This document shows, one piece after another, positions 1 through 64,000 of a stretch of DNA of 64,000 nucleotides. How positions within the stretch are numbered: position 1 is the first letter of the stretch; every line of letters starts with the position of its first letter. Under the pieces are notes generated by a model, which was not told the DNA's origin, did no database searches, and saw only the letters and a program-made list of their open reading frames with translations. Source of the stretch: an uncultured Phascolarctobacterium sp. (GTDB taxonomy: Bacteria > Bacillota > Negativicutes > Acidaminococcales > Acidaminococcaceae). The translations under genes were made by a program, and so were the position numbers. The stretch covers positions 1 through 64,000 of the forward strand of contig CASDXO010000011.1 in the NCBI GenBank assembly GCA_949285135.1, read 5' to 3'.

Positions 1-1
1 G

Positions 2-151
2 CATGTAGAAGTAAAAGACGTGCTGATCGTTATGGAAGCAATGAAAATGAAACAACTGGTACCGAGCCCGGTAGCAGGCACCGTAAAAGAATATAAAGTA
101 CAACCCGGCGACCGCGTAAGTGCTGGCACTGTTGTTGCTATCGTTGAATAA
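2..151 (+). CDS. madF: Biotin carrier protein, C-terminal part (cut by window start)
   Basis: The last 49 codons of a gene whose 5' part lies outside the window. The sequence holds the biotinylation motif EAMKMK, whose central lysine carries biotin, followed by the half-barrel strands typical of biotinyl domains (PVAGTVKEYKVQPGDRV). Such carriers take CO2 from a carboxyltransferase and deliver it to a membrane decarboxylase pump. The next genes are madL and madM, so I infer the MadF subunit of a biotin-dependent malonate decarboxylase. The biotin domain itself is certain. The madF name rests on context, and a related carrier such as a methylmalonyl-CoA or oxaloacetate decarboxylase gamma chain is the alternative. 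Confidence 0.8.
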   Translation, partial: HVEVKDVLIVMEAMKMKQLVPSPVAGTVKEYKVQPGDRVSAGTVVAIVE

Positions 152-177
152 TTATTGAACTTAGCCTTTTGTTGTTT

Positions 178-200
178 CGCTGCTCTGTTTCAGAGCAGCG
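178..200 (+). other. Intercistronic hairpin between biotin carrier and madL
   Basis: A perfect 9-bp inverted repeat (CGCTGCTCT and AGAGCAGCG) with a 5-nt loop, followed by A-rich sequence rather than a T-run. It is therefore more likely an RNA-processing or stability element within the operon than a strong terminator. Confidence 0.5.
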
Positions 201-233
201 ATAATAAAAAATTGTACTTAAGGTGGTGTAAAT

Positions 234-587
234 ATGGTTATTTATGGTGTTGCATTACTCGCATTCTGTTATTTGACAGGTATTTTTCTCGGTGACGTTC
301 TTGGAGCAATGTTAGGAGTTAAAGCAAATGTAGGCGGTGTTGGTTTTGCTATGCTGCTCCTCATCATTCTCAGTAACAAAGGTATTGACAGCGGCTGGCT
401 GGACAAAAAAAGCCAGGAAGGCATTGCTTTCTGGAGCGCAATGTATATTCCTATCGTAGTAGCTATGAGTTCTATTCAAAATGTTGTGGCAGCGCTGTCC
501 GGCGGTGTCGTAGCAATATTGGGCGGTATTTTAGGCGTGGCTCTTGGCTTTGCTTTTATCCCCATTTTGAGCAGAAAGAAAGGCTGA
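234..587 (+). CDS. madL: Malonate transporter subunit MadL
   Basis: A 117-residue hydrophobic protein with about four membrane segments, the expected size of MadL. MadL and MadM together form the Na+-coupled malonate importer described in Malonomonas rubra. The start ATG follows an AAGGTGG ribosome site. It lies 82 bp after the biotin carrier gene and 21 bp before madM, in the family's usual gene order. Function is assigned from sequence type and from adjacency to madM. Confidence 0.85.
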   Translation: MVIYGVALLAFCYLTGIFLGDVLGAMLGVKANVGGVGFAMLLLIILSNKGIDSGWLDKKSQEGIAFWSAMYIPIVVAMSSIQNVVAALSGGVVAILGGILGVALGFAFIPILSRKKG

Positions 588-608
588 TTTGATTAGGAGG
601 TGTACATT

Positions 609-1364
609 ATGGATTTAACAGCAATGTTAAGTAAAGTATTGATTGGTAACGGACTGATAACTGCTTTTATCGTTATCGGTATTACAAATTTAATTGCCTA
701 CAAAATGGCTGGACTTACTAAAGGCCGTATCCATGGTTCTGCTGTAGCCATCTTTTTTGGTCTGATTCTGGCTTATATTGGCGGCGGCAGCAAAGGTTTG
801 GCAACTATTCCTCTGTTTGCTGGCGTAGGTCTCATGGGTGGCGCAATGTTCCGTGATTTTGCAATTGTGTCAACTGCTTTTGGCGCAGACCTCAGAGAAA
901 TCAAAAAAGTAGGCGCTGTCGGCGTGCTTTCCCTGGTATTCGGACTTATTACTTCCTGGATTGCAGGCGTGGCTGTTGCCTATGCTCTGGGTTATCGTGA
1001 TTCTGTCAGCCTGTGCACTATCGGCGCAGGTGTTGCTACCTTCGTCGTAGGCCCCGTAACTGGCGCAGCACTGGGTGCTTCTTCCGAAGTTATCGCTATC
1101 AGTATTGCGGCAGGCGTTGTAAAATCCGTATTGGTAATGATCCTGACCCCGTTCGTTGCTAAATGGGTAGGCTTGGATAATCCGCAGTCCGCAATGGTCT
1201 TTGGCGGTTTAATGGGTACTACTTCCGGCACTGCAGCTGGTATGGCGGCGGTAGATCCTAAACTTGTTCCGTATGCTGCAATGACTGCAACATTCTATAC
1301 TGGTTCAGGCTGCCTGACTTTCCCGTCCATATTCTATTTCCTGACTAAAGCAATTTTTGGTTGA
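609..1364 (+). CDS. madM: Malonate transporter subunit MadM
   Basis: A very hydrophobic 251-residue protein, with many Gly-Ala-rich membrane segments, typical of MadM. It pairs with MadL for Na+/malonate symport. I place the start at ATG 609 because AGGAGG ends at 600, an ideal spacing; the GTG at 600 lies inside that ribosome site. Together with the carrier gene upstream it suggests growth by malonate decarboxylation coupled to a sodium gradient. The decarboxylase subunits themselves must lie upstream of the window. Confidence 0.88.
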   Translation: MDLTAMLSKVLIGNGLITAFIVIGITNLIAYKMAGLTKGRIHGSAVAIFFGLILAYIGGGSKGLATIPLFAGVGLMGGAMFRDFAIVSTAFGADLREIKKVGAVGVLSLVFGLITSWIAGVAVAYALGYRDSVSLCTIGAGVATFVVGPVTGAALGASSEVIAISIAAGVVKSVLVMILTPFVAKWVGLDNPQSAMVFGGLMGTTSGTAAGMAAVDPKLVPYAAMTATFYTGSGCLTFPSIFYFLTKAIFG

Positions 1365-1403
1365 TAACACAAGCAGAATTGAGGAGAAAGTTGGTTCTGT
1401 ATA

Positions 1404-2354
1404 ATGAAAAAGTGCGATATTTTACTGAAAAGAGTAGACAATAAAATAGATATGCCTGAAAGTTTTTATACATATCAGCTTTCTCCTTTTGATGCTGAAC
1501 TTCGTAATGTAAGCAGATATCTGACCCAAGCCATTGTGCTTGAGGTTTGCACTCACCCCAAACCGGGATTAGTAACCCGCATGACTACGGGCTCTCATAA
1601 TGATATGAGCATTATGACCTTTGCTATGAGTTCGGCGGTGCTCAGCAGAGCTTTTTATGAATTGCAGGATATAGGTATGGCGCATACGGGAGACGCCAAA
1701 GAGTTATTTGGCAAAGTGCGTGCCTATGGACGAAATGCAGAAAAGGAACTGCTGGCAGTAACGAAAGGCGTAAATACGCAGAGGGGAATTTTATTTGCCG
1801 GCGGCATTTTAAGCGCCGCGGCAGGATTTGCGATTAAATATGGCTTGGCAAAAACGCAGCTTGTAGATGTCGTAAAGATGATGACGAGTGGTTTAGTCCG
1901 TGGGGAACTGGAAACTGCAGAGGAAAAAACTGATCTTACTGCAGGAGAAAGGCTGTATCGCCGTTATGGTATTACAGGTATACGCGGAGAGGTAGAGAGT
2001 GGCTTTCCGAGTGTGCTGAATAAAGGACTGCCTGCTCTGCGCGAAGCCTTTGCTGGCGGAGCTGATTTAAACAGCGCTTTGGTACATACATTGATTGCAC
2101 TGATGACTGTAGTGGAAGACAGTAATGTCCTGTGGCGGACAGATGTCGCAACTGCAGAAGAAGTTAAACAGACGGCTAAGCAGATTATGCTGCTGGGCAG
2201 CGTTTTTACAGATGCTGGCAAGAACGCACTCCAGGAAGCTGAGAAATATTTTGTACATAAAAGAATAAGCCCGGGTGGCAGCGCCGATTTATTATCGGTT
2301 ACTATTGGATTGTATTTACTGGAAAATAAGGAATTCCCTGTCAATATATTTTAG
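1404..2354 (+). CDS. Triphosphoribosyl-dephospho-CoA synthase family (CitG/MdcB-like)
   Basis: A 316-residue protein of the CitG/MdcB family. Visible motifs are HPKPGLV followed by GSHNDM near residues 51-68, GVNTQRGILFAGG near 121-133, TAGERLYRRYGITG, EDSNVLWR and ISPGGSADLL near the C-terminus. Members make 2'-(5''-triphosphoribosyl)-3'-dephospho-CoA from ATP and dephospho-CoA, the precursor of the prosthetic group on citrate lyase or malonate decarboxylase acyl carrier proteins. Directly after madLM it most likely serves the malonate decarboxylase carrier protein. GAGGAG lies about 18 nt before the ATG, rather far, so the start is not certain. Confidence 0.85.
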   Translation: MKKCDILLKRVDNKIDMPESFYTYQLSPFDAELRNVSRYLTQAIVLEVCTHPKPGLVTRMTTGSHNDMSIMTFAMSSAVLSRAFYELQDIGMAHTGDAKELFGKVRAYGRNAEKELLAVTKGVNTQRGILFAGGILSAAAGFAIKYGLAKTQLVDVVKMMTSGLVRGELETAEEKTDLTAGERLYRRYGITGIRGEVESGFPSVLNKGLPALREAFAGGADLNSALVHTLIALMTVVEDSNVLWRTDVATAEEVKQTAKQIMLLGSVFTDAGKNALQEAEKYFVHKRISPGGSADLLSVTIGLYLLENKEFPVNIF

Positions 2355-2435
2355 GGACATTTTATATTGACAATATTCCTTGACATAAACACAAATGCTT
2401 TCTGTGGCATAGTAATGCTAAAAACCTCCAACAAG

Positions 2436-2474
2436 ACACAACAAGGTTCGGCTTTATGCCGGACCTTGTTGTGT
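2436..2474 (+). other. 17-bp hairpin between the CitG-like gene and the AEC carrier gene
   Basis: A 17-bp stem (one G-U pair) with a 5-nt loop. The right arm ends about 7 nt before the AAGGAAG ribosome site of the downstream gene. Only a short U-poor stretch (GTGTTTC) follows, so it is at best a weak terminator. Confidence 0.65.
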
Positions 2475-2494
2475 GTTTCAAAGGAAGTGGGATA

Positions 2495-3448
2495 ATGTTA
2501 AATTTTGTAATACAGGCACTGGAAGGTATTTTTACTATTATTTTTATAGTCGGGATCGGTTATGTGCTAAGCAAAAAAGGCTGGTTTGACGAGCGAAGCA
2601 GCTCTCTTATCGCCAAACTGGTAACTACTGTTTCACTGCCGCTTTATATGGTTACCAGCCTGACTAAAAACTTTACGGCAGAAAGACTGGTTCAAATGGC
2701 GCCGGATATGTTGCTGCCGGTAGGCTCAATGCTGCTGGCTCTGCTGACAGGTAAGCTGGCTGCCAGATTGTTTAAAGTCCAGAAGGGACGCAGGGGAATT
2801 TTCTGTACTAATTATTTTATTGCTAATACCATGTTTATCGGCTTACCGGTAAATCTGGCTTTGTTTGGCGATCAGAGTATTCCTTCGGTAATGCTTTATT
2901 ATATCGTGAACACAATTTTTTTCTGGACGTTGGGAGTGCATAATATTGTGGCAGATACGGAAAGCTCTCAAGCGAAGATTTTTTCTCCGGCAGTGCTGAA
3001 AAAGCTGTTGTCGCCGCCGCTGTTGGGCTTTTTTGTTGCCCTGCTGCTGATTTTGGCTGATATTAAGCTGCCAAGATTTTTGTTTAATAGTTTTCAGTAT
3101 GTGGGTAATCTGACTACGCCAATGTCGCTGATATTTATCGGCATTGAGATAAGCCGTATTTCTCTGCGCAGTTTCAACTTTGAAAAGGATATTATCGGCG
3201 GTCTGTTTGGTAGATTTGTTATCTGTCCGATATGTGTACTGGCTTTGGTGCCTTTTATGACGGTTTCTGCTATGTCTGTTAAGGTATTTACCATGCAGGC
3301 TGCCATGCCAGCCATGACTCAGATGGCTATTGTGGCTAAGCAATATGGCGTCGACAGTCAGTATGCGGCGGCACTGAGCTTTATTACTATTTTATTTGGA
3401 CTGCTTGTCATACCCGTGTATATGACCATAGTAAATATTTGTTTTTAA
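2495..3448 (+). CDS. Auxin efflux carrier (AEC) family transporter
   Basis: A 317-residue integral membrane protein with about ten predicted segments and the AEC family layout: N-terminal IGYVLSKKGWF-type loop, a PLYM motif near residue 48 and a symmetric second half. Family members include MdcF malonate carriers and other organic-acid transporters. The start at ATG 2495 follows AAGGAAG; the longer frame would begin inside the preceding hairpin. Its position after the mad genes suggests a second malonate or related acid carrier. The substrate cannot be proven from sequence. Confidence 0.8.
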   Translation: MLNFVIQALEGIFTIIFIVGIGYVLSKKGWFDERSSSLIAKLVTTVSLPLYMVTSLTKNFTAERLVQMAPDMLLPVGSMLLALLTGKLAARLFKVQKGRRGIFCTNYFIANTMFIGLPVNLALFGDQSIPSVMLYYIVNTIFFWTLGVHNIVADTESSQAKIFSPAVLKKLLSPPLLGFFVALLLILADIKLPRFLFNSFQYVGNLTTPMSLIFIGIEISRISLRSFNFEKDIIGGLFGRFVICPICVLALVPFMTVSAMSVKVFTMQAAMPAMTQMAIVAKQYGVDSQYAAALSFITILFGLLVIPVYMTIVNICF

Positions 3449-3463
3449 AGGAGCTGGCGTGTT

Positions 3464-3889
3464 ATGAATGCTGAAGAAATTATTAGAAATATGTGGCAGG
3501 GCAATGCTTTTATGAATGTGCTGAAAATCCGGATTAAAGAAGTACACTGCGGCGGAGCTACTTTGGAGATGCCGATTGATATTGACATCCATACCAATCA
3601 CTGGCTGGGTGTACATGGTGGCGCTATGGCGGCTTTAGCTGATTCTCTGACGGGGATTACCTGCGCGTCGGTGGGTAAGATGGCGCAGACGCTGAATATG
3701 AATATCAGCTATATAGGAAACGTTAAGGGGATGGGGAGTCTGATTGCTACAAGCAGAATTATTCATAAAGGTAAATCTACCATCAATATTGCTTCGGAAA
3801 TTAGGGATGAAAGTGGTAATCTGATATGTAATATTACCAATATTATGTTTGTTGCAGGGGAATTTGAACAAATTCCTGCTAACTGGTGA
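3464..3889 (+). CDS. PaaI/YbgC-type hotdog-fold thioesterase
   Basis: A 141-residue single hotdog domain with the HGGAMAALADSLTG signature around residues 51-64, in which the HGG segment and the Asp on the long helix form the PaaI-type active site. These enzymes hydrolyse acyl-CoA thioesters. The ATG follows AAAGGAG and lies 15 bp after the AEC gene, so the two are probably cotranscribed. It may remove dead-end acyl-CoAs formed during malonate metabolism, but that is inference. Confidence 0.82.
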   Translation: MNAEEIIRNMWQGNAFMNVLKIRIKEVHCGGATLEMPIDIDIHTNHWLGVHGGAMAALADSLTGITCASVGKMAQTLNMNISYIGNVKGMGSLIATSRIIHKGKSTINIASEIRDESGNLICNITNIMFVAGEFEQIPANW

Positions 3890-3907
3890 TTATAAGCGCA
3901 TAAAAAC

Positions 3908-3942
3908 AAAACCGCCTTATGGCGGTTTTATTTTTATTTTTG
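3908..3942. terminator. Bidirectional Rho-independent terminator
   Basis: A 9-bp stem (AAAACCGCC / GGCGGTTTT) with loop TTAT, a T-rich tail on the plus strand and an A-rich flank that becomes a T-tract on the minus strand. It separates the convergent thioesterase and ttcA genes. Confidence 0.85.
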
Positions 3943-4752
3943 TTTCTTTTTCCAAAACGCTCTAAATTTATTAGCCAGTTCTTTCTGACTCAGCTTCTGC
4001 GGCCACAGCTCCTGCGTTTCGCTGCAGCGCATGGCGGCTGCGAGATGTTCATAAATTTCCGGATAACGCTGGTCAAGGGCTGCAATATGCTCTTTGACGT
4101 CTTGTCTGGTAGTATGGCCGTCGTAGGGGCAGGGGTTTTTTAAAGGCTGCAGCGCGAGCTTATCTACCAGCTGGCGGATTTCGTTTTCCCTGTAATATAA
4201 AAGAGGACGCAGCACAGTAAGTCCGGTGCGGCTGAGCGGAGTAACCGGCAGGAAGGTACGCAGCTGGCCGGAGGTGCAGAGGTTCATAAAGAAGGTTTCC
4301 ACTGCATCATCGTGATGATGCGCCAGTGCTATCTTGTTAAAGCCAAGTTCCAGCGCGCGGCGGTTGGTAGCCGCTCTGCGAAAATATGCGCAGGTAAAGC
4401 AGGGACTGCTGCCCTTATGCTGCCAGGCTTCCATAACATTGACGTCGTCGCTGTAGTGTTCCAAGCCGTAACTACGGCAAAAGTCTTCCAGCTGCTGACG
4501 AGGAAAATCTGGGGCAAACATGGCGTTGACCGTATAACAGGCCAGCTCAAAAGGGATAGGAGAATATTTTTTAATTTCTGCCAGTGCGGCTGTGAGAAAC
4601 ATACTGTCCTTGCCGCCGCTGAGACCGATAAGGATTCTGTCGCCCGGCTGCAGCATATCAAATTCAATGATGGCGCGCCACAGCTTGCTGAGGTCATCAG
4701 CAGGAACAAAAGGGCGGCGGGAAATGTCTGTAGATACGGTATTTGCTGTCAT
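3934..4752 (-). CDS. ttcA: TtcA-family tRNA 2-thiocytidine synthetase (PP-loop ATPase)
   Basis: A 272-residue protein with the PP-loop SGGKDS near residues 45-50, a CFTC cysteine pair near 117-120, HHHDD near 145-149 and NPCP near 207-210. The three cysteines are the ligands that hold a 4Fe-4S cluster in TtcA enzymes, which thiolate cytidine 32 of tRNA. TilS enzymes lack these cysteines, which favours TtcA. ATG 4752 follows GAGGT. The gene stands alone on the minus strand, diverging from pcrA. The exact modified base in this organism is inferred from the family. Confidence 0.82.
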   Translation of the reverse strand: MTANTVSTDISRRPFVPADDLSKLWRAIIEFDMLQPGDRILIGLSGGKDSMFLTAALAEIKKYSPIPFELACYTVNAMFAPDFPRQQLEDFCRSYGLEHYSDDVNVMEAWQHKGSSPCFTCAYFRRAATNRRALELGFNKIALAHHHDDAVETFFMNLCTSGQLRTFLPVTPLSRTGLTVLRPLLYYRENEIRQLVDKLALQPLKNPCPYDGHTTRQDVKEHIAALDQRYPEIYEHLAAAMRCSETQELWPQKLSQKELANKFRAFWKKKQK

Positions 4753-4846
4753 GATTTACCTCGTCTGTCCATAAAATACAATGTATATTTATTATAGCAT
4801 ACAGGCAGGCGGAGACGAAAAGTTTTCTAAAGACGTCCGGTGAATG

Positions 4847-4855
4847 TGGTATAAT
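4847..4855 (+). promoter_or_regulatory. Extended -10 promoter before pcrA
   Basis: TGG followed by TATAAT at 4850-4855, 57 bp before the pcrA start. No good -35 box is seen 17 bp upstream, so it would depend on the extended -10. Confidence 0.45.
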
Positions 4856-4911
4856 ATTTAAACAAATAAATTATAGAGCAGTGGTTTACATACATTGACG
4901 GAGGTTCTCAG

Positions 4912-7116
4912 ATGAGTGATACATTACAGGGATTAAATACACAGCAGGCACTGGCAGTCCAGACTACGGACGGACCCATGCTGATTCTGGCAGGAGCCGG
5001 CAGCGGTAAGACCAAGGTGCTTACCTGCCGTATTGCGCATCTTCTGCAGCAGGGAGTTGCGCCCTACAGAATTTTGGCGATAACCTTTACCAATAAGGCA
5101 GCAGCCGAAATGCGTGAGCGTGTTGACCGTATGGCAGGCGCGGCGGCGAAGGATGTCTGGTTGTTTACTTTCCATGCTTTCTGTGCAAGATTGCTGCGCC
5201 GTGATATAGACAAGCTGGAAGGATATGGCAATAATTTCGCTATTTATGATACTTCTGACGCGCAAAACGTGGTCAAACAGGTGCTTAAAGAAATGAATCT
5301 GGATGAAAAACGTTTCCAGCCCGCCGGCATCTGCGCGCGTATCAGCAGTGCCAAAAATCAGCTGCTGTCGCCGCTGGACTATGCTAAAGCGGCCAACGAT
5401 TTTTATGATGAAAAGGCGGCGCAGATTTATGCGCGTTATCAGGAAAAACTGCAGCAGAATAATGCCCTTGATTTTGACGATCTGCTGCTGGTTACTGTAC
5501 GTTTGCTGCAGGAAAATGCAGAAGTACGGGAAAAATATCAGGATAAATTTCAGTATATCATGGTGGACGAGTATCAAGATACTAACCATGTGCAGTATCT
5601 GCTGACCAGGCTGCTGGCAGGCAAGCATCGTAATATCTGTGTGGTGGGCGATGCCGACCAGAGTATTTATGGCTGGCGCGGTGCTGACATTCAGAATATC
5701 CTGGATTTTGAAAAGGATTATCCTGACGCTAAATTGATTAAGCTGGAACAAAATTACCGTAGTACCCAGGTAATTTTAGATGCGGCTAATGCTGTTATTG
5801 AGAATAATACCGGGCGAAAGCCGAAAAATTTGTGGACTGATAATGGAACAGGACGTGAGATAACCTATTTTCAGGCCATGGACGAGCGTGACGAAGCACG
5901 TTTCGTTATTGAACAGCTGCAGCGTCTGCAGCGTGAAGAAGATATGCGTCTGGGCGATATGGCAGTTTTATACCGTACCAATACTCAGTCTCGTGTGTTC
6001 GAGGAAATGCTGATTAAGAGCGGCATCAGCTACAATATGGTAGGCGGCACAAAGTTCTATGAGCGTAAGGAAATCAAGGATATTCTGGCTTATCTGCGGG
6101 TTATTTTCAATCCCAATGATTCTTTGAGCCTGCTGCGTATTATCAATGTACCGCGACGCGGTATCGGCGATGCTACTTTGGGCAGACTGCAGTCGTATGC
6201 GGCGGAGAATAATCTGCATCTTTTTGAAGTTTTATCCAACGCTGCCGCCGTTCCGGGCCTCAACAGCCGTTTTGTCGGCAAGCTGGATGAACTGTCAGGT
6301 GTTATCTTTGAACTGATGGGTGAAGCAGAGGAAGTACCGGTAAAACAGCTTATTGAAGACGTTATGCAGAAGACCGGTTATCTGGAAGAGCTGCAGCTGA
6401 GTAAAAACATACAGGACCAGAGCCGTGTTGATAATCTGATGGAATTATTGTCCGTGGCGGAAGATTTTGCCAGGGGCGGAGAAGAAAATACTCTGGAAAA
6501 CTTCCTGGCTAATGTGGCGCTGGTTTCCGATATCGACGATGCTGAGCTGGGCGAGGATGCAGTAACCTTGATGACGCTGCATTCTGCCAAAGGGTTGGAG
6601 TTCCCTGCAGTATTCCTTGCCGGTATGGAAGAAGGAATCTTCCCGCATGCGCGTACGCTGATGGATGAAGACGAGATAGAGGAAGAACGCCGCCTGTGCT
6701 ATGTTGGCATTACCAGAGCTGAAAAATATCTGTTTATGAGTAATGCCAGGATGCGTACTATTTACGGGCATACGGTATCTTATCCGCCGTCCCGCTTTTT
6801 GCAGGAAGTGCCGCGCAATCTGCTGCACATCTATAAACGTCCGGTGTTGCAGCGCCAGACACCACGTGAGGAAAGACGCAGCGAAAGTCGCAGTACTTCA
6901 AACTGGTTCCTGCAGCCTAAAAGCAGCTTTATCCCTCAGGCAAACAGCAGCGGCAGCAGTTTTGCTGCGGGCGATAAAGTATCGCACAGCAAGTGGGGAA
7001 CCGGTACTGTGGTAAGTGTTAAAAATACTGATGACGGACAGGAAGTTAAGGTTGCTTTTGCCGGGGCCGGCATACGCAGCCTGCTGACGAAATATGCCGT
7101 ACTGAAAAAACTGTAG
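4912..7116 (+). CDS. pcrA: UvrD/PcrA-type DNA helicase
   Basis: A 734-residue superfamily 1 helicase with all canonical motifs in order: GAGSGKT (28-34), TFTNKAAAEMRERV, DEYQDT, GDADQSIYGWRGAD, LEQNYRS, YRTNTQSR, TLHSAKGLEF and VGITRAEKYL. The C-terminal FAAGDKVSHSKWGTG segment matches the PcrA tail that contacts RNA polymerase. It acts in nucleotide excision repair, removal of recombination intermediates and resolution of replication-transcription conflicts. Length is usual for PcrA. ATG follows GGAGG. ligA starts 18 bp downstream, the standard Firmicute pcrA-ligA operon. Confidence 0.96.
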   Translation: MSDTLQGLNTQQALAVQTTDGPMLILAGAGSGKTKVLTCRIAHLLQQGVAPYRILAITFTNKAAAEMRERVDRMAGAAAKDVWLFTFHAFCARLLRRDIDKLEGYGNNFAIYDTSDAQNVVKQVLKEMNLDEKRFQPAGICARISSAKNQLLSPLDYAKAANDFYDEKAAQIYARYQEKLQQNNALDFDDLLLVTVRLLQENAEVREKYQDKFQYIMVDEYQDTNHVQYLLTRLLAGKHRNICVVGDADQSIYGWRGADIQNILDFEKDYPDAKLIKLEQNYRSTQVILDAANAVIENNTGRKPKNLWTDNGTGREITYFQAMDERDEARFVIEQLQRLQREEDMRLGDMAVLYRTNTQSRVFEEMLIKSGISYNMVGGTKFYERKEIKDILAYLRVIFNPNDSLSLLRIINVPRRGIGDATLGRLQSYAAENNLHLFEVLSNAAAVPGLNSRFVGKLDELSGVIFELMGEAEEVPVKQLIEDVMQKTGYLEELQLSKNIQDQSRVDNLMELLSVAEDFARGGEENTLENFLANVALVSDIDDAELGEDAVTLMTLHSAKGLEFPAVFLAGMEEGIFPHARTLMDEDEIEEERRLCYVGITRAEKYLFMSNARMRTIYGHTVSYPPSRFLQEVPRNLLHIYKRPVLQRQTPREERRSESRSTSNWFLQPKSSFIPQANSSGSSFAAGDKVSHSKWGTGTVVSVKNTDDGQEVKVAFAGAGIRSLLTKYAVLKKL

Positions 7117-9845
<2,729 letters not shown>

Positions 9846-9859
9846 AAAGCAAAACATAA

Positions 9860-9886
9860 GGGAACGAGCAAGCTCGTTCCCTTTTT
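9860..9886. terminator. Terminator between the exported protein gene and the DUF362 gene
   Basis: A 10-bp stem (GGGAACGAGC / GCTCGTTCCC) with a 2-nt loop and TTTTT on the plus strand. The minus-strand side is A-rich, so it may also end the Tat operon. Confidence 0.85.
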
Positions 9887-9892
9887 GCTGCC

Positions 9893-10912
9893 TCAATCAA
9901 TCTCGATCAGCTCATATTTGTCGTTGCCCATTTTCAGTTCGCGCATGGCAGTCAGCTGGTGCAGACCATGACGGCTTTCAATACGTTCCACCAGGTCCTG
10001 GTTATGCACCTGGGCGTAAACCATGTCGATGCAGGCCTGGTCAACCGCCAGAATATCCGTAGAAGCGGCGATGCCGATATCGGGGATGGTTGGCTCTGCT
10101 GCAGCCGTACCGGCGCAGTCACAGTCTACGGACATACGGCGCATAACATTGATATAAACTATATGTTTGCCAAAAAAGTCGATAGTAGCTTTGGCTGATT
10201 CCGCCATGTTTTCCATGAGTAACTCTTTGGCAGGCCATACGTTCCAGTCTGCCGGAATATTATCCTTATCCACACCGTGCACCTGCGCCTTGCCGATGCG
10301 TCCATCGGCGCAGCCGATAGCAATGTTTTTCATAGAGCCGCCAAAACCGCCCATGGCGTGACCCTTAAAGTGAGTAAGTACAACCATGGAGTCGTAGTTG
10401 ACGATGTTTTTGCCCATGGATACTTCTTTAAAATGCTTGCCGCCGCGTACAGGCAGCATAACGGTGCCGTCTTCGTCCATAATATCTACCGGGCAGAAAG
10501 TCCAGCCGTTAACCTGCAAGGTTTCACGGTGGGCTTTGGTTGTATAACGGTCGCCCTGATATAAGGTGTTAGTTTCTACAATGGCGCTGTTAGGTATTTG
10601 CTGCTGTAAAGCCCGTACCATCTCGCGCGGCAGGATATTAGGCCCGTGTTTTTCCCCCGTATGCAGTTTGATGGCTACCTTGCCGTAAATAGCTTCGTTA
10701 ATTAAACTGTACAGCTTGAGCAGATGCTCCGCATCAATATGCCTGGTAAAATAAACCTTGGCGTGAGAGCTGCTGCCTGCCGAAGCTTTGGTAATTTTGG
10801 TGCTGCCGATGACTGGGGCTTGCGCAAATAGTTTATCCATGCTTATCATTCCTCCTGTGGCCAGTAAAGATGCAGCCACTCCTGTTGATTTAAGAAAGTC
10901 GCGTCTTTTCAT
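9893..10912 (-). CDS. DUF362 protein with Tat signal
   Basis: A 339-residue protein with an N-terminal twin-arginine signal (KRRDFLK, then an Ala/Gly-rich hydrophobic stretch to about residue 30) and a DUF362 domain (AIKLHTGEKHGPN, LTHFKGHAMGGFGGSMKN). Many DUF362 proteins carry a ferredoxin domain. None is present here, although scattered conserved Cys/His residues could bind metal. ATG 10912 follows AAGGTG; the GTG nine bases earlier is inside that site. It is the last gene of the minus-strand Tat operon, so it is a likely Tat substrate. Its biochemical role is unknown. Confidence 0.82.
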   Translation of the reverse strand: MKRRDFLKSTGVAASLLATGGMISMDKLFAQAPVIGSTKITKASAGSSSHAKVYFTRHIDAEHLLKLYSLINEAIYGKVAIKLHTGEKHGPNILPREMVRALQQQIPNSAIVETNTLYQGDRYTTKAHRETLQVNGWTFCPVDIMDEDGTVMLPVRGGKHFKEVSMGKNIVNYDSMVVLTHFKGHAMGGFGGSMKNIAIGCADGRIGKAQVHGVDKDNIPADWNVWPAKELLMENMAESAKATIDFFGKHIVYINVMRRMSVDCDCAGTAAAEPTIPDIGIAASTDILAVDQACIDMVYAQVHNQDLVERIESRHGLHQLTAMRELKMGNDKYELIEID

Positions 10913-10949
10913 TAAGCTCACCTTCTTGTTCTTAGTTATACTTAACCTG

Positions 10950-11582
10950 TTACAAAGAAAGTTTATGAAGCCAAGTGTCTATCTCGCTTTGAGCAGTTCT
11001 TGCCCTGTTGCCGGACAGACACAGGTATTCAGTAACATTGGCACCTGCTGCCAGTCTGCGCAGGTCGCGGTCGCAGTTTTGTACGCCACCGCCGCCGTGG
11101 GTGAAGAAAGGCGCTACTGTTTTACCATGCCAGCTGCAGCCGTCCATAAAGGTGGCCACAGGCATGGGCAGACTGCCCCACCAGTTGGGATAACCGATAA
11201 AGATAATGTCATATTTGCTGATGTCTGTGAGCCTGTTCCTGATAGCCGGACGGGCATTGCTTTGCTGTTCCTGCTTGGCCTTGTCAACGGTAGCAGAATA
11301 ATTTTGTGAATAGGGTGTCTCAGGTACGATTTCATATATATCGCCGCCGGTACGGGCATGGATGGCTTCGGCTACGGCTTTAGTATTGCCGCTCCAGGAA
11401 AAATAAGCGATGAGAATTTTTTTGTTGTCAGTATTCATAGTTGGCTGAGCTCCTTGATCTGTATTGGTATTTGTCGTAACTGCAGTAGCTGCAGCAGACT
11501 GCTGACTGCTGCAGCCTAAGCAGACAGCGGCCAGTCCCATAAGGGAAAAAGCAGAAGATTTAAGAAAACTGCGTCTGTTCAT
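10950..11582 (-). CDS. Tat-exported flavodoxin lipoprotein
   Basis: A 210-residue protein with a twin-arginine motif (NRRSFLK), a lipobox ending LGC near residue 22, a Thr/Gln/Asn-rich linker and a flavodoxin domain. The domain shows ILIAYFSWSGNT (FMN phosphate loop) and IGYPNWWGSLPMP. It should therefore be a lipid-anchored FMN protein facing the periplasm. ATG 11582 follows AAGGAGG and lies inside the 3' end of tatC (23-bp overlap), implying coupled expression with its own transporter. It is a good candidate for an extracytoplasmic electron carrier. Partners are inferred from neighbours. Confidence 0.86.
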   Translation of the reverse strand: MNRRSFLKSSAFSLMGLAAVCLGCSSQQSAAATAVTTNTNTDQGAQPTMNTDNKKILIAYFSWSGNTKAVAEAIHARTGGDIYEIVPETPYSQNYSATVDKAKQEQQSNARPAIRNRLTDISKYDIIFIGYPNWWGSLPMPVATFMDGCSWHGKTVAPFFTHGGGGVQNCDRDLRRLAAGANVTEYLCLSGNRARTAQSEIDTWLHKLSL

Positions 11583-12315
11583 GGTCTCTTCCTCCTTTAT
11601 TAAAGCATTTGAGAAAAATAATACTGATTTCGTATAAAACGGCCATTGGTATGGCAAGCAGGCACTGGGTGATAATATCAGGGGTAGGGGTGATGACGGC
11701 GGCCAGGATAAAGGCTGCAAAGATAACATGCTTTCTGTATTTTGCGAGTGTGGCTGTGCGTACGATACCGCAGCATCCCAGCAGCAGTATTGCTATTGGA
11801 ATATTGAAGATAAAGGCAAAGGGAGCTGTCAGCATCAGCATAAAGCCAAGATAGCTTTCCAGAGAAAGCAAAGGGGTGAGCCTATCTCCGGCAAAACTCA
11901 GAAAGAAAGCAAGGCCGCGCGGAAAAACAAAGAGATAGGCAAAGACCATGCCGCCGATACCCAAAAGCAGCATAACGGGCAGAGCCAGTAACAGGAAGCG
12001 ACGCTCTTTATCAGTCAAGGCAGGACTGATAAAGCTGTAAATTTGCCGGAGGATAAACGGCAGTGCCAGTATCAGTCCGCAAAAAATAGTGAGCTTCATG
12101 TAGATAACAAAGGCTTCGGCCGGCTTCATGTAATACAGGTTGCCAGCGGCGGATGTCAGCAGACAGACGATGTCCTGAATAAAGCACAAACTGACAGCAC
12201 TGCCTGCCAGCAAGGCGGCAAGACTTTTTAAAATACGGCTGCGCAGTTCCTGCAAATGGGCAGTAAGCGGCATATCCTTGTCAGGCGGTCCCTGGATAAG
12301 TTTAGCAAGCAGCAT
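11560..12315 (-). CDS. tatC: Twin-arginine translocase subunit TatC
   Basis: A 251-residue protein with six membrane segments and the TatC hallmarks: [14 protein letters not shown] at the cytosolic N-terminus, a [19 protein letters not shown] loop ([14 protein letters not shown]) and the TPTPDIITQ segment before the last helices. TatC is the receptor for twin-arginine signals. The start is set at ATG 12315, which overlaps the tatA end by 14 bp; the longer frame would lie mostly inside tatA. It sits between tatA and three Tat-signal genes in one operon. Confidence 0.93.
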
Positions 12316-12505
12316 CCTGGTTGCCGGAACCTTGCGCTTTGTTTTCTGCTGCAGGCTGCTTAGGATCGGCAGCGTTGACCGCCTGTTTAAATTCATGCAT
12401 GCTGCGTCCTAAAGCCTTGCCGACATCGGGCAGTTTGCCGGGTCCGAAAAAGATTAAGCCTATAACGAGGATGAGCAGAAGTTCAGGTAAACCGAGTCCA
12501 AACAT
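12302..12505 (-). CDS. tatA: Twin-arginine translocase subunit TatA
   Basis: A 67-residue protein with the TatA plan: one N-terminal membrane helix ([20 protein letters not shown]), the [14 protein letters not shown] hinge and a short amphipathic helix with a polar tail. It forms the protein-conducting assembly with TatC. ATG follows AAGGAGG. No separate TatB is present, as in the minimal TatA-TatC systems of Firmicutes. Confidence 0.94.
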
Positions 12506-12537
12506 GTTAATACCTCCTTATAAATTAAAAATATAAT

Positions 12538-12753
12538 TTAGTGCTGTTTGCTGCGGTAAGCGCAGAAACTTAAAAAGAGCAGGGGAATGATAAGGCTGAT
12601 ACAGGAACCGCCGCAGTTGCCGCAGCTGCCTGTGCAGCCTGAAGCGGGAAGTTTATCGGATAAAACAGGGGCAGAGCTGATGCGAGACAGTATTTGGGGC
12701 AGCAAAACAGCTCCTGTAGCGCCGCAGCTGTACAGCAGTTTCTGTTTCTTCAT
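12538..12753 (-). CDS. Small Cys-rich membrane protein
   Basis: A 71-residue protein. The first 35 residues are mildly hydrophobic, followed by a compact GCTGSCGNCGGSC motif (residues 39-51, four cysteines), a hydrophobic helix SLIIPLLFLSFCAY and a basic tail. ATG follows AAGGAGC only 3 bp after the NapH-like gene, so it belongs to that operon. The cysteines could bind an Fe-S cluster or other metal, or serve as a thiol relay. I do not recognise a named family; small Gly-Cys-rich membrane peptides occur next to several redox and metal loci. Confidence 0.7.
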   Translation of the reverse strand: MKKQKLLYSCGATGAVLLPQILSRISSAPVLSDKLPASGCTGSCGNCGGSCISLIIPLLFLSFCAYRSKQH

Positions 12754-12756
12754 AAT

Positions 12757-13590
12757 TTACAGCTCCTTGGTGATATTGCTTTTGTAGCGGATTGCTTGCA
12801 CAGGACATTGTGCCTGGCAGCAGCCGCAGACGATACAGCGGTTTGTGTCGATGACGGCCTTTCCCTGCTTCAGACTGATTGTGCGCATGGGGCAGCTGCG
12901 TGCGCATTTGCCGCAGCCGATGCAGGCAGGTTTATTTACTGTCATTTTAAATGGACTGGGCAGCAGCTGACCGATACGGTGCAAAAGAGAGCTGGCAGTT
13001 CCTACGGGACAGAGAAAATTGCAGTAACCGCGCCCACCTTTGGTAAACAGACCGAAGACGATATTGGCAATAAAGAAGACCGCCAGCAGTGAAAATGAGG
13101 TAAGAAGCAGTTGACTACTGTAGATGCTGATGATGAAAAGTTCAAAGGCATAGTAATTACAGTAGGCGCAGAAAGAAGCAAAGCCTGAGAAGGCTGACAG
13201 TAAAAAGCCGGCAAAAAAACCGTAGCGCAGTGTTGTTATGGGCACATATTTCTGCCAGTCTATCTGATATTTTTCCGGCAGCAGGCTGCCTAAAAATTCA
13301 CTGAAAGCTCCGGCGGGGCAAAGCCTGCCGCAAAAAAACGGGCCGAACCAGAGAGAAACAAGTGCCAGCAGCAAACAGAAGCAAAGGGAAACAGGGCCGG
13401 CATATGCCCAGTCGCCGGTCAAGATGTTAGCCAGCGGGATACGCACGCAAGGCACATGAAGGGAATAAAAACCTGTTTCCTCAAATAAGGTGCCTGTCAG
13501 ATTGTGAAACAGCATGAAGGGTTCGTAAAACAGTAGGAAACCTGTCAAATAGCCGATCAGACGTTGAATAATAAATTTACTTCGCGGCAT
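12757..13590 (-). CDS. NapH/RdxA-like membrane Fe-S protein
   Basis: A 277-residue protein with about four to five membrane helices, two CxxxCP motifs in loops (CGRLCPAG near residue 88 and CNFLCPVG near 189), and a C-terminal cytosolic pair of 4Fe-4S motifs (CIGCGKCARSCP and CIVCGCCQAQCP). This is the architecture of NapH/CcoG-like proteins that pass electrons between the quinone pool or soluble donors and periplasmic partners. ATG follows GAGAGGTG. In this operon it could supply electrons to the exported flavoproteins. The donor and acceptor are not shown by sequence. Confidence 0.86.
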   Translation of the reverse strand: MPRSKFIIQRLIGYLTGFLLFYEPFMLFHNLTGTLFEETGFYSLHVPCVRIPLANILTGDWAYAGPVSLCFCLLLALVSLWFGPFFCGRLCPAGAFSEFLGSLLPEKYQIDWQKYVPITTLRYGFFAGFLLSAFSGFASFCAYCNYYAFELFIISIYSSQLLLTSFSLLAVFFIANIVFGLFTKGGRGYCNFLCPVGTASSLLHRIGQLLPSPFKMTVNKPACIGCGKCARSCPMRTISLKQGKAVIDTNRCIVCGCCQAQCPVQAIRYKSNITKEL

Positions 13591-13651
13591 AAAGCACCTC
13601 TCTTGTCAAATGTCGGTATCAGGTTAAATGTTAGTGATGCAATACGTTTTT

Positions 13652-14182
13652 TTATAAGCTGCGCCCCAGCGAATAAGCTGCCTCAGGGTAAATTGTTTTC
13701 AAAAGGGCTTCTCTTGTAGGACAGCCTGCGGCAAGAACTGTGCCTCTGTCCCGCCAGCGCATATAACCGGACAAAGTCGTATAGAATTTTTTCAGCGACC
13801 TCATGGTGAGCTCGTTATCGCTGCCTGCCGCGGCCAGCAGTACCGACTGTTTGCCGCTGATGCGGCCTGTACGGGAGTAAAATCTGTCGATAACCGTTTT
13901 AAGCTGGGCGGAAACATGGAAATAATAAACCGGAGAAACAAGGGCAATCAGGTCTGCCGCCGTAAGACGCACGATGAGCGTATTTTCAATATCATCCTTA
14001 TGTACGCAGGGGCCGTTCATACCGCAGGCATCACAGCCGCTGCAGGGAGTGATTTTCTGAAAAGCGGCGTCGAAACGGAAAACGCTGTGGCCGGCTGACT
14101 GCGCTCCGGCAATGAATCTTTCTGCCAGTACGGAGGTGGTGCCGTCGCGGTGAGGACTTCCGGTCAGTACTACGATGTTCAT
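13652..14182 (-). CDS. Cytosolic iron-sulfur flavoprotein (NADPH-dependent FMN reductase fold)
   Basis: A 176-residue flavodoxin-like protein with the FMN loop GSPHRDGTT, a compact cysteine cluster PCSGCDACGMNGPC (C-x2-C-x2-C-x5-C, residues 47-58) and the SPVYYFHVSAQLKTVIDR segment. The spacing matches the 4Fe-4S motif known from Isf flavoproteins, which reduce O2, peroxide or quinones with ferredoxin-derived electrons. There is no signal peptide. ATG follows AAAGGAGG. It is a paralogue of the exported protein 15 bp upstream. The cluster assignment is inferred from spacing. Confidence 0.85.
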   Translation of the reverse strand: MNIVVLTGSPHRDGTTSVLAERFIAGAQSAGHSVFRFDAAFQKITPCSGCDACGMNGPCVHKDDIENTLIVRLTAADLIALVSPVYYFHVSAQLKTVIDRFYSRTGRISGKQSVLLAAAGSDNELTMRSLKKFYTTLSGYMRWRDRGTVLAAGCPTREALLKTIYPEAAYSLGRSL

Positions 14183-14196
14183 GGTTGTTGCCTCCT

Positions 14197-14871
14197 TTAA
14201 AGACTCTGACCCAGCTGCAGGGCGTGCTGCGGGAACTGGGTGCGCTCTATGGCGCTGCGGCTGCCGCAGCCATAACCTAATATCATTCCCAGATCATGCC
14301 AGTGCATATATTCCACAAGGGACTGATAGTGGTCGGTAAGCGCGTCAAAAGTCCAGTCTGCACTGTTATAGGCTGTAGCCAGCAGCAGAGATTTTTTGTT
14401 ATCCATACCGCGCTGGCGGGAGTACATCCTGTCAACTACGGTTTTCAGCTGTGCTGACATACCGTAATAATAAAGGGGTGTGACTAATGCTATAATATCC
14501 GCCTGCAGCAGCTGTGGCATCAGCAATTTGTCGATATCGTCATTTTGCACGCAGGCGCCGTTACGACTGCAGGCGTTGCAGGCCTGACAGGGATGGATGT
14601 CGGCAAAGGCAGCGTTGAAGCGGAATACTGTATGTCCTTTGGACTGAGCGCCCTGAATCAGGTTGTCTGCCAGCAGGGCAGAAGTTCCGTTGCGATGCGG
14701 ACTGCCGGTTATAACGACGATTTTCAGCTGCTGACCGGCAGCTGAGGGCGCTGCTTCACTCACAGGTGCCGCAGCAGGAGTGCTTTTGCTCAGCAGGTTC
14801 ATGCCGATACCGCTGGCAAACAGCGTACCGAAACCGGCGACAGAAACTTTGATGAAATCACGTCTGTTCAT
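14197..14871 (-). CDS. Tat-exported iron-sulfur flavoprotein
   Basis: A 224-residue protein made of a twin-arginine signal (NRRDFIK, then a Gly/Ser-rich hydrophobic region to about residue 30), an Ala/Pro linker and an Isf-type domain. The domain has GSPHRNGTS, PCQACNACSRNGAC (C-x2-C-x2-C-x5-C) and TPLYYYGMSAQLKTVVDR. The body closely parallels the cytosolic paralogue downstream. Tat export fits a protein that must fold around FMN and probably 4Fe-4S before transport. ATG follows AAGGAGG. An exported Isf is unusual, and its electron donor and substrate are unknown. Confidence 0.85.
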   Translation of the reverse strand: MNRRDFIKVSVAGFGTLFASGIGMNLLSKSTPAAAPVSEAAPSAAGQQLKIVVITGSPHRNGTSALLADNLIQGAQSKGHTVFRFNAAFADIHPCQACNACSRNGACVQNDDIDKLLMPQLLQADIIALVTPLYYYGMSAQLKTVVDRMYSRQRGMDNKKSLLLATAYNSADWTFDALTDHYQSLVEYMHWHDLGMILGYGCGSRSAIERTQFPQHALQLGQSL

Positions 14872-14897
14872 AATAACCTCCTTGCGTGGTCAGACTT

Positions 14898-15917
14898 CTA
14901 TTTGTTGGTATGTGTATCTTCATGCAGCATGGAACGTGAAGCCTCATAGACGCGCCGCCAGAATTCTCTGCTGGACTGAGCTTCCGGTACGGCGCTTTCA
15001 AAAGCGTGGTAAAGTCCGGGTTCCACATAGAGAGTGACATCGTTGCCTGCTTCAATCAGCTTATTGGCGTAATCAATATCTTCGTTGACGAATAAATCAA
15101 GTCCGCCTACGTAAATCAGCGCAGGAGGCAGGTTGTCCAGATCTTCAGCCATGGAGGGCGAGAAATAAGGCAGCATATCGCTGCTGATATGTTGGCCGCC
15201 GCGCAGTTTTTCCCAGGCAAAAACATTGGTTGGCCTGTTCCAGCAGATGTGGCCGTCACAGGGACTGTTATAGGGTGACTGCTCCGTGCCCGTGCGATAG
15301 TCCAGCATGGGATAAATCAGTACCTGTCCGCACAGGGGGATAGCGTCATGGCTGCGGTTGTACAGAGCAAGGCTTGCCGCCAGTCCGCCGCCGGCACTGT
15401 CTCCCATCAGCATGATTTTGCTGCCGTCAAGCTTGAGCTGCTCCGCATTTTGTCTGATATATTTAAGGCCGGTGTAAGCATCCTCCAAAGCGGCGGGGAA
15501 GGGGGCTTCTGTAGAAAGACGGTAGCAGGGAGTGATGACTGCTGCTCCTGTTTTATCAGCCAGCTGCTGATAGCGTTCAGTATTGTCAAGCGCTTTACGG
15601 AACAGAAAGCCGCCGCCGTGGGTGTAATAGATAACCGGCACAGCGCCTGGCGCAGTCTGCTGTGGTCTGTAGATATACAGGTTTATTGCAGGGGCGGTTT
15701 CCGTTGCCGGTACAACGGCCGTTTCTCTGCCGGTTGCCGTTGATTGCTGCATGGCCGTAGCCGCAGCCAGATCTGCATCGGAGGTATAATTGAACATAAA
15801 GGTTTCTGCGGCCTGTCTGTAGGGTTGCTGCACTTTATCCAGACAGGGAATTTCCGCTGCTGCCGCTATTCCTGTAAGAGTGCAAAACAGCACAAACGAG
15901 GTGAGTAATTTTTTCAT
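14898..15917 (-). CDS. Secreted alpha/beta hydrolase (HSL-type esterase)
   Basis: A 339-residue protein with a Sec signal peptide (MKKLLTSFVLFCTLTGIAAA) and a hormone-sensitive-lipase type alpha/beta hydrolase domain: oxyanion motif HGGGF near residue 110, nucleophile elbow GDSAGG near 172-177 and the catalytic His in YHAFE near 305. It hydrolyses short-chain esters outside the cytoplasm; the natural ester is unknown. It is the first gene after the LysR terminator and leads the operon of redox and Tat genes, 26 bp from the exported flavoprotein. Ribosome site AGGT is modest. Confidence 0.85.
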   Translation of the reverse strand: MKKLLTSFVLFCTLTGIAAAAEIPCLDKVQQPYRQAAETFMFNYTSDADLAAATAMQQSTATGRETAVVPATETAPAINLYIYRPQQTAPGAVPVIYYTHGGGFLFRKALDNTERYQQLADKTGAAVITPCYRLSTEAPFPAALEDAYTGLKYIRQNAEQLKLDGSKIMLMGDSAGGGLAASLALYNRSHDAIPLCGQVLIYPMLDYRTGTEQSPYNSPCDGHICWNRPTNVFAWEKLRGGQHISSDMLPYFSPSMAEDLDNLPPALIYVGGLDLFVNEDIDYANKLIEAGNDVTLYVEPGLYHAFESAVPEAQSSREFWRRVYEASRSMLHEDTHTNK

Positions 15918-16008
15918 ATCAGATACCTGCCTTTACGAAAATTGTTGCCGCTCAGATTGATGCTTGGCGGCTTGCTGAGGAAAACTTATACCAGACAGTA
16001 ATAACAGA

Positions 16009-16044
16009 TAAAAACAAAAGGCATACAGTTTATCTGTATGCCTT
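16009..16044 (-). terminator. Terminator of the LysR gene
   Basis: An 11-bp stem (AAGGCATACAG / CTGTATGCCTT) followed on the minus strand by TTGTTTTT. It isolates the LysR-flavin reductase unit from the downstream esterase-Tat operon, which must have its own promoter between 15918 and 16010. Confidence 0.85.
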
Positions 16045-16078
16045 AATTATAAAAATATATGAAATTGATGTCTAATAC

Positions 16079-16969
16079 CTATTTTAAAGCATCTTTTATG
16101 CTTAAAAAGCATCTGGAGAACTCAATGAATTTCTGTACGGTGATGCTGGTAGTGGCACTGCTGCGCCAGGCAAGAAACACCTTAGTGTTAATCGGCGGCT
16201 GTAGCGGCTTGAAACAGAAAAGTTTATCATCAGGAAGAGAAGTTTTGACTGTGATAGCGTAACAATTCATATGTTCCACCAAAGGAAAGATATTACCCTG
16301 CAGGTTGCAGGTACCAATGAGTTTGATTTTGGAAATATTACCGCTGAGCCAGTTGAGAATAAGACTGTGCAGCTGCAGCCGTGTGGGCAGCAGTAACGGC
16401 CTGTTTTCCAAATCGGCGGCGGAGACAGATTCTTTGCCTGCCAGCTCGGCATCTGTGCGCATCAATATGCCCATTTCTTCCTGCTGCGGCAGAGTAAGGA
16501 AACTGTAATTGAGCATATCAATAGGCTCCTGCAGCAAAGCTATATCAATCAGACCTTTCTCTGTTTTCTGATGAATAATGTCAGTGGTGCCTGTAAACAG
16601 TTCAAATGTTACATTGGGGTACTTCTGCTGAAAAGCGTGAATTATATCTGCCAGCAGATTGACGGAAGCAATTTCACCGGCACCGAAGCAGATGTTACCG
16701 CTCAGATTGGTTTCCTGATCTTTGATGTCATGTTCAGTTTTTTCGACTAAATCAACAATATCTGCTGCACGTTGTGCCAGAAAGCTGCCTGCCGGAGTCA
16801 GAGTAAACTTGCGCTGGCTGCGGTCAAACAGTTTGACGCCTAAATCTTCTTCCAGCTGCATCAGCTGGCGGCTGAGAGTAGGCTGGGTAATATGCAGCAT
16901 GTCGGCTGCTTTGGTGATGCTGCGTTCACGGACAACGGTAAGAAAATAAATCAGGATACGAAAATTCAC
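16079..16969 (-). CDS. LysR-family transcriptional regulator
   Basis: A 296-residue regulator with an N-terminal winged helix-turn-helix (residues 1-60, ITKAADMLHITQPTLSRQLMQLEEDLG) and a LysR substrate-binding domain. It starts with GTG at 16969 after AGGAGGAC. It lies downstream of a flavin reductase-like gene and upstream of the Tat/flavoprotein operon on the same strand, so it is the natural candidate regulator of that operon. The inducer is unknown. Confidence 0.92.
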   Translation of the reverse strand: MNFRILIYFLTVVRERSITKAADMLHITQPTLSRQLMQLEEDLGVKLFDRSQRKFTLTPAGSFLAQRAADIVDLVEKTEHDIKDQETNLSGNICFGAGEIASVNLLADIIHAFQQKYPNVTFELFTGTTDIIHQKTEKGLIDIALLQEPIDMLNYSFLTLPQQEEMGILMRTDAELAGKESVSAADLENRPLLLPTRLQLHSLILNWLSGNISKIKLIGTCNLQGNIFPLVEHMNCYAITVKTSLPDDKLFCFKPLQPPINTKVFLAWRSSATTSITVQKFIEFSRCFLSIKDALK

Positions 16970-17010
16970 GGCGCTGTCCTCCTTATTTTTTAGTTTTGGT
17001 GTTTAAAATA

Positions 17011-17511
17011 TTATTCCAGATAGGCGGCAGTGATAATGCCTGTATAGTATGTATGCCAGTCGCTGCTGCCGTACCATTTCTGCGCCAGCTCCCGGTCGAA
17101 AGCAGCAGGCTGCATAGTGTTTTTATCAGCAATTTTGCATTCTATCTGCAGGCCGCAGCCCTTGATGACGGGCACATCAACAGTCTGGGCCGGTGCTGCG
17201 GTAAGTTTGGCAGCGGTAAATTTGTCCAGGTCGCGTCCGGACTTGGTGCCGCATAAACCAAGCGCTTTGGCAAAGCCTTCGTTAACAGGGATGCTGACAG
17301 TAAAATGCGGATTTTGTTCGATAAGCTCATGGGTATAGCGGGATTTGCGTACCATAACGGTAAATACAGGACTGCCCCACATAAAGCCAAGTGCACCCCA
17401 GCCGATAGTCATGGTATTTTGTTTGCCGTCAGCGGCGGTGTTCAGAAAAGCTCCCTTAGACAAAGTTTTTAAAATTATTTCAGCATGTTCAAAAGCATTG
17501 ATGCTCTGCAT
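17011..17511 (-). CDS. Flavin reductase-like FMN-binding split-barrel protein
   Basis: A 166-residue protein of the flavin reductase-like split barrel: NTMTIGWGALGFMWGSPVF and VMVRKSRYTHELI near the N-terminal third are typical FMN-contacting segments. Members reduce flavins or bind FMN as an electron carrier. ATG 17511 follows AAAGGAG. It is cotranscribed with the downstream LysR gene (41-bp gap). Its nearness to a cluster of exported FMN proteins suggests a shared flavin or redox theme, but no direct partner is shown. Confidence 0.82.
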   Translation of the reverse strand: MQSINAFEHAEIILKTLSKGAFLNTAADGKQNTMTIGWGALGFMWGSPVFTVMVRKSRYTHELIEQNPHFTVSIPVNEGFAKALGLCGTKSGRDLDKFTAAKLTAAPAQTVDVPVIKGCGLQIECKIADKNTMQPAAFDRELAQKWYGSSDWHTYYTGIITAAYLE

Positions 17512-17637
17512 ATAAATCACTCCTTTGATTTTAATTATAGAGTTTTCCGTAAGGGGCGCAAGTGAATTTTTTGTGCCGTTTTTAAAATGGTAAAAGGCAG
17601 CGTTTACTTGTTAAATTTAGTACACAGCGAGGGTTTT

Positions 17638-17648
17638 TGTGGTATAAT
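17638..17648 (+). promoter_or_regulatory. Extended -10 promoter of gatCAB
   Basis: TGTGG followed by TATAAT at 17643-17648, 51 bp before gatC. The -35 region is poor. Confidence 0.5.
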
Positions 17649-17699
17649 AAAACAGGTTATTGGTAAAATTCATGAATTGATTTATAGGATGGTGAAAAA

Positions 17700-17987
17700 A
17701 TGAAAGTATCTGCTGATGACGTTAAGTATATTGCACAGCTTTCCCGTTTGACCGTTCCCGAAACCGAAATGGAAAAATTCACGGAACAGTTCAACCAGAT
17801 TCTTAACTATGCCGATATTCTGCAAAAAATCGATACTGCCGGTATTGAGCCTACCGCTCACGTACTGCCGGTAAGCAACGTACTGCGTGAGGATGTTGCC
17901 AAAGAAGGCGTTACCCATGAAGAAGCGCTGAGCAACGCTCCGGCTGTCCATAACGGCGGCTTTAAAGTACCGCGCGTAATCGAATAA
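17700..17987 (+). CDS. gatC: Aspartyl/glutamyl-tRNA amidotransferase subunit C
   Basis: A 95-residue GatC of usual length, with VKYIAQLSRLTVPE at the N-terminus and the conserved R-E-D region (VLREDV) near residue 63. It stabilises the GatA-GatB complex that converts Glu-tRNA(Gln) and Asp-tRNA(Asn) to the amidated forms. ATG follows AGGATGG. gatA starts 15 bp downstream. Confidence 0.95.
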   Translation: MKVSADDVKYIAQLSRLTVPETEMEKFTEQFNQILNYADILQKIDTAGIEPTAHVLPVSNVLREDVAKEGVTHEEALSNAPAVHNGGFKVPRVIE

Positions 17988-18002
17988 GAAGGAGGCACTA
18001 TT

Positions 18003-19469
18003 GTGGAATTATATAAACTTACTGCCCACGAGCTCCACGAAAAGCTCGTCAATAAAGAAGTAAGCTCCGTAGAACTCACCAATGCGCTGTATGAACGTAT
18101 TGATGCAGTTGAAGATAAAGTAAACGCTTATGTAACCTTAGATAAGGAAAATGCTCTGGCGCAGGCTGCCAAAGTTGACGCCAAAATTGCTGCCGGTGAA
18201 GAAATTGCACCGCTGGCAGGCGTTCCGGGCGCTATTAAAGATAATATTTCTACTAAAGGACTGCGCACTACCTGCTCTTCCAAGATGTTGAGCAACCTTA
18301 TTCCTATTTATGACGCACATGTTATCAAAAATTTGCGTGCCGATGAAACCATTTTCCTTGGCAAGACCAATATGGACGAATTTGCCATGGGCTCTACCAC
18401 TGAAAGCTCTTTCTTTGGTGCAACCCATAATCCCTGGAATCTGGATCGTGTTCCCGGCGGCTCTTCCGGCGGCAGTGCTGCTGCCATTGCTGCAGGTGAA
18501 GCAATCTGGACTCTGGGCAGCGATACCGGCGGATCTATCCGTCAGCCGGCTTCCTTTAACGGCTGCGTAGGTATTAAACCGACCTATGGCCGCGTATCCC
18601 GTTATGGCTGCGTAGCATTCGCTTCTTCTCTGGACCAGATCGGGCCTATCACTAAAGACGTAACTGATGCTGCCCTCGTGCTCAACACCATCTGCGGTAA
18701 AGACGAACATGATTCTACTTCCCTGAACGTAGAAGTGCCTGACTTTACCAAAGCTCTGGTGGCTGATGTTAAAGGTCTGCGTATCGGTCTGCCGAAAGAA
18801 TATTTCGGTGAAGGTCTTGACCCGAAGGTAAAGGCTGAAATTGAAAAAGCGGTAAAACAATACGAAGCCATGGGCGCTGAAATTGTCGAAGTTTCCCTGC
18901 CCCATACTGAATATGCCGTAATTACTTACTATATCATTGCTCCTGCAGAAGCATCTGCCAACCTGGCCCGCTTTGACGGTGTACGTTACGGCTACCGCAA
19001 TACTGCTGCAACCTCCGCACCGGAAATGACCACCATGAGCCGTACCGAAGGCTTTGGCGCGGAAGTAAAACGCCGCATTATGCTGGGCACCTATGTACTG
19101 AGCAGCGGTTATTATGATGCTTACTACAAAAAAGCAATGCAGGTGCGTACTCTGATTCGCAAAGACTTTGAAGAAGCCTTCAAACAATGCGACGTACTTT
19201 TGACTCCGACTTCTCCTGTTGTGGCTTATCCTATCGACGGCAAGATGGATCCGCTGTCCATCTATCTGCTGGACGTAACTACTATCCCCGTCAACATGGC
19301 AGGTCTGCCGGGTATTTCCGTTCCCTGCGGCTTTGCAGACGGTATGCCCGTAGGTATGCAGCTGATTGGCAAGCCGCTGGATGAAGCAACTATTCTCCGT
19401 GCTGCTTATACCTTTGAACAGGCTAACGAATATCATAAAGTATTCGCACCGCTGGGAGGTAACAAATAA
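18003..19469 (+). CDS. gatA: Aspartyl/glutamyl-tRNA amidotransferase subunit A
   Basis: A 488-residue amidase-signature enzyme: the Lys of [10 protein letters not shown] (near residue 79), the Ser-rich [11 protein letters not shown] segment and [12 protein letters not shown] carry the Ser-cisSer-Lys triad that releases ammonia from glutamine. It starts with GTG after AAGGAGG and overlaps the first base of gatB through TAATG. Length and order are those of a standard GatCAB operon. Confidence 0.97.
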
Positions 19470-20911
19470 TGACTAAATATATTACTGTCATCGGCCTGGA
19501 AGTCCATGCCGAACTGAAAACTAAATCTAAAGCATTCTGCTCCTGCTCTACTGCTTTCGGCAGCGCTCCCAACACTCATGTATGCCCGGTATGCCTTGGT
19601 ATGCCCGGCGCTCTGCCCGTACTGAACAAACAGGTAGTAGAATTTGCTATCCGCGCAGGTCTGGCTTTGAACTGCGAAATCAAGAAATTTAATAAATTTG
19701 ACCGTAAAAACTACTTCTATCCTGATCTGGCTAAAAACTACCAGATATCCCAGTTTGATAAACCTATCTGCGAACACGGTCATATCGACATCAATCTGAA
19801 CGGCGAAGAAAAACGCATCGGCATTACCCGTATCCACATGGAAGAAGATGCCGGCAAGCTGGTACACAGCGGCGCTACCATCAGCACCTCTGATTCTTCT
19901 GCCGTAGACTACAACCGTGCAGGCGTACCGCTTATCGAGATTGTTTCCGAGCCTGATATGCGCAGCGCTGAAGAAGCACGCGCTTACATGGAAAACCTGA
20001 AAGCTATTTTGGAATACACCGATGTTTGCGACTGCAAGATGCAGGAAGGCAGCCTGCGCTGCGACGCTAACATTTCCATTATGCCGGAAGGTGCCAAAGA
20101 ATTCGGTACCCGTGCCGAAATCAAAAACCTGAACTCCTTCCGCGCACTGGTACGCGCTATCGAATATGAAGTTGAACGTCAGAAAGAGATTCTGGAAGAC
20201 GGCGGCCATATCGTACAGGAAACCCGTACCTGGGATGATGCAAATGGTGTAACCCTGTCCATGCGTTCCAAGGAAGAAGCTCACGATTATCGCTACTTCC
20301 CGGAACCTGACCTTGTTCCCGTACAGCTTGACGATGCCTGGATTGAACGTGTACGCAGCGAGCTGCCGGAACTGCCGGCACAGCGTCAGGCTCGTCTGGT
20401 GAAAGAACACGGCCTGCCGGAATACGATGCTTCTTTGATTGTAGCAACTAAAGCTATGGCAGAATACTTTGACGAAGCTGTTAAGACTGCCAAAGACAGC
20501 AAGGGCGTTTCCAACTGGATGCTGGGCGATGTTTCTGCCTATCTTAACAACGAAGGCATTACCATCAGCGAATTTAAGGTAACTCCGGCTCACCTGGCTG
20601 AACTGGTTAACCTGACTAAAGATGGCGTGCTTTCCAGTAAGCTGGCTAAAAAAGTATTTGCAGAAATGCTGAAAGAAGACAAAGCTCCGTCCGTTCTGGT
20701 CAAAGAGCTTGGTCTGGAACAGGTTAGCGACGAGGGCGCAATCCTGAAACTGGTTGAAGAAACCATTGCTGAAAATCCGCAGTCTGTGGCCGACTTTAAA
20801 GCAGGCAAGGATAAAGCTATCGGCTTCCTTGTAGGTCAGATTATGAAAAAATCCAGAGGCAAGGCTAACCCGGGCATGGTTCAAAAAATGCTGAAAGAAA
20901 AAATGCAATAA
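19469..20911 (+). CDS. gatB: Aspartyl/glutamyl-tRNA amidotransferase subunit B
   Basis: A 480-residue GatB with the [18 protein letters not shown] start, the [15 protein letters not shown] zinc-region motif, the kinase-like catalytic core and a C-terminal YqeY-like tail that grips the tRNA elbow. It phosphorylates and amidates the misacylated tRNA. It is translationally coupled to gatA, and a strong terminator follows. Confidence 0.97.
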
Positions 20912-20921
20912 AATTATAAAT

Positions 20922-20955
20922 AAAAAGAGCAACTCATTTGAGTTGCTCTTTTTAT
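20922..20955. terminator. Bidirectional terminator after gatB
   Basis: A long near-perfect stem (AAAAAGAGCAACTCA / TGAGTTGCTCTTTTT) with a 2-nt loop, usable in both directions by the convergent gatB and unknown gene. Confidence 0.9.
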
Positions 20956-20977
20956 TTACTCTATGCAAGTATAAATT

Positions 20978-21712
20978 TTATTTGTAATTTTGAATATAAA
21001 AATCAAGCAAAGCTAATTGCGTTTCTGGATCTGAAAAATATTTGGGATAATTATTAAGTTCTTCCGCATTGCCTAAAAACATAATCCAATCGTCAATAGA
21101 AATGATATCTCTATTATCAAAAAGTTTTTTAGCTAGTTTTAATTCACTTTCAGAGGCGTTTATTAATTTATTCCATTCATTAAATCCAGCAAAGTATGCA
21201 ATAACATTTTTAGCTTCTTCTAGTGTGACTTTTTCTTCATCTAAATCAAATGATACAATAATGTCATCAACATCAAAATATTTTGGATTATATTTATAAT
21301 AAGTAAATCCATCTATATCATCGATGTAAGGTTGATGTGTTTCCCAATCTTCAAATAATCTGTGAGCCTGTAAATTAAAGTAACCAATAAAATAGGAATT
21401 ATGATTTGAGTTATTAGAAATTATTTTTGTACTAAGAAGTTTTTTGGCTGATAATAATTTAGAATCAGATGCTGATATTAAATCGGTCCACTTGTTAAAG
21501 CCAGATAAACGTGCAATGATATGTTGTGCCTTTATAAGCGTAAAATCATTTTCCATGATTTTAAACTGTTTAACAATCTTATTAATATCAAAATAAATAG
21601 GCATATACTCAGAGTGTGCCTTATCATCAGTTTCGTTAATACTTTGTTTGAAATTTTTCCAGTCCCTAAAAAGATTTTTGGCTTGTAATTTAAAATAAGA
21701 AATATTATTCAT
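20978..21712 (-). CDS. Unknown AT-rich gene with two internal repeats
   Basis: A 244-residue soluble protein built of two similar halves. Each half begins with a YFxLQAxxLFxDW segment (near residues 6 and 113), continues with a YFDxxxI motif and ends with an ARLSGFNKWTDLISAS-like or AYFAGFNEWNKLINAS-like helix. The pattern of an LQA-xx-LF helix plus a GF-xx-W-xxLI helix recurs in uncharacterised bacterial proteins; I know no function. ATG 21712 follows AAAGGAAG. The gene is far richer in A and T than its neighbours and stands alone, which suggests recent acquisition. Confidence 0.72.
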   Translation of the reverse strand: MNNISYFKLQAKNLFRDWKNFKQSINETDDKAHSEYMPIYFDINKIVKQFKIMENDFTLIKAQHIIARLSGFNKWTDLISASDSKLLSAKKLLSTKIISNNSNHNSYFIGYFNLQAHRLFEDWETHQPYIDDIDGFTYYKYNPKYFDVDDIIVSFDLDEEKVTLEEAKNVIAYFAGFNEWNKLINASESELKLAKKLFDNRDIISIDDWIMFLGNAEELNNYPKYFSDPETQLALLDFYIQNYK

Positions 21713-21977
21713 AATATAATCTTCCTTTCTCATAGTTTATTATCATAAATTTTATTGTCCGTATTAAATTGATAATAAGCATAGAGTAAAGATTATATTA
21801 TCAAAATGTTGGTTGATGAAATCTTTGCACGGACAGGCATGCGTACCAACTACACGACACCATTATAATATGTCGGTATAGGAAAAATAAGCTTTTCTCA
21901 CAAAAACTTCATTTGTAATTTATCTCTGGATAGGATATGATTAAGGTACAATAAATCATAGCAGTGAGGTATAAATT

Positions 21978-22286
21978 ATGTATAAACAATTTCAATTTAA
22001 AGGCAGCGGCTTTGGCTATTTCTGGCTGCTTATCTGGACAACGGTTATTTCTGTACTTACTTTTGGCCTGTATTTCCCGTGGGCGTATTCGGCACAGCAG
22101 CGCTGGATTTGCCGCAATACTTATGTTGAAGGCAGAAGACTGCGTTTTGAAGGGACAGGTATCGGCTTTTTCTTCCAGTGGCTGTTTATCATGGTACTTA
22201 CTACGATTACTTTCGGTTTGTATGCGCCCTGGGGCTATTGCCAGTTCAAACGCTGGGAAACCGAGAATACTGTTTTTGACGATTAG
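21978..22286 (+). CDS. DUF898-like small membrane protein
   Basis: A 102-residue protein of two repeated units. Each unit has an FxGSGFGYF- or FEGTGIGFF-type lead, a membrane helix and a TFGLYxPWAY/GY motif (near residues 32 and 80). This repeat matches the DUF898/YjgN membrane family, whose function is unknown. ATG follows GAGG. The next small gene starts 8 bp downstream, so the two form a mini-operon. Confidence 0.8.
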   Translation: MYKQFQFKGSGFGYFWLLIWTTVISVLTFGLYFPWAYSAQQRWICRNTYVEGRRLRFEGTGIGFFFQWLFIMVLTTITFGLYAPWGYCQFKRWETENTVFDD

Positions 22287-22294
22287 GAGGCATT

Positions 22295-22468
22295 ATGGCG
22301 GAATATATTATCGGTGCAGTGATAGTTGCAGCCGTTATTCTGGCTCTGCGCAGTCATTTTGGCAGCAAGTACGGTGACAGCGGCTGCTGCAGTGGCTGCA
22401 GCGGCTGCAGCCGTGCTGCTCAATGCGGCTTACATACTAAAGAAAACGTTGACAAATCAGATAAATAG
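22295..22468 (+). CDS. FeoB-associated-type Cys-rich membrane peptide
   Basis: A 57-residue protein. Residues 1-20 form one membrane helix (YIIGAVIVAAVILALRS), then a short basic/Gly linker and a cysteine cluster CCSGCSGCSRAAQC (residues 31-44). This layout matches the FeoB-associated Cys-rich membrane protein family, normally encoded beside ferrous-iron transporters. No feoA or feoB lies in the window. ATG 22295 follows TAGGAGG. The true role here is unproven. Confidence 0.72.
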   Translation: MAEYIIGAVIVAAVILALRSHFGSKYGDSGCCSGCSGCSRAAQCGLHTKENVDKSDK

Positions 22469-22571
22469 CTATATGCTAAAGCTACGGTTTAAAGCATGAA
22501 AATACGAGTAAAAAAGCCGCTGCAGTAAAGTGTAGACGGTTTATTTTTTATTGCCGGCGGAGGTTAAGATT

Positions 22572-23690
22572 GTGCATATTGAACGTGGTGCCTGGGCAGA
22601 AATAAATTTGGATGCAGTAGCCCATAATGTCCAGGTGGCAAAGGCTAATTTAAAACCGACAACCAGGCTGTGCGCCGTAGTCAAGGCTGATGCCTATGGT
22701 CATGGTGCGGTGCGTGTAGCTCAGGAGGCTGCCCGTAACGGCGCAGATTTTCTGGCGGTAGCGCTGCTGCAGGAAGCAGTAAAACTGCGTGATGCAGGCA
22801 TAGATATCCCCATCCTTATTTTAGGTACCATGCAGCCGGAAACAGCTGACATAGTTGTCAGATATGATATCAGCCATGCTGTCTTTGATGAAGAAAGACT
22901 GTATGCGCTTAATGAAGCTGCGCTGCGGCAGCATACCAGAGCGAAAATTCATCTGAAAATAGATACCGGCATGCACCGTATCGGTTTGCATGTAAGGGAT
23001 ACGGGACGTTTTGCCAAGCTGGCTGCATCTTTGCCAGGCATATATATCGAGGGTGTGTTCTCTCATTTTGCTACAGCGGATGCAGATGATAAGGAGTATG
23101 CTGCCTATCAGTTTGCCCGCTTTCAGGAAGCTTTGCGTCTGATTGAGGCAGAAGGCATCCATATACCTATCCGGCATATTGCCAACAGTGCGGCGCTGAC
23201 CGAGCTGCAGGAATATCAGCTGGATATGGTGCGGCAGGGCATAACCCTGTATGGTTTGCATCCTGCGCATATGTCAGACTGCTATAAAGATTTTGAACCG
23301 GTAATGACGGTTAAGACCAAGGTGGCTTTTATTAAGGAGCTGCCCGCTGGTGAAACTATCGGCTATGGACGTACCTTTACCTTACAGCGTCCCAGTATTA
23401 TTGCTACAGTGCCGCTTGGTTATGCTGACGGAATCAGCAGGCGGCTTTCCAATAAAGGTTATATGCTGATTAACGGTGAAAAAGCGCCGATTATCGGCAG
23501 AGTATGCATGGATCAGACGATGCTGGATATTACTGATATACCAGGGGTCAAGACCGGTGATGAAGTGCTGGTGTTTGGAGGGCATGATCTTCCCATGGAG
23601 CTTGTTGCCCAGTGGGCTGATACTATTTGCTATGAAATCGTCTGTGCCGTCAGCCCCAGAGTACCGCGCGAATATGTACGCGGCAATTAA
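22572..23690 (+). CDS. alr: Alanine racemase
   Basis: A 372-residue fold-type III PLP enzyme. The PLP lysine lies in VVKADAYGHG (K38), the second-site Tyr in GYGRTF, and the conserved RVCMDQTMLD segment follows. It interconverts L- and D-alanine for peptidoglycan. I chose GTG 22572, which follows GCGGAGG with 8-nt spacing; the TTG 21 bases earlier precedes that site. It ends at a clear terminator and appears monocistronic. Confidence 0.95.
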   Translation: MHIERGAWAEINLDAVAHNVQVAKANLKPTTRLCAVVKADAYGHGAVRVAQEAARNGADFLAVALLQEAVKLRDAGIDIPILILGTMQPETADIVVRYDISHAVFDEERLYALNEAALRQHTRAKIHLKIDTGMHRIGLHVRDTGRFAKLAASLPGIYIEGVFSHFATADADDKEYAAYQFARFQEALRLIEAEGIHIPIRHIANSAALTELQEYQLDMVRQGITLYGLHPAHMSDCYKDFEPVMTVKTKVAFIKELPAGETIGYGRTFTLQRPSIIATVPLGYADGISRRLSNKGYMLINGEKAPIIGRVCMDQTMLDITDIPGVKTGDEVLVFGGHDLPMELVAQWADTICYEIVCAVSPRVPREYVRGN

Positions 23691-23711
23691 ATACGCTTTC
23701 CCTTATTTTAT

Positions 23712-23749
23712 GACTGCCAATGGCTTTGTCCGGACGGCAGTCTTTTTTT
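23712..23749 (+). terminator. Terminator of alr
   Basis: Stem GACTGCC / GGCAGTC closing a 17-nt loop that contains extra pairing (TCCGGA), followed by TTTTTTTA. It overlaps the 3' end of the convergent LysR gene. Confidence 0.75.
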
Positions 23750-24650
23750 ATTTGGTGGAAGAATTGCGGAGAGCGGAAAAGTATTTAATAAAGAAATTGA
23801 TGAAAGCTGCAGCAACGGCAGACTGATGATGCTTTTTGAGCCAGACCAATGCTCCTGTGGTAGTCAGTTCATTGTCTTCTATTTCGTAGGCAGTAAGTTT
23901 GGGACGTATTTCGCGTACTGCCGCTGACTGTGGTACGATAGCTGCCCCAAGACCTGCTTCTGTCCAGCCCAGCAGAGGGATGGTATCGTTGCTGCGGCAA
24001 AAATACTGGGGGCGGCAGCGGTGCTTGCGAAAAACATTAGTAAGCAGACTTTCGTATTTCTGATGCAGCAGCAAAGGGTAGGAGGCCAGTTCACTGATGG
24101 TGAGAGAATTTTTTCCCGGTGGCAGAGGATGGCTTTCGTTATTAAGGATGGCGACCAGTTTTTCTTCCGGCAGATTATAGCTGTCGAAAAAATTGCTGTT
24201 AAAAGGCATCCTGACAATGCCGAGCTCCAGAATGCCTTTTTCCAGCAGTTCGGTGATGCGGGTTGTGGCTTCGGTAACAAGCTGGAAATGTACCTGCGGG
24301 TATAATTTGTTAAATTCTTTGATTAAATTAGGCAGCAGCATATAATTGGCTGTGGAAACCGCCCCCATGTATAAGGTGCCGCTGATTCCCTGACCAACGC
24401 TGCGTACTTCCTGTAAGGAACGCTCCGTCAGGTTGAGGATTTCTCTGGCTCTGTGGGCGAGCAGCACGCCGGATTCAGTAAGCTGGAGATGTCGTCCGCT
24501 GCGGTCAAAAAGTTCAGTACCCAGTTCTGCCTCCAGCTGTTTTATCTGGCGGCTGAGCGGCGGCTGTGCCATATGCAGCAGATTGGCTGCCGCAGTGATA
24601 TTGCCTGTTTCGGCTACAGTAAGAAAGTAACGCATTTGTTGTAAGTTCAT
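23748..24650 (-). CDS. LysR-family regulator of the adjacent symporter
   Basis: A 300-residue LysR protein: helix-turn-helix in residues 1-60 (ITAAANLLHMAQPPLSRQIKQLEAELG) and a periplasmic-binding-like effector domain. It diverges from the sodium-solute symporter gene. Two dyad boxes that recur before uspA lie directly upstream, the nearer one 10-24 bp from this start codon. It probably binds them, represses itself and controls both transporter and uspA. The ligand is likely the transported solute, which is not known. Confidence 0.92.
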   Translation of the reverse strand: MNLQQMRYFLTVAETGNITAAANLLHMAQPPLSRQIKQLEAELGTELFDRSGRHLQLTESGVLLAHRAREILNLTERSLQEVRSVGQGISGTLYMGAVSTANYMLLPNLIKEFNKLYPQVHFQLVTEATTRITELLEKGILELGIVRMPFNSNFFDSYNLPEEKLVAILNNESHPLPPGKNSLTISELASYPLLLHQKYESLLTNVFRKHRCRPQYFCRSNDTIPLLGWTEAGLGAAIVPQSAAVREIRPKLTAYEIEDNELTTTGALVWLKKHHQSAVAAAFINFFIKYFSALRNSSTK

Positions 24651-24659
24651 AAAAACACC

Positions 24660-24725
24660 ATACCTTTAAAGTATAAAAAATTACAAAAACAGTATTTGAA
24701 GTATATTGGTTAAGCCTATTATAAT
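24660..24725 (+). promoter_or_regulatory. Operator pair and -10 box before the SSF symporter
   Basis: Box 1 ATACCTTTAAAGTAT (24660-24674) and box 2 AGTATTTGAAGTAT (24691-24704) start exactly 31 bp apart; TATAAT follows at 24720-24725. The same pair, with the same 31-bp spacing, precedes uspA. Box 1 also overlaps the leader of the divergent lysR. Confidence 0.75.
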
Positions 24726-24914
24726 CATAATTAATAAAATGATATATCGTCAAGATGGCCAGAGTGAGAAATCTATACTGCAATATGAAGTCTGCTGCAA
24801 GAAGCAGAGTTAAATTATGAAGCAATATAAGCACTGATTATTGTTAGCAGATTTCAAATGTAATAAAATGCAGAAATTTTATGTAAAACAAAAACTTCCT
24901 GAGGAGATGATCTT

Positions 24915-26372
24915 ATGCACTTAACGACGATTCAATTATTTTTTTTGCTAATAACCATGCTGCTTGGTTTACTGCCAGGCTTTTTGCGGGCCGGGAAAAT
25001 TAAATCTGCTGATGAATATAGTGTTGGCGGAAGAAATGCTGGTATGGGAATGGTTGCGGGATGCATCATAAGTACTATAGTCGGCGGTGCTGCGACAGTA
25101 GGTACTGCGCAGATGGGCTTTCAAATAGGTCTTCCGGCCTGGTGGTTTACATTGGGCAGTGGTATTGCGTTTATTATTATGGCATATATCTATGCCAGAC
25201 CGTTAAGAGAAAGTGGGTTGACAACTATCGCCCAATATATGGAAATAAAATACGGGCCTAAAGCCGGGATTTTGGCAGGTGTGTCTGCTTCTCTGGGTAT
25301 TTTTTTCAGTATTGTGGCCAGTTCCTTAACAGCGATAAATTTAATTAGCGCAATATTCGACATTAATATTTTGTTATCCGTTTTTATTATTGTTGCTGTT
25401 GCAGGAGCAATGATATTTTTTGGCGGATTAAGCGGTTCCGGCTTGGCAGGCATTTTTAAAATCGGAATTATATTTATTACTATTTTTTTGGGTGGTGTAT
25501 TAGCTTATGCTGATATGAATTATCTTGGCGGAATGAGGAATGTCATTGCTGATGATAAATGGTTCAGTTTGTTTGGACATGGGCTGCAGAATGGTTTAAT
25601 AAATCTGCTGTCGATGATTATGGGCGTTGTATCTACGCAAAGTTATATACAGGCAGTTTTTTCTGCTAAAGATGCCGTAACCGCCAAACGAGGGTGTATT
25701 TTGGCTGCCATTGTAGTAATTCCGATCGGTTTACCGTCCGTTGTCATAGGTATGTTTATGTCGGTGCACCATCCGGAGATAAATCCTATTAATGCTTTGC
25801 CCATGTATCTGTTAAACTATTTGCCGGAAGCTCTTGGAGGCGTAGGAGTAGCGGCCTTACTTTTATCTGCGTTGGGTTCTATTGCCGGGTTGGCTTTTGG
25901 AGTTTCTACAATGTTGACTAACGGTGTCATACAGAAGCTTTTCAAAAATCTAAGCGATGAGCGACTGTTGAATATCAGCCGGTTAAATGTATTATTGGTT
26001 ATTGTTGGTGCTGTACTTTTTACTTGTTACCATCTTGATTCGTCTGTCCTGGAATGGAATTTTTTGTCCATGGCTTTACGTGGCTGCGGTATTTTTCTGC
26101 CTTTAACTTTTGCTGTGCTGGTTACTAAAAAGTTTAATGCAGCAACAGGGTTTTATGCTATGCTGGCAGGAATCATAACAGACTGCCTTTGGAATAAATT
26201 GCAAATAGCCGCAGTTGATGCACTGCTTGTCAGTGTATGTGTCAGTTTGTTAATCTTTGTCCCGGAACTTATCAGAAATTTTCAAAATACAGCCATTGAC
26301 AGTTTGAAAATTAGGGTAAACAGTAGTCGTAATTATGTGATTGATAAGGTACATAATGAGTTTAAAAAGTAA
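24915..26372 (+). CDS. Sodium:solute symporter family (SSF) transporter
   Basis: A 485-residue integral membrane protein with about 12-13 helices and SSF features: the SADEYSVGGRNAGMGM opening loop, the helix with GCIISTIVGGAATVGTA and a long repeated core. Members import organic acids, sugars, amino acids or urea with Na+. ATG follows GAGGAG. It is controlled from the divergent LysR intergenic region, with a 5' leader of about 190 nt. The substrate is not identifiable. Confidence 0.9.
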   Translation: MHLTTIQLFFLLITMLLGLLPGFLRAGKIKSADEYSVGGRNAGMGMVAGCIISTIVGGAATVGTAQMGFQIGLPAWWFTLGSGIAFIIMAYIYARPLRESGLTTIAQYMEIKYGPKAGILAGVSASLGIFFSIVASSLTAINLISAIFDINILLSVFIIVAVAGAMIFFGGLSGSGLAGIFKIGIIFITIFLGGVLAYADMNYLGGMRNVIADDKWFSLFGHGLQNGLINLLSMIMGVVSTQSYIQAVFSAKDAVTAKRGCILAAIVVIPIGLPSVVIGMFMSVHHPEINPINALPMYLLNYLPEALGGVGVAALLLSALGSIAGLAFGVSTMLTNGVIQKLFKNLSDERLLNISRLNVLLVIVGAVLFTCYHLDSSVLEWNFLSMALRGCGIFLPLTFAVLVTKKFNAATGFYAMLAGIITDCLWNKLQIAAVDALLVSVCVSLLIFVPELIRNFQNTAIDSLKIRVNSSRNYVIDKVHNEFKK

Positions 26373-26410
26373 ATTCATTTGCCCAAGTCATAATTCGAGA
26401 GAATATAAAC

Positions 26411-26475
26411 ATACTTTTAAAGTATGGAAGATAATAAAAACAGTATTTTAAGTATCGAGCTAACACTGCTATAAT
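26411..26475 (+). promoter_or_regulatory. Operator pair and -10 box before uspA
   Basis: Box 1 ATACTTTTAAAGTAT (26411-26425), box 2 AGTATTTTAAGTAT (26442-26455), then TATAAT at 26470-26475. Layout matches the site before the SSF gene, which implies shared LysR control. Confidence 0.75.
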
Positions 26476-26526
26476 AATAAGCAGAAAAGGGAAACCCGTT
26501 AAGGCAAAAATAATGGAGGTGTCATT

Positions 26527-26967
26527 ATGAGTGAGAAAATTTTGATTCCGATTGACAGTTCTGAAATGGCAGAAGAAATTTTAAAATATGGCGCAGGCCT
26601 GGCTGGTAAGTTAGGAGCAGAAATCTGCGTTATGCATGTAGTAGAGCCATTCAGTAAAAAAGCCACCGTGCTTTCTCAGTTTAAACAGACCATGATAGAC
26701 CAGACTAATGAGCTGCTGAAAGCTGTAGGTGAAGAGGCTATTGAACAGGCAAAAGCCGTTATGAAGGACTCCGGTATCACAGTAAATTATGTGACTAAGC
26801 TGGGTTATCCGTCTGACGAGATTGTTAAGACCGCTCGCGAAGAGGGCTGCACGTTGATTGTTATCGGCTGCCGCGGTATGAATTCACTTGGTAAGCTGAT
26901 GCTGGGCAGCGTAAGTTCCAAAGTAGCTCAGGATGCGCATATTCCTGTGCTGATTTTTAAAAAATAA
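26527..26967 (+). CDS. uspA: Universal stress protein, UspA family
   Basis: A 146-residue single Usp domain. The ATP-binding pattern G-x2-G-x9-G-S is intact (GCRGMNSLGKLMLGS, residues 119-133). Usp proteins respond to starvation or modulate transporters. ATG follows GGAGG. Through its shared operator pair it appears tied to the upstream symporter; Usp domains are often encoded beside or fused to transporters. Confidence 0.9.
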   Translation: MSEKILIPIDSSEMAEEILKYGAGLAGKLGAEICVMHVVEPFSKKATVLSQFKQTMIDQTNELLKAVGEEAIEQAKAVMKDSGITVNYVTKLGYPSDEIVKTAREEGCTLIVIGCRGMNSLGKLMLGSVSSKVAQDAHIPVLIFKK

Positions 26968-27011
26968 AACTGCTGAGGAACACTGTTCCTGTTATTAAAA
27001 GAGTCGGAAAG

Positions 27012-27041
27012 TATCTGCCGTATATACGGCAGATATTTTTT
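27012..27041 (+). terminator. Terminator of uspA
   Basis: Fully self-complementary TATCTGCCGTAT / ATACGGCAGATA followed by TTTTT; the apical bases must form the loop. Confidence 0.85.
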
Positions 27042-27071
27042 ATGCGCAAAATTTAGCATAACAGGGCTTTC

Positions 27072-27100
27072 TTGACTAAGTATAATGAAAATGGTATACT
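27072..27100 (+). promoter_or_regulatory. Strong promoter of the TPR-like gene
   Basis: TTGACT (27072-27077), 17-bp spacer, TATACT (27095-27100) preceded by TGG. Close to consensus, 39 bp before the gene. Confidence 0.8.
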
Positions 27101-27139
27101 TTCAACAAGGAATGATTATCAATTACTTGGAGGAAATAT

Positions 27140-27865
27140 ATGGAACAGGAACAATGGAATGAATATGTGAAAAAAGTTGCTACCTGTCAGTGGCCTGTAC
27201 CGTCAGGTATGATAAGTGATATGAATGACTGGCGCTGCCGTAGTATTGTTGGAAGAATGCTGCTGGTGCTGGATGATATTGAAGGCGCTATGGAAGTGCT
27301 GAGCACAGTTATTAAGGAAAAACCTGATGCAGACAATATTCCTGAGTATGGGCTCAGTGATGTAGAACATATGGTGCTATGCCTGCGTGATGTGGCAGAA
27401 ATCGTCTGGACGCTGACACATACTGATCATGCACCGCTGATTTATCTGGACAGAGCTTACCGCTACTGCCGCAGCTTTAAGCACCCTTTCCACAGCGTTG
27501 CCAGAGGCGACATCTGGTGCCGTCGTCTGGAAATTATGCGTGAAAGCGGCAAGTTTGAACAGGCTGAGCAGGAAGCGCGTGAAATGCTGGATGCGGAAAA
27601 GGCTAATGACGGCATCAATCCGTATCAGTATTTTGCCGGTAAGTTTCTGGCGGAAAATGCCGCTGCTGCCGGTGATTATGAGCAGGCGGCAGGGCTTCTG
27701 GCGACGGCATTGCAGCATTACCCCCTCAATGAGCAGGGACATGCAGATATTGCTGCTGCCGCGGCTGAACCGGAAGCCAAAGTGCGCTATGAAAAATATC
27801 TGCAATGTACAAAAAATAAATACGCACCGTGGGAAGAGCTGCCGCCGGCAGTACTGAAACGGTAA
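27140..27865 (+). CDS. TPR-like protein of unknown function
   Basis: A 241-residue soluble, mostly helical protein. Segments such as GDIEGAMEVLSTVIKEKP-like and AGDYEQAAGLLATALQHYP-like helices (near residues 48-64 and 180-197) look like degenerate tetratricopeptide repeats, a protein-interaction scaffold. No enzyme motif is seen. ATG follows TTGGAGG. The gene has its own strong promoter and a terminator, so it is monocistronic and probably well expressed. Confidence 0.75.
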   Translation: MEQEQWNEYVKKVATCQWPVPSGMISDMNDWRCRSIVGRMLLVLDDIEGAMEVLSTVIKEKPDADNIPEYGLSDVEHMVLCLRDVAEIVWTLTHTDHAPLIYLDRAYRYCRSFKHPFHSVARGDIWCRRLEIMRESGKFEQAEQEAREMLDAEKANDGINPYQYFAGKFLAENAAAAGDYEQAAGLLATALQHYPLNEQGHADIAAAAAEPEAKVRYEKYLQCTKNKYAPWEELPPAVLKR

Positions 27866-27870
27866 GAAAG

Positions 27871-27893
27871 GACTGCTGCGGCAGTCTTTTTTT
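27871..27893 (+). terminator. Terminator of the TPR-like gene
   Basis: Stem GACTGC / GCAGTC with loop TGCG and seven or more T residues. Confidence 0.8.
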
Positions 27894-27996
27894 ATTGTTG
27901 ATTAAACAGGTGATTAAAAGATTTTGTTTGAAAAATTCAAAAAACTGATAAAATATACAATATTGAAGTAAAAATCCGTTGAAAGGACGTACATAC

Positions 27997-29241
27997 GTGA
28001 AAAAACAACTACTTGCTTTAAGTGCGGCAGCAGTGCTGCTGGCACCTCAGATGGCAGGCGCAGAGGGGTTTGCCATTAACGAATGGAGTGCTGAAGGCGT
28101 GGCCATGGGTGGTGCGCGCATGTTTGCCGAGGACGATGCCGCCAATGTTGCCTATAATCCGGCATCCATTACCAAGGTGAAGGGCGAAGCTTTTAAACAG
28201 AGCGCCGTTTACATCAGCCCTCATGGCAAATATGATTTGTTTGACGATAAAGGTAGTAATTTTGAGTCAGGAAAGAATGTAGTGCATGCAGCCTGGGTAC
28301 CGGGTGGCTACTATGTTAAGCAGCTCAATGATAAGGAATGGTTCGGCATCGGCGCTTATACCCGCTTCGGTATGATTTCCGAGTTTGAAAGAACCTCTAC
28401 GGCAGCAACTAACGCCTTTTTCTCCAAGCTGGTGGGCGTGAGCGTTACGCCTACTTATGCCCGTAAATTTGATGATAAGTGGAGTGCTGCAGTAGGTGCG
28501 GATATAAACTACGTGGGATTAGATTTAGAGAAAAATTTAGATTTGGGTTTAGTAAATCCTGTATTAAATGGCTTAAAAGGGCCAACGCATCTTGAGGGCG
28601 AAAGTTATGCTTTGGGCTGGAATGCAGCAGTAAATTATACTTTTGATGAGAAAAACGAAATGGGTATAGTATACCGCAGCAAGATTACTCATTCCATGGA
28701 AGCAGATTTCAATGCTTATGGTGCATTAAATACCAAAACTGGCGCTTATGGTGAAGTAACACTGCCGGACAGCTGGAGCATCGGTTACAATCATAAATTT
28801 GATGATAGGACCCGCGTGGAATTAAATGGTACCTGGACGGGCTGGAGTTCCTATGATGCTTTAAATATTTATTTTGATAAACCTATTGCCGGTATAATTC
28901 CAGCAAGCTTAAATGCTAAAAACTGGTCGGACGGCTGGCGGTATGCCATCGGCGTAGAGCACAAGCTCAGCGAGAAATACAGTGTTATGGCAGGTTTTGC
29001 CTACGATGAATCGTCCATTCCCTATGACGGCGGCGACTTTATCGTACCTACAGGCAATCGTCGAACCTATTCCATCGGTGCACAGTATCACGACGATGAC
29101 CAGACGCTGGCACTGACTTTAGGCTGGATGGATATCGGCAGCCTGAGCTTTGGCGGTCACCAAACAGATGGCTACAGCAGTGCACATACTTATGATAACT
29201 ATGCAAAGATCTTTGGCATCAGCTATCAGCGTAATTTCTAA
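27997..29241 (+). CDS. Outer-membrane OmpP1/FadL-family porin
   Basis: A 414-residue protein with a Sec signal peptide (cleavage near AGA-EGF, residue 22), an N-terminal FAINEWSAEGVAMGGA hatch-like segment and the NPASITK motif near residue 52 that is typical of FadL/TodX porins. Alternating beta strands and an aromatic C-terminus (SYQRNF) fit a beta-barrel. FadL porins admit hydrophobic compounds. GTG 27997 follows AAAGGA; the TTG 18 bases upstream overlaps that site. It is direct evidence for an outer membrane. Confidence 0.92.
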   Translation: MKKQLLALSAAAVLLAPQMAGAEGFAINEWSAEGVAMGGARMFAEDDAANVAYNPASITKVKGEAFKQSAVYISPHGKYDLFDDKGSNFESGKNVVHAAWVPGGYYVKQLNDKEWFGIGAYTRFGMISEFERTSTAATNAFFSKLVGVSVTPTYARKFDDKWSAAVGADINYVGLDLEKNLDLGLVNPVLNGLKGPTHLEGESYALGWNAAVNYTFDEKNEMGIVYRSKITHSMEADFNAYGALNTKTGAYGEVTLPDSWSIGYNHKFDDRTRVELNGTWTGWSSYDALNIYFDKPIAGIIPASLNAKNWSDGWRYAIGVEHKLSEKYSVMAGFAYDESSIPYDGGDFIVPTGNRRTYSIGAQYHDDDQTLALTLGWMDIGSLSFGGHQTDGYSSAHTYDNYAKIFGISYQRNF

Positions 29242-29319
29242 ACTGGCAGTAATAAATTTACAGTACTGTCGCAGTCAGTGAAGAAAGCAAAATGTAAGAT
29301 ATAGTACATTTTTAGTTAA

Positions 29320-29346
29320 GCAGCGCCGTCGGCGCTGCTTTTTTAC
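29320..29346 (+). terminator. Terminator of the FadL porin gene
   Basis: Nine-bp stem GCAGCGCCG / CGGCGCTGC with a single-base nominal loop (the top pairs open), then TTTTTT. Confidence 0.85.
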
Positions 29347-29419
29347 ATAGGGCGGCAAGACAAATGCTGCTTTTTGTATTATAATTAGGAAGGATTTTTA
29401 AAACTGGCAGGAGAGAAAA

Positions 29420-30193
29420 ATGGCTGTTATTTTTTATTTAAGCGGAACAGGCAACAGTTTATATGCTGCACAAAAAGCTCAGGCCGTGCTGCCGGACTGT
29501 CGTCTGGAAAATATTGGCTCTTATTTACAAAAGCCTTATCAGGTAGATGATAAAGTTGTCGGTATTGTTTGTCCGGTGTACTGCTTTGCTCTGCCGCCGG
29601 TAGTGGCGGACTTTGTACAACAGCTGCAGGCAGCGCCTGAATATTGCTTTGCCATAGTTACAATGGGGGCTAATGCAGGCTTTGCTTTAAAGCAGCTGCG
29701 GCAGCTGCTGGCGATTCAGGGAATAAAGCTGGATTATGCGCAGGATATTGCTATGCCGGATAATTTTTTTGCGGTACCGGAATTTGTCCGCAGCAGAATG
29801 CTGGCAGCGGCAGAGCCGAAGCTGGCGGCAGTTCAGCAGAAGTTGTCTGAACGTGTGCAGAATACGGAGTGCTGTCGAAGCGCATTTTTATGGGAACATG
29901 GCGGAACTGCTGTGGGCTGGAAATTTATCTGCAGCGTACTGCGGGCAGATAAACCGCAGGCTGATATGACGAAATGCATCGGCTGCGGCATCTGCGAGCG
30001 TATCTGCCCCATGGGGAACATTACCATGGAAGGCAGCAGGCCGGTGTTCGGCAGTAACTGCGCTGTCTGTCTGGGGTGTCTGCACTGGTGCCCTGTAAGT
30101 GCAGTTCATGCAGGCCGTAAGACGATAAATAAAAAAAGCAGGTATATAAATCCTAATGTTAGTATGGAAGAAATGGATAAGGTGGGAAAATAA
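29420..30193 (+). CDS. Flavodoxin-ferredoxin fusion protein (EFR1 family)
   Basis: A 257-residue protein: flavodoxin-like N-terminal domain with the FMN loop SGTGNS (residues 8-13), then two 4Fe-4S motifs, CIGCGICERICP (near 192-203) and CAVCLGCLHWCP (near 217-228). EFR1-type proteins shuttle low-potential electrons in anaerobes. The stop directly abuts the ATG of the first FAD-linked oxidase, so this may be an electron partner of that dehydrogenase. The pairing is inferred from coupling. Confidence 0.88.
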   Translation: MAVIFYLSGTGNSLYAAQKAQAVLPDCRLENIGSYLQKPYQVDDKVVGIVCPVYCFALPPVVADFVQQLQAAPEYCFAIVTMGANAGFALKQLRQLLAIQGIKLDYAQDIAMPDNFFAVPEFVRSRMLAAAEPKLAAVQQKLSERVQNTECCRSAFLWEHGGTAVGWKFICSVLRADKPQADMTKCIGCGICERICPMGNITMEGSRPVFGSNCAVCLGCLHWCPVSAVHAGRKTINKKSRYINPNVSMEEMDKVGK

Positions 30194-31594
30194 ATGAGAG
30201 AATATGCTTCTGTAAATCAAGAAATGCTGGCAGAACTGGAAGCTGTTCTGGGAGCAGAATATGTACTGACTGCTGCTGACAAGCTGGAGCAATACAAGAC
30301 TGACGAGGAAACAGACCCCAGAATGTTTCATCTGCCGGAGGCTGTAGTGCTGCCGGGCAGCAGTGAGGAAGTAGCAGCAGTAGTGAAGCTGTGCAACAAG
30401 TATAATGTGCCGGTTACCGTGCGCGGCGGTGGTACCAGCCTGGCTGATGGTGCCATTCCTGTCTGCGGCGGTATTGTACTGCTGATGGAACGCATGAACA
30501 GGATTCTGGAAATGGATACTACGGCTATGTATATGGTGGTTGAAGCAGGCGTGCGCACAATAGATATTCAAAAGCGCGCTAATGAAGCAGGATTTTTATA
30601 TGCGGGCGATCCCTGCAGTGCCGAAAGCTGCCAGATAGGCGGCAATCTGGCTACCAATGCGGGCGGCAACAAGGCTGTGCGCTACGGTGTTACCCGTAAT
30701 CAGGTATACAGTCTGGAAGTTGTTACTCCTGTCGGCGAAATAGTTGAAGTAGGCGCACGGCTGAAAAAATGCTCTACCGGCTACTGCATGGAACAGCTTA
30801 TCATGGGCAGTGAAGGTACGCTGGGCATTATTACCAAGGCAACGCTGAAACTGCAGCCGCTGCCGCCGTATCGTTTTGATTTGCTGGCCGTTTTTGATGA
30901 TCCGGTCAAGGCACTGGATGTAGTGCCTAAGATTATGCAGGCCGGATTAAATCCTACCAGCATCGAATATATGGACAATTCCTATGTGCGCAGCACCGCA
31001 GATTATATTGAGTTTAAAGGCGCGCCTCATTACGAAGAAGGCATCTACGTTATTATTACGGTAGAAACCTTTACGGAAGATGAGCTTGACCTCAAAATGG
31101 AAAAGCTGGACGAGCTGTGTGAAGAAGCAGGTGCTGTAGACGTGCTGGAAGCTGACGACCGTATCTGGAGTATGCGTCGTAACTGTCAGGAATCAGTACG
31201 CCTGATCAGTCTGGTTTCTTTGACTGACGATGTGGTAGTGCCCGTAGATAAGATTGCCGAAACCATTAAATATATTATGAAGACCGGGGAAAAATATCCG
31301 TTCCCTGTTAAAATTAATGCTCATATTGGTGACGGCAACCTGCATATCGTATTGTGCAAATGCGATTTGTCTGACGAAGAATGGGAAAGCAATGTGGCTG
31401 CCTTCCATCAGGAAGTTTACAGCTATGCTTACAGTCAGGGCGGCCGTCTGGCTGGTGAGCACGGTATCGGTGCCAAGAAACTGGCCTATATGGAAACCTA
31501 TACCCCGGCGGGTGAGCTGGATTTGATGCGTAAAATCAAGCTGGCCTGGGATCCCAAGCTGATCCTGAATCCGGGTAAGATATTCAATGCTTAA
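30194..31594 (+). CDS. FAD-linked 2-hydroxyacid dehydrogenase (GlcD/D-LDH family), copy 1
   Basis: A 466-residue GlcD-family flavoprotein: PCMH-type FAD-binding domain (PVTVRGGGTSLADGAIP near residue 74; ESCQIGGNLATNAGGNKAVRYG near 137) and a C-terminal FAD-oxidase domain with the metal-binding HIGDGNLH motif near residue 379. Members oxidise D-lactate, glycolate or D-2-hydroxyglutarate. There is no signal or Fe-S domain, so it needs a separate electron acceptor. It begins immediately after the EFR1 gene and is followed by a paralogue. Confidence 0.88.
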   Translation: MREYASVNQEMLAELEAVLGAEYVLTAADKLEQYKTDEETDPRMFHLPEAVVLPGSSEEVAAVVKLCNKYNVPVTVRGGGTSLADGAIPVCGGIVLLMERMNRILEMDTTAMYMVVEAGVRTIDIQKRANEAGFLYAGDPCSAESCQIGGNLATNAGGNKAVRYGVTRNQVYSLEVVTPVGEIVEVGARLKKCSTGYCMEQLIMGSEGTLGIITKATLKLQPLPPYRFDLLAVFDDPVKALDVVPKIMQAGLNPTSIEYMDNSYVRSTADYIEFKGAPHYEEGIYVIITVETFTEDELDLKMEKLDELCEEAGAVDVLEADDRIWSMRRNCQESVRLISLVSLTDDVVVPVDKIAETIKYIMKTGEKYPFPVKINAHIGDGNLHIVLCKCDLSDEEWESNVAAFHQEVYSYAYSQGGRLAGEHGIGAKKLAYMETYTPAGELDLMRKIKLAWDPKLILNPGKIFNA

Positions 31595-31635
31595 GCAGCA
31601 TGGCAGAATTGTAGGAAGAAAGGATTGAATGAGAA

Positions 31636-33033
31636 ATGACAAAGTATAAGCCTGTTACAGATGAGGTGCTGGAGGCTCTGCGTGCAGCAGTAGGAGCAGA
31701 AAATGTTAAGGTGGATGCCGAGACCCTCGACCGTTATAAGACTGATGAAGAAACTGACCCGCATTACCATCATCTGCCGGAAGTAGTAGTACTGCCGGGC
31801 AGTACTGAGGAAGTTGCTGCTGTGATGAAAATAGCCAATCAATATCTGGTGCCGGTAACTCCCCGCAGCGCCGGAACCAGCGTATCCTGTGGTGCTGTGC
31901 CTGTGTGCGGCGGTATTGTGCTGCTTTTGGAGCGTATGGATAAGATTGTCGAATTGAATGCTGATGCCATGTATATGGTGGTAGAAGCAGGTGCCCGTAC
32001 GGTAGAAATCCAGCAGAAAGCTAATGAAGCAGGACTTTTATATGCAGGTGATCCCTGCAGCGCTGAAAGCTGCCTTATCGGCGGCAATATTGCCACCAAC
32101 GCTGGCGGTAACAAGGCTGTCCGTTATGGTACTACCCGTCATCAGGTTTATTCCGTAGAAGTTGTAACGCCGACCGGCGAGATTGTAGAACTTGGCTCCC
32201 GTCTGAAAAAATGCTCTACCGGCTACTGTCTGGAGCAGCTGGTTATGGGCAGCGAGGGAACACTGGGTATCATCACCAAGGCAACCTTAAAGCTTTTGCC
32301 GCTGTGTCCGTATAAGATTGATATTTTAGCTATCTTTACCGATGTCAACAAAGCAGTTGACCTGGTTCCCAATCTGATTAAAGCCGGACTTAATCCCACC
32401 AGTGTAGAGTTTATGGATAATAATTTCGTGCGCGCAGCCAGTGACTATTCGGAAATCAGGCTGCCTCACTATGAAGATGGCAGCTATGTCATTGTGACTG
32501 TGGAAACTTTCAACGAAGACGAACTGGATATGAAAATGGAACAGCTGGATGAAATCTGCACCGCCAGTGGTGCTACTGATGTGCTGGAAGCTGACGAGCG
32601 TGTGTGGAAGATTCGCCGCAACTGCCTGGAAGCTACCCGCATCCTGTCTAAGGTAAGTACTTCTGACGATTTGGTTGTTCCTGTAGATAAAATTGCGGTC
32701 TGCATTGAACATCTGACCGAAGTGTCTAAAAATTACAGCTTTAAACTGTTCTGTCTGGCTCATGCCGGTGACGGCAACCTGCATTTCCAGATTCTGAAAG
32801 GTGATATGAGCGACGAACAGTGGGAAGATGAACTGCAGCGCTTCCATGCCGAAGCGTATGCCTACGTTTACAGTCTGGGCGGACGTCTGAGCGGCGAGCA
32901 TGGTATTGGCGCCAAAAAGCTGCCCGCTATGGAAACCTACACTAACCCGGTAGAAATGGAAATCATGCGTGCTATTAAACGCGCTATGGATCCCAACAAT
33001 ATTTTGAATCCCGGTAAGGTATTTAATGCGTAA
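31636..33033 (+). CDS. FAD-linked 2-hydroxyacid dehydrogenase (GlcD/D-LDH family), copy 2
   Basis: A 465-residue paralogue of the preceding gene, well over half identical by eye along its whole length, with the same FAD motif (ESCLIGGNIATNAGGNKAVRYG) and HAGDGNLH. The loop near residue 75 reads TPRSAGTSVSCGAVP instead of TVRGGGTSLADGAIP, so substrate or cofactor handling may differ. ATG follows GAAAGGATTGAATGAGAA at somewhat long spacing. The tandem pair suggests duplication followed by specialisation for two hydroxyacids. Confidence 0.88.
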   Translation: MTKYKPVTDEVLEALRAAVGAENVKVDAETLDRYKTDEETDPHYHHLPEVVVLPGSTEEVAAVMKIANQYLVPVTPRSAGTSVSCGAVPVCGGIVLLLERMDKIVELNADAMYMVVEAGARTVEIQQKANEAGLLYAGDPCSAESCLIGGNIATNAGGNKAVRYGTTRHQVYSVEVVTPTGEIVELGSRLKKCSTGYCLEQLVMGSEGTLGIITKATLKLLPLCPYKIDILAIFTDVNKAVDLVPNLIKAGLNPTSVEFMDNNFVRAASDYSEIRLPHYEDGSYVIVTVETFNEDELDMKMEQLDEICTASGATDVLEADERVWKIRRNCLEATRILSKVSTSDDLVVPVDKIAVCIEHLTEVSKNYSFKLFCLAHAGDGNLHFQILKGDMSDEQWEDELQRFHAEAYAYVYSLGGRLSGEHGIGAKKLPAMETYTNPVEMEIMRAIKRAMDPNNILNPGKVFNA

Positions 33034-33047
33034 CGGAGGGTGATACT

Positions 33048-33878
33048 ATGAATAAATTATTGCGCATCCTGTTTGCGGCTGTTCTGTGCCTGAGTGTTTT
33101 GGCTCTCAGCGGCTGCGGTGGCGATAAAAAAGAAGAAAAAGCTGATTACAGCAAACCCGTCAAGGTAGGTGTAAATCCGGGGCCCCATGCGGAAATCATG
33201 GAAAATGTCCAGAAGCTGGCGGCTAAACAGGGACTGAAAATAGAAATCGTCGAGTTCAGCGATTTTGTTACTCCCAATACGGCACTGGCACAGGGCGATA
33301 TTTGGGCTAACTGCTATCAGCATAAGCCGTTCCTTGATGCAACACTGAAAAAAGAACCAAGTTTCGATCTGGTAAGCGCTTTCCCGACAGCGTTATTCCC
33401 TATCAATGTTTATTCCAAAAAGATTAAACCAGGTCAGCCCATTCCTGACGGTGCAACTATTGCCATTCCCAACGATCCGTCTAACGGCAGCCGCGCCATA
33501 TTGATGCTGGCAGAAAACGGCCTGATTAAAGTTAAGGATATCAAAAACATTGATACTACTTTACAGGATATTACAGAAAATCCGCATAACTTTAAATTTA
33601 TTGAGCTGGAAGCAGCTGCTATCCCCCGCAGTCTGGAGGATGTAGACTGTGCAGCAATCAATACAACCTACGCGCTGGAAGCAGGCCTCAATCCGGCCAA
33701 AGATGCCATTGTCAGCGAAACTGCAGATTCTTTCTATGTAAATATTGTTGCTGTACGTAAAGGCACGCTGGATGACCCGCGTCTGGAACAGTTCAGAAAA
33801 GTTTATCAGTCTCCTGAAAATGCAAAATTTATCAGAGAACATTTCCCCGGCTCCGTATCTATCGGCTGGAAGGAATAG
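33048..33878 (+). CDS. MetQ/NlpA-type substrate-binding lipoprotein
   Basis: A 276-residue lipoprotein: signal peptide ending in the lipobox LSGC (Cys near residue 23), then an NlpA-type binding domain (VKVGVNPGPHAEIMENVQ, DFVTPNTALAQGDIWANCYQH). Such proteins bind methionine or other amino acids for an ABC importer. No permease or ATPase is encoded nearby, so it either works with a transporter elsewhere or senses ligand. ATG follows GGAGGG. The M20 gene begins 12 bp downstream. Confidence 0.87.
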   Translation: MNKLLRILFAAVLCLSVLALSGCGGDKKEEKADYSKPVKVGVNPGPHAEIMENVQKLAAKQGLKIEIVEFSDFVTPNTALAQGDIWANCYQHKPFLDATLKKEPSFDLVSAFPTALFPINVYSKKIKPGQPIPDGATIAIPNDPSNGSRAILMLAENGLIKVKDIKNIDTTLQDITENPHNFKFIELEAAAIPRSLEDVDCAAINTTYALEAGLNPAKDAIVSETADSFYVNIVAVRKGTLDDPRLEQFRKVYQSPENAKFIREHFPGSVSIGWKE

Positions 33879-33890
33879 GAAGTGAAGATA

Positions 33891-35018
33891 ATGCTGGCAG
33901 AACGTATTGAAGCAATCTGGCAGCAGCTGCATGCCATGCCGGAACCTGCTTTCTGTGAAGTAAGGACAGCAGCATTTCTGGCGCAGCGGCTGCGTCAGGC
34001 CGGGTATGAAGTACAGGAGCATGTAGGTATACATGACGGCAAACCGGCAACAGGTGTTGTCGGCGTGCTGGACAGCGGCAGACCGGGGCCTGTAGCGGCA
34101 CTGCGTTCTGATATGGACTGCCTGATGTTCAGACAGGAAGACGGCAGTGAGCGCGGTATTCATGCCTGCGGCCATGACGCCCATATGGCCATGGTGCTGG
34201 CTGCGGCAGAAGACCTGGCAGCGCAGGGTATTGAACGCGGTAAGGTAAAGATTATCTTTCAGCCGGCGGAGGAAATCGGCAAGGGCGCGCTGTGTCTGCT
34301 GGAAGCGGGGGTGCTGGATGATGTGGATTATCTGTTTGGTATTCATTTGATGAGCAGTCAGATGGCCGGCAGCGGTCAGGCGATAGCAACAGTACGCTGG
34401 ACGGCCTGCACCCTTATCAGAGCCGTGATAGAAGGTGTGCCTGCCCACGGCTCCAAGCCGCATTTAGGTGTAAACGCCATTGACGCGGGGGCAGCAGTAG
34501 TTAATGCGGTTAATGCGCTGCACACTGACCCGCTTTTGTGCGGTAATGTAAAAACTACCAGTTTTGTAGCCGGAGGAGGCTCGCTTAATTCTATCTGCGC
34601 CAAGGCGGAACTTGGCTTTGACCTGCGTTCTACTTCTAATGAAGAAATGGGGCAGCTGCGTCAGCGGGTTATGGATGTCATAACGGGGACTGCGGCTGTT
34701 TATGGGGCTAAGGCTTCAGCAGAAATCGTAGGTACCTGTCCGGCATCCAGTTTTGACAGCACTATGGCTGCGATTGCGCGCGAAGCTATTATTGCCGAGC
34801 TGGGACAGGAAGGACTTGTTGACAGTGCAGCCACTACGGTTGGCGAAGATTTCAATTTTTATGCCATGTATAAACCGCAGCTGCAGATAGGTTTTATCGG
34901 TTTGGGCTGTGATCTGCACCCGGGACTGCATGATCCGGATATGAGCTTTGTACATAACGATATGGTTCATGGCTGCCGCATTCTGCAGAAAATGCTCCGC
35001 AGAGTATTGGATAAATGA
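33891..35018 (+). CDS. M20D-family amidohydrolase/peptidase
   Basis: A 375-residue metal-dependent hydrolase with ALRSDMDCL, HACGHDAHMAM (metal ligands near residue 87-96), the catalytic Glu pair in FQPAEEIGKGA near 128 and a terminal His region (GLGCDLHPGLHDPD). Members cleave N-acyl amino acids or dipeptides. I chose ATG 33891 with AGGAAG 8 nt before; GTG 33882 is possible. Coupled to an amino-acid-type binding lipoprotein, it may release an amino acid from an imported conjugate. Confidence 0.88.
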   Translation: MLAERIEAIWQQLHAMPEPAFCEVRTAAFLAQRLRQAGYEVQEHVGIHDGKPATGVVGVLDSGRPGPVAALRSDMDCLMFRQEDGSERGIHACGHDAHMAMVLAAAEDLAAQGIERGKVKIIFQPAEEIGKGALCLLEAGVLDDVDYLFGIHLMSSQMAGSGQAIATVRWTACTLIRAVIEGVPAHGSKPHLGVNAIDAGAAVVNAVNALHTDPLLCGNVKTTSFVAGGGSLNSICAKAELGFDLRSTSNEEMGQLRQRVMDVITGTAAVYGAKASAEIVGTCPASSFDSTMAAIAREAIIAELGQEGLVDSAATTVGEDFNFYAMYKPQLQIGFIGLGCDLHPGLHDPDMSFVHNDMVHGCRILQKMLRRVLDK

Positions 35019-35040
35019 TTTAGCTGAGCGACAAAGCATA

Positions 35041-35067
35041 AAAGGACGCCTGTGGCGTCCTTTCTTT
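35041..35067 (+). terminator. Terminator after the M20 gene
   Basis: Ten-bp stem AAAGGACGCC / GGCGTCCTTT with loop TGT and CTTT tail. Confidence 0.8.
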
Positions 35068-35175
35068 ATGTTCGGTATTTACAGAGAAAGCAGGGTATTA
35101 TTTAGCTGTCACAGCAGGAATTTTCTGCTTTGCGGCGAAAGTAAACAGATAAATATATTTTTAAGGAGCAGATAG

Positions 35176-36024
35176 ATGAGTACATTCGACAAGGTATTGC
35201 TGGCGACAGATTTGACGCCGCAATCCGATAATCTTACCGAGTGTCTGTTCAGCCTTTGCCCCGATACGGAAACGGAAGTGGTTCTGGCGCACGTTTTTGA
35301 TGATGACGATGACGCCGACCCTGACGGTAGTAATTACAAAAAAGTTAGCAGCCGTTTGGAAGGGTATAAAAACGAACTGGAACAGGCAGGTTATGAAGAA
35401 ATATCAGTGGTAACTCCTGTAGGGGAGCCTTTTGAGGCAATCAGCCGGGCAGGAGAGGAGGTCGATGCCGACCTGATTATGGTAGCCTCTCATGGCAAGG
35501 GGTTTATTAAGAGTGCCATCATGGGCAGTACGACCTTTGATTTGGCGCGCGCCGCCACACTGCCGCTGTTTATCAGTAAGGATGAAGAAGGCGTTAACGG
35601 CAGCAGATTGCTGCAGACGGTTATGATTCCTACGGACTTTTCCAGAAAATCCCTTTCGGCGCTGAATATAGTCCGCGGTTTGCGTGAATATGTGGGCAGG
35701 GTTGTTTTTGTGCATGTTATTGAGCGCAGCCGCAGCAAGCACGATTATAAGGAGCAATATGGCAATGCCCGTCTGCTGCTGCAGGAACTGGTAGATGAGA
35801 TGCGGATTTTTGGTATTGATGCGGATTTTTGCATCGCCAGGGGTGCTGCGTCAAGAGAGATTGCGCATCTGGCAAGGCAGGAGCATATTACCATGATTAT
35901 GATGACCAAGACCGGTGCAGGCCTTGTCAAGGGTCTGGTTATCGGCAGCACGTCCCAGAACGTAATTCTTAATTCTGACTGCTCGATACTGCTGCTTCCG
36001 GCAGAAGACAGTGGCGACGAGTAA
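35176..36024 (+). CDS. Tandem universal stress protein (two Usp domains)
   Basis: A 282-residue protein with two Usp domains (about 1-135 and 148-280). Each ends in a glycine-rich loop (SHGKGFIKSAIMGST and KTGAGLVKGLVIGST) whose spacing is shorter than the G-x2-G-x9-G pattern of ATP-binding Usps, so ATP binding is uncertain. It resembles UspE-type double proteins. ATG follows AAGGAG. It is flanked by terminator and tRNA promoter and looks monocistronic. Confidence 0.85.
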   Translation: MSTFDKVLLATDLTPQSDNLTECLFSLCPDTETEVVLAHVFDDDDDADPDGSNYKKVSSRLEGYKNELEQAGYEEISVVTPVGEPFEAISRAGEEVDADLIMVASHGKGFIKSAIMGSTTFDLARAATLPLFISKDEEGVNGSRLLQTVMIPTDFSRKSLSALNIVRGLREYVGRVVFVHVIERSRSKHDYKEQYGNARLLLQELVDEMRIFGIDADFCIARGAASREIAHLARQEHITMIMMTKTGAGLVKGLVIGSTSQNVILNSDCSILLLPAEDSGDE

Positions 36025-36059
36025 AGTATAAAATATTTTACAAAAATAATAGAAAATGC

Positions 36060-36088
36060 TTGACGCATTATGTAAAAACCAGTATAAT
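36060..36088 (+). promoter_or_regulatory. Promoter of tRNA-Ser
   Basis: TTGACG (36060-36065), 17-bp spacer, TATAAT (36083-36088). The leader that follows holds a perfect 9-bp hairpin (TACTTGCAG / CTGCAAGTA) at about 36091-36115. Confidence 0.8.
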
Positions 36089-36161
36089 ACTACTTGCAGT
36101 TGTGCTGACTGCAAGTACGTTATGTGCTGGCAAAATTGAACAATGTGATAGTTTTCAACCT

Positions 36162-36251
36162 GGAGAGATGACCGAGCGGTTGAAGGTGCACGCCTGGAAA
36201 GCGTGTGTACGGGAAACCGTACCGAGGGTTCGAATCCCTCTCTCTCCGCCA
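36162..36251 (+). tRNA. tRNA-Ser (anticodon GGA)
   Basis: A 90-nt class II tRNA. The acceptor stem GGAGAGA pairs with TCTCTCC, the anticodon loop CTGGAAA contains GGA, a long variable arm (TGTACGGGAAACCGTAC) marks serine, the T loop is GGTTCGAATCC, and CCA is encoded. It reads UCC and UCU codons. It has its own promoter and terminator. Confidence 0.96.
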
Positions 36252-36262
36252 CTTAAAAATTG

Positions 36263-36282
36263 CCGCACCAGCGGTTTTTTTA
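36263..36282 (+). terminator. Terminator of tRNA-Ser
   Basis: Short stem CCGC / GCGG with loop ACCA and seven T residues, ten bases before the SRP RNA. Its weakness may let some transcripts read into the SRP RNA gene. Confidence 0.65.
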
Positions 36283-36291
36283 TTTTATTTC

Positions 36292-36421
36292 TCTGTAGGA
36301 CCGCAGATGCCGGGTCCTGCGCAATGGGAGCCTGTGAACCAGGTCAGGTCCGGAAGGAAGCAGCCTTAAGCGGATACTTTCATGTGCCGCAGGGGTGCCC
36401 GGTATTTACGGCCCTACAGGG
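36292..36421 (+). ncRNA. ffs: Signal recognition particle RNA (4.5S-like)
   Basis: About 130 nt. The universal SRP core CAGGTCCGGAAGGAAGCAG (36352-36362 and on) is present, flanked by long complementary arms, with ends CTGTAGG and CCTACAG closing the helix. It lies directly before dnaX, the usual Firmicute position. End points are judged from the closing helix, give or take a few bases. Confidence 0.92.
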
Positions 36422-36430
36422 AAGTAAGTG

Positions 36431-36465
36431 AACACAGACTGTTTTTGCAGCCTGTGTTTTTTTAT
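36431..36465 (+). terminator. Terminator of the SRP RNA
   Basis: Stem AACACAG ... CTGTGTT with an inner CTG/CAG pair and a run of T residues. Confidence 0.8.
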
Positions 36466-36497
36466 ACCCTAAAGCAGGATAATTTACTGATATTGCA

Positions 36498-36527
36498 TTG
36501 AATATTGTCAAGCTGTCGTTATATAAT
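36498..36527 (+). promoter_or_regulatory. Promoter of dnaX
   Basis: TTGAAT (36498-36503), 18-bp spacer, TATAAT (36522-36527), 41 bp before dnaX. Confidence 0.65.
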
Positions 36528-36567
36528 ATAGGCAGCGTTTGTAATTTTTTCGGCAAAGGAGCAGTTT

Positions 36568-38301
36568 ATGGCATACGTAGCATTATACCGCCGCTGGCGT
36601 CCGCAGGACTTTGATGCACTGGTGGGCCAGCAGCCGGTCAAGACGGCTTTGAGCAATGCGCTGAGCAGTGGTCGCATTGCCCATGCGTATCTGTTTTCCG
36701 GCCCAAGAGGTACCGGCAAGACCAGTACGGCGCGTATACTGGCAAAAGCCCTGAACTGCGAGCAGGGGCCTACGCCGCATCCCTGCGGGCACTGCCTTAA
36801 CTGTGAACGAATTGCAGCAGGTACTTCCATGGATGTATTTGAAATTGATGCTGCCTCCAATCGCGGTATCGAAGAAATAAAGTCGCTGCGCGAACAGCTG
36901 GCCTTTGCTCCGGTTAACGGCAGATACAAGATTTACATTATCGATGAAGTGCACATGCTGACTACGGAAGCTTTTAATGCACTGCTCAAAACCCTGGAAG
37001 AGCCGCCAGCTCATGTTATTTTTATTCTTGCTACTACAGACCCGCACCGGATTCCGGCGACTATTCACTCTCGCTGTCAGCGGTTTGATTTCCGGCGGGT
37101 AACGGTGGATGAGATTGCTGAGCATCTGGCGCTGGTAGCGGAAAAAAGCGGTATCCGGGCAGAAACAGAGGCGCTGCGGCTGATTGCCATTCAGGCAGAA
37201 GGCGGTATGCGCGATGCATTGAGCCTGCTGGATCAGTGCGGCGTTATGTCGCAGCAGGTAACAGTGCAGACAGTACGCGAAGTACTGGGTATTGTCGGCA
37301 GGGAGTCACTGCGTGAGCTGGTGCTGGGTATAGGCAAGCAGCAGGTGCCGCAGGTGCTGGAGCAGCTGAGCTTCCTGCTGGAACAGGGTAAGGATGTGAA
37401 ACAGATTCTTACGGAACTGGCTGAATATCTGCGGGCTTTGCTGCTGTATCAGGCAGCGCCGTCCTATCAGGAGCCTTATCTTACTGATACGGCAGAAGAA
37501 CTGGAAAAATGTGTACAGTTTTTCAGTCGCGACAGGATTATGGCTGCGCAGCAGCGACTGCATGAGGCGGTCAGCGAACTGCGCTGGACCATGCGGCCGC
37601 GCATTACGGCGGAGCTGTGTCTGTTTGATTTGTGCCGCATGGAGGGCAGTACTTTGGCGGCGCTGGCGGCAAGAGTAGAACTGCTGGAACAGAAGCTGCG
37701 TCAGCAGCCTGCTGTGCAGGTGCTGCCAAATGCATATGCTGATGTGCCGGAAACAATGCAGCCCTATGAAGCTACTGCCATGCCGCAGCCGGCTGCAGAG
37801 AAACTTCCTGAACCGGTGCAGCAGACAAATATTGTTGCAAAACCGGCTTCTGTACGGCAGAAGGAACCTGTCCGGCAGGAACAGCCGGAGCAGGAATATG
37901 GCGGCGACTGGGCAACAGGCGAAGAATATTGGAAAAAGGCGCTGGAGATACTGACAGCGGAGAAAAAAATCGCCATGGTGTCCTGCGCCCGCGGCGGACG
38001 GGTAGTAAGCTTTGCCAATGGGTTGCTGCAGGTGGCATTTAAAGCGAAATTTATCTGCGCACGAATGAATAAGGATGATTACAGACTGGTGTTTGAGGAT
38101 GCGCTGCTCCGCACTTCCAGAGAAAAGATAAGACTGGAATGCATCGAAGCCGGCACAGCCGTAAAAACACCGCCGAAAAAGCAGGAAGCACCTGCTGTCG
38201 AGGAGCAGCCGCAGGTAGACATATCTACTGTAGCGCCTAATCTGCAGAAGGCCATGGCTGCTTTTGGCAAAAGTCTGTATGAATATAAAGAAAATGAATA
38301 G
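36568..38301 (+). CDS. dnaX: DNA polymerase III subunit tau/gamma
   Basis: A 577-residue clamp-loader ATPase: Walker A GPRGTGKTS (near residue 45), four-Cys zinc module (CEQGPTPHPCGHCLNC), IDEVHML, ATTDPHRIPATIHSRCQ sensor 1/SRC motif, then an extended C-terminal region with a Pro/Gln-rich linker and a tau-type alpha-binding domain. It loads the beta clamp and links polymerase to helicase. ATG follows AAAGGAG. First gene of dnaX-ybaB-recR-bofA. Confidence 0.96.
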   Translation: MAYVALYRRWRPQDFDALVGQQPVKTALSNALSSGRIAHAYLFSGPRGTGKTSTARILAKALNCEQGPTPHPCGHCLNCERIAAGTSMDVFEIDAASNRGIEEIKSLREQLAFAPVNGRYKIYIIDEVHMLTTEAFNALLKTLEEPPAHVIFILATTDPHRIPATIHSRCQRFDFRRVTVDEIAEHLALVAEKSGIRAETEALRLIAIQAEGGMRDALSLLDQCGVMSQQVTVQTVREVLGIVGRESLRELVLGIGKQQVPQVLEQLSFLLEQGKDVKQILTELAEYLRALLLYQAAPSYQEPYLTDTAEELEKCVQFFSRDRIMAAQQRLHEAVSELRWTMRPRITAELCLFDLCRMEGSTLAALAARVELLEQKLRQQPAVQVLPNAYADVPETMQPYEATAMPQPAAEKLPEPVQQTNIVAKPASVRQKEPVRQEQPEQEYGGDWATGEEYWKKALEILTAEKKIAMVSCARGGRVVSFANGLLQVAFKAKFICARMNKDDYRLVFEDALLRTSREKIRLECIEAGTAVKTPPKKQEAPAVEEQPQVDISTVAPNLQKAMAAFGKSLYEYKENE

Positions 38302-38333
38302 TAAACTTGCTGTTTAAAGGAGGAATATTAATT

Positions 38334-38660
38334 ATGTTTAATGGTGGAATGGGCAATATGCAGGGAATGCTGAAAAAAGTGCAGAAAATGCAGGCTGATA
38401 TGATGAAGATGCAGGAGGATTTGAAAAACCGCACAGTAGAAACTACTGTAGGCGGCGGTGCCGTAAGTGTTGTTGTCAGCGGCAAAAAGGAACTGAAATC
38501 TATTAAGATAGCTCCTTCTGCGGTAGATCCGGATGACGTAGAAATGCTGGAAGATCTGATTATCAGCGCTGTAAATGAAGGTATGCGCAAGGTTGATGAA
38601 ATGACTGAAAAAGAAATGGGCAAAGTTACCGGCGGCATGAAACTGCCCGGCATGTTCTGA
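38334..38660 (+). CDS. ybaB: YbaB/EbfC nucleoid-associated protein
   Basis: A 108-residue protein starting with a Met/Gln/Gly-rich helix ([20 protein letters not shown]) and the YbaB fold ([21 protein letters not shown], later INEGMRKV-like helix, [12 protein letters not shown] end). It binds DNA as a dimer and is coupled to recR. ATG 38334 follows AAAGGAGG; the longer frame is not needed. Confidence 0.95.
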
Positions 38661-38662
38661 TA

Positions 38663-39262
38663 ATGGCAAGGATGATCAGGCCGCTGGCCAATCTGTATGA
38701 ACAGCTGCGGCGGCTGCCGGGCATCGGCTCTAAGACAGCCATGCGTCTGGCGTATCATATCATTGACATGCCGGCCGAGGATGTGCGTCAGCTGGCGGCA
38801 GCGCTGAATGCAGCCAAGGAGAGCATCCATTACTGCCGCTGCTGTTATAATCTTACGGACGGTGAGCTGTGCGAAATCTGCAGTGATGCAGGCAGAGATC
38901 GCTTCACTATCTGTGTTGTGGAACAGCCGCAGGATATTGCGGCCATGGAGCGCAGCCGCGGTTATCATGGGCTCTATCATGTGCTGCACGGCGTCTTGTC
39001 GCCACTGGATGGTATCGGGCCGGAAAATCTGCGTATTCGCGAACTGTTTCAACGGCTGCAGTGTGAGTCGGTCGAAGAAATTATTATCGCTACCAATTCC
39101 GATGTGGAAGGGGAGGCTACGGCTGCTTATCTGGCACAGCTCTTAAAACCTGTTGGTATAAGGGTGAGCCGTATTGCGCACGGACTGCCTGTGGGCGGTG
39201 ATCTGGAATATGCCGATGAAGTGACTTTGTCACGGGCGCTGGAAAACAGACGGGAAATGTAA
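38663..39262 (+). CDS. recR: Recombination protein RecR
   Basis: A 199-residue RecR: helix-hairpin-helix [15 protein letters not shown] near residue 13, a C4 zinc finger ([16 protein letters not shown] near 54-69), TOPRIM domain ([27 protein letters not shown]) and a Walker B-like C-terminal segment. It acts with RecF/RecO in gap repair. It starts 2 bp after ybaB, implying coupling. Confidence 0.96.
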
Positions 39263-39284
39263 AAGATAAAGGGAAAGGCTGGCC

Positions 39285-39581
39285 TTGATTATGGAAATGC
39301 TAAACAGTATTTCAGCAAGTCTGGGACTGGGGCCTTTAGGTCCTGTGGCTCCGTTGCTGGCAGGCGTGCTTATTGTTCTGGTGGCGGTAAAACTGTTGTC
39401 GCTGCCCTTTAAGCTTGTCTGGAACGGCATTTGCGGTGCCATATTGCTGTGGCTTGTCAATTTACTGGGAACCATGGTGGGATTCCATATGAAAATTACG
39501 CTGCTAAAAGCACTGATTGCAGGAATCTTTGGTATTCCGGGTGCTGTGGCAGTGGTGCTGTTTGAAATTTTTGGTAAATGA
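39285..39581 (+). CDS. bofA: BofA-family membrane protein
   Basis: A 98-residue (TTG start) or 96-residue (ATG 39291) protein with two to three membrane helices and the pro-sigmaK processing inhibitor BofA pattern (VLIVLVAVKLLSLPFKLVWN, later LLKALIAGIFGIPGAVAVVLFEIF). In Bacillus it holds the SpoIVFB protease inactive during sporulation, and its place after recR is conserved. AAAGG precedes the TTG by 6 nt, so I list that start, but ATG 39291 is equally possible. Confidence 0.85.
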   Translation: MIMEMLNSISASLGLGPLGPVAPLLAGVLIVLVAVKLLSLPFKLVWNGICGAILLWLVNLLGTMVGFHMKITLLKALIAGIFGIPGAVAVVLFEIFGK

Positions 39582-39608
39582 TATTGTTCTGTATTGGAGG
39601 GACTTATA

Positions 39609-40424
39609 ATGTGTGCATTGCGTAAAGCTATGACTGTTGCCGGAAGTGATACCAGCGGCGGTGCCGGTATGGCTGCGGATTTAAAGACTTTTGAGGAACT
39701 GAATGTTTACGGTATGACTGCGCTGACAGTTATTGTGGCGCAGAATCCGCATAATGCATGGGATCATGAGATTTTTCCCATCGACATCAAAGTTATAGAA
39801 AAACAACTGGAAACAATTTTGGCCGGTATCGGTGTTGATGCCATGAAGACAGGCATGCTCGGCAGTGCCGAGTTAGTAGAGCTGGTGGCAGCTACCATTG
39901 ACCGTTTCCAGCTGAAGAATGTCGTTATCGACCCGGTAATGGTCTGCAAAGGCATAGATACCATTATGGTTCCGGGTGCTGCTGCTGCTATCAGACAGCT
40001 GCTGATTAAACGCGCTGATGTAATTACTCCTAATACATTGGAAGCTGCCTATCTGGCAGGTATGCCTCAGGTAAAAACTCTGGAGGATATTAAAGAAGCT
40101 GCCGGACGCATTAAAGAGCTGGGAGCCAGATATGTTGTTATTAAAGGTGGCGAGCGGATGGAAAATGACGAAGCCATTGACGTTTTATATGATGGCAAAA
40201 ACTTTACCGAAATGGCGGCAAAGAAAATTTATCCATCTTATAACCATGGTGCAGGCTGTACCTATTCGGCAGCTATTACTGCCGGACTGGCCAATGGACT
40301 AAGTGTCCATGAAGCTGTGCAGCAGGCTAAACAGTTTATTACTGCGGCTTTGCGTCATTCCTTTGTGCTGAACAAGTACAGCGGTTGCACTAATCATACC
40401 GCTTTTCGCAGACAGGCGGACTGA
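39609..40424 (+). CDS. pdxK: Pyridoxine/pyridoxal kinase of the ThiD-like family
   Basis: A 271-residue ribokinase-fold enzyme: VAGSDTSGGAGMAADLKTF near the N-terminus, DAMKTGMLGS, VVIDPVMVCKG and the catalytic YNHGAGCTYSAAI segment. The stretch VIVAQNPHNAWDHEIFPID is characteristic of the Bacillus PdxK subgroup rather than of HMP kinases (ThiD). It phosphorylates B6 vitamers to make PLP. ATG 39609 follows TGGAGGG. A dual HMP kinase activity cannot be excluded. Confidence 0.85.
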   Translation: MCALRKAMTVAGSDTSGGAGMAADLKTFEELNVYGMTALTVIVAQNPHNAWDHEIFPIDIKVIEKQLETILAGIGVDAMKTGMLGSAELVELVAATIDRFQLKNVVIDPVMVCKGIDTIMVPGAAAAIRQLLIKRADVITPNTLEAAYLAGMPQVKTLEDIKEAAGRIKELGARYVVIKGGERMENDEAIDVLYDGKNFTEMAAKKIYPSYNHGAGCTYSAAITAGLANGLSVHEAVQQAKQFITAALRHSFVLNKYSGCTNHTAFRRQAD

Positions 40425-40760
40425 GTCTGCTGCAGTTTGGTTCCGTTATATAAAAGCCTTATGATTTTATTGGTAAATGACGGAAAATATGTTGACATAC
40501 AGGTAAAAAATAATTAAAAAGACAAATGCCTTACAGCAGGTATTTGTCTTTTTTTAATATACTTTACTTTAGCATTGCAAAGCTGTAAAAAGTATGATAG
40601 AATATCTGTTATAAATAATAAAGTAATATGTTCCGTTTATAAAATAAAAATCAAAAAAAAGTTTTTGCTTTATAGACAGATTATACCGGGATTTTCATAA
40701 AAATATGATATATACTTTGTTATTATACTGCAGAATAAAACCAGTTTAAGGAGTGAAAGT
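40425..40760. other. 336-bp intergenic region, pdxK to XRE gene
   Basis: AT-rich. It contains the pdxK terminator at 40516-40555 and AT-rich promoter-like sequence before the XRE gene. I see no gene or conserved RNA here. Confidence 0.6.
40516..40555 (+). terminator. Terminator after pdxK
   Basis: Stem AAAAGACAAATGCC / GGTATTTGTCTTTT (one G-U pair), 8-nt loop, T-run. It lies about 90 bp past the pdxK stop. Confidence 0.85.
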
Positions 40761-41087
40761 ATGGCTATTGACAGAAAAGATGTTGATTACAAGAAAATCG
40801 GCAACAACATCAAGATTATGCGTATCACCAAAGGAGTCTCCCAGATAAAGATGGCGAAAACACTGGGTCTTTCACAAACGCATATGAGTAATATCGAAAA
40901 TGGCAATATCGGTCTCAGCCTGGTATCGGCCATCCAGATCAGCCAGTTTTTGGACTGCACCATCGATGAGCTTGTATACGGTAAAGAAAACAGACAGGAG
41001 AAAGATAATGGTCTTGACGTACTGTCCGGCGTTACAGTTAACGAGCTTGCTGAAGCCTTGCGACTGCTGTCTTTAAGAAACAAATAA
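40761..41087 (+). CDS. XRE-family transcriptional regulator
   Basis: A 108-residue protein with a Cro/C1 helix-turn-helix in residues 12-68 (KIMRITKGVSQIKMAKTLGLSQTHMSNIENG) and a short C-terminal helix ending NELAEALRLLSLRNK. It is monocistronic. A TTGTATAC/GTATACAA inverted repeat lies 67 bp downstream, upstream of the transporter promoter, and is a plausible target. The signal it senses is unknown. Confidence 0.88.
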   Translation: MAIDRKDVDYKKIGNNIKIMRITKGVSQIKMAKTLGLSQTHMSNIENGNIGLSLVSAIQISQFLDCTIDELVYGKENRQEKDNGLDVLSGVTVNELAEALRLLSLRNK

Positions 41088-41095
41088 TCAGAGCG

Positions 41096-41131
41096 GCACT
41101 TTCTGCTACCTGCAGCGGGAAGTGCTTTTTT
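41096..41131 (+). terminator. Terminator of the XRE gene
   Basis: Stem GCACTTTCTGC / GCAGCGGGAAGTGC (small bulge), loop TACCT, TTTTTT tail. Confidence 0.82.
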
Positions 41132-41153
41132 ATGGCGTAACAGATAAAGAATA

Positions 41154-41183
41154 TTGTATACACGCGAATAATACTGTATACAA
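41154..41183 (+). promoter_or_regulatory. Inverted-repeat operator before the DAACS transporter
   Basis: TTGTATAC (41154-41161) and GTATACAA (41176-41183) are perfect inverted repeats 22 bp apart, that is two helical turns, each containing the palindrome GTATAC. They end 21 bp before the extended -10. Confidence 0.65.
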
Positions 41184-41204
41184 AAGCATAAAAGAGAAAA
41201 ATTT

Positions 41205-41213
41205 TGGTATAAT
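41205..41213 (+). promoter_or_regulatory. Extended -10 of the DAACS transporter gene
   Basis: TGG plus TATAAT at 41208-41213, 39 bp before the start codon. No clear -35, consistent with control from the adjacent inverted repeat. Confidence 0.6.
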
Positions 41214-41252
41214 GAAAAGCATAAATTGTATTTTTATTAGGGGGAGTATGTA

Positions 41253-42464
41253 ATGAACTTATCAACAAAAATCTTAATTGCTCTCGGCCTTGGTATTATT
41301 GCCGGTCTGGAGCTGGGTGCGGAGGGTGTAGACCTGGCTAAGACCTGGATTGCTCCGTTTGGCACCATCTTTATGAATATGATCAAAATGATCATCGTAC
41401 CGCTGGTATTTTCTTCTCTGGTTATCGGTGTCTGCAGTCTTGGTGACGTTAAGAAGATCGGCCGCATCGGTGCGAAAACCATGGCTTACTATCTGGGCAC
41501 TACTGCTTTTGCTATCGTTTTAGGCCTGATCCTGGCTATCATTATCCAACCGGGTGCTGGTGTGAATATGCCTGCTGAGGGTGTAAAAGCTGCTGCGAAG
41601 GCTGCACCGCCCATTATGAGCGTAATTATCGACATTTTCCCGACTAATGCCATGGAAGCAATGCTGAAAGCAAATATGCTGCAGATCATCGTCTTCTCTC
41701 TGTTTATCGGCATTGGTATCTCCATGGTTGGCGAACGTGCTGAATATCTGAAAAGAACCATCGACGGTCTGGCAGAAGTATCCTACAAAATTGTAGGTAT
41801 GATTATGAATTTTGCTCCTATCGGCGTATTTGGCCTGATTACTCCGGTTGTTGCTGCCAATGGCCCGGCTGTATTGCTGCCGCTGTTGAAAGTTGTAGTT
41901 GCCGTATATCTCGGCTGCCTGCTGCATGCCGTTATCGTTTACGGCGCCATGCTGCAGTTTATCGGCAAAATCAGTCCGGTACAATTCTTCAAAGGTATTG
42001 CTCCGGCACAGCTGCTGGCATTTACCAGCTGTTCTTCCGGTGGCAGCCTGCCTGTAAATATGGCCTGTGTACAGAAACTGGGTGTTTCCAAAGAGATTTC
42101 CAGCTTCGTCCTGCCTCTGGGCGCTACCATTAACATGGACGGCACCGCCGTATATCAGGGCGTGTGCGCACTGTTCATTGCTCAGATTTACGGTGTTGAC
42201 CTGACCAGCGGCCAGCTGCTGACTGTCATTCTGACCGGTACTCTGGCTTCTATCGGTACCGCCGGTGTTCCCGGTGCAGGCTTTATCATGCTGACCATGA
42301 TTCTGACCGCTATCGGTCTGCCTCTGGAAGGATCCGCACTGATTGCCGGTATCGACCGTATTCTTGATATGCCGCGTACCTGCGTTAATATCACCGGTGA
42401 CGCAACTGTCTGCTATCTGGTAGATAAGAGCGAAAAAGAAAATGTTAAAGAGCCTCTGTTTTAA
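41253..42464 (+). CDS. Dicarboxylate/amino acid:cation symporter (DAACS)
   Basis: A 403-residue GltP/DctA/SstT-type transporter. Re-entrant loop HP1 (CSSGGSLPVNMACVQKLG near residue 260), the NMDGTA motif (near 296-301) and HP2 (IGTAGVPGAGFIMLTMIL near 334) are intact. It moves glutamate, aspartate, serine or C4-dicarboxylates with Na+ or H+. ATG follows GGGGG. It appears regulated separately from the upstream XRE gene. Confidence 0.93.
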   Translation: MNLSTKILIALGLGIIAGLELGAEGVDLAKTWIAPFGTIFMNMIKMIIVPLVFSSLVIGVCSLGDVKKIGRIGAKTMAYYLGTTAFAIVLGLILAIIIQPGAGVNMPAEGVKAAAKAAPPIMSVIIDIFPTNAMEAMLKANMLQIIVFSLFIGIGISMVGERAEYLKRTIDGLAEVSYKIVGMIMNFAPIGVFGLITPVVAANGPAVLLPLLKVVVAVYLGCLLHAVIVYGAMLQFIGKISPVQFFKGIAPAQLLAFTSCSSGGSLPVNMACVQKLGVSKEISSFVLPLGATINMDGTAVYQGVCALFIAQIYGVDLTSGQLLTVILTGTLASIGTAGVPGAGFIMLTMILTAIGLPLEGSALIAGIDRILDMPRTCVNITGDATVCYLVDKSEKENVKEPLF

Positions 42465-42479
42465 CTGATTAAAAATTTT

Positions 42480-42519
42480 GACTGCGTTTGCGGATGATAC
42501 CGCAGGCGCAGTCTTTTTT
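42480..42519 (+). terminator. Terminator of the DAACS gene
   Basis: Two-step stem GACTGCG-TGCGG / CCGCA-CGCAGTC with T7 tail. Confidence 0.88.
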
Positions 42520-42615
42520 CTTAGCGATATTTTTTACACCATTGTTACATTTTTCAGCAGGAAATTATTTGCCTGTTGTAGAAAGTTAAATATTATTTTC
42601 TGTGAAGGTGCGGCA

Positions 42616-43269
42616 ATGAATGATTTAGAAGCTTTGAAGCAGGGTATTTACGAAAAACTGCATCGGCGTCCGGCAGGGATTGATAAGCTGGACAGCTTAT
42701 GGGATGCGGCAGTATTGCTGCCTATTGTGGATACGGCAGCTGGCCCGTCGGTACTGTTTGAGGTACGCTCGCTGCAGCTGCACAGGCAGCCGGGAGAAGT
42801 ATGCTTTCCGGGCGGTCGCTATGAATGTGCCGATAAGGATTTTCGGATTACGGCTATTCGTGAGACCTGTGAAGAACTGGGACTTGCGGAACGGGACATC
42901 AGCATTCTGGGAGAGCTGGATGCACTGGTGACTCATACAGGACCGATTATCCATCCCTTTGTAGGGTTTATAAGCAGACCGGACAAGATAAGTTTTAATA
43001 CCGGTGAAGTGCATGAAGTCTTTACCGTGCCGCTGCGTCAGCTGCTGGAACAGGAACCGCTCAAATGCTCCATGCTGCTGGCAGACAGACCGGCAGAAGA
43101 TTTTCCGTTTAATCTGGTACCGGAACGGCAGCGGGACTGGAGAATGCACAAGCAGTATAATATTTATTTTTATCAGTACCAGGGGCGTGTTATCTGGGGA
43201 CTGACCGCCAGGATGCTGTACGCATTTTTGCGCCGCAACCGTGACGTACTGCATGAATTTATCCGATGA
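42616..43269 (+). CDS. Nudix hydrolase, CoA pyrophosphatase type
   Basis: A 217-residue Nudix protein. The Nudix box begins GGRYECADKDFRITAIRETCEELG (near residues 75-98), and the upstream LHRQPGEVCFPGG segment is the mark of the CoA pyrophosphatase group (YeaB/NudL). These enzymes split CoA or oxidised CoA. I start at ATG 42616 after GAAGGTG; the longer frame would run through the preceding terminator. It overlaps or abuts the LCP gene. Confidence 0.87.
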   Translation: MNDLEALKQGIYEKLHRRPAGIDKLDSLWDAAVLLPIVDTAAGPSVLFEVRSLQLHRQPGEVCFPGGRYECADKDFRITAIRETCEELGLAERDISILGELDALVTHTGPIIHPFVGFISRPDKISFNTGEVHEVFTVPLRQLLEQEPLKCSMLLADRPAEDFPFNLVPERQRDWRMHKQYNIYFYQYQGRVIWGLTARMLYAFLRRNRDVLHEFIR

Positions 43270-43292
43270 ACAGGGAAAGGAATAATTTATCG

Positions 43293-44690
43293 ATGAAGAA
43301 GTTTCTGAATGGCAAGATGCTGATTATTTTAGGTGTGCTTTGTATTGCAGCCTATGGTCTGTACAGTGTGTTTTTCCCAGATCGGTCGCTGGACAATCTG
43401 ACCAGGGAAGACCGTCTGGCACTCAAGAGGAATATAGTCGTACTGGGTGTTGATGAACGCCCTGCCGAGCAGGATGTGGGACGCAGCGACACCCTGTTTG
43501 TGGTGATGTTTGATAAGGACAGCAAGAATATCTCTTTGCTTTCCATTCCCCGCGATACCCGTGTACGCATACCGGGCCACGGCTGGGATAAGATTAACCA
43601 TGCTTATGCCTATGGCGGCCGTGAGCTGACGCAGAAAACTGTGGAAGAATTGCTGGGTATCAGGATAGACAATTACGTCATGGTTGATTTTAAAGGCTTT
43701 AAGGGCCTTGTAGATGCTATTGGCGGTATTGATATCAATGTGGAAAAGGATATGTATTATTATGACGACTGGGACGGCTTCAAGGTAGATTTGAAGAAAG
43801 GGCCGCAGCATCTGGATGGGGAAACAGCTATCCAGTATGTACGTTATCGTGATGAGGAAGGCGATATAGGCCGCATCAGACGCCAGCAGCATTTTATGCT
43901 GGCCGTATATGACAAGATTACTTCTGCTGATATGCTGCTGCATGTTCCCGGACTTGCCAAACAGCTTACGTCCATGATTAAGACTAATCTGCCGGTCAGC
44001 GACATGATGGATATCGGCAAAGCGCTGCATTCCATGGTTAAGGAAGGCGGTCTGGTTATGGCTACTGTTCCCGGTACGCCAAAATATATCGACGGTATCA
44101 GCTACTGGCTGCCGGATATAACTGATCTGCGCAGTGAGATGGTTAAGATGCAGGGCGCGCAGATGAGCGAGCGCTACAAAAATGCTGCTGAAATCATGGA
44201 AAACGAGTATAATCGTGCACTGGAAAAAGTTGAGCAGGGCGATACCAGCGACGAGAATAAGGAAGAACTGAAAAAGGAAAAAGATGCTGCCGAAGAAAAA
44301 ACTGACAAGGATGCAGCAGGCGAGATAAAAGCTAAAGATAAAAAGAAATCCGGTAAGGACAGCAAACGGGAGCTGGCTAAACAGGAAGCACGTCCGGAAA
44401 GCGAAGCTTCTGACGAGCGTTCCGGCAGTACGGTAGTGCGGCTGGTAAACTGCAGCGGCAATAAAGAGGCAGCGGCAGCGGCAACTGCCATGCTGCAAAA
44501 TGCAGGCTTTACTGTTGTCAGCGGCGGCAGCGGCGAAGTGATTGAAAGCACCACAGTTATTTCTACTACTAATAACGGCGCTGTAGTCAGCAGATTGTCC
44601 AATGTGCCCTTTGCTCATAAGATGCGTATCAGCAGAGACGGTGCTGCAGATTGTGCCGGTGTCATTATGCTGGGTAAAGATTTTCAATAA
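43293..44690 (+). CDS. LytR-CpsA-Psr (LCP) family cell-wall transferase
   Basis: A 465-residue protein with an N-terminal membrane anchor (residues 8-25), an LCP domain (NIVVLGVDERP, GRSDTLFVVMFD, SIPRDTRVRIPG, KINHAYAYGG, later RYRDEEGDIGRIRRQQ), a highly charged Lys/Glu linker (about 310-375) and a C-terminal LytR_C domain (STVVRLVNCSGNKEAAAAA). LCP enzymes attach anionic glycopolymers to peptidoglycan. ATG 43293 follows AAGGA at long spacing; ATG 43266, overlapping the Nudix stop, is the alternative. Confidence 0.9.
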   Translation: MKKFLNGKMLIILGVLCIAAYGLYSVFFPDRSLDNLTREDRLALKRNIVVLGVDERPAEQDVGRSDTLFVVMFDKDSKNISLLSIPRDTRVRIPGHGWDKINHAYAYGGRELTQKTVEELLGIRIDNYVMVDFKGFKGLVDAIGGIDINVEKDMYYYDDWDGFKVDLKKGPQHLDGETAIQYVRYRDEEGDIGRIRRQQHFMLAVYDKITSADMLLHVPGLAKQLTSMIKTNLPVSDMMDIGKALHSMVKEGGLVMATVPGTPKYIDGISYWLPDITDLRSEMVKMQGAQMSERYKNAAEIMENEYNRALEKVEQGDTSDENKEELKKEKDAAEEKTDKDAAGEIKAKDKKKSGKDSKRELAKQEARPESEASDERSGSTVVRLVNCSGNKEAAAAATAMLQNAGFTVVSGGSGEVIESTTVISTTNNGAVVSRLSNVPFAHKMRISRDGAADCAGVIMLGKDFQ

Positions 44691-44724
44691 CATAGAGAAA
44701 TTGTAAGAAAATTTACAAAAATGC

Positions 44725-44753
44725 TTGATTTTTACTGTTAAATTTGCTATACT
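44725..44753 (+). promoter_or_regulatory. Promoter just downstream of the LCP gene
   Basis: TTGATT (44725-44730), 17-bp spacer, TATACT (44748-44753). A terminator follows only about 20-30 bp past the expected start point. Confidence 0.6.
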
Positions 44754-44780
44754 TAAACCATCAAAACAGCCCCTCATTTG

Positions 44781-44808
44781 GCCCTTCTTCGCAAGGGCTT
44801 TTTTTTTT
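44781..44808 (+). terminator. Terminator after the LCP gene
   Basis: Stem GCCCTT / AAGGGC, loop CTTCGC, ten T residues. Confidence 0.85.
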
Positions 44809-44948
44809 GCCATTATCGTGGTATGTTACAAATAAGTGAATAATAATGAAGTCAAGGGGCGGTCAATATAGAAAAAAACAGCTATTTATGATAAAATATA
44901 ACATAATTATTAATTTTAGCGAGTATGCTTCAATAACAGGAGGCTCTT

Positions 44949-45806
44949 ATGAGTACAGATATACATGTGGTCGTGGACAGCATTGCTGCTGCCGGTGAAA
45001 CACCTCTGAAGGATAATCCACGCTGTCACGTGCTGCGTCTGGTAGTACGCCAGGGCGAATGTGAATGGCAGGACGGGGAACGGACGCTGCAGGAGATGTT
45101 TACCATGGTCAGCGCAACCGGTAAGCTGCCTACTACTTCACAGCCGCCTATCGGCTCCATGCTGGAGCTGTTTACGGAGCTGTCGCGTCAGGGCAAGAAA
45201 GTTATTATGCTGACAGTCAGCAGTGTCTTGAGCGGTACCTATCAGACTGCCTGTCTGGCTGCGCGTCAGGTTATGGAAGAAATCGAAGGCGCGGATATTC
45301 GTATCGTAGACAGCAAGACGGCAGCCTGCCCTATCAGCGGCGTGGCCATGGAAATACTGGAACAGACGGCAGCAGGCATGGGAATGGACGCAGCAGCAGC
45401 ACTGGCAGAGGACATGTTTGCCCGTACGGAAACTTTTTTCAGTGTAAATACGCTGGAGTATCTCCAGAAAGGCGGACGCATTGGTGCCGTAGGTGCACTG
45501 CTGGGCAGTATTTTAGGGATTCGTCCCATCGTACATCTGCAGGCGGACGGAAATCTGGAAGTGGCAGATAAATGTCGAACTAGAAAGAAAGTTTTAAAAA
45601 GAATGACAGAGCTGGCTGCTGCCAAACAGCCTATTGAAGCGGTCTATGTGGCGCATGCCGAGGCCGCCGAAGACGCGCAGGCCCTGAAACAGGAAATGCA
45701 GGAACTGTTTCCCGGCGTGCCCGCCATGGTGACCGGTATCGGCACCGTGCTGGCCGCACATCTGGGCCCGGGTGTCATAGGCCTTTTTGTCCGCCGCCGG
45801 GCTTAG
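44949..45806 (+). CDS. DegV family fatty-acid-binding protein
   Basis: A 285-residue DegV protein: VVVDSIAAAGE start, TSQPPIGSMLELFTEL and the SSVLSGTYQTACLAA motif (near residue 93-107) that holds the fatty-acid carboxylate, and a C-terminal GPGVIGLFVRR. DegV/FakB proteins present fatty acids to the kinase FakA. ATG follows AGGAGG. The fakA-type gene starts 16 bp after it. Confidence 0.92.
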   Translation: MSTDIHVVVDSIAAAGETPLKDNPRCHVLRLVVRQGECEWQDGERTLQEMFTMVSATGKLPTTSQPPIGSMLELFTELSRQGKKVIMLTVSSVLSGTYQTACLAARQVMEEIEGADIRIVDSKTAACPISGVAMEILEQTAAGMGMDAAAALAEDMFARTETFFSVNTLEYLQKGGRIGAVGALLGSILGIRPIVHLQADGNLEVADKCRTRKKVLKRMTELAAAKQPIEAVYVAHAEAAEDAQALKQEMQELFPGVPAMVTGIGTVLAAHLGPGVIGLFVRRRA

Positions 45807-45822
45807 AAGAAAGGTGTTATAT

Positions 45823-47433
45823 ATGACGGAAAACAGGCAGGTGATTACCGGTCAGCAGCTGAAGCACATGCTGCTGGGGGCTTATCACAGCTTTGAAAAA
45901 AATTATCAGTTAATCAATAATCTTAATGTTTTCCCGGTTCCGGACGGTGACACGGGAACCAATATGATGTATACCATGGGGTCTGTTGCCAGAGCGCTGA
46001 GCAATATGAGTGACGGTGCCAATGTCGGTGAAGTTGGCAGTGCAGCTGCCAGAAGTGCGGTTATGGGTGCGCGGGGAAATTCCGGCGTTATTCTTTCACA
46101 GCTGCTGCGCGGGATCGGCAAGGGTGTAGGCGGCAAGATAACCGTGGATAATAATGAAATCGGCAAGGCTTTCCAGTTTGGAATCCTGTATGCCTATCGC
46201 AGTGTGTCCAGACCGGTAGAAGGCACCATTCTGTCCGTGGCGCGCGCCATGGCCAAAGGGGCTTATGCAGCAGTACGCAGTGCTGACAGTCTGGAAAAGG
46301 TCTTGCAGGAAGCTATCCGCACGGGTAAGGAAGAACTGGCGCGGACTCCCGAGCAGCTGCCGGCGCTGAAAGCTGCGGGCGTGGTAGATGCCGGCGGACA
46401 GGGACTGATAGCCTTTTTTGAAGGCTGTCTGGCAGGACTGCGTGGACAGGACTGCGCCGAGCTGGAAATTACTGCTGCAGGCCAGATGGGAACAGCGACG
46501 CAGGCAGAAAAGGTTGATCTGGCTAATCCCTATTGTACGGAGTTTATCGTACAGGGAGCAGCTGTTGATAAAAAAACAGTCAGTGATGCGCTGCAGGAAC
46601 TGGGTAATTCGCTGATTGTGGCAGTACTGGAGGATATCGTCAAGGTACATATCCATACGGCGCAGCCGGGCAAGGTACTGAGTCTGGCGCAGCAGTGGGG
46701 CAGCCTGCATGATATCAAGATAGATAATATGGCTGATCAGCATCAAAACAGAATCTTTAAAGAAGAGCCGGTACAGACGGAGAAACAGGGTGTAGGCGTG
46801 CTGTCCGTAGCAGCCGGTGACGGTATTGCCGCCATCATGCACAAGATGGGTGCTGCGGTGGTCAGCGGCGGTCAGAGTATGAATCCGCCGGTGGCAGATT
46901 TTGTCCGTGCTGTTGAAGAAGGTGACTGCGAGCAGTACATTATCCTGCCCAATAATAAAAATATCATTCTGGCGGCAGAACAGACTGTCAAGCTGCTGGG
47001 AGCTTCACGTGTTTCTTTTGTACCTACGACCAATCTGGCCCAGGGGCTGGCAGCGTTGCTGGAGTTTAACGGCAGCCGCAGCCTGGAAGAAAATACGCAG
47101 GCCATGACACGCAGCAGTCGGGAAATTACCGGCGGTGCCATTACCGTAGCCGTGCGCGACAGTGTGGTCAGCGGCATTAAGGTGCATCAGGGGGAATATC
47201 TGGGTCTGCTGAACGATAAGATAGTCTGCACGGGCACCAGTCTGCAGGAGGTTGTCAGCAGGCTGCTGGCAGACGGAGATTATGAGCTTATCAGCATGTA
47301 TTACGGCAGTGATATGGATGAGCAGGCGGCAGAGGCGCTGGCAGCTTATGTACAGACACTCAACGAAGACTGGGAAGTGGAAATGTTCCACGGCGGTCAG
47401 CCTTTGTATCCTGTGCTTATGGCAATGGAATAA
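45823..47433 (+). CDS. fakA: Fatty acid kinase, DAK2 domain (FakA-type)
   Basis: A 536-residue protein: N-terminal DAK2 nucleotide-binding domain (NLNVFPVPDGDTGTNMMYTM near residue 30; SAVMGARGNSGVILSQLLRG), a middle domain and a C-terminal DegV-like FakA_C domain. FakA phosphorylates FakB-bound fatty acids for phospholipid synthesis. ATG 45823 follows AAAGGTG; the longer frame overlaps degV. The adjacent degV gene makes a complete Fak pair. Confidence 0.93.
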   Translation: MTENRQVITGQQLKHMLLGAYHSFEKNYQLINNLNVFPVPDGDTGTNMMYTMGSVARALSNMSDGANVGEVGSAAARSAVMGARGNSGVILSQLLRGIGKGVGGKITVDNNEIGKAFQFGILYAYRSVSRPVEGTILSVARAMAKGAYAAVRSADSLEKVLQEAIRTGKEELARTPEQLPALKAAGVVDAGGQGLIAFFEGCLAGLRGQDCAELEITAAGQMGTATQAEKVDLANPYCTEFIVQGAAVDKKTVSDALQELGNSLIVAVLEDIVKVHIHTAQPGKVLSLAQQWGSLHDIKIDNMADQHQNRIFKEEPVQTEKQGVGVLSVAAGDGIAAIMHKMGAAVVSGGQSMNPPVADFVRAVEEGDCEQYIILPNNKNIILAAEQTVKLLGASRVSFVPTTNLAQGLAALLEFNGSRSLEENTQAMTRSSREITGGAITVAVRDSVVSGIKVHQGEYLGLLNDKIVCTGTSLQEVVSRLLADGDYELISMYYGSDMDEQAAEALAAYVQTLNEDWEVEMFHGGQPLYPVLMAME

Positions 47434-47441
47434 AAAGTACG

Positions 47442-47467
47442 AGGCTCCGCTGAGGCGGAGCCTTTTT
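47442..47467 (+). terminator. Terminator of degV-fakA
   Basis: Nine-bp stem AGGCTCCGC / GCGGAGCCT with loop TGAG and T5. Confidence 0.85.
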
Positions 47468-47489
47468 GATGATATTGTGAGGGGAATTT

Positions 47490-47783
47490 ATGCAGGAGAT
47501 AATGATTGCCATCGTTGCGGGAATCCTGCTGGGATGGTTTAATGTTTTTGGTTATAAGATAAAGCTGACGCTGAGCAAACTTTCCACGGCCTGTCTGTTT
47601 CTGATGCTTATCTGCCTGGGAGCAAAAATTGGCTGTGATGACAGGCTGCTGGCGCAGATAGAGATATTGGGCTGGCAATCCTTAGTTTTGGGAGGCATGA
47701 CTATTATCGGCAGTATGCTGGCGCTGTATCCGGTAACAGTGTTTTTCCGCAGCAGAGAAGAAGGCGGTGAGGCGCACAAATGA
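47490..47783 (+). CDS. LysO-type exporter, N-terminal half protein
   Basis: A 97-residue membrane protein with three helices (GILLGWFN, TACLFLMLICLGAKIG, LVLGGMTIIGSMLALYPV), matching the N-terminal part of LysO/YbjE (DUF340) lysine exporters, which in Escherichia coli form one chain. The stop overlaps the next ATG by 4 bp, so both halves are coupled and likely assemble together. ATG lies after GTGAGGGGAA. Confidence 0.8.
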   Translation: MQEIMIAIVAGILLGWFNVFGYKIKLTLSKLSTACLFLMLICLGAKIGCDDRLLAQIEILGWQSLVLGGMTIIGSMLALYPVTVFFRSREEGGEAHK

Positions 47784-48382
47784 TTTATGCCTTACTGGGA
47801 ACTATCGTCCTTGGAATTTTTGGCGGACATTTATTTTTAGATGTTACGGCTAAAGATACGCTTGACACAGTGCTGATGACGGCGCTGGACTTCATGGTGC
47901 TGGTTGCAGGTATCGAGATAGGCAGTAATCGTCAGCTGCTGCAGCGCATCTGCACGCCGCAAAATTTAGCGCTTGCTCTGGCTATACCGTCAGCTATCAT
48001 TATCGGCAGCTTTGTCGGCGGCGGGCTCAGCAGTTTCTTTACCGGACTGAGCCTGTACGATTCACTGCTGGTAACGGCAGGACTGGGCTGGTACAGTCTG
48101 TCTTCGGTAGTAGTCAGTACCATGCACAGTACGGAACTGGGAGCCATATCCTTTTTAAGCAATATGCTGAGGGAAACATCCTCCTTTATCCTTATTCCGC
48201 TGCTGGCGTGCGGGAATAAGCTCATGTGTATTGCACCGGGAGGCGCGGGTGCGATGGATTCGCTGCTGCCGCTGACGATTAAATCAACTGATATGCGTAC
48301 GGGGATGTTTTCATTTATCAGCGGCCTGGTGCTGTCGCTGGTAGTACCTTTGTTTTTATCGCTGCTGCTGAACTTGCGGTAG
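47780..48382 (+). CDS. LysO-type exporter, C-terminal half protein
   Basis: A 200-residue membrane protein of about six helices corresponding to the C-terminal part of LysO (DUF340): DFMVLVAGIEIG, the GWYSLSSVVVS helix that is hallmark of the family, and LLPLTIKSTD near the end. Known LysO exports lysine and analogues. Here the function is split over two overlapping genes. The substrate is inferred from family only. Confidence 0.83.
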   Translation: MIYALLGTIVLGIFGGHLFLDVTAKDTLDTVLMTALDFMVLVAGIEIGSNRQLLQRICTPQNLALALAIPSAIIIGSFVGGGLSSFFTGLSLYDSLLVTAGLGWYSLSSVVVSTMHSTELGAISFLSNMLRETSSFILIPLLACGNKLMCIAPGGAGAMDSLLPLTIKSTDMRTGMFSFISGLVLSLVVPLFLSLLLNLR

Positions 48383-48406
48383 CGGTATTGCAGGAAAGGA
48401 GGAGCC

Positions 48407-48925
48407 ATGGAAGCTCATATTTTACTGGAGCTGCAGGAGAACAGGCAGGACTGGCTGACTGCGGTTTTAAAAGTTATCAGTCATATAGGTGATTACGGAC
48501 TGATTTGGATATGTATTGCGTTACTGTGTCTGGCAACAGCCGGATATCGCTTCCTAGGCATCAGGGTTGTGACAGCGCTGGCCATGGTGCTGCTGGTGAA
48601 TAATCTTGTTTTGAAGAATCTTGTTGACCGGCAGCGGCCTTTCGAGGTCATCAGCGAGCTGCATATGTTGGTTGCTGAACCTGCCGGAGCGTCGTTTCCG
48701 TCCGGACATACGGCAGGAGCCTTTGCGGCCTGCTGGCTGCTGTATAAGTACCTGCCGCAGCAATATGGACTGACGCTGCTGGTACTGGGCGTGCTGATGG
48801 GCTTTTCCCGCATGTATGTTGGGGTGCACTATCTTTCTGACGTACTGGCAGGCGCAGCCGTCGGCTGTCTGTGCGGCTGGCTGGCAGATAAGCTGGCTGC
48901 AGGGCTGTTAAAAGATAAAAAGTAG
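48407..48925 (+). CDS. PAP2 family membrane phosphatase
   Basis: A 172-residue protein with about five helices and the acid-phosphatase signature KNLVDRQRP (near residue 66), PSGHTAG (near 101) and SRMYVGVHYLSDV (near 128). This matches undecaprenyl pyrophosphate phosphatases of the BcrC type or lipid phosphatases. ATG follows AAAGGAGGAGCC, 24 bp after the LysO half-gene. Its exact lipid substrate is not shown. Confidence 0.88.
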   Translation: MEAHILLELQENRQDWLTAVLKVISHIGDYGLIWICIALLCLATAGYRFLGIRVVTALAMVLLVNNLVLKNLVDRQRPFEVISELHMLVAEPAGASFPSGHTAGAFAACWLLYKYLPQQYGLTLLVLGVLMGFSRMYVGVHYLSDVLAGAAVGCLCGWLADKLAAGLLKDKK

Positions 48926-48936
48926 ATAAATAATAA

Positions 48937-48963
48937 AACCCCGCAGCAAAGCTGCGGGGTTTA
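48937..48963. terminator. Bidirectional terminator
   Basis: Stem AACCCCGCAGC / GCTGCGGGGTT with loop AAA between the convergent PAP2 and tex genes; T-rich on the plus side, A-rich on the other. Confidence 0.85.
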
Positions 48964-48966
48964 CTT

Positions 48967-51135
48967 TTAGTGCTGTGAAGCTGTCTGAGCCCGTTTCAGG
49001 CTTAGTCCGATGCGATTGCGGGCTTCGTCGATGCTGATAATTTCTGCTTCGATAATGTCGCCGACGCTGACAATGTCGAGGGGATGACGGAAGCGCCTGT
49101 TGCTCAGTTCGCTTTTATGGATGAGCCCGCTGACTTTCAGACCAATGTCGACAAAGACGCCGAAATCAACTACATTCTGTACTCTGCCTTTGACGATGCT
49201 GCCGATGGCAAGGTCGGACAGGCGGGTAACATGTCTGCGCGTCATGGGAGCAGGTGCGTCCTCGCGGGGGTCGCGTCCGGGACGGGACAGTGCTGCCAGA
49301 ATGTCGGTTACGGTGGGCAGTCCGGCATTAAGTGCTGCGGCAATTTTGGCAGCATCGGCATTTGCTGCCGCCTGCTGCAGCCCGGACTTGCTGCAGTCTG
49401 CCAAAGTAAAGCCTAATTCCTGGATAATGCTTTCGGCCAAAGCATAGCTTTCAGGATGCACCGGCGTATTATCCAGCGGACTTTTACCGTGGCTGATACG
49501 TAAGAAACCGGCGCACTGGGTAAAGGCGGCAGGGCCCAGTTTGCTGACTTTTAAAAGTTCGCGGCGATTACTGAAGCCGCCATGTTCATCTCTGTAGGCA
49601 ATGATATTTCTGGCAACGGCGGCGGAGATGCCGGCAACATAATTCAACAGGGAAGGTGATGCGGTATTCAGTTCTACGCCTACATGATTAACGCATGATT
49701 CTACCACTTTGCCCAGGGTTTCTCCCAGTTCCTTTTGGTTGACGTCGTGCTGATACTGGCCTACGCCGATGGCTTTGGGCTCGATTTTAACCAGTTCCGC
49801 CAACGGGTCCTGCACGCGGCGGGCAATGGAAACAGCGCCACGCAGGGAAACGTCCAGTTCAGGCAGTTCTTCGCGGGCCAGTCTGGAAGCAGAGTAGACG
49901 GAAGCTCCTGCCTCGCTGACGATGAGGTAGGCTATGTTAAGGTTATGCTTTTCAATCATCTGCGAGGTAAATTGCTCCGTTTCATAGGAGGCGGTCCCAT
50001 TGCCGATAGCGACTAATGTCACCTTATTTTTGTGCAGCAGCTCAAGAAATTTCTGCTCCGCCTGTTCCTGCTGGTGCCTGCTGCCGGTGATGTATAAGGT
50101 GTCAGTAGCCAGCAGGCGTCCGCCGGCGTCGATGACAGCAGCCTTGCAGCCGGTGCGGTAGCCCGGGTCAAGTCCGAGAATCGTATGCCCGCCTACGGGC
50201 TGGGTTAAAAGCAGCTGTCTGAGGTTGGCGGCAAAAACGCTGATAGCCTGCTTTTCGGCTTTCTCGGTTAGTTCGCCGCGCAGTTCGCGTTCCAAAGAGG
50301 GAAACAGCAGGCGTTTATAGCTGTCAGTTGCCGCTTCTTGGTATAGATGATACAGGGAGCTGCGTGGATTCATCTTTAGCTTTTGTTCCAGCTGGGGCAG
50401 CAGTTTTGCTTCGTCAATAGTCAGTGCTACCTTGAGCGCCTTACGGTTTTCGCCGCGGTTGAGCGCCAGAATGCGGTGCGGCGGCAGCTGGCGGATAGCT
50501 TCGCTGTAGTCCTGATATTGCAAAAATTCCGGCGCTTCCTTTTCGTCAACCAGTAGCCTGGAGGTGATGATGCCCTCCTGCCACAGACGGCGGCGCAGAA
50601 AATCGCGGACAGCAGCGCTGTCGGAAATATCCTCGGCAGCTATGTCGCAGGCTCCCTGCCAGACAGTCTGCGTATCAGGCAGATCTTTGTCCGGGTCAAT
50701 ATAAGGAGCTGCCAGCTGTTCCGGCGGCAAGGCTTTTGTGCTTTGGGCGGTTAACAGCTGCGCCAGCGGTTCCAGACCCTTTTCCCGGGCAATCTGGGCA
50801 CGGGTGCGGCGTTTAGGACGGTAGGGCAGGTACAGGTCTTCAAGAGTCTGCAGCTTAACAGCGGCGTTAATAGCCTGCTCCAGTTCCGACGTCAGCTTTT
50901 CCTGGGCGGCAATGGCAGTCAGTATTTCCTGACGGCGCTGCTCCAGACCGCGCAGATAGGCAAGACGTTCTTCGATGCAGCGCAGCTGTTCCTCATCCAG
51001 CGAACCGGTAGCTTCCTTACGGTAGCGGGCGATAAAGGGAATGGTGTTGCCTTCATCCAGCAGCCTGACGGCAGCTTCGGCCTGCGTGTGCATAATTTTA
51101 AGTTCCTGTGCAATGATATGCAGTATTTTTTCCAT
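48967..51135 (-). CDS. tex: RNA-binding transcription accessory protein Tex
   Basis: A 722-residue Tex: N-terminal helical domain (EGNTIPFIARYRKEATGSLDEEQL), YqgF/RuvC-like domain (GLDPGYRTGCKAAVID near 328), helix-hairpin-helix (LLNYVAGISAAVARNI) and a C-terminal S1 RNA-binding domain (IVKGRVQNVVDFGVFVDIG). ATG 51135 follows GAGGTC. It diverges from perR. Confidence 0.96.
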   Translation of the reverse strand: MEKILHIIAQELKIMHTQAEAAVRLLDEGNTIPFIARYRKEATGSLDEEQLRCIEERLAYLRGLEQRRQEILTAIAAQEKLTSELEQAINAAVKLQTLEDLYLPYRPKRRTRAQIAREKGLEPLAQLLTAQSTKALPPEQLAAPYIDPDKDLPDTQTVWQGACDIAAEDISDSAAVRDFLRRRLWQEGIITSRLLVDEKEAPEFLQYQDYSEAIRQLPPHRILALNRGENRKALKVALTIDEAKLLPQLEQKLKMNPRSSLYHLYQEAATDSYKRLLFPSLERELRGELTEKAEKQAISVFAANLRQLLLTQPVGGHTILGLDPGYRTGCKAAVIDAGGRLLATDTLYITGSRHQQEQAEQKFLELLHKNKVTLVAIGNGTASYETEQFTSQMIEKHNLNIAYLIVSEAGASVYSASRLAREELPELDVSLRGAVSIARRVQDPLAELVKIEPKAIGVGQYQHDVNQKELGETLGKVVESCVNHVGVELNTASPSLLNYVAGISAAVARNIIAYRDEHGGFSNRRELLKVSKLGPAAFTQCAGFLRISHGKSPLDNTPVHPESYALAESIIQELGFTLADCSKSGLQQAAANADAAKIAAALNAGLPTVTDILAALSRPGRDPREDAPAPMTRRHVTRLSDLAIGSIVKGRVQNVVDFGVFVDIGLKVSGLIHKSELSNRRFRHPLDIVSVGDIIEAEIISIDEARNRIGLSLKRAQTASQH

Positions 51136-51191
51136 AGTTTGACCTCGTAAATGGCAGTTTTCCTTATATTATACCAGATTTGCCTAATATA

Positions 51192-51206
51192 TTATAATAA
51201 TTATTT
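51192..51206 (+). promoter_or_regulatory. Per box-like operator before perR
   Basis: TTATAATAATTATTT matches the PerR consensus TTATAATNATTATAA at all but the last two positions and ends 1 bp before the -35 hexamer. A second, weaker copy (TTATGATAATCATTT) lies at 51261-51275 within the leader. Confidence 0.65.
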
Positions 51207-51207
51207 A

Positions 51208-51237
51208 TTGACAAAAAGATGAAGTTTACAGTAAAAT
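51208..51237 (+). promoter_or_regulatory. Promoter of perR
   Basis: TTGACA (51208-51213), 18-bp spacer, TAAAAT (51232-51237), 57 bp before the start. Confidence 0.75.
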
Positions 51238-51294
51238 AAATAATAAAGATTATTAGGATGTTATGATAATCATTTATCGTAACAAGGAGGTACT

Positions 51295-51720
51295 ATGCTT
51301 AGTAATCAGGAGCTTACAACTATTCTGCGCAGCAACGGCTACAAGGTAACGCCTCAGCGTCTGGCTGTCTATGAAGTGCTGGCCCATACCAAGAGCCACC
51401 CCAGTGCCGAGATGCTGTATAACGAGCTGCGTCCTAAATATCCTTCCATGAGCTTTGCCACGGTGTATAAGACTGTGGAGATATTAAACAAGATTAATGC
51501 TATCCAGATCCTGAACACTGGTGAAGACAGCTTCCGTTATGATGCGGATACCAGCGTGCACCATCATGTGCAGTGTACTGTCTGCGGCGCTGTTGATGAC
51601 GTGGTAGCAATCAATTCGCAGTCTCTGGTAGCGGATGCAGAAAAAGAAAGCGGCTATGAAATCAGCGGTCATCAGTGCTATTTCTTCGGCGTCTGCCCGC
51701 GCTGCCGCAAAAAACATTGA
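51295..51720 (+). CDS. perR: Fur-family regulator, PerR type
   Basis: A 141-residue Fur-superfamily repressor: N-terminal winged helix (NGYKVTPQRLAVYEVL), a His after AHTKSH (position equivalent to PerR H37), RYDADTSVHHHVQC with the regulatory metal His/Asp, and two CxxC zinc pairs (CTVC, CPRC). The residue after CGAVD is Asp, as in PerR, where Fur normally has Glu; this favours a peroxide sensor. ATG follows AAGGAGG. Flanking Per boxes suggest autoregulation. Confidence 0.85.
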   Translation: MLSNQELTTILRSNGYKVTPQRLAVYEVLAHTKSHPSAEMLYNELRPKYPSMSFATVYKTVEILNKINAIQILNTGEDSFRYDADTSVHHHVQCTVCGAVDDVVAINSQSLVADAEKESGYEISGHQCYFFGVCPRCRKKH

Positions 51721-51728
51721 TTAAGACG

Positions 51729-51764
51729 AATACCTTTCCTGCGGGAGGGGTATTTTTCTTTTTA
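51729..51764 (+). terminator. Terminator of perR
   Basis: Stem AATACC / GGTATT enclosing a TTTCCT-GCG-GGAGG inner pairing, T-rich tail. Confidence 0.75.
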
Positions 51765-51833
51765 CGAAATTGCTACAATACGACAGGATAAATCTGCTAT
51801 AATAAAACCATTAAGATATAAGAGGTGGAATTT

Positions 51834-52487
51834 ATGACAGTTGCTGAACGTCTGGAGCATACCCTGCTGAAGCCTGAGGCGCAGGTAGGGGATATTATGC
51901 GGTTATGCTCGGAAGCACTGCAATATAATCTGGGGGCGGTCTGTGTAAGTCCCTGTTATGCCGGACTGGCGCGGCACCTTTTAAACGGCAGCAGCGTGCG
52001 GGTAGTAACCGTGGTCGGCTTCCCGCTGGGAGCTGATAAAACAGCAGTAAAGGCGCTGGCGGCACGCATGGCGGTGGAAGAAGACCATGTGGATGAGATA
52101 GATATGGTTATGAACCTGGCGGCTTTTAAAAGCGGCAACTATGAAGGCGTGGTGGAAGACATTGCTGCCGTGGTGCAGGCTGCTGCGCCCTATCCGGTCA
52201 AGGTCATTATCGAAGCCTGCCTGCTGACGGATGAAGAAAAGCGCATTGCCTGTGGCCTTGCTGCCCGCGGAGGAGCTGCTTACGTGAAGACCAGCACCGG
52301 CTTTAACAGCGGCGGGGCAACGGAGCACGACGTGCGCCTGCTGGCAGAGGAAGCTGCCAAATATGGCTTGAAGGTCAAGGCGGCGGGCGGCATCCGTAAT
52401 CTGGCAGATGCCAAGACCATGCTCTCTGCCGGCGCTGACAGGATTGGCACCAGTGCCGGAGCCGCGATTGCGGCGGCAGAAGCATGA
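51834..52487 (+). CDS. deoC: Deoxyribose-phosphate aldolase
   Basis: A 217-residue TIM barrel: HTLLKPEA opening, CVSPCYAGLA, VVGFPLGAD, DEIDMVMN, VKVIIEACLLT and the Schiff-base lysine in AYVKTSTGF (near residue 148), then VKAAGGIR. It cleaves deoxyribose 5-phosphate to acetaldehyde and glyceraldehyde 3-phosphate. ATG 51834 follows AGAGGTGG. It overlaps the next gene by 4 bp. Confidence 0.95.
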   Translation: MTVAERLEHTLLKPEAQVGDIMRLCSEALQYNLGAVCVSPCYAGLARHLLNGSSVRVVTVVGFPLGADKTAVKALAARMAVEEDHVDEIDMVMNLAAFKSGNYEGVVEDIAAVVQAAAPYPVKVIIEACLLTDEEKRIACGLAARGGAAYVKTSTGFNSGGATEHDVRLLAEEAAKYGLKVKAAGGIRNLADAKTMLSAGADRIGTSAGAAIAAAEA

Positions 52488-53260
52488 GCGCCTTCAGGGT
52501 AGCCATGCTGGCCAGCGGCAGTAAGGGTAACGCAGCCCTTATCAGCAGCGGCGGACGTAATTTTCTGGTGGACATCGGCATCAGCTGCCGGATGCTGGAC
52601 AGCCGTCTGAAGGAAATCGGGCTGACGGCGCAGGAGCTGGACGGCGTTTTTATTACCCATGAGCATACAGACCATGTTAAAGGGCTGGCAACCTTTACCA
52701 AAAAATACAGCGTGCCAGTCTACAGCAGTGAGAGAACGTGGCAGGCAATACTGCGCAGGGACGCGCAGGTACAGCGGCGCAGCTGCCGCGTTATCGGACG
52801 CAGCCTGGACTGCGGCGGCGTGCAGGTACGGAGCTTTGCCACATCCCATGATGCAGCTGACCCACACGGGTACAGCTTTGACTGTGCCGGCAGTAAATGT
52901 ACCTATGTTACCGATACAGGCTTTATCACCGATGTGGTACGGGATGAGGCTGCCGGAGCAGATACGCTTATTTTAGAGGCAAACCACGATATTAAGATGC
53001 TGCAGAGCGGTTCTTATCCTGAGCTGTTAAAACGGCGCATCCTCAGTACCCGCGGGCACCTTTCCAATGAAAGTGCAGGCTGGCTGCTGGCAAAACTGCC
53101 GCAGCTGCCGGAAAACATCATCCTTGCCCATCTGAGCGAGGAAAACAACCTGCCTCAGCTGGCAGTAGAAACAGTGCAGAATATATTTGACGGCTGCCGC
53201 CGCAGTCTGGATGCCCGGCTGCTGGTAGCGGCGCAGAATAATATAGTGACAGATTTTTAA
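52484..53260 (+). CDS. walJ: Metallo-beta-lactamase fold hydrolase WalJ/YycJ
   Basis: A 258-residue MBL enzyme with the metal motif THEHTDHVKG (near residue 58), a second HD in SHDAADPHG and DTGFIT. It matches the WalJ/YycJ exonuclease-like group, which in Bacillus lies after walRKHI and before htrC and rlmH. Here walJ-htrA-rlmH remains but no walRKHI precedes it. It overlaps deoC by 4 bp. Confidence 0.9.
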   Translation: MSAFRVAMLASGSKGNAALISSGGRNFLVDIGISCRMLDSRLKEIGLTAQELDGVFITHEHTDHVKGLATFTKKYSVPVYSSERTWQAILRRDAQVQRRSCRVIGRSLDCGGVQVRSFATSHDAADPHGYSFDCAGSKCTYVTDTGFITDVVRDEAAGADTLILEANHDIKMLQSGSYPELLKRRILSTRGHLSNESAGWLLAKLPQLPENIILAHLSEENNLPQLAVETVQNIFDGCRRSLDARLLVAAQNNIVTDF

Positions 53261-53278
53261 TACAGGGAGTGAAGATAA

Positions 53279-54373
53279 ATGAGCAACAGGATTATCAGAA
53301 AATCACTGAATATCTTTGTCTGCGGACTGATTGGCGCGGCAGTGCTGATTGCAGGCTGTGGCGATAATAAGACTGATGCGGCTGTCAAGGACAATAAACC
53401 GGCAGCGGCGGCAGAACAGAAGCTGAGCGCGGCGCGCAATACACCTATCGTAGCGGCGGCAAGCAAAGTTGGCCCTGCAGTTGTGGGCATTACTAACAAG
53501 GCTTATGTCCGCGACATCTTTAACCGGGTGCAGCTGACCGAGCGCGGCACCGGCAGCGGTGTTATCTATGATAAACGCGGCTATATTGCTACTAATAACC
53601 ATGTGGTAGAGGGCGCTTCCGAAATCATCGTCAGCCTGACGGACGGACGCACCGTGAAGGGCAAGGTACTGGGCGCGGACGCAGTTACTGATCTGGCAGT
53701 AGTCAAGATTGACGAAAAAGACCTGCCTGTAGCGCAGTTCGGCGATTCCGACAGCCTGCTGGTAGGCGAGCCGGCTATCGCTATCGGCAACCCGCTGGGT
53801 CTGGAATTCCGCGGCAGCGTTACGGCGGGCGTTATCAGCGCATTGAACCGCAGCATCGAAGTGGGCGAGCGTAAATTCAACCTTATCCAGACAGATGCGG
53901 CTATCAACCCCGGCAACAGCGGCGGCGCACTTGTCAATGCTGACGGTGAAGTAGTGGGCATCAACAGCGCCAAGGTTGCAGTCAGCGGCGTAGAGGGCAT
54001 TGGCTTTGCCATCCCGGTAAATACTGCCAAACCGATTTTGGACGAGCTGGTAGAAAAAGGACGCATTGCCCGTCCGTATCTGGGCGCTTCTTTGATGGAT
54101 AAGGATATTGCCGCACGTTACGGCTTTGAAATCGACCTGCACGGCGGTATCTTCATCGTTAAGGTTGTGCAGGGCAGCCCGGCTGACGAGGCTGGCATCC
54201 GTGCCGGCGACATCATTCTCAGCTTTAACGGCAGTAAGGTCAGCACAGCTGTCGATTTGCGCACTAAATTGAGCGAATGCCGCGTAGGCGATACGGTAGA
54301 AGTTACCATCATGCGCAACGGTGCTGCCGAAAGCAGACAGGTAACGCTGGCAGAAGTGCCGAAAGGATATTAA
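53279..54373 (+). CDS. HtrA-type serine protease lipoprotein
   Basis: A 364-residue protease: signal peptide ending in the lipobox IAGC (Cys near residue 24), a linker, a trypsin-like domain with His in NNHVVEGA (near 108), Asp in VTDLAVVK (near 139) and Ser in NPGNSGGAL (near 217), then one PDZ domain (about 270-355). Classical HtrA proteins have a membrane anchor; the lipobox suggests lipid attachment. It degrades misfolded extracytoplasmic proteins. Syntenic with Bacillus htrC. Confidence 0.92.
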   Translation: MSNRIIRKSLNIFVCGLIGAAVLIAGCGDNKTDAAVKDNKPAAAAEQKLSAARNTPIVAAASKVGPAVVGITNKAYVRDIFNRVQLTERGTGSGVIYDKRGYIATNNHVVEGASEIIVSLTDGRTVKGKVLGADAVTDLAVVKIDEKDLPVAQFGDSDSLLVGEPAIAIGNPLGLEFRGSVTAGVISALNRSIEVGERKFNLIQTDAAINPGNSGGALVNADGEVVGINSAKVAVSGVEGIGFAIPVNTAKPILDELVEKGRIARPYLGASLMDKDIAARYGFEIDLHGGIFIVKVVQGSPADEAGIRAGDIILSFNGSKVSTAVDLRTKLSECRVGDTVEVTIMRNGAAESRQVTLAEVPKGY

Positions 54374-54376
54374 GCC

Positions 54377-54856
54377 GTGAAGATAACCATTGCCTGCGTA
54401 GGCAAGATTAAGGAAAAATATCTGACTGCCGGTATCGAAGAATTTACGAAAAGGCTGACGCCTTTCTGTAAGCTGGAGGTTGTGGCTATCGGCGAGGAGC
54501 GGATGCCCGACGACCCGTCGCCGGCGCAGAAGCAGCAGGTGCTGGAAAAGGAGACGCAAAGACTGCTGAACATTATTCCGGAAAATTCCTATGTGATTTT
54601 GCTGGATGTAATTGGTAAGCAGTTGTCTTCTCCTGATCTGGCAGCTAAGCTGGATGAGCTGGCGCTGAGTGGGAAAAGCCATATAACCTTTGTTATCGGC
54701 GGAGCGTTTGGCTATACGGATGATTTGCGCAGGCGGGCAGATTTTGCCCTGAGCTTTTCCAAAATGACATTTACCCACCAGATGATACGCCTGCTGTTAG
54801 TAGAGCAGATTTACCGCGCTTTTAAAATCAGTCGCGGCGAAAAATATCATTGGTGA
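54377..54856 (+). CDS. rlmH: 23S rRNA (pseudouridine1915-N3)-methyltransferase RlmH
   Basis: A 159-residue SPOUT methyltransferase of exact family length: VKITIACVGKIKEKYL start, LLDVIGKQLSS, FVIGGAFGYT and the C-terminal knot ending RGEKYHW. It starts with GTG 3 bp after htrA. Confidence 0.96.
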   Translation: MKITIACVGKIKEKYLTAGIEEFTKRLTPFCKLEVVAIGEERMPDDPSPAQKQQVLEKETQRLLNIIPENSYVILLDVIGKQLSSPDLAAKLDELALSGKSHITFVIGGAFGYTDDLRRRADFALSFSKMTFTHQMIRLLLVEQIYRAFKISRGEKYHW

Positions 54857-54884
54857 GCAGTAAAACTGAAAATATTTTACAGTT

Positions 54885-54927
54885 AAAAATAACCTCTGTT
54901 CTTTTGTGGAATAGGGGTTATTTTTTT
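54885..54927 (+). terminator. Terminator of the deoC-walJ-htrA-rlmH operon
   Basis: Stem AAAATAACCTCT / AGGGGTTATTTT with a 15-nt loop and T7. Confidence 0.82.
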
Positions 54928-55034
54928 AATATGATTTTAATGCAGGAAAAAAGTATGTGCGTCATAAAACAGTAGTATTTGCCTTGATATGATATAATAA
55001 ACAATATATCTATGAAGGAAGCAGGCTTTTTGTT

Positions 55035-56930
55035 ATGATTTTAAGCGCAGAAAATATGTCCCGCAGTTATGGGGACAGAGTTTTGTTTGAAAATATCAGC
55101 TTTAATATAGAAGAAGGCGACAAAATAGGCGTTATCGGCGTCAACGGCACGGGTAAAAGCACGCTGCTGAAAATGATTGCAGCTGGTGAAAGCGGCGGCG
55201 GTAAGCTGACTATCCCGGGCGGTGTGGTACTGGAATATCTGCCACAGGACCCACCTTTTGAAGCGGAAGCGACAGTTTTGGAGCAGGTTTTCAAGGACGA
55301 TTCGCCGCTTATGGTGCTGTTGCGCCGGTATGAAACGGCGGTAGAGGCGGTAGCTGCCGAGCCTGAAAATGACAGGCTGCAGAAACAGCTTCTGGAGCTG
55401 CAGCAGGAGATGGATAATAAGTACGCCTGGCAGCTGGAAAGCGAAGCCAAGGCAGTTTTGACGCAGCTGGGTATTACCGATTTACAGCAGAAAATGGGCG
55501 AGCTTAGCGGCGGGCAGCGCAAGCGAGTGGCTTTGGCAGGCGTCCTGGTGCGACCTTCCGACCTGCTGATTTTGGACGAGCCTACCAACCATATGGATAA
55601 CGCGACGGTAGCCTGGCTGGAACAGCAGCTGCTGAAACGCAAGGGCGCGCTGCTTATGGTTACCCATGACCGTTATTTCTTTGACAGGGTGGTCAACCGC
55701 ACGCTGGAAATTGATAACAGCAAGGGCTATCTTTATACGGGCGATTACAGCCTGTTCCTGCAAAAGCGTGAAGAACGCCGCATTGCCGAAGCGTCTGCGG
55801 CGCAAAAACTGCGCAATATCTATCGCCGGGAACTGGCATGGATCAGCCGCGGGGCGGAAGCGCGCCGTACCAAGAAAAAAGACCGTGTGGAACGCTTTGT
55901 CCAGATTGAGGCAGAAGTAAAGAACGTGCAGACGGAAGCCAGTCTGGAAATGTCCTCAGTGGCCAGCCGTCTGGGTAAGACTGTTATCGAGCTGGACAAG
56001 GTGAGCATGGTCTATAACGGTATTGACTATATCAGGGATTTCAGCTATATCCTGCTGCGCAACGACAGAGTAGGTATTGTTGGACCTAACGGTGCGGGCA
56101 AGTCTACTTTGATGGATATTATTGCCGGACGTCTTGCGCCCACCGGCGGCAGCATTACCGTGGGGCAAACCGTTAAGATAGGCTATTTTTCCCAGCACAG
56201 CGAATTTCCTGACAGCAGTCAGAAGGTGCTGGAATATATTAAAGAAGCAAATAATTATATTGAAACTGCCGATGGCAGCCGCATCAGTGCAGCGCAGATG
56301 CTGGAGCGTTTCCTGTTTCCGCCGGAGCTGCAATGGGTGCCGGTCAATAAGCTGAGCGGCGGCGAAAAGCGCCGTCTGTATCTGCTGCGGGTGTTGATGA
56401 CAGCGCCCAATGTACTGCTTTTGGATGAACCGACCAATGATCTGGATATTCCGACGTTGTCTGTTTTGGAGGATTATCTGGACAGCTTTGCCGGAGCGGT
56501 AATTGCTGTTTCCCATGACCGTTATTTTCTGGACAGGTTTGCCAATAAGATTTTTGCTTTGCAGCCGGGCGGTACGCTGCGTCAGTTTGTGGGCGGCTAC
56601 AGTGATTACGAAAATACGCTGACGCAGGAAGCGGCGCAGCTGGTGGCGGAGGAAAAACCCAAAGAGGCAGCAGTAAAGGAAACAGCGCCGAAAAATACCA
56701 AAAAGAAAATGACCTACAGCGAAAGACTGGAGCTGGAAAATATAGACCAGGAAATTGCCCGCACGGAAGCGGAGCTCAAGATGCTGGGTATGGAAATTAA
56801 CAGCTGCGGCAGTGATTTTGTGCGACTGGGCGAGCTGACCAAAGAGCAGGAGGCGGCGCAGCAGAAATTAGATGCGCTGGTAGACCGCTGGGCTTATTTG
56901 TCAGAGCTTGCTGAGGAGGAAGAATGCTGA
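55035..56930 (+). CDS. ABC-F family ATPase (Uup-like)
   Basis: A 631-residue protein of two ABC domains: GVNGTGKST, LSGGQRKRV and LDEPTNHMD in the first; GPNGAGKST, LSGGEKRRL and LDEPTNDLD in the second. A basic linker separates them, and a C-terminal coiled-coil (TYSERLELENIDQEIARTEA onward) follows, as in Uup. No membrane segment. Uup-type proteins act on ribosomes or branched DNA. ATG follows GAAGGAAG. The MATE gene overlaps its stop. Confidence 0.92.
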   Translation: MILSAENMSRSYGDRVLFENISFNIEEGDKIGVIGVNGTGKSTLLKMIAAGESGGGKLTIPGGVVLEYLPQDPPFEAEATVLEQVFKDDSPLMVLLRRYETAVEAVAAEPENDRLQKQLLELQQEMDNKYAWQLESEAKAVLTQLGITDLQQKMGELSGGQRKRVALAGVLVRPSDLLILDEPTNHMDNATVAWLEQQLLKRKGALLMVTHDRYFFDRVVNRTLEIDNSKGYLYTGDYSLFLQKREERRIAEASAAQKLRNIYRRELAWISRGAEARRTKKKDRVERFVQIEAEVKNVQTEASLEMSSVASRLGKTVIELDKVSMVYNGIDYIRDFSYILLRNDRVGIVGPNGAGKSTLMDIIAGRLAPTGGSITVGQTVKIGYFSQHSEFPDSSQKVLEYIKEANNYIETADGSRISAAQMLERFLFPPELQWVPVNKLSGGEKRRLYLLRVLMTAPNVLLLDEPTNDLDIPTLSVLEDYLDSFAGAVIAVSHDRYFLDRFANKIFALQPGGTLRQFVGGYSDYENTLTQEAAQLVAEEKPKEAAVKETAPKNTKKKMTYSERLELENIDQEIARTEAELKMLGMEINSCGSDFVRLGELTKEQEAAQQKLDALVDRWAYLSELAEEEEC

Positions 56931-58279
56931 AACTATTGCAGAGCAGTCAGCAGGGCAGGTTGAAACGGCTGCTCAGTGTGATGCTGCCTATTATTGGCAC
57001 GCAGATTGCCACTATCGGCATGAACTTTTTTGACGCCAGTATGTCGGGGCAGGCCGGCGCTGTCGATTTGGCGGGCACCGCTATCGGCGGCAATATCTGG
57101 ATGCCGGTGCAGACGGGTATCAACGGCGTGCTGATGGCTGGGATGCCGCTGGTGGCACATCTTTTGGGTGCAGGTGAAAAGGATAAAATCAATGTTGTAG
57201 TGCGGCATGGGCTGCTGCTGGCTGTTGCCTTTGCCCTGCTGGTGATTATCGGCGGGATTATCGGCTTGCCGCTGCTTTTAACGCACATGGGACTGGCACC
57301 GGAGGTCTATCACGTCGCTATCTGGTATATGGCGGGCATAGGCTTTGGCGTGCTGCCCTTTTTCCTGGTAACTCCTTTGCGCTGTCTGGTAGATACCTTG
57401 GGATACACGGGGCTGACCATGAAGATTTATATGCTGGCGCTGCCCATCAATGCGGTGCTGAACTATGTGCTGATTTTCGGCAAGCTGGGACTGCCGCGGC
57501 TGGGCGGTATCGGTGCCGGTGTGGCTACGGGCATCACCTTCTGGCTGCTGTTGGGCATGTTTGCGCTGACGCTGAAAAAGGTGGACGCGTTCAGTGCCTA
57601 TCAGGTACTGGGGCTGACCCGTCCGCAGCGGGAAAGAGTACGGGAATATCTTACTATAGGTATTCCCATGGGTGTGTCCATCTTTATGGAGTCCAGTATC
57701 TTCGGTGTGGTAGCACTTTTTGTAGCCAAGTTCGGTACCAACGTTATTGCGGCGCATCAGGCTGCACTGAATTTTTCTTCGCTGATTTATATGGTGCCAT
57801 TGAGTTTTTCGCTGGCACTGACCATCGTCATCGGCGTGGAGGCCGGAGCGAAAAGATGGCAGTCGGCACGGGATTATACGGTGCTGGGACTGGAGCTGAG
57901 CCTGCTATGCGCTTTTGTTTATATTTTTGGCGAATATTTTAACCGCCAATTAATTGCCAGAATTTACAGTAGTAATGCAGAAATCCTGTCGCTGACGGTG
58001 CATTTTCTGCTTTATGCGGTGCTGTGGCAGTTTTTTGACGCGGTAGCGGCGCCTATTCAGGGCGTACTGCGCGGGTATAAGGACGTGAATGCTACTTTCT
58101 GGTCGGGGATGCTTGCCTACTGGGGCATCTGTCTGCCGTTTGGTATCTTTTTTGATTTCGTGCTGGCACACGGACCCTTTGCTTACTGGCAGAGCCTTGT
58201 GATTGGCGTGGCGTTCAGTGCAGCCTTTTTGAGCTGCCGTCTGCTGTGGCTGCAGAAAAAGCTGCGGCGTACTGCATAG
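56924..58279 (+). CDS. MATE family efflux transporter
   Basis: A 451-residue protein with twelve helices and MATE features: PIIGTQIATIGMNFFDASMSGQ in helix 1 and repeated VPLSFSLALTIVIGVEAGA-like segments. It exports cationic compounds with Na+ or H+. ATG 56924 follows GAGGAGG inside the end of the ABC-F gene (7-bp overlap), implying coupling. The substrate is unknown. Confidence 0.92.
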   Translation: MLKLLQSSQQGRLKRLLSVMLPIIGTQIATIGMNFFDASMSGQAGAVDLAGTAIGGNIWMPVQTGINGVLMAGMPLVAHLLGAGEKDKINVVVRHGLLLAVAFALLVIIGGIIGLPLLLTHMGLAPEVYHVAIWYMAGIGFGVLPFFLVTPLRCLVDTLGYTGLTMKIYMLALPINAVLNYVLIFGKLGLPRLGGIGAGVATGITFWLLLGMFALTLKKVDAFSAYQVLGLTRPQRERVREYLTIGIPMGVSIFMESSIFGVVALFVAKFGTNVIAAHQAALNFSSLIYMVPLSFSLALTIVIGVEAGAKRWQSARDYTVLGLELSLLCAFVYIFGEYFNRQLIARIYSSNAEILSLTVHFLLYAVLWQFFDAVAAPIQGVLRGYKDVNATFWSGMLAYWGICLPFGIFFDFVLAHGPFAYWQSLVIGVAFSAAFLSCRLLWLQKKLRRTA

Positions 58280-58297
58280 AAGCGGCGGGTGATACGG

Positions 58298-59044
58298 ATG
58301 GAAGGGAACATTACCGGCAGGCTGCCGTTGCTGGATGCGCTGCGCGGCTTTGCCATTATCAACGTTGTTATCTATCATTTTTTATACGATATATATGTGA
58401 TTTATGATATTATGCCCGAGTGGCCTGATTTATTATCTGTCAGTCTCTGGCAGCGTACCGGCTGCAGTCTGTTTGTACTGCTGGCGGGAATGGCGCTGCA
58501 TCTGGGCAGACATACGCTGCGGCATGGTTTGGCGCTTAGTGTGTTAGGTCTGGTAATTACGCTGGCAACTCATTGGCTGCTGCCGAGTGAAGCTATTTAT
58601 TACGGTATTCTGACTTTTTTTGGCTGTGCCATGCTTACAGGTTGGCTGCTGCGTCCGCTGCTTGGCAGGATTACGCCGGCAGGCGGGCTGATCTTCTGCG
58701 TTTTGGGATATTTATGTACGCAGGACATCAGCAGCGGCTGGGTTGAAATAGCAGGGGAAAGATTATGGCAGTGGCCGCAGGTGCTGTACGATGACAGACT
58801 GGCAATACTGGGCTTTCACAGCAGTACCTTTGCTTCGGCTGATTATGTGCCGCTTTTGCCGCATATTTTTGTCTTTCTGGGCGGCTGGTTTCTGTATGCC
58901 TGGCTGGAACGCGCAGGCAGGCTGCACTGGCTTACGTATGGTGAGCTGAAAATTTTTACATTGCCCGGCAGACACAGCCTCCTGATTTATCTGGTGCATC
59001 AGCCGCTGCTGCTGGGAGTGTGCAGGGTTGTGTTTGGCTGCTGA
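58298..59044 (+). CDS. DUF1624/heparan-alpha-glucosaminide acetyltransferase-like membrane protein
   Basis: A 248-residue protein (ATG 58298; GTG 58289 possible) with about seven helices. The opening LLDALRGFAIINVVIYHFLYD near residue 9 is the DUF1624/HGSNAT-catalytic pattern, where His passes an acyl group across the membrane. It could acylate cell-surface sugars. It follows the MATE gene by 18 bp. Confidence 0.82.
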   Translation: MEGNITGRLPLLDALRGFAIINVVIYHFLYDIYVIYDIMPEWPDLLSVSLWQRTGCSLFVLLAGMALHLGRHTLRHGLALSVLGLVITLATHWLLPSEAIYYGILTFFGCAMLTGWLLRPLLGRITPAGGLIFCVLGYLCTQDISSGWVEIAGERLWQWPQVLYDDRLAILGFHSSTFASADYVPLLPHIFVFLGGWFLYAWLERAGRLHWLTYGELKIFTLPGRHSLLIYLVHQPLLLGVCRVVFGC

Positions 59045-59047
59045 AAT

Positions 59048-59076
59048 AAAAAAGCACACATAGTGTGCTTTTTTTA
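59048..59076. terminator. Terminator after the DUF1624 gene
   Basis: Stem AAAAAAGCACAC / GTGTGCTTTTTT with loop ATA, symmetric in A and T. Confidence 0.85.
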
Positions 59077-59128
59077 TTTCAGTAATTTTCATGCTTTGCA
59101 GGCATATTGCGTAATTAAAGATAAGTAT

Positions 59129-59157
59129 TTGCTGAAATTATCCGGCGGCAGTACAAT
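59129..59157 (+). promoter_or_regulatory. Promoter of the third iron-sulfur flavoprotein gene
   Basis: TTGCTG (59129-59134), 17-bp spacer, TACAAT (59152-59157). Confidence 0.65.
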
Positions 59158-59160
59158 AAA

Positions 59161-59214
59161 GACAGAAACAAAGCTGCCGGGCTGGTATATTTAGCTTCTG
59201 TCCGGCCGAGGAGG
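59161..59214 (+). promoter_or_regulatory. Structured leader before the flavoprotein gene
   Basis: GACAGA and AAGCT (59161-59175) can pair with AGCTT and TCTGTC (59193-59202). The loop element GCCGG (59176-59180) can pair with CCGGC (59202-59206), directly before the GAGGAGG ribosome site. This gives a possible pseudoknot or two competing folds. I match it to no known riboswitch. Confidence 0.4.
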
Positions 59215-59222
59215 AGAAGAAT

Positions 59223-59765
59223 ATGAGTAAGAAGATTGTCGTTATTGCTGCCAGTCCGCGTAAGCAGGGAAATTCTGCTGCATTGGCGCAGGCTTTCAGT
59301 AAGGGCGCGCAGGCGGGAGGACATGAAGTGCAGTATATTGAACTGGCAGATAAAGACCTGAAATTCTGCCGCGGCTGTCTGGCGTGTCAGGCAACAGGCC
59401 GCTGCGTTATTAAAGACGATATGGCAGAGCTGCTGCCCGTGCTGCAGCAGGCTGATGCAGTAGCTTTTGCTTCGCCGGTATATTATTACAGCATCTGCGG
59501 ACAGCTGAAAACTTTTCTTGACCGCAGCAATCCGCTGTTCACGGCAGAATACGCTTTCCGCGCTATTTATGTACTGCTGACGGCGGCGGAGAATGAAGCT
59601 TATACGCAGGAAGGTGCTTTAAAAGCTATTCAGGGCTGGATTGACTGTTATGAGCAGGCGCGCCTTGCGGGTTCTGTTTTTGCCGGCGGGGTAACGGCAG
59701 TGGGTGAGATTGCCGGACATCCGGCGCTGCAGCAGGCGTATGAGCTTGGTAAGAACATCAAATAA
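59223..59765 (+). CDS. Iron-sulfur flavoprotein, third paralogue
   Basis: A 180-residue flavodoxin-fold protein with ASPRKQGNSAA (FMN loop), FCRGCLACQATGRC (C-x2-C-x2-C-x5-C near residue 49-61) and SPVYYYSICGQLKTFLDR. It shares the Isf-type cysteine spacing with the two paralogues at 13.7 and 14.2 kb. No signal peptide. ATG follows GAGGAGGAGAAG. Probable NAD(P)H or ferredoxin-linked reductase with FMN; substrate unknown. Confidence 0.86.
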   Translation: MSKKIVVIAASPRKQGNSAALAQAFSKGAQAGGHEVQYIELADKDLKFCRGCLACQATGRCVIKDDMAELLPVLQQADAVAFASPVYYYSICGQLKTFLDRSNPLFTAEYAFRAIYVLLTAAENEAYTQEGALKAIQGWIDCYEQARLAGSVFAGGVTAVGEIAGHPALQQAYELGKNIK

Positions 59766-59780
59766 AGCGAAAAATGCAAG

Positions 59781-59817
59781 AAAAAAGAGGTTCAGTAGTA
59801 ACTGAACCTCTTTTTAT
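59781..59817. terminator. Bidirectional terminator
   Basis: Stem AAAGAGGTTCAGT / ACTGAACCTCTTT with loop AGTA between the flavoprotein gene and the convergent serine operon. Confidence 0.9.
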
Positions 59818-59832
59818 TGTTATATGTATGGC

Positions 59833-60477
59833 TTACAGTCCGGCCTGCTCAATGCCGCTGAACAAAAAGCCCATGTGGTTGACGGAATTTAACAGGACGA
59901 GACGCCAGGTGCCCTCGTTGTATTCCATGACATTGATGCAGGTGTTGTCCTGCTTAATCTGCCAGAAATGTTCCATGCCCAGTCCCAGCAAATCACAGAT
60001 GATGGCTTTGTTGACAGCGTCATGGGCAGCGACAAGAACGGTTTTACCCTCGTATTGCTGTGCGTACTCATCAAAGGCTGCGCGTACGCGGCGGCGTACG
60101 TCTTCCAGACATTCACCGCCCTTGCCGGGCATCTGTACCAGATGTGGCGCAGTATGCCACTGCTCAAATTCTTGCGGATAGCGGGCGGCAATATCGGGCG
60201 CCAGTACGCCCTCCCAGTCGCCATGGTTGATTTCAGTCAGCCGTGCGTCTGTGGCAACGGGCAGCTGATGCAAGTCAGCGCAGAATTTGCAGGTCTGGTA
60301 AGAGCGCTGCAGCGGACTGGAGATGCAGACGTCCAGCGGCACGTCTTTCAGTCCCTGCGCCAGCAGATGTCCCTGCTCCAGACCCCGGGGGCTGAGCGGA
60401 GTATCTTCCTGTCCCTGGTAGCGTCCTTCGATGTTCCAGGTGGTTTCGCCATGTCGTATCAGGATTATTCTAACCAT
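59833..60477 (-). CDS. Histidine phosphatase, probable phosphoserine phosphatase
   Basis: A 214-residue member of the phosphoglycerate-mutase-like family: catalytic RHGETTWN (His near residue 9), the LSPRGLEQGHLLA segment and the second His in VAAHDAVNKAI (near 151). It is the third gene of a T-box-controlled serC-serA operon, one base after serA. Metal-independent phosphoserine phosphatases of this family are known, for example in Hydrogenobacter, so I infer it performs the final step of serine synthesis. A cobalamin-pathway phosphatase is the alternative. Confidence 0.85.
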   Translation of the reverse strand: MVRIILIRHGETTWNIEGRYQGQEDTPLSPRGLEQGHLLAQGLKDVPLDVCISSPLQRSYQTCKFCADLHQLPVATDARLTEINHGDWEGVLAPDIAARYPQEFEQWHTAPHLVQMPGKGGECLEDVRRRVRAAFDEYAQQYEGKTVLVAAHDAVNKAIICDLLGLGMEHFWQIKQDNTCINVMEYNEGTWRLVLLNSVNHMGFLFSGIEQAGL

Positions 60478-60478
60478 A

Positions 60479-62071
60479 TCAGCCCTCGCAGTTAATGAGT
60501 TTTACATCCAGAATGCCGTCTACACCGCGCAGCTGCAGCATGATGTCGTTAGGAATATCGTTGCCTACGGCGATAGCCATGATATTAGTATCTTTTACCG
60601 GGGTACTGCCAACCTGCATGCCGTTGATGTTGATGCCGGCGTTGCCGAGGATGGTAGCCATCTGACCGATCATGTTGGGCTTGTTGGCGTGCGGAGCCAG
60701 CAGCAGGTAGCCTTCGGGTTTGAAGTCTACTTTGTACTGGTCGATTTCAACAATCTTGGGCTCCTTGCCGTCAAAGAGAGTACCTACCAGTTTATGAGTT
60801 GCTTTATTGGTAGTAATCTTGACAGTGATGGCAGTGGTGAAATAACCGGGTTTATGAGATTTGCTTTCCTTAACGTTCAGGTGACGTTTTTTAGCGATAC
60901 CGGGGGCGTTGACAAAGTTGACACTGTCCTGCAGGATGGGGTTCAGCAGGCCTTTGAGGAACGCTGTGGTCAGCGCCTGGGTTTCGGTTTCTGCCAGAAT
61001 GCCGGTGTATTCAACCTCGACTTCCTGTACGGGGCCTTCGGTCAGATAAATGCCGATCGTGCCCATGCGTTCTGCCAGACCAAAATAGGGCTGGATTACT
61101 GCGGCTACGCTCTTGGGAATGGGAGCCATATTGACAGCGGTCATAACCGGTTTGCCCTGCAGAGCGTCGATAACGCCGTAAGCTACGTCTACAGCAACGC
61201 CGATTTGCGCTTCAATGGTGGAAGCGCCCAGATGCGGAGTCTGCACTACGTTGAACATGCCCAGGAAGGGATTGTTTTCTGCAGTCAGCGGTTCTTCGGG
61301 ATAAACGTCGATGGCAGCGCCTGCTACCTTGCCGCTTTTGAGAGCGTCAGCCAGCGCCTGGGTATCTACGCAGCCGCCGCGGGCGCAGTTGACGATGCGC
61401 ACGCCGTCTTTCATCTTGGCGATAGTTTCGGCGTTGAGCATTTTTTCCGTTTCCTTGGTCAGCGGGGTGTGGATGGTAATATAGTCGGAGCGTTCCAGCA
61501 GGGTGTCAAGGTCGACCAGCTCTACGCCTACCTGATGGGCGCGTTCTTCGGTAATATAGGGGTCATAGCCGATGGTGGTCATTTCCATGGCCTGCATGCG
61601 TTTGGCTACGCGGCTGCCGATGCGGCCTACGCCGATGATGCCCAGAGTCTTGCCCTGTACCTGGATGCCATCAAAGCTCTTTCTGTCCCATTTGCCTGCC
61701 TGAATGGAAGCATGTGCCTGAGGGATGTGTCTGGTCATGGACATCATCATGGCGATAGTGTGCTCGGTAGCGGCCATGGTATTGCCTTCGGGAGCGTTCA
61801 GTACCATGATGCCGCGGGCAGTTGCCGCCGGAATATCAATGTTGTCGACACCGACACCGGCGCGGCCGATGACTTTCAGGTTGGTAGCTGCTTCGATAAT
61901 GTCTTTGGTAACCTGGGTCTGGCTGCGGGTAACAAGTCCGTCATACTGGCCGATGCAGGCTTTCAGCTCTTCCGGGGGCATGTTGGTTTTTACATCTACA
62001 TCAAAATGCTGGCGCAGCAGGGCTACACCTTTTTCACTTACGTCGTCGCTTACTAATATTTTCATGGTCAT
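60479..62071 (-). CDS. serA: D-3-phosphoglycerate dehydrogenase
   Basis: A 530-residue enzyme of the long SerA type: NAD-binding GVGRIGSRVAKR (near residue 148), the catalytic Arg in NCARGG (near 233), Glu in YPEEPL and His in TPHLGAST (near 282), then the ASB domain (about 320-450) and C-terminal ACT domain that senses serine. It starts the serine pathway. ATG 62071 follows CGGAGGAAG. Cotranscribed with serC upstream. Confidence 0.96.
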   Translation of the reverse strand: MTMKILVSDDVSEKGVALLRQHFDVDVKTNMPPEELKACIGQYDGLVTRSQTQVTKDIIEAATNLKVIGRAGVGVDNIDIPAATARGIMVLNAPEGNTMAATEHTIAMMMSMTRHIPQAHASIQAGKWDRKSFDGIQVQGKTLGIIGVGRIGSRVAKRMQAMEMTTIGYDPYITEERAHQVGVELVDLDTLLERSDYITIHTPLTKETEKMLNAETIAKMKDGVRIVNCARGGCVDTQALADALKSGKVAGAAIDVYPEEPLTAENNPFLGMFNVVQTPHLGASTIEAQIGVAVDVAYGVIDALQGKPVMTAVNMAPIPKSVAAVIQPYFGLAERMGTIGIYLTEGPVQEVEVEYTGILAETETQALTTAFLKGLLNPILQDSVNFVNAPGIAKKRHLNVKESKSHKPGYFTTAITVKITTNKATHKLVGTLFDGKEPKIVEIDQYKVDFKPEGYLLLAPHANKPNMIGQMATILGNAGININGMQVGSTPVKDTNIMAIAVGNDIPNDIMLQLRGVDGILDVKLINCEG

Positions 62072-62104
62072 AATTTCTTCCTCCGTTTTCGTGATGATGT
62101 TTAT

Positions 62105-63181
62105 TTACTGATGTTGTTTTTGATAGTTACGCATAAATTCTGCCAAAGCGGTACATGCTTCCATGGGTACGGCGTTATAGGCAGAAGCGCGGCAGCCGCC
62201 TACCAGACGATGACCGCCGACGCCGATAAAGCCTGCGGCTTTGGCGGCAGCGACGAAGTCTTTTTCCAGCTCTTTATCAGCCAGGTTAAAGGTAATGTTC
62301 ATCCTGCTGCGGTATTCCTTGTCGGCATGGCCGATATAGAAGCCGTTGCTGCCATCGATAGCGTCGTAGATAACCTGTGCCTTGGCTGCATTATTGGCAG
62401 CTATTTTCGCAACTCCGCCCTGACGTTTAATCCAGTGCAGCGTTTTATTTACCATATAAATGCAGAATACCGGGGGTGTATTGTACAGGGAATCATTGTC
62501 AGCAAAGGTGCTGTATTTCAGCATGGTGGGTAAATCCTGCCTTGCTTTGGCCAGAAAGGCTTTTTTTGCGATAACGATGACTACGCCGGCAGGACCGAGA
62601 TTTTTCTGCGCGCCTGCATAGATAAGGTCAAAGTCTGCCACATTTACGGGACGGGACAGAATATCGCTGGACATATCACAGATTACCGGTACATCAAATT
62701 TTGGAAAAGCAGGGTATTCTGTGCCGTAAATAGTATTGTTAGCTGTTAAATGCACATAGCAGGTATTTTCCTCAATGGTAAATGCCTGCGGTATATAGCA
62801 GTGATTGCGGTCAGCGCTGCTTGCTGCTTCATAGGCTTCGCCGAAGTATTTGGCTTCCGCCATGGCTTTTTTGGCCCACACACCTGTATTAACGTAGGCT
62901 GCTTTGCCGCCTTCGGTGAGGAAGTTGGCTGCCGTCATAAGGAACTGGGTGCTGCCGCCGCCCTGAATAAACATGATTTCATAATCGTCGGGGATCTCCA
63001 TCAGCTCACGCAGCAGGTCCTTTGTTTCCTGATGCAGGGCAGCGTACTCGGCACTGCGATGGCTCATTTCGATAATGCTCATCCCGGTATGTTTGTAATC
63101 GGTAAATTCTGCCTGCGCCTCCTGCAGTATTTCAAGCGGCATAGCAGAGGGCCCGGCATTAAAATTATAGGCTCTGGTCAT
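62105..63181 (-). CDS. serC: Phosphoserine aminotransferase
   Basis: A 358-residue PLP enzyme: NFNAGPSAMP start, GGGSTQFLM near residue 78, the PLP lysine in YAGAQKNLGPAG (near 193) and HRLVGGCRASAYNA at the end. It makes phosphoserine from 3-phosphohydroxypyruvate and glutamate. ATG 63181 follows AAAGGAG; the longer frame runs into the T-box terminator. First gene of the serine operon. Confidence 0.96.
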   Translation of the reverse strand: MTRAYNFNAGPSAMPLEILQEAQAEFTDYKHTGMSIIEMSHRSAEYAALHQETKDLLRELMEIPDDYEIMFIQGGGSTQFLMTAANFLTEGGKAAYVNTGVWAKKAMAEAKYFGEAYEAASSADRNHCYIPQAFTIEENTCYVHLTANNTIYGTEYPAFPKFDVPVICDMSSDILSRPVNVADFDLIYAGAQKNLGPAGVVIVIAKKAFLAKARQDLPTMLKYSTFADNDSLYNTPPVFCIYMVNKTLHWIKRQGGVAKIAANNAAKAQVIYDAIDGSNGFYIGHADKEYRSRMNITFNLADKELEKDFVAAAKAAGFIGVGGHRLVGGCRASAYNAVPMEACTALAEFMRNYQKQHQ

Positions 63182-63209
63182 GTGTAAATCTCCTTTGTAA
63201 ATAAAAATA

Positions 63210-63513
63210 GAGAAGTCGTCCCTTGGGACGAGCTTCTCTTCTCGCGGTACCACCCAAATTCGGCTGCAGCAAGGCGCATAGGGTAAAAAAATAAGCTCTC
63301 CATCCCCAATGGGACGAGAACCTTTCCCGCGTTGCCACCCAAATTGCCTACGGCCATCTTTAGTTCGCTGTATCGGGCGAGACCGTCAAATTCATCATTT
63401 GCCGCTCCAAAGCGGAACAGTTTTGCCTTGCTGCTGCCTTGCATCGACCGGCAGCTTTCTGAAAGCTGAGCAGACTGCTTCTTTATCATAGCGTTGCTTT
63501 ATAAAATTGATTG
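63210..63513 (-). promoter_or_regulatory. T-box leader with two antiterminator/terminator modules
   Basis: Read on the minus strand. Stem I near 63430-63490 carries the T-box distal pattern (GCCGGTCGATGCAAGGC). T-box 1 GGGTGGCAACGCGGG is at 63326-63340, followed by terminator 1 (about 63297-63322) and a T-run (63285-63291). T-box 2 GGGTGGTACCGCG is at 63243-63255, followed by terminator 2 (AGAGAAGC...CTTCTCT, 63210-63240) and T-rich sequence. Uncharged tRNA, by context tRNA-Ser, should switch on serC. The specifier triplet could not be placed with certainty. Confidence 0.88.
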
Positions 63514-63519
63514 TAGAAA

Positions 63520-63547
63520 ATTATATCACTAATTTACAGACAGTCAA
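63520..63547 (-). promoter_or_regulatory. Promoter of the serC-serA operon
   Basis: Minus strand TTGACT (63547-63542), 16-bp spacer, TATAAT (63525-63520) with TG before it. Start near 63513, giving a leader of about 330 nt. Confidence 0.8.
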
Positions 63548-63643
63548 GCAAAAAAAAATAAAAGTTATGTCAGCAAGAGTAAAATGGGAAATAGTGTACG
63601 GAATATTACATAAAATAAAAAATAACAATTTTCAGATTTTTGC

Positions 63644-63672
63644 TTGCCAGAGAGAGGAAAAACTGTTATGGT
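63644..63672 (+). promoter_or_regulatory. Possible promoter of the NSS transporter gene
   Basis: TTGCCA (63644-63649), 17-bp spacer, TATGGT (63667-63672), 69 bp before the start. Moderate match. Confidence 0.4.
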
Positions 63673-63741
63673 AATGATGTATATGCGGTGCATGGCATCG
63701 CTTGAAGCGCGGCAGGGCCGCAGGGTAGAAAGGAAGTTATC

Positions 63742-64000
63742 ATGGAAAAAATTAAGGAAGGTAATCAGAACGGAAGCTTTACGTCTTCTTTTGGCTTCAT
63801 CATTGCCTGTGTAGGTTCGGCAGTAGGGCTGGGTAATATCTGGCTGTTTCCCTATCGTCTGGGTGAATACGGGGGAGCGGCTTTTTTAATTCCCTATTTG
63901 TTTTTTGTGTTTTTATTTGGCTGGGTGGGTCTTTCGGCAGAGTTTGCTGTCGGGCGTCTGGCCCGTACGGGCACGCTTGGCTCATATAAATATTGCTTTG
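63742..64000 (+). CDS. Neurotransmitter:sodium symporter (NSS) family transporter, N-terminal part
   Basis: The first 86 codons of a gene cut by the window end. FGFIIACVGSAVGLGNIWLFPY is the NSS helix 1 hallmark with the broken GSAVGLGNIW Na+/substrate site, followed by GGAAFLIPYLFFV in helix 2. Bacterial members import amino acids with Na+. ATG follows AAAGGAAG. Divergent from the serine operon, so an amino-acid role fits, but the substrate is unknown. Confidence 0.88.
   Translation, partial: MEKIKEGNQNGSFTSSFGFIIACVGSAVGLGNIWLFPYRLGEYGGAAFLIPYLFFVFLFGWVGLSAEFAVGRLARTGTLGSYKYCF

Follow-up and report, generated by a model that had tools for sequence, protein, structure and literature searches.

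The window, the whole 64,000-nucleotide stretch analyzed here from an uncultured Phascolarctobacterium sp., carries a gene (Tat-Isf) whose product appears to be an Isf-like FMN/Fe-S reductase that would leave the cytosol already folded via the Tat pathway, next to a signal-less gene that would supply a cytosolic version of the same enzyme. As a whole, we think the arrangement is likely to reflect a Tat-exported Isf-like reductase whose ancestral two-start gene was split by tandem duplication. In most relatives, a single gene would give rise to two products: a long one from the first start, which would be a Tat lipoprotein at the periplasmic face, and a short cytosolic one from an internal Shine-Dalgarno (SD) sequence and ATG located exactly at the start of the domain. 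In the lineage of the window, tandem duplication would have divided the two products between two genes. The signal-bearing copy would then have lost its internal start (ATG to CTG, with no SD sequence) and, in the window and in genome G017, probably its lipid anchor as well. The sequences themselves contain the signal, the Cys motif, the predicted fold, the operon, and internal start signals that are conserved and are lost with duplication; we infer that the internal start is in use in the relatives.

The Tat-Isf gene and its operon

Tat-Isf begins with an ATG preceded by an AAGGAGG site. Its N-terminus, MNRRDFIKVSVAGFGTLFASGIGMNLLSKSTPAAA, includes the Tat motif MNRRDFIK, a hydrophobic stretch, and an AxA region, followed by a linker. 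A preliminary description had assigned a Tat signal and a compact Cys motif to this ORF, and both were borne out; it had omitted that the gene is on the minus strand and had left out the Tat translocase genes, the NapH-like protein, and two further Tat substrates of the operon, all of which are listed here.

16079 to 16969, minus strand: LysR-type regulator, heading the gene run
14898 to 15917, minus strand: alpha/beta hydrolase (Abhydrolase_3; esterase) with a probable Sec signal; missing, like the Isf pair, from the sister species G001
14197 to 14871, minus strand: Tat-Isf ORF, 224 amino acids; Tat signal (about codons 1 to 47) and Isf-like FMN reductase domain with CX2CX2CX5C
14731 to 14871, minus strand: Tat signal and linker of Tat-Isf; the lipobox Cys of relatives (LSGC) is replaced, giving ASGI
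13652 to 14182, minus strand: signal-less Isf paralog, 14 nt downstream of Tat-Isf, with its own AGGAGG site and no room for a signal
12757 to 13590, minus strand: NapH-like membrane polyferredoxin with Fer4_5 and two Fer4 domains and without an FMN-binding domain
12538 to 12753, minus strand: small Cys-rich membrane ORF (CTGSCGNCGGSC), conserved in G001 and G017
12302 to 12505, minus strand: TatA
11560 to 12396, minus strand: TatC; start codon uncertain, ORF overlapping tatA
10950 to 11582, minus strand: Tat-exported flavodoxin (Flavodoxin_4) with lipobox CLGC
9893 to 10912, minus strand: Tat-exported DUF362 protein

The Isf-like nature of the mature domain also held up. Its four cysteines (C95-x2-C98-x2-C101-x5-C107) form the compact CX2CX2CX4-7C motif of Isf proteins and are invariant among 54 aligned relatives, and the domain matches Pfam FMN_red (61 bits) and Flavodoxin_2 above the cut-off. 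An AlphaFold2 model (pLDDT 88 overall and 91 to 98 across the mature domain) has the flavodoxin-like fold of FMN reductases. The closest solved folds are quinone, azo, and flavone reductases: quinone/FMN reductases match with Z about 20, among them NAD(P)H:quinone oxidoreductase (4r81, Z 19.9), and the model also matches azoreductases, SsuE, and the flavone reductase 7d38 (Z 17.9). No Methanosarcina Isf entry was among the structure matches listed for the model, and the Cys motif is presumably absent from most of the top ones. Tat-Isf is predicted to bind FMN and a 4Fe-4S cluster, the Isf cofactors being assigned solely by motif. Reduction by ferredoxin, and the O2 or peroxide reduction that the preliminary description gave for Isf proteins, would be putative activities here.

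The Tat pathway transports folded, cofactor-loaded proteins; the known Isf proteins are, to our knowledge, cytosolic. Export of Tat-Isf, as the preliminary description had proposed, is nonetheless very likely, because the signal is conserved, TatC co-occurs with and adjoins the gene, and partner proteins are exported. Besides the RR motif and hydrophobic region of the protein, the genome has two tatC genes, one of them in the operon. Tat-type signals are carried by 115 distinct homologs, which is beyond chance, and a lipobox (LSGC or similar) follows in 110 of these. The usual form of the family would be a Tat lipoprotein, and the lipobox appears to have been lost from the window copy, where ASGI stands after the hydrophobic stretch (VSGL in G017). 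Within the Acidaminococcaceae, TatC occurs in 38 of 59 genomes overall and in 19/19 genomes with Tat-Isf versus 19/40 without it (Fisher P = 3e-5, uncorrected for relatedness). A tatC gene lies <4 kb from Tat-Isf in 13 of the 19, and in each of the four genomes with two tatC genes (G000, G024, G044, and G046), one of them adjoins Tat-Isf. The genome of the window has a second tatA/tatC pair (locus L140, 7325 to 8277, plus strand, contig C12 of G000), with no Isf gene within the 16 kb around it. Using a simple rule to call signals in partner proteins, we found CMD with a Sec-type signal in 34/43 cases and amidohydrolase with a Tat signal in 16/18 cases near Tat-Isf loci, compared with 2/6 and 0/5 near signal-less Isf relatives. 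The N-terminus could instead be a membrane anchor that is never translocated, as the lost lipobox of the window copy and its putative cleavage site would allow; given the conserved RR motif, the lipobox in 110/115 relatives, and tatA and tatC in the operon, we regard this as highly improbable.

The NapH-like gene adjoins Tat-Isf in G017, G044, and G046 as well. The operon recurs in G001 minus the esterase and both Isf genes, and the proteins in common are 65 to 99% identical; because the Isf pair is missing there, the operon core looks like NapH plus Tat flavodoxin, with the Isf pair as an added module. The same core and Isf pair are found in G017 along with CMD, cyclophilin-like, and cupin genes. 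Tat, Isf, and NapH are also linked in G044 and G046, but differently: the order is TatA-TatC-Tat-Isf-NapH, and the NapH is only 29% identical to that of the window. The small ORF between the NapH-like gene and tatA (12538 to 12753) combines a conserved CTGxCGxCGGSC motif with a membrane stretch and is possibly a redox or metal-binding partner. In the Tat flavodoxin (10950 to 11582, minus strand), an in-frame Met at the signal/mature junction follows AAGGAG by about 11 nt, an arrangement kept in G001 and G017 that is a weak internal-start signal on account of its long spacing.

We tentatively view Tat-Isf as a periplasmic reductase fed by NapH, a reading that we hold with less than even confidence. 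The NapH-like protein would carry electrons over the membrane and hand them to the exported flavoproteins; Tat-Isf, supplied either by it or by the Tat flavodoxin, would reduce a periplasmic small molecule, perhaps a quinone or a plant-derived compound. Neither ApbE (PF02424) nor an FMN-binding domain (FMN_bind, PF04205), which together would mark a NapH-like flavinylated electron-transfer system, was found in the window's genome. Across the Acidaminococcaceae, ApbE occurs in 5/19 genomes with Tat-Isf versus 20/40 without it, a negative relation too weak for us to claim.

Internal start signals at the signal/mature junction

To characterize start sites, we used 115 distinct Tat-tagged genes, 102 without a tandem signal-less copy and 13 with one (window included). 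An in-frame ATG is present at the signal/mature junction in 107 of them, and, in the alignment, the Met that it encodes coincides with the first residue of signal-less homologs. Upstream of this ATG, 72/115 genes have GGAGG or AGGAGG, at a spacing of 7 nt (63 genes), 8 nt (8 genes), or 10 nt (1 gene). The junction ATG occurs in 100/102 genes without a tandem copy, and 85/102 have both an SD core and the ATG; the other 17 lack the SD core, some of them having GGGGG. Where there is a tandem copy, the ATG remains in 7/13 genes (six have lost it) and the SD core in none (0/13). The window copy belongs to this last group, with neither an in-frame internal start nor an SD sequence at the junction: codon 49 is CTG in place of the relatives' ATG (GCC GGT CAG CAG CTG AAA). 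SD-like sites are found for the signal-less copies as well.

Predicted pairing with the anti-SD sequence followed the same pattern. In genes without a tandem copy, mean energy was -9.8 at the junction versus -6.8 at the annotated start, against controls of -6.7 for a synonymous null drawn from the codon use of the gene in question and -1.4 at ATGs elsewhere inside the genes; in genes with a tandem copy, the junction mean was -4.0. When genes were clustered at 80% identity, SD core plus ATG was found in 22/26 clusters without a tandem copy versus 0/5 with one (Fisher P = 7e-4).

Part of the SD signal is accounted for by amino-acid choice, since the Gly-Gly linker yields a cluster-weighted GGAGG fraction of 0.13, not 0, in synonymous shuffles (maximum 0.35), compared with 0.54 in the real genes. 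Codon use at the site departs from that elsewhere: the first Gly codon is GGA in 14/19 cluster representatives versus 98/547 at other positions (P = 3e-7), and the wobble base at -10, inside the site, is only A or G, though the commonest Gly codon is GGC. In eight genes GGAGG stands in another codon register, mostly through a change from TCG GGA GGN to TCG GAG GGN that turns Gly into Glu, which points to selection on the RNA and not on the protein. We rejected the idea that internal starts are general to Tat-type proteins here, because GGAGG-ATG lies at the junction in 1/65 other Tat-type ORFs of these loci versus 70/110 Isf genes.

Gastranaerophilales relatives have GGAG-type sites too. One contig labeled Gastranaerophilales (L083) encodes two Tat-Isf genes in opposite orientation (3733 to 4371, plus strand, and 6134 to 6775, minus strand), possibly reflecting cross-phylum transfer or a binning error.

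Direction of the duplication and competing readings

Matches to the Tat-Isf family (E below 1e-50) were found in 139/380 Negativicutes genomes, where the Tat-tagged form is the general one and mostly single copy. Among the 19 Acidaminococcaceae genomes with the gene, about 14 have Tat-Isf and the signal-less copy in tight tandem order. In a close relative of Tat-Isf at locus L216 of G247 (around 5093 to 5626, minus strand), there is no recognizable signal at the usual place and the SGGKNM junction is kept; the exported form has possibly been lost there.

The preliminary description suggested that a cytosolic gene had been duplicated and that one copy, nearly identical to its neighbor, was then relocated to the periplasm. 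Tandem copies are indeed present, but the signal-less neighbor is just 51% identical to Tat-Isf over 176 amino acids, and the copy at 59.2 kb is a distant member of the family (47% identity over 99 amino acids only). The proposed order of events is not supported either: a phylogeny of the copies places the tandem duplication, and the signal-less copies that it produced, within the Tat-tagged clade. The Tat-tagged and signal-less copies of g13 form one clade (support 99/94) with a single-copy neighbor, G018, that has GGAGG-ATG, and a second, older duplication spans G140, g1, g17, and g2. A single clade of all signal-less copies was disfavored (AU P = 0.03, for a group named after the tree was seen). 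Tandem signal-less copies thus apparently arose at least twice independently. Genus g52 includes both states: AGGAG-ATG is retained in G139, which is single copy, and the SD core is missing from G140, which has the tandem. The independent contrasts for loss of the internal start number two, too few for a sign test to reach significance. G002 has one gene only, in which a signal-less-type body follows a Tat signal; its junction ATG comes with a weak AGGA.

On the tree and the start-signal pattern, the window would represent the split state. We consider two-start ancestry followed by a split through duplication quite probable, in which case the duplication divided two preexisting locations and created no new one. 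On balance, though with slightly less confidence, we favor the broader proposal of a conserved two-start gene whose products are a Tat lipoprotein form and a cytosolic form of one Fe-S flavoenzyme, present in much of the Negativicutes and perhaps the Gastranaerophilales, in which at least two tandem duplications replaced the two starts, with the window as an end state.

It is possible that the internal ATG and SD site are a relic of an old cytosolic gene fused to a Tat signal, or a pause site in the coding region, and yield no important short form. The alignment of the internal Met with the start of signal-less homologs makes descent from a real start likely, and Gly-Gly linkers favor GGAGG by chance (null of 0.13). 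Yet GGAGG-7-ATG persists over several Negativicutes families in an otherwise very variable linker, its wobble base is constrained, register shifts are seen, and genes with tandem copies (0/13) show that the site is readily lost once unneeded; we consider this explanation rather unlikely. More doubtful still is a heterodimer of the two copies in which the signal-less one is carried out of the cytosol by its Tat partner. PaoABC and HybOC provide precedents for such hitchhiker export (PMC4273604), which would suit both the tight tandem order in about 14/19 genomes and the Tat signal on a signal-less-type body in G002. Against this reading, tandem lineages have lost the internal start, which suggests that the signal-less gene has taken the place of the cytosolic form, and we regard it as improbable. 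New acquisition of a Tat signal by one of two cytosolic copies, as first proposed, would account for adjacent genes with and without a signal. The tree had already disfavored it, given that the tandem copies without a signal fall within the Tat-tagged clade, and it is at odds with the widespread, mostly single-copy Tat-tagged forms and with the signal on the signal-less-type copy of G002; it now seems very improbable.

Significance and comparison with known systems

Open-licence papers, as far as their titles and abstracts showed, described no Tat-exported Isf; nor did we find there any case of duplication replacing a double start in this family, or a related gene set of CMD, flavodoxin, cyclophilin-like, and Tat genes. 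If the two-start reading is true, the family would offer a clean bacterial case of one-gene dual localization that was repeatedly resolved by duplication, and gene calls with one start each would miss the cytosolic product in about a hundred such genes. Most discussion of extracytosolic flavin chemistry in bacteria concerns flavins attached by ApbE. The operon suggests another route, in which a neighboring Tat translocase exports folded flavoproteins in a genome without ApbE.

Tat-Isf resembles the archaeal and bacterial Isf proteins of the Methanosarcina thermophila type in its flavodoxin-like FMN-reductase domain and compact CX2CX2CX5C motif, and it differs in having a Tat signal and, in most relatives, being a lipoprotein. 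It also resembles the flavone reductase FLR/Cd1 described from gut bacteria (PMC7862272; PDB 7d38) in sequence (phmmer E = 6e-7) and structure (Z 17.9, rmsd 2.0 over 154 residues). However, FLR/Cd1 has 310 residues and a wider Cys spacing, and the matched chain begins at the domain, with no signal. NapH-like proteins are thought to transfer electrons across the membrane in extracytosolic electron-transfer systems (PMC8238504), and the window likewise places a NapH-like membrane polyferredoxin beside exported flavoproteins. Unlike the flavinylated NapH-like systems, its genome has no FMN_bind and no ApbE, and flavin would be exported within Tat-folded proteins, not attached on the outside.

N-terminal proteoforms differing in their signal sequence have been described for Salmonella genes (PMC11005335). 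The T6SS immunity lipoprotein Tli is unrelated to Tat-Isf and has a lipoprotein signal, and the passages of its report considered here mention neither Tat nor a duplication that splits the forms (PMC10294624). Nevertheless, as described there, alternative starts downstream of the signal give Tli a cytosolic form, so that, as proposed for two-start Tat-Isf, one gene would provide both a lipoprotein and a cytosolic protein.
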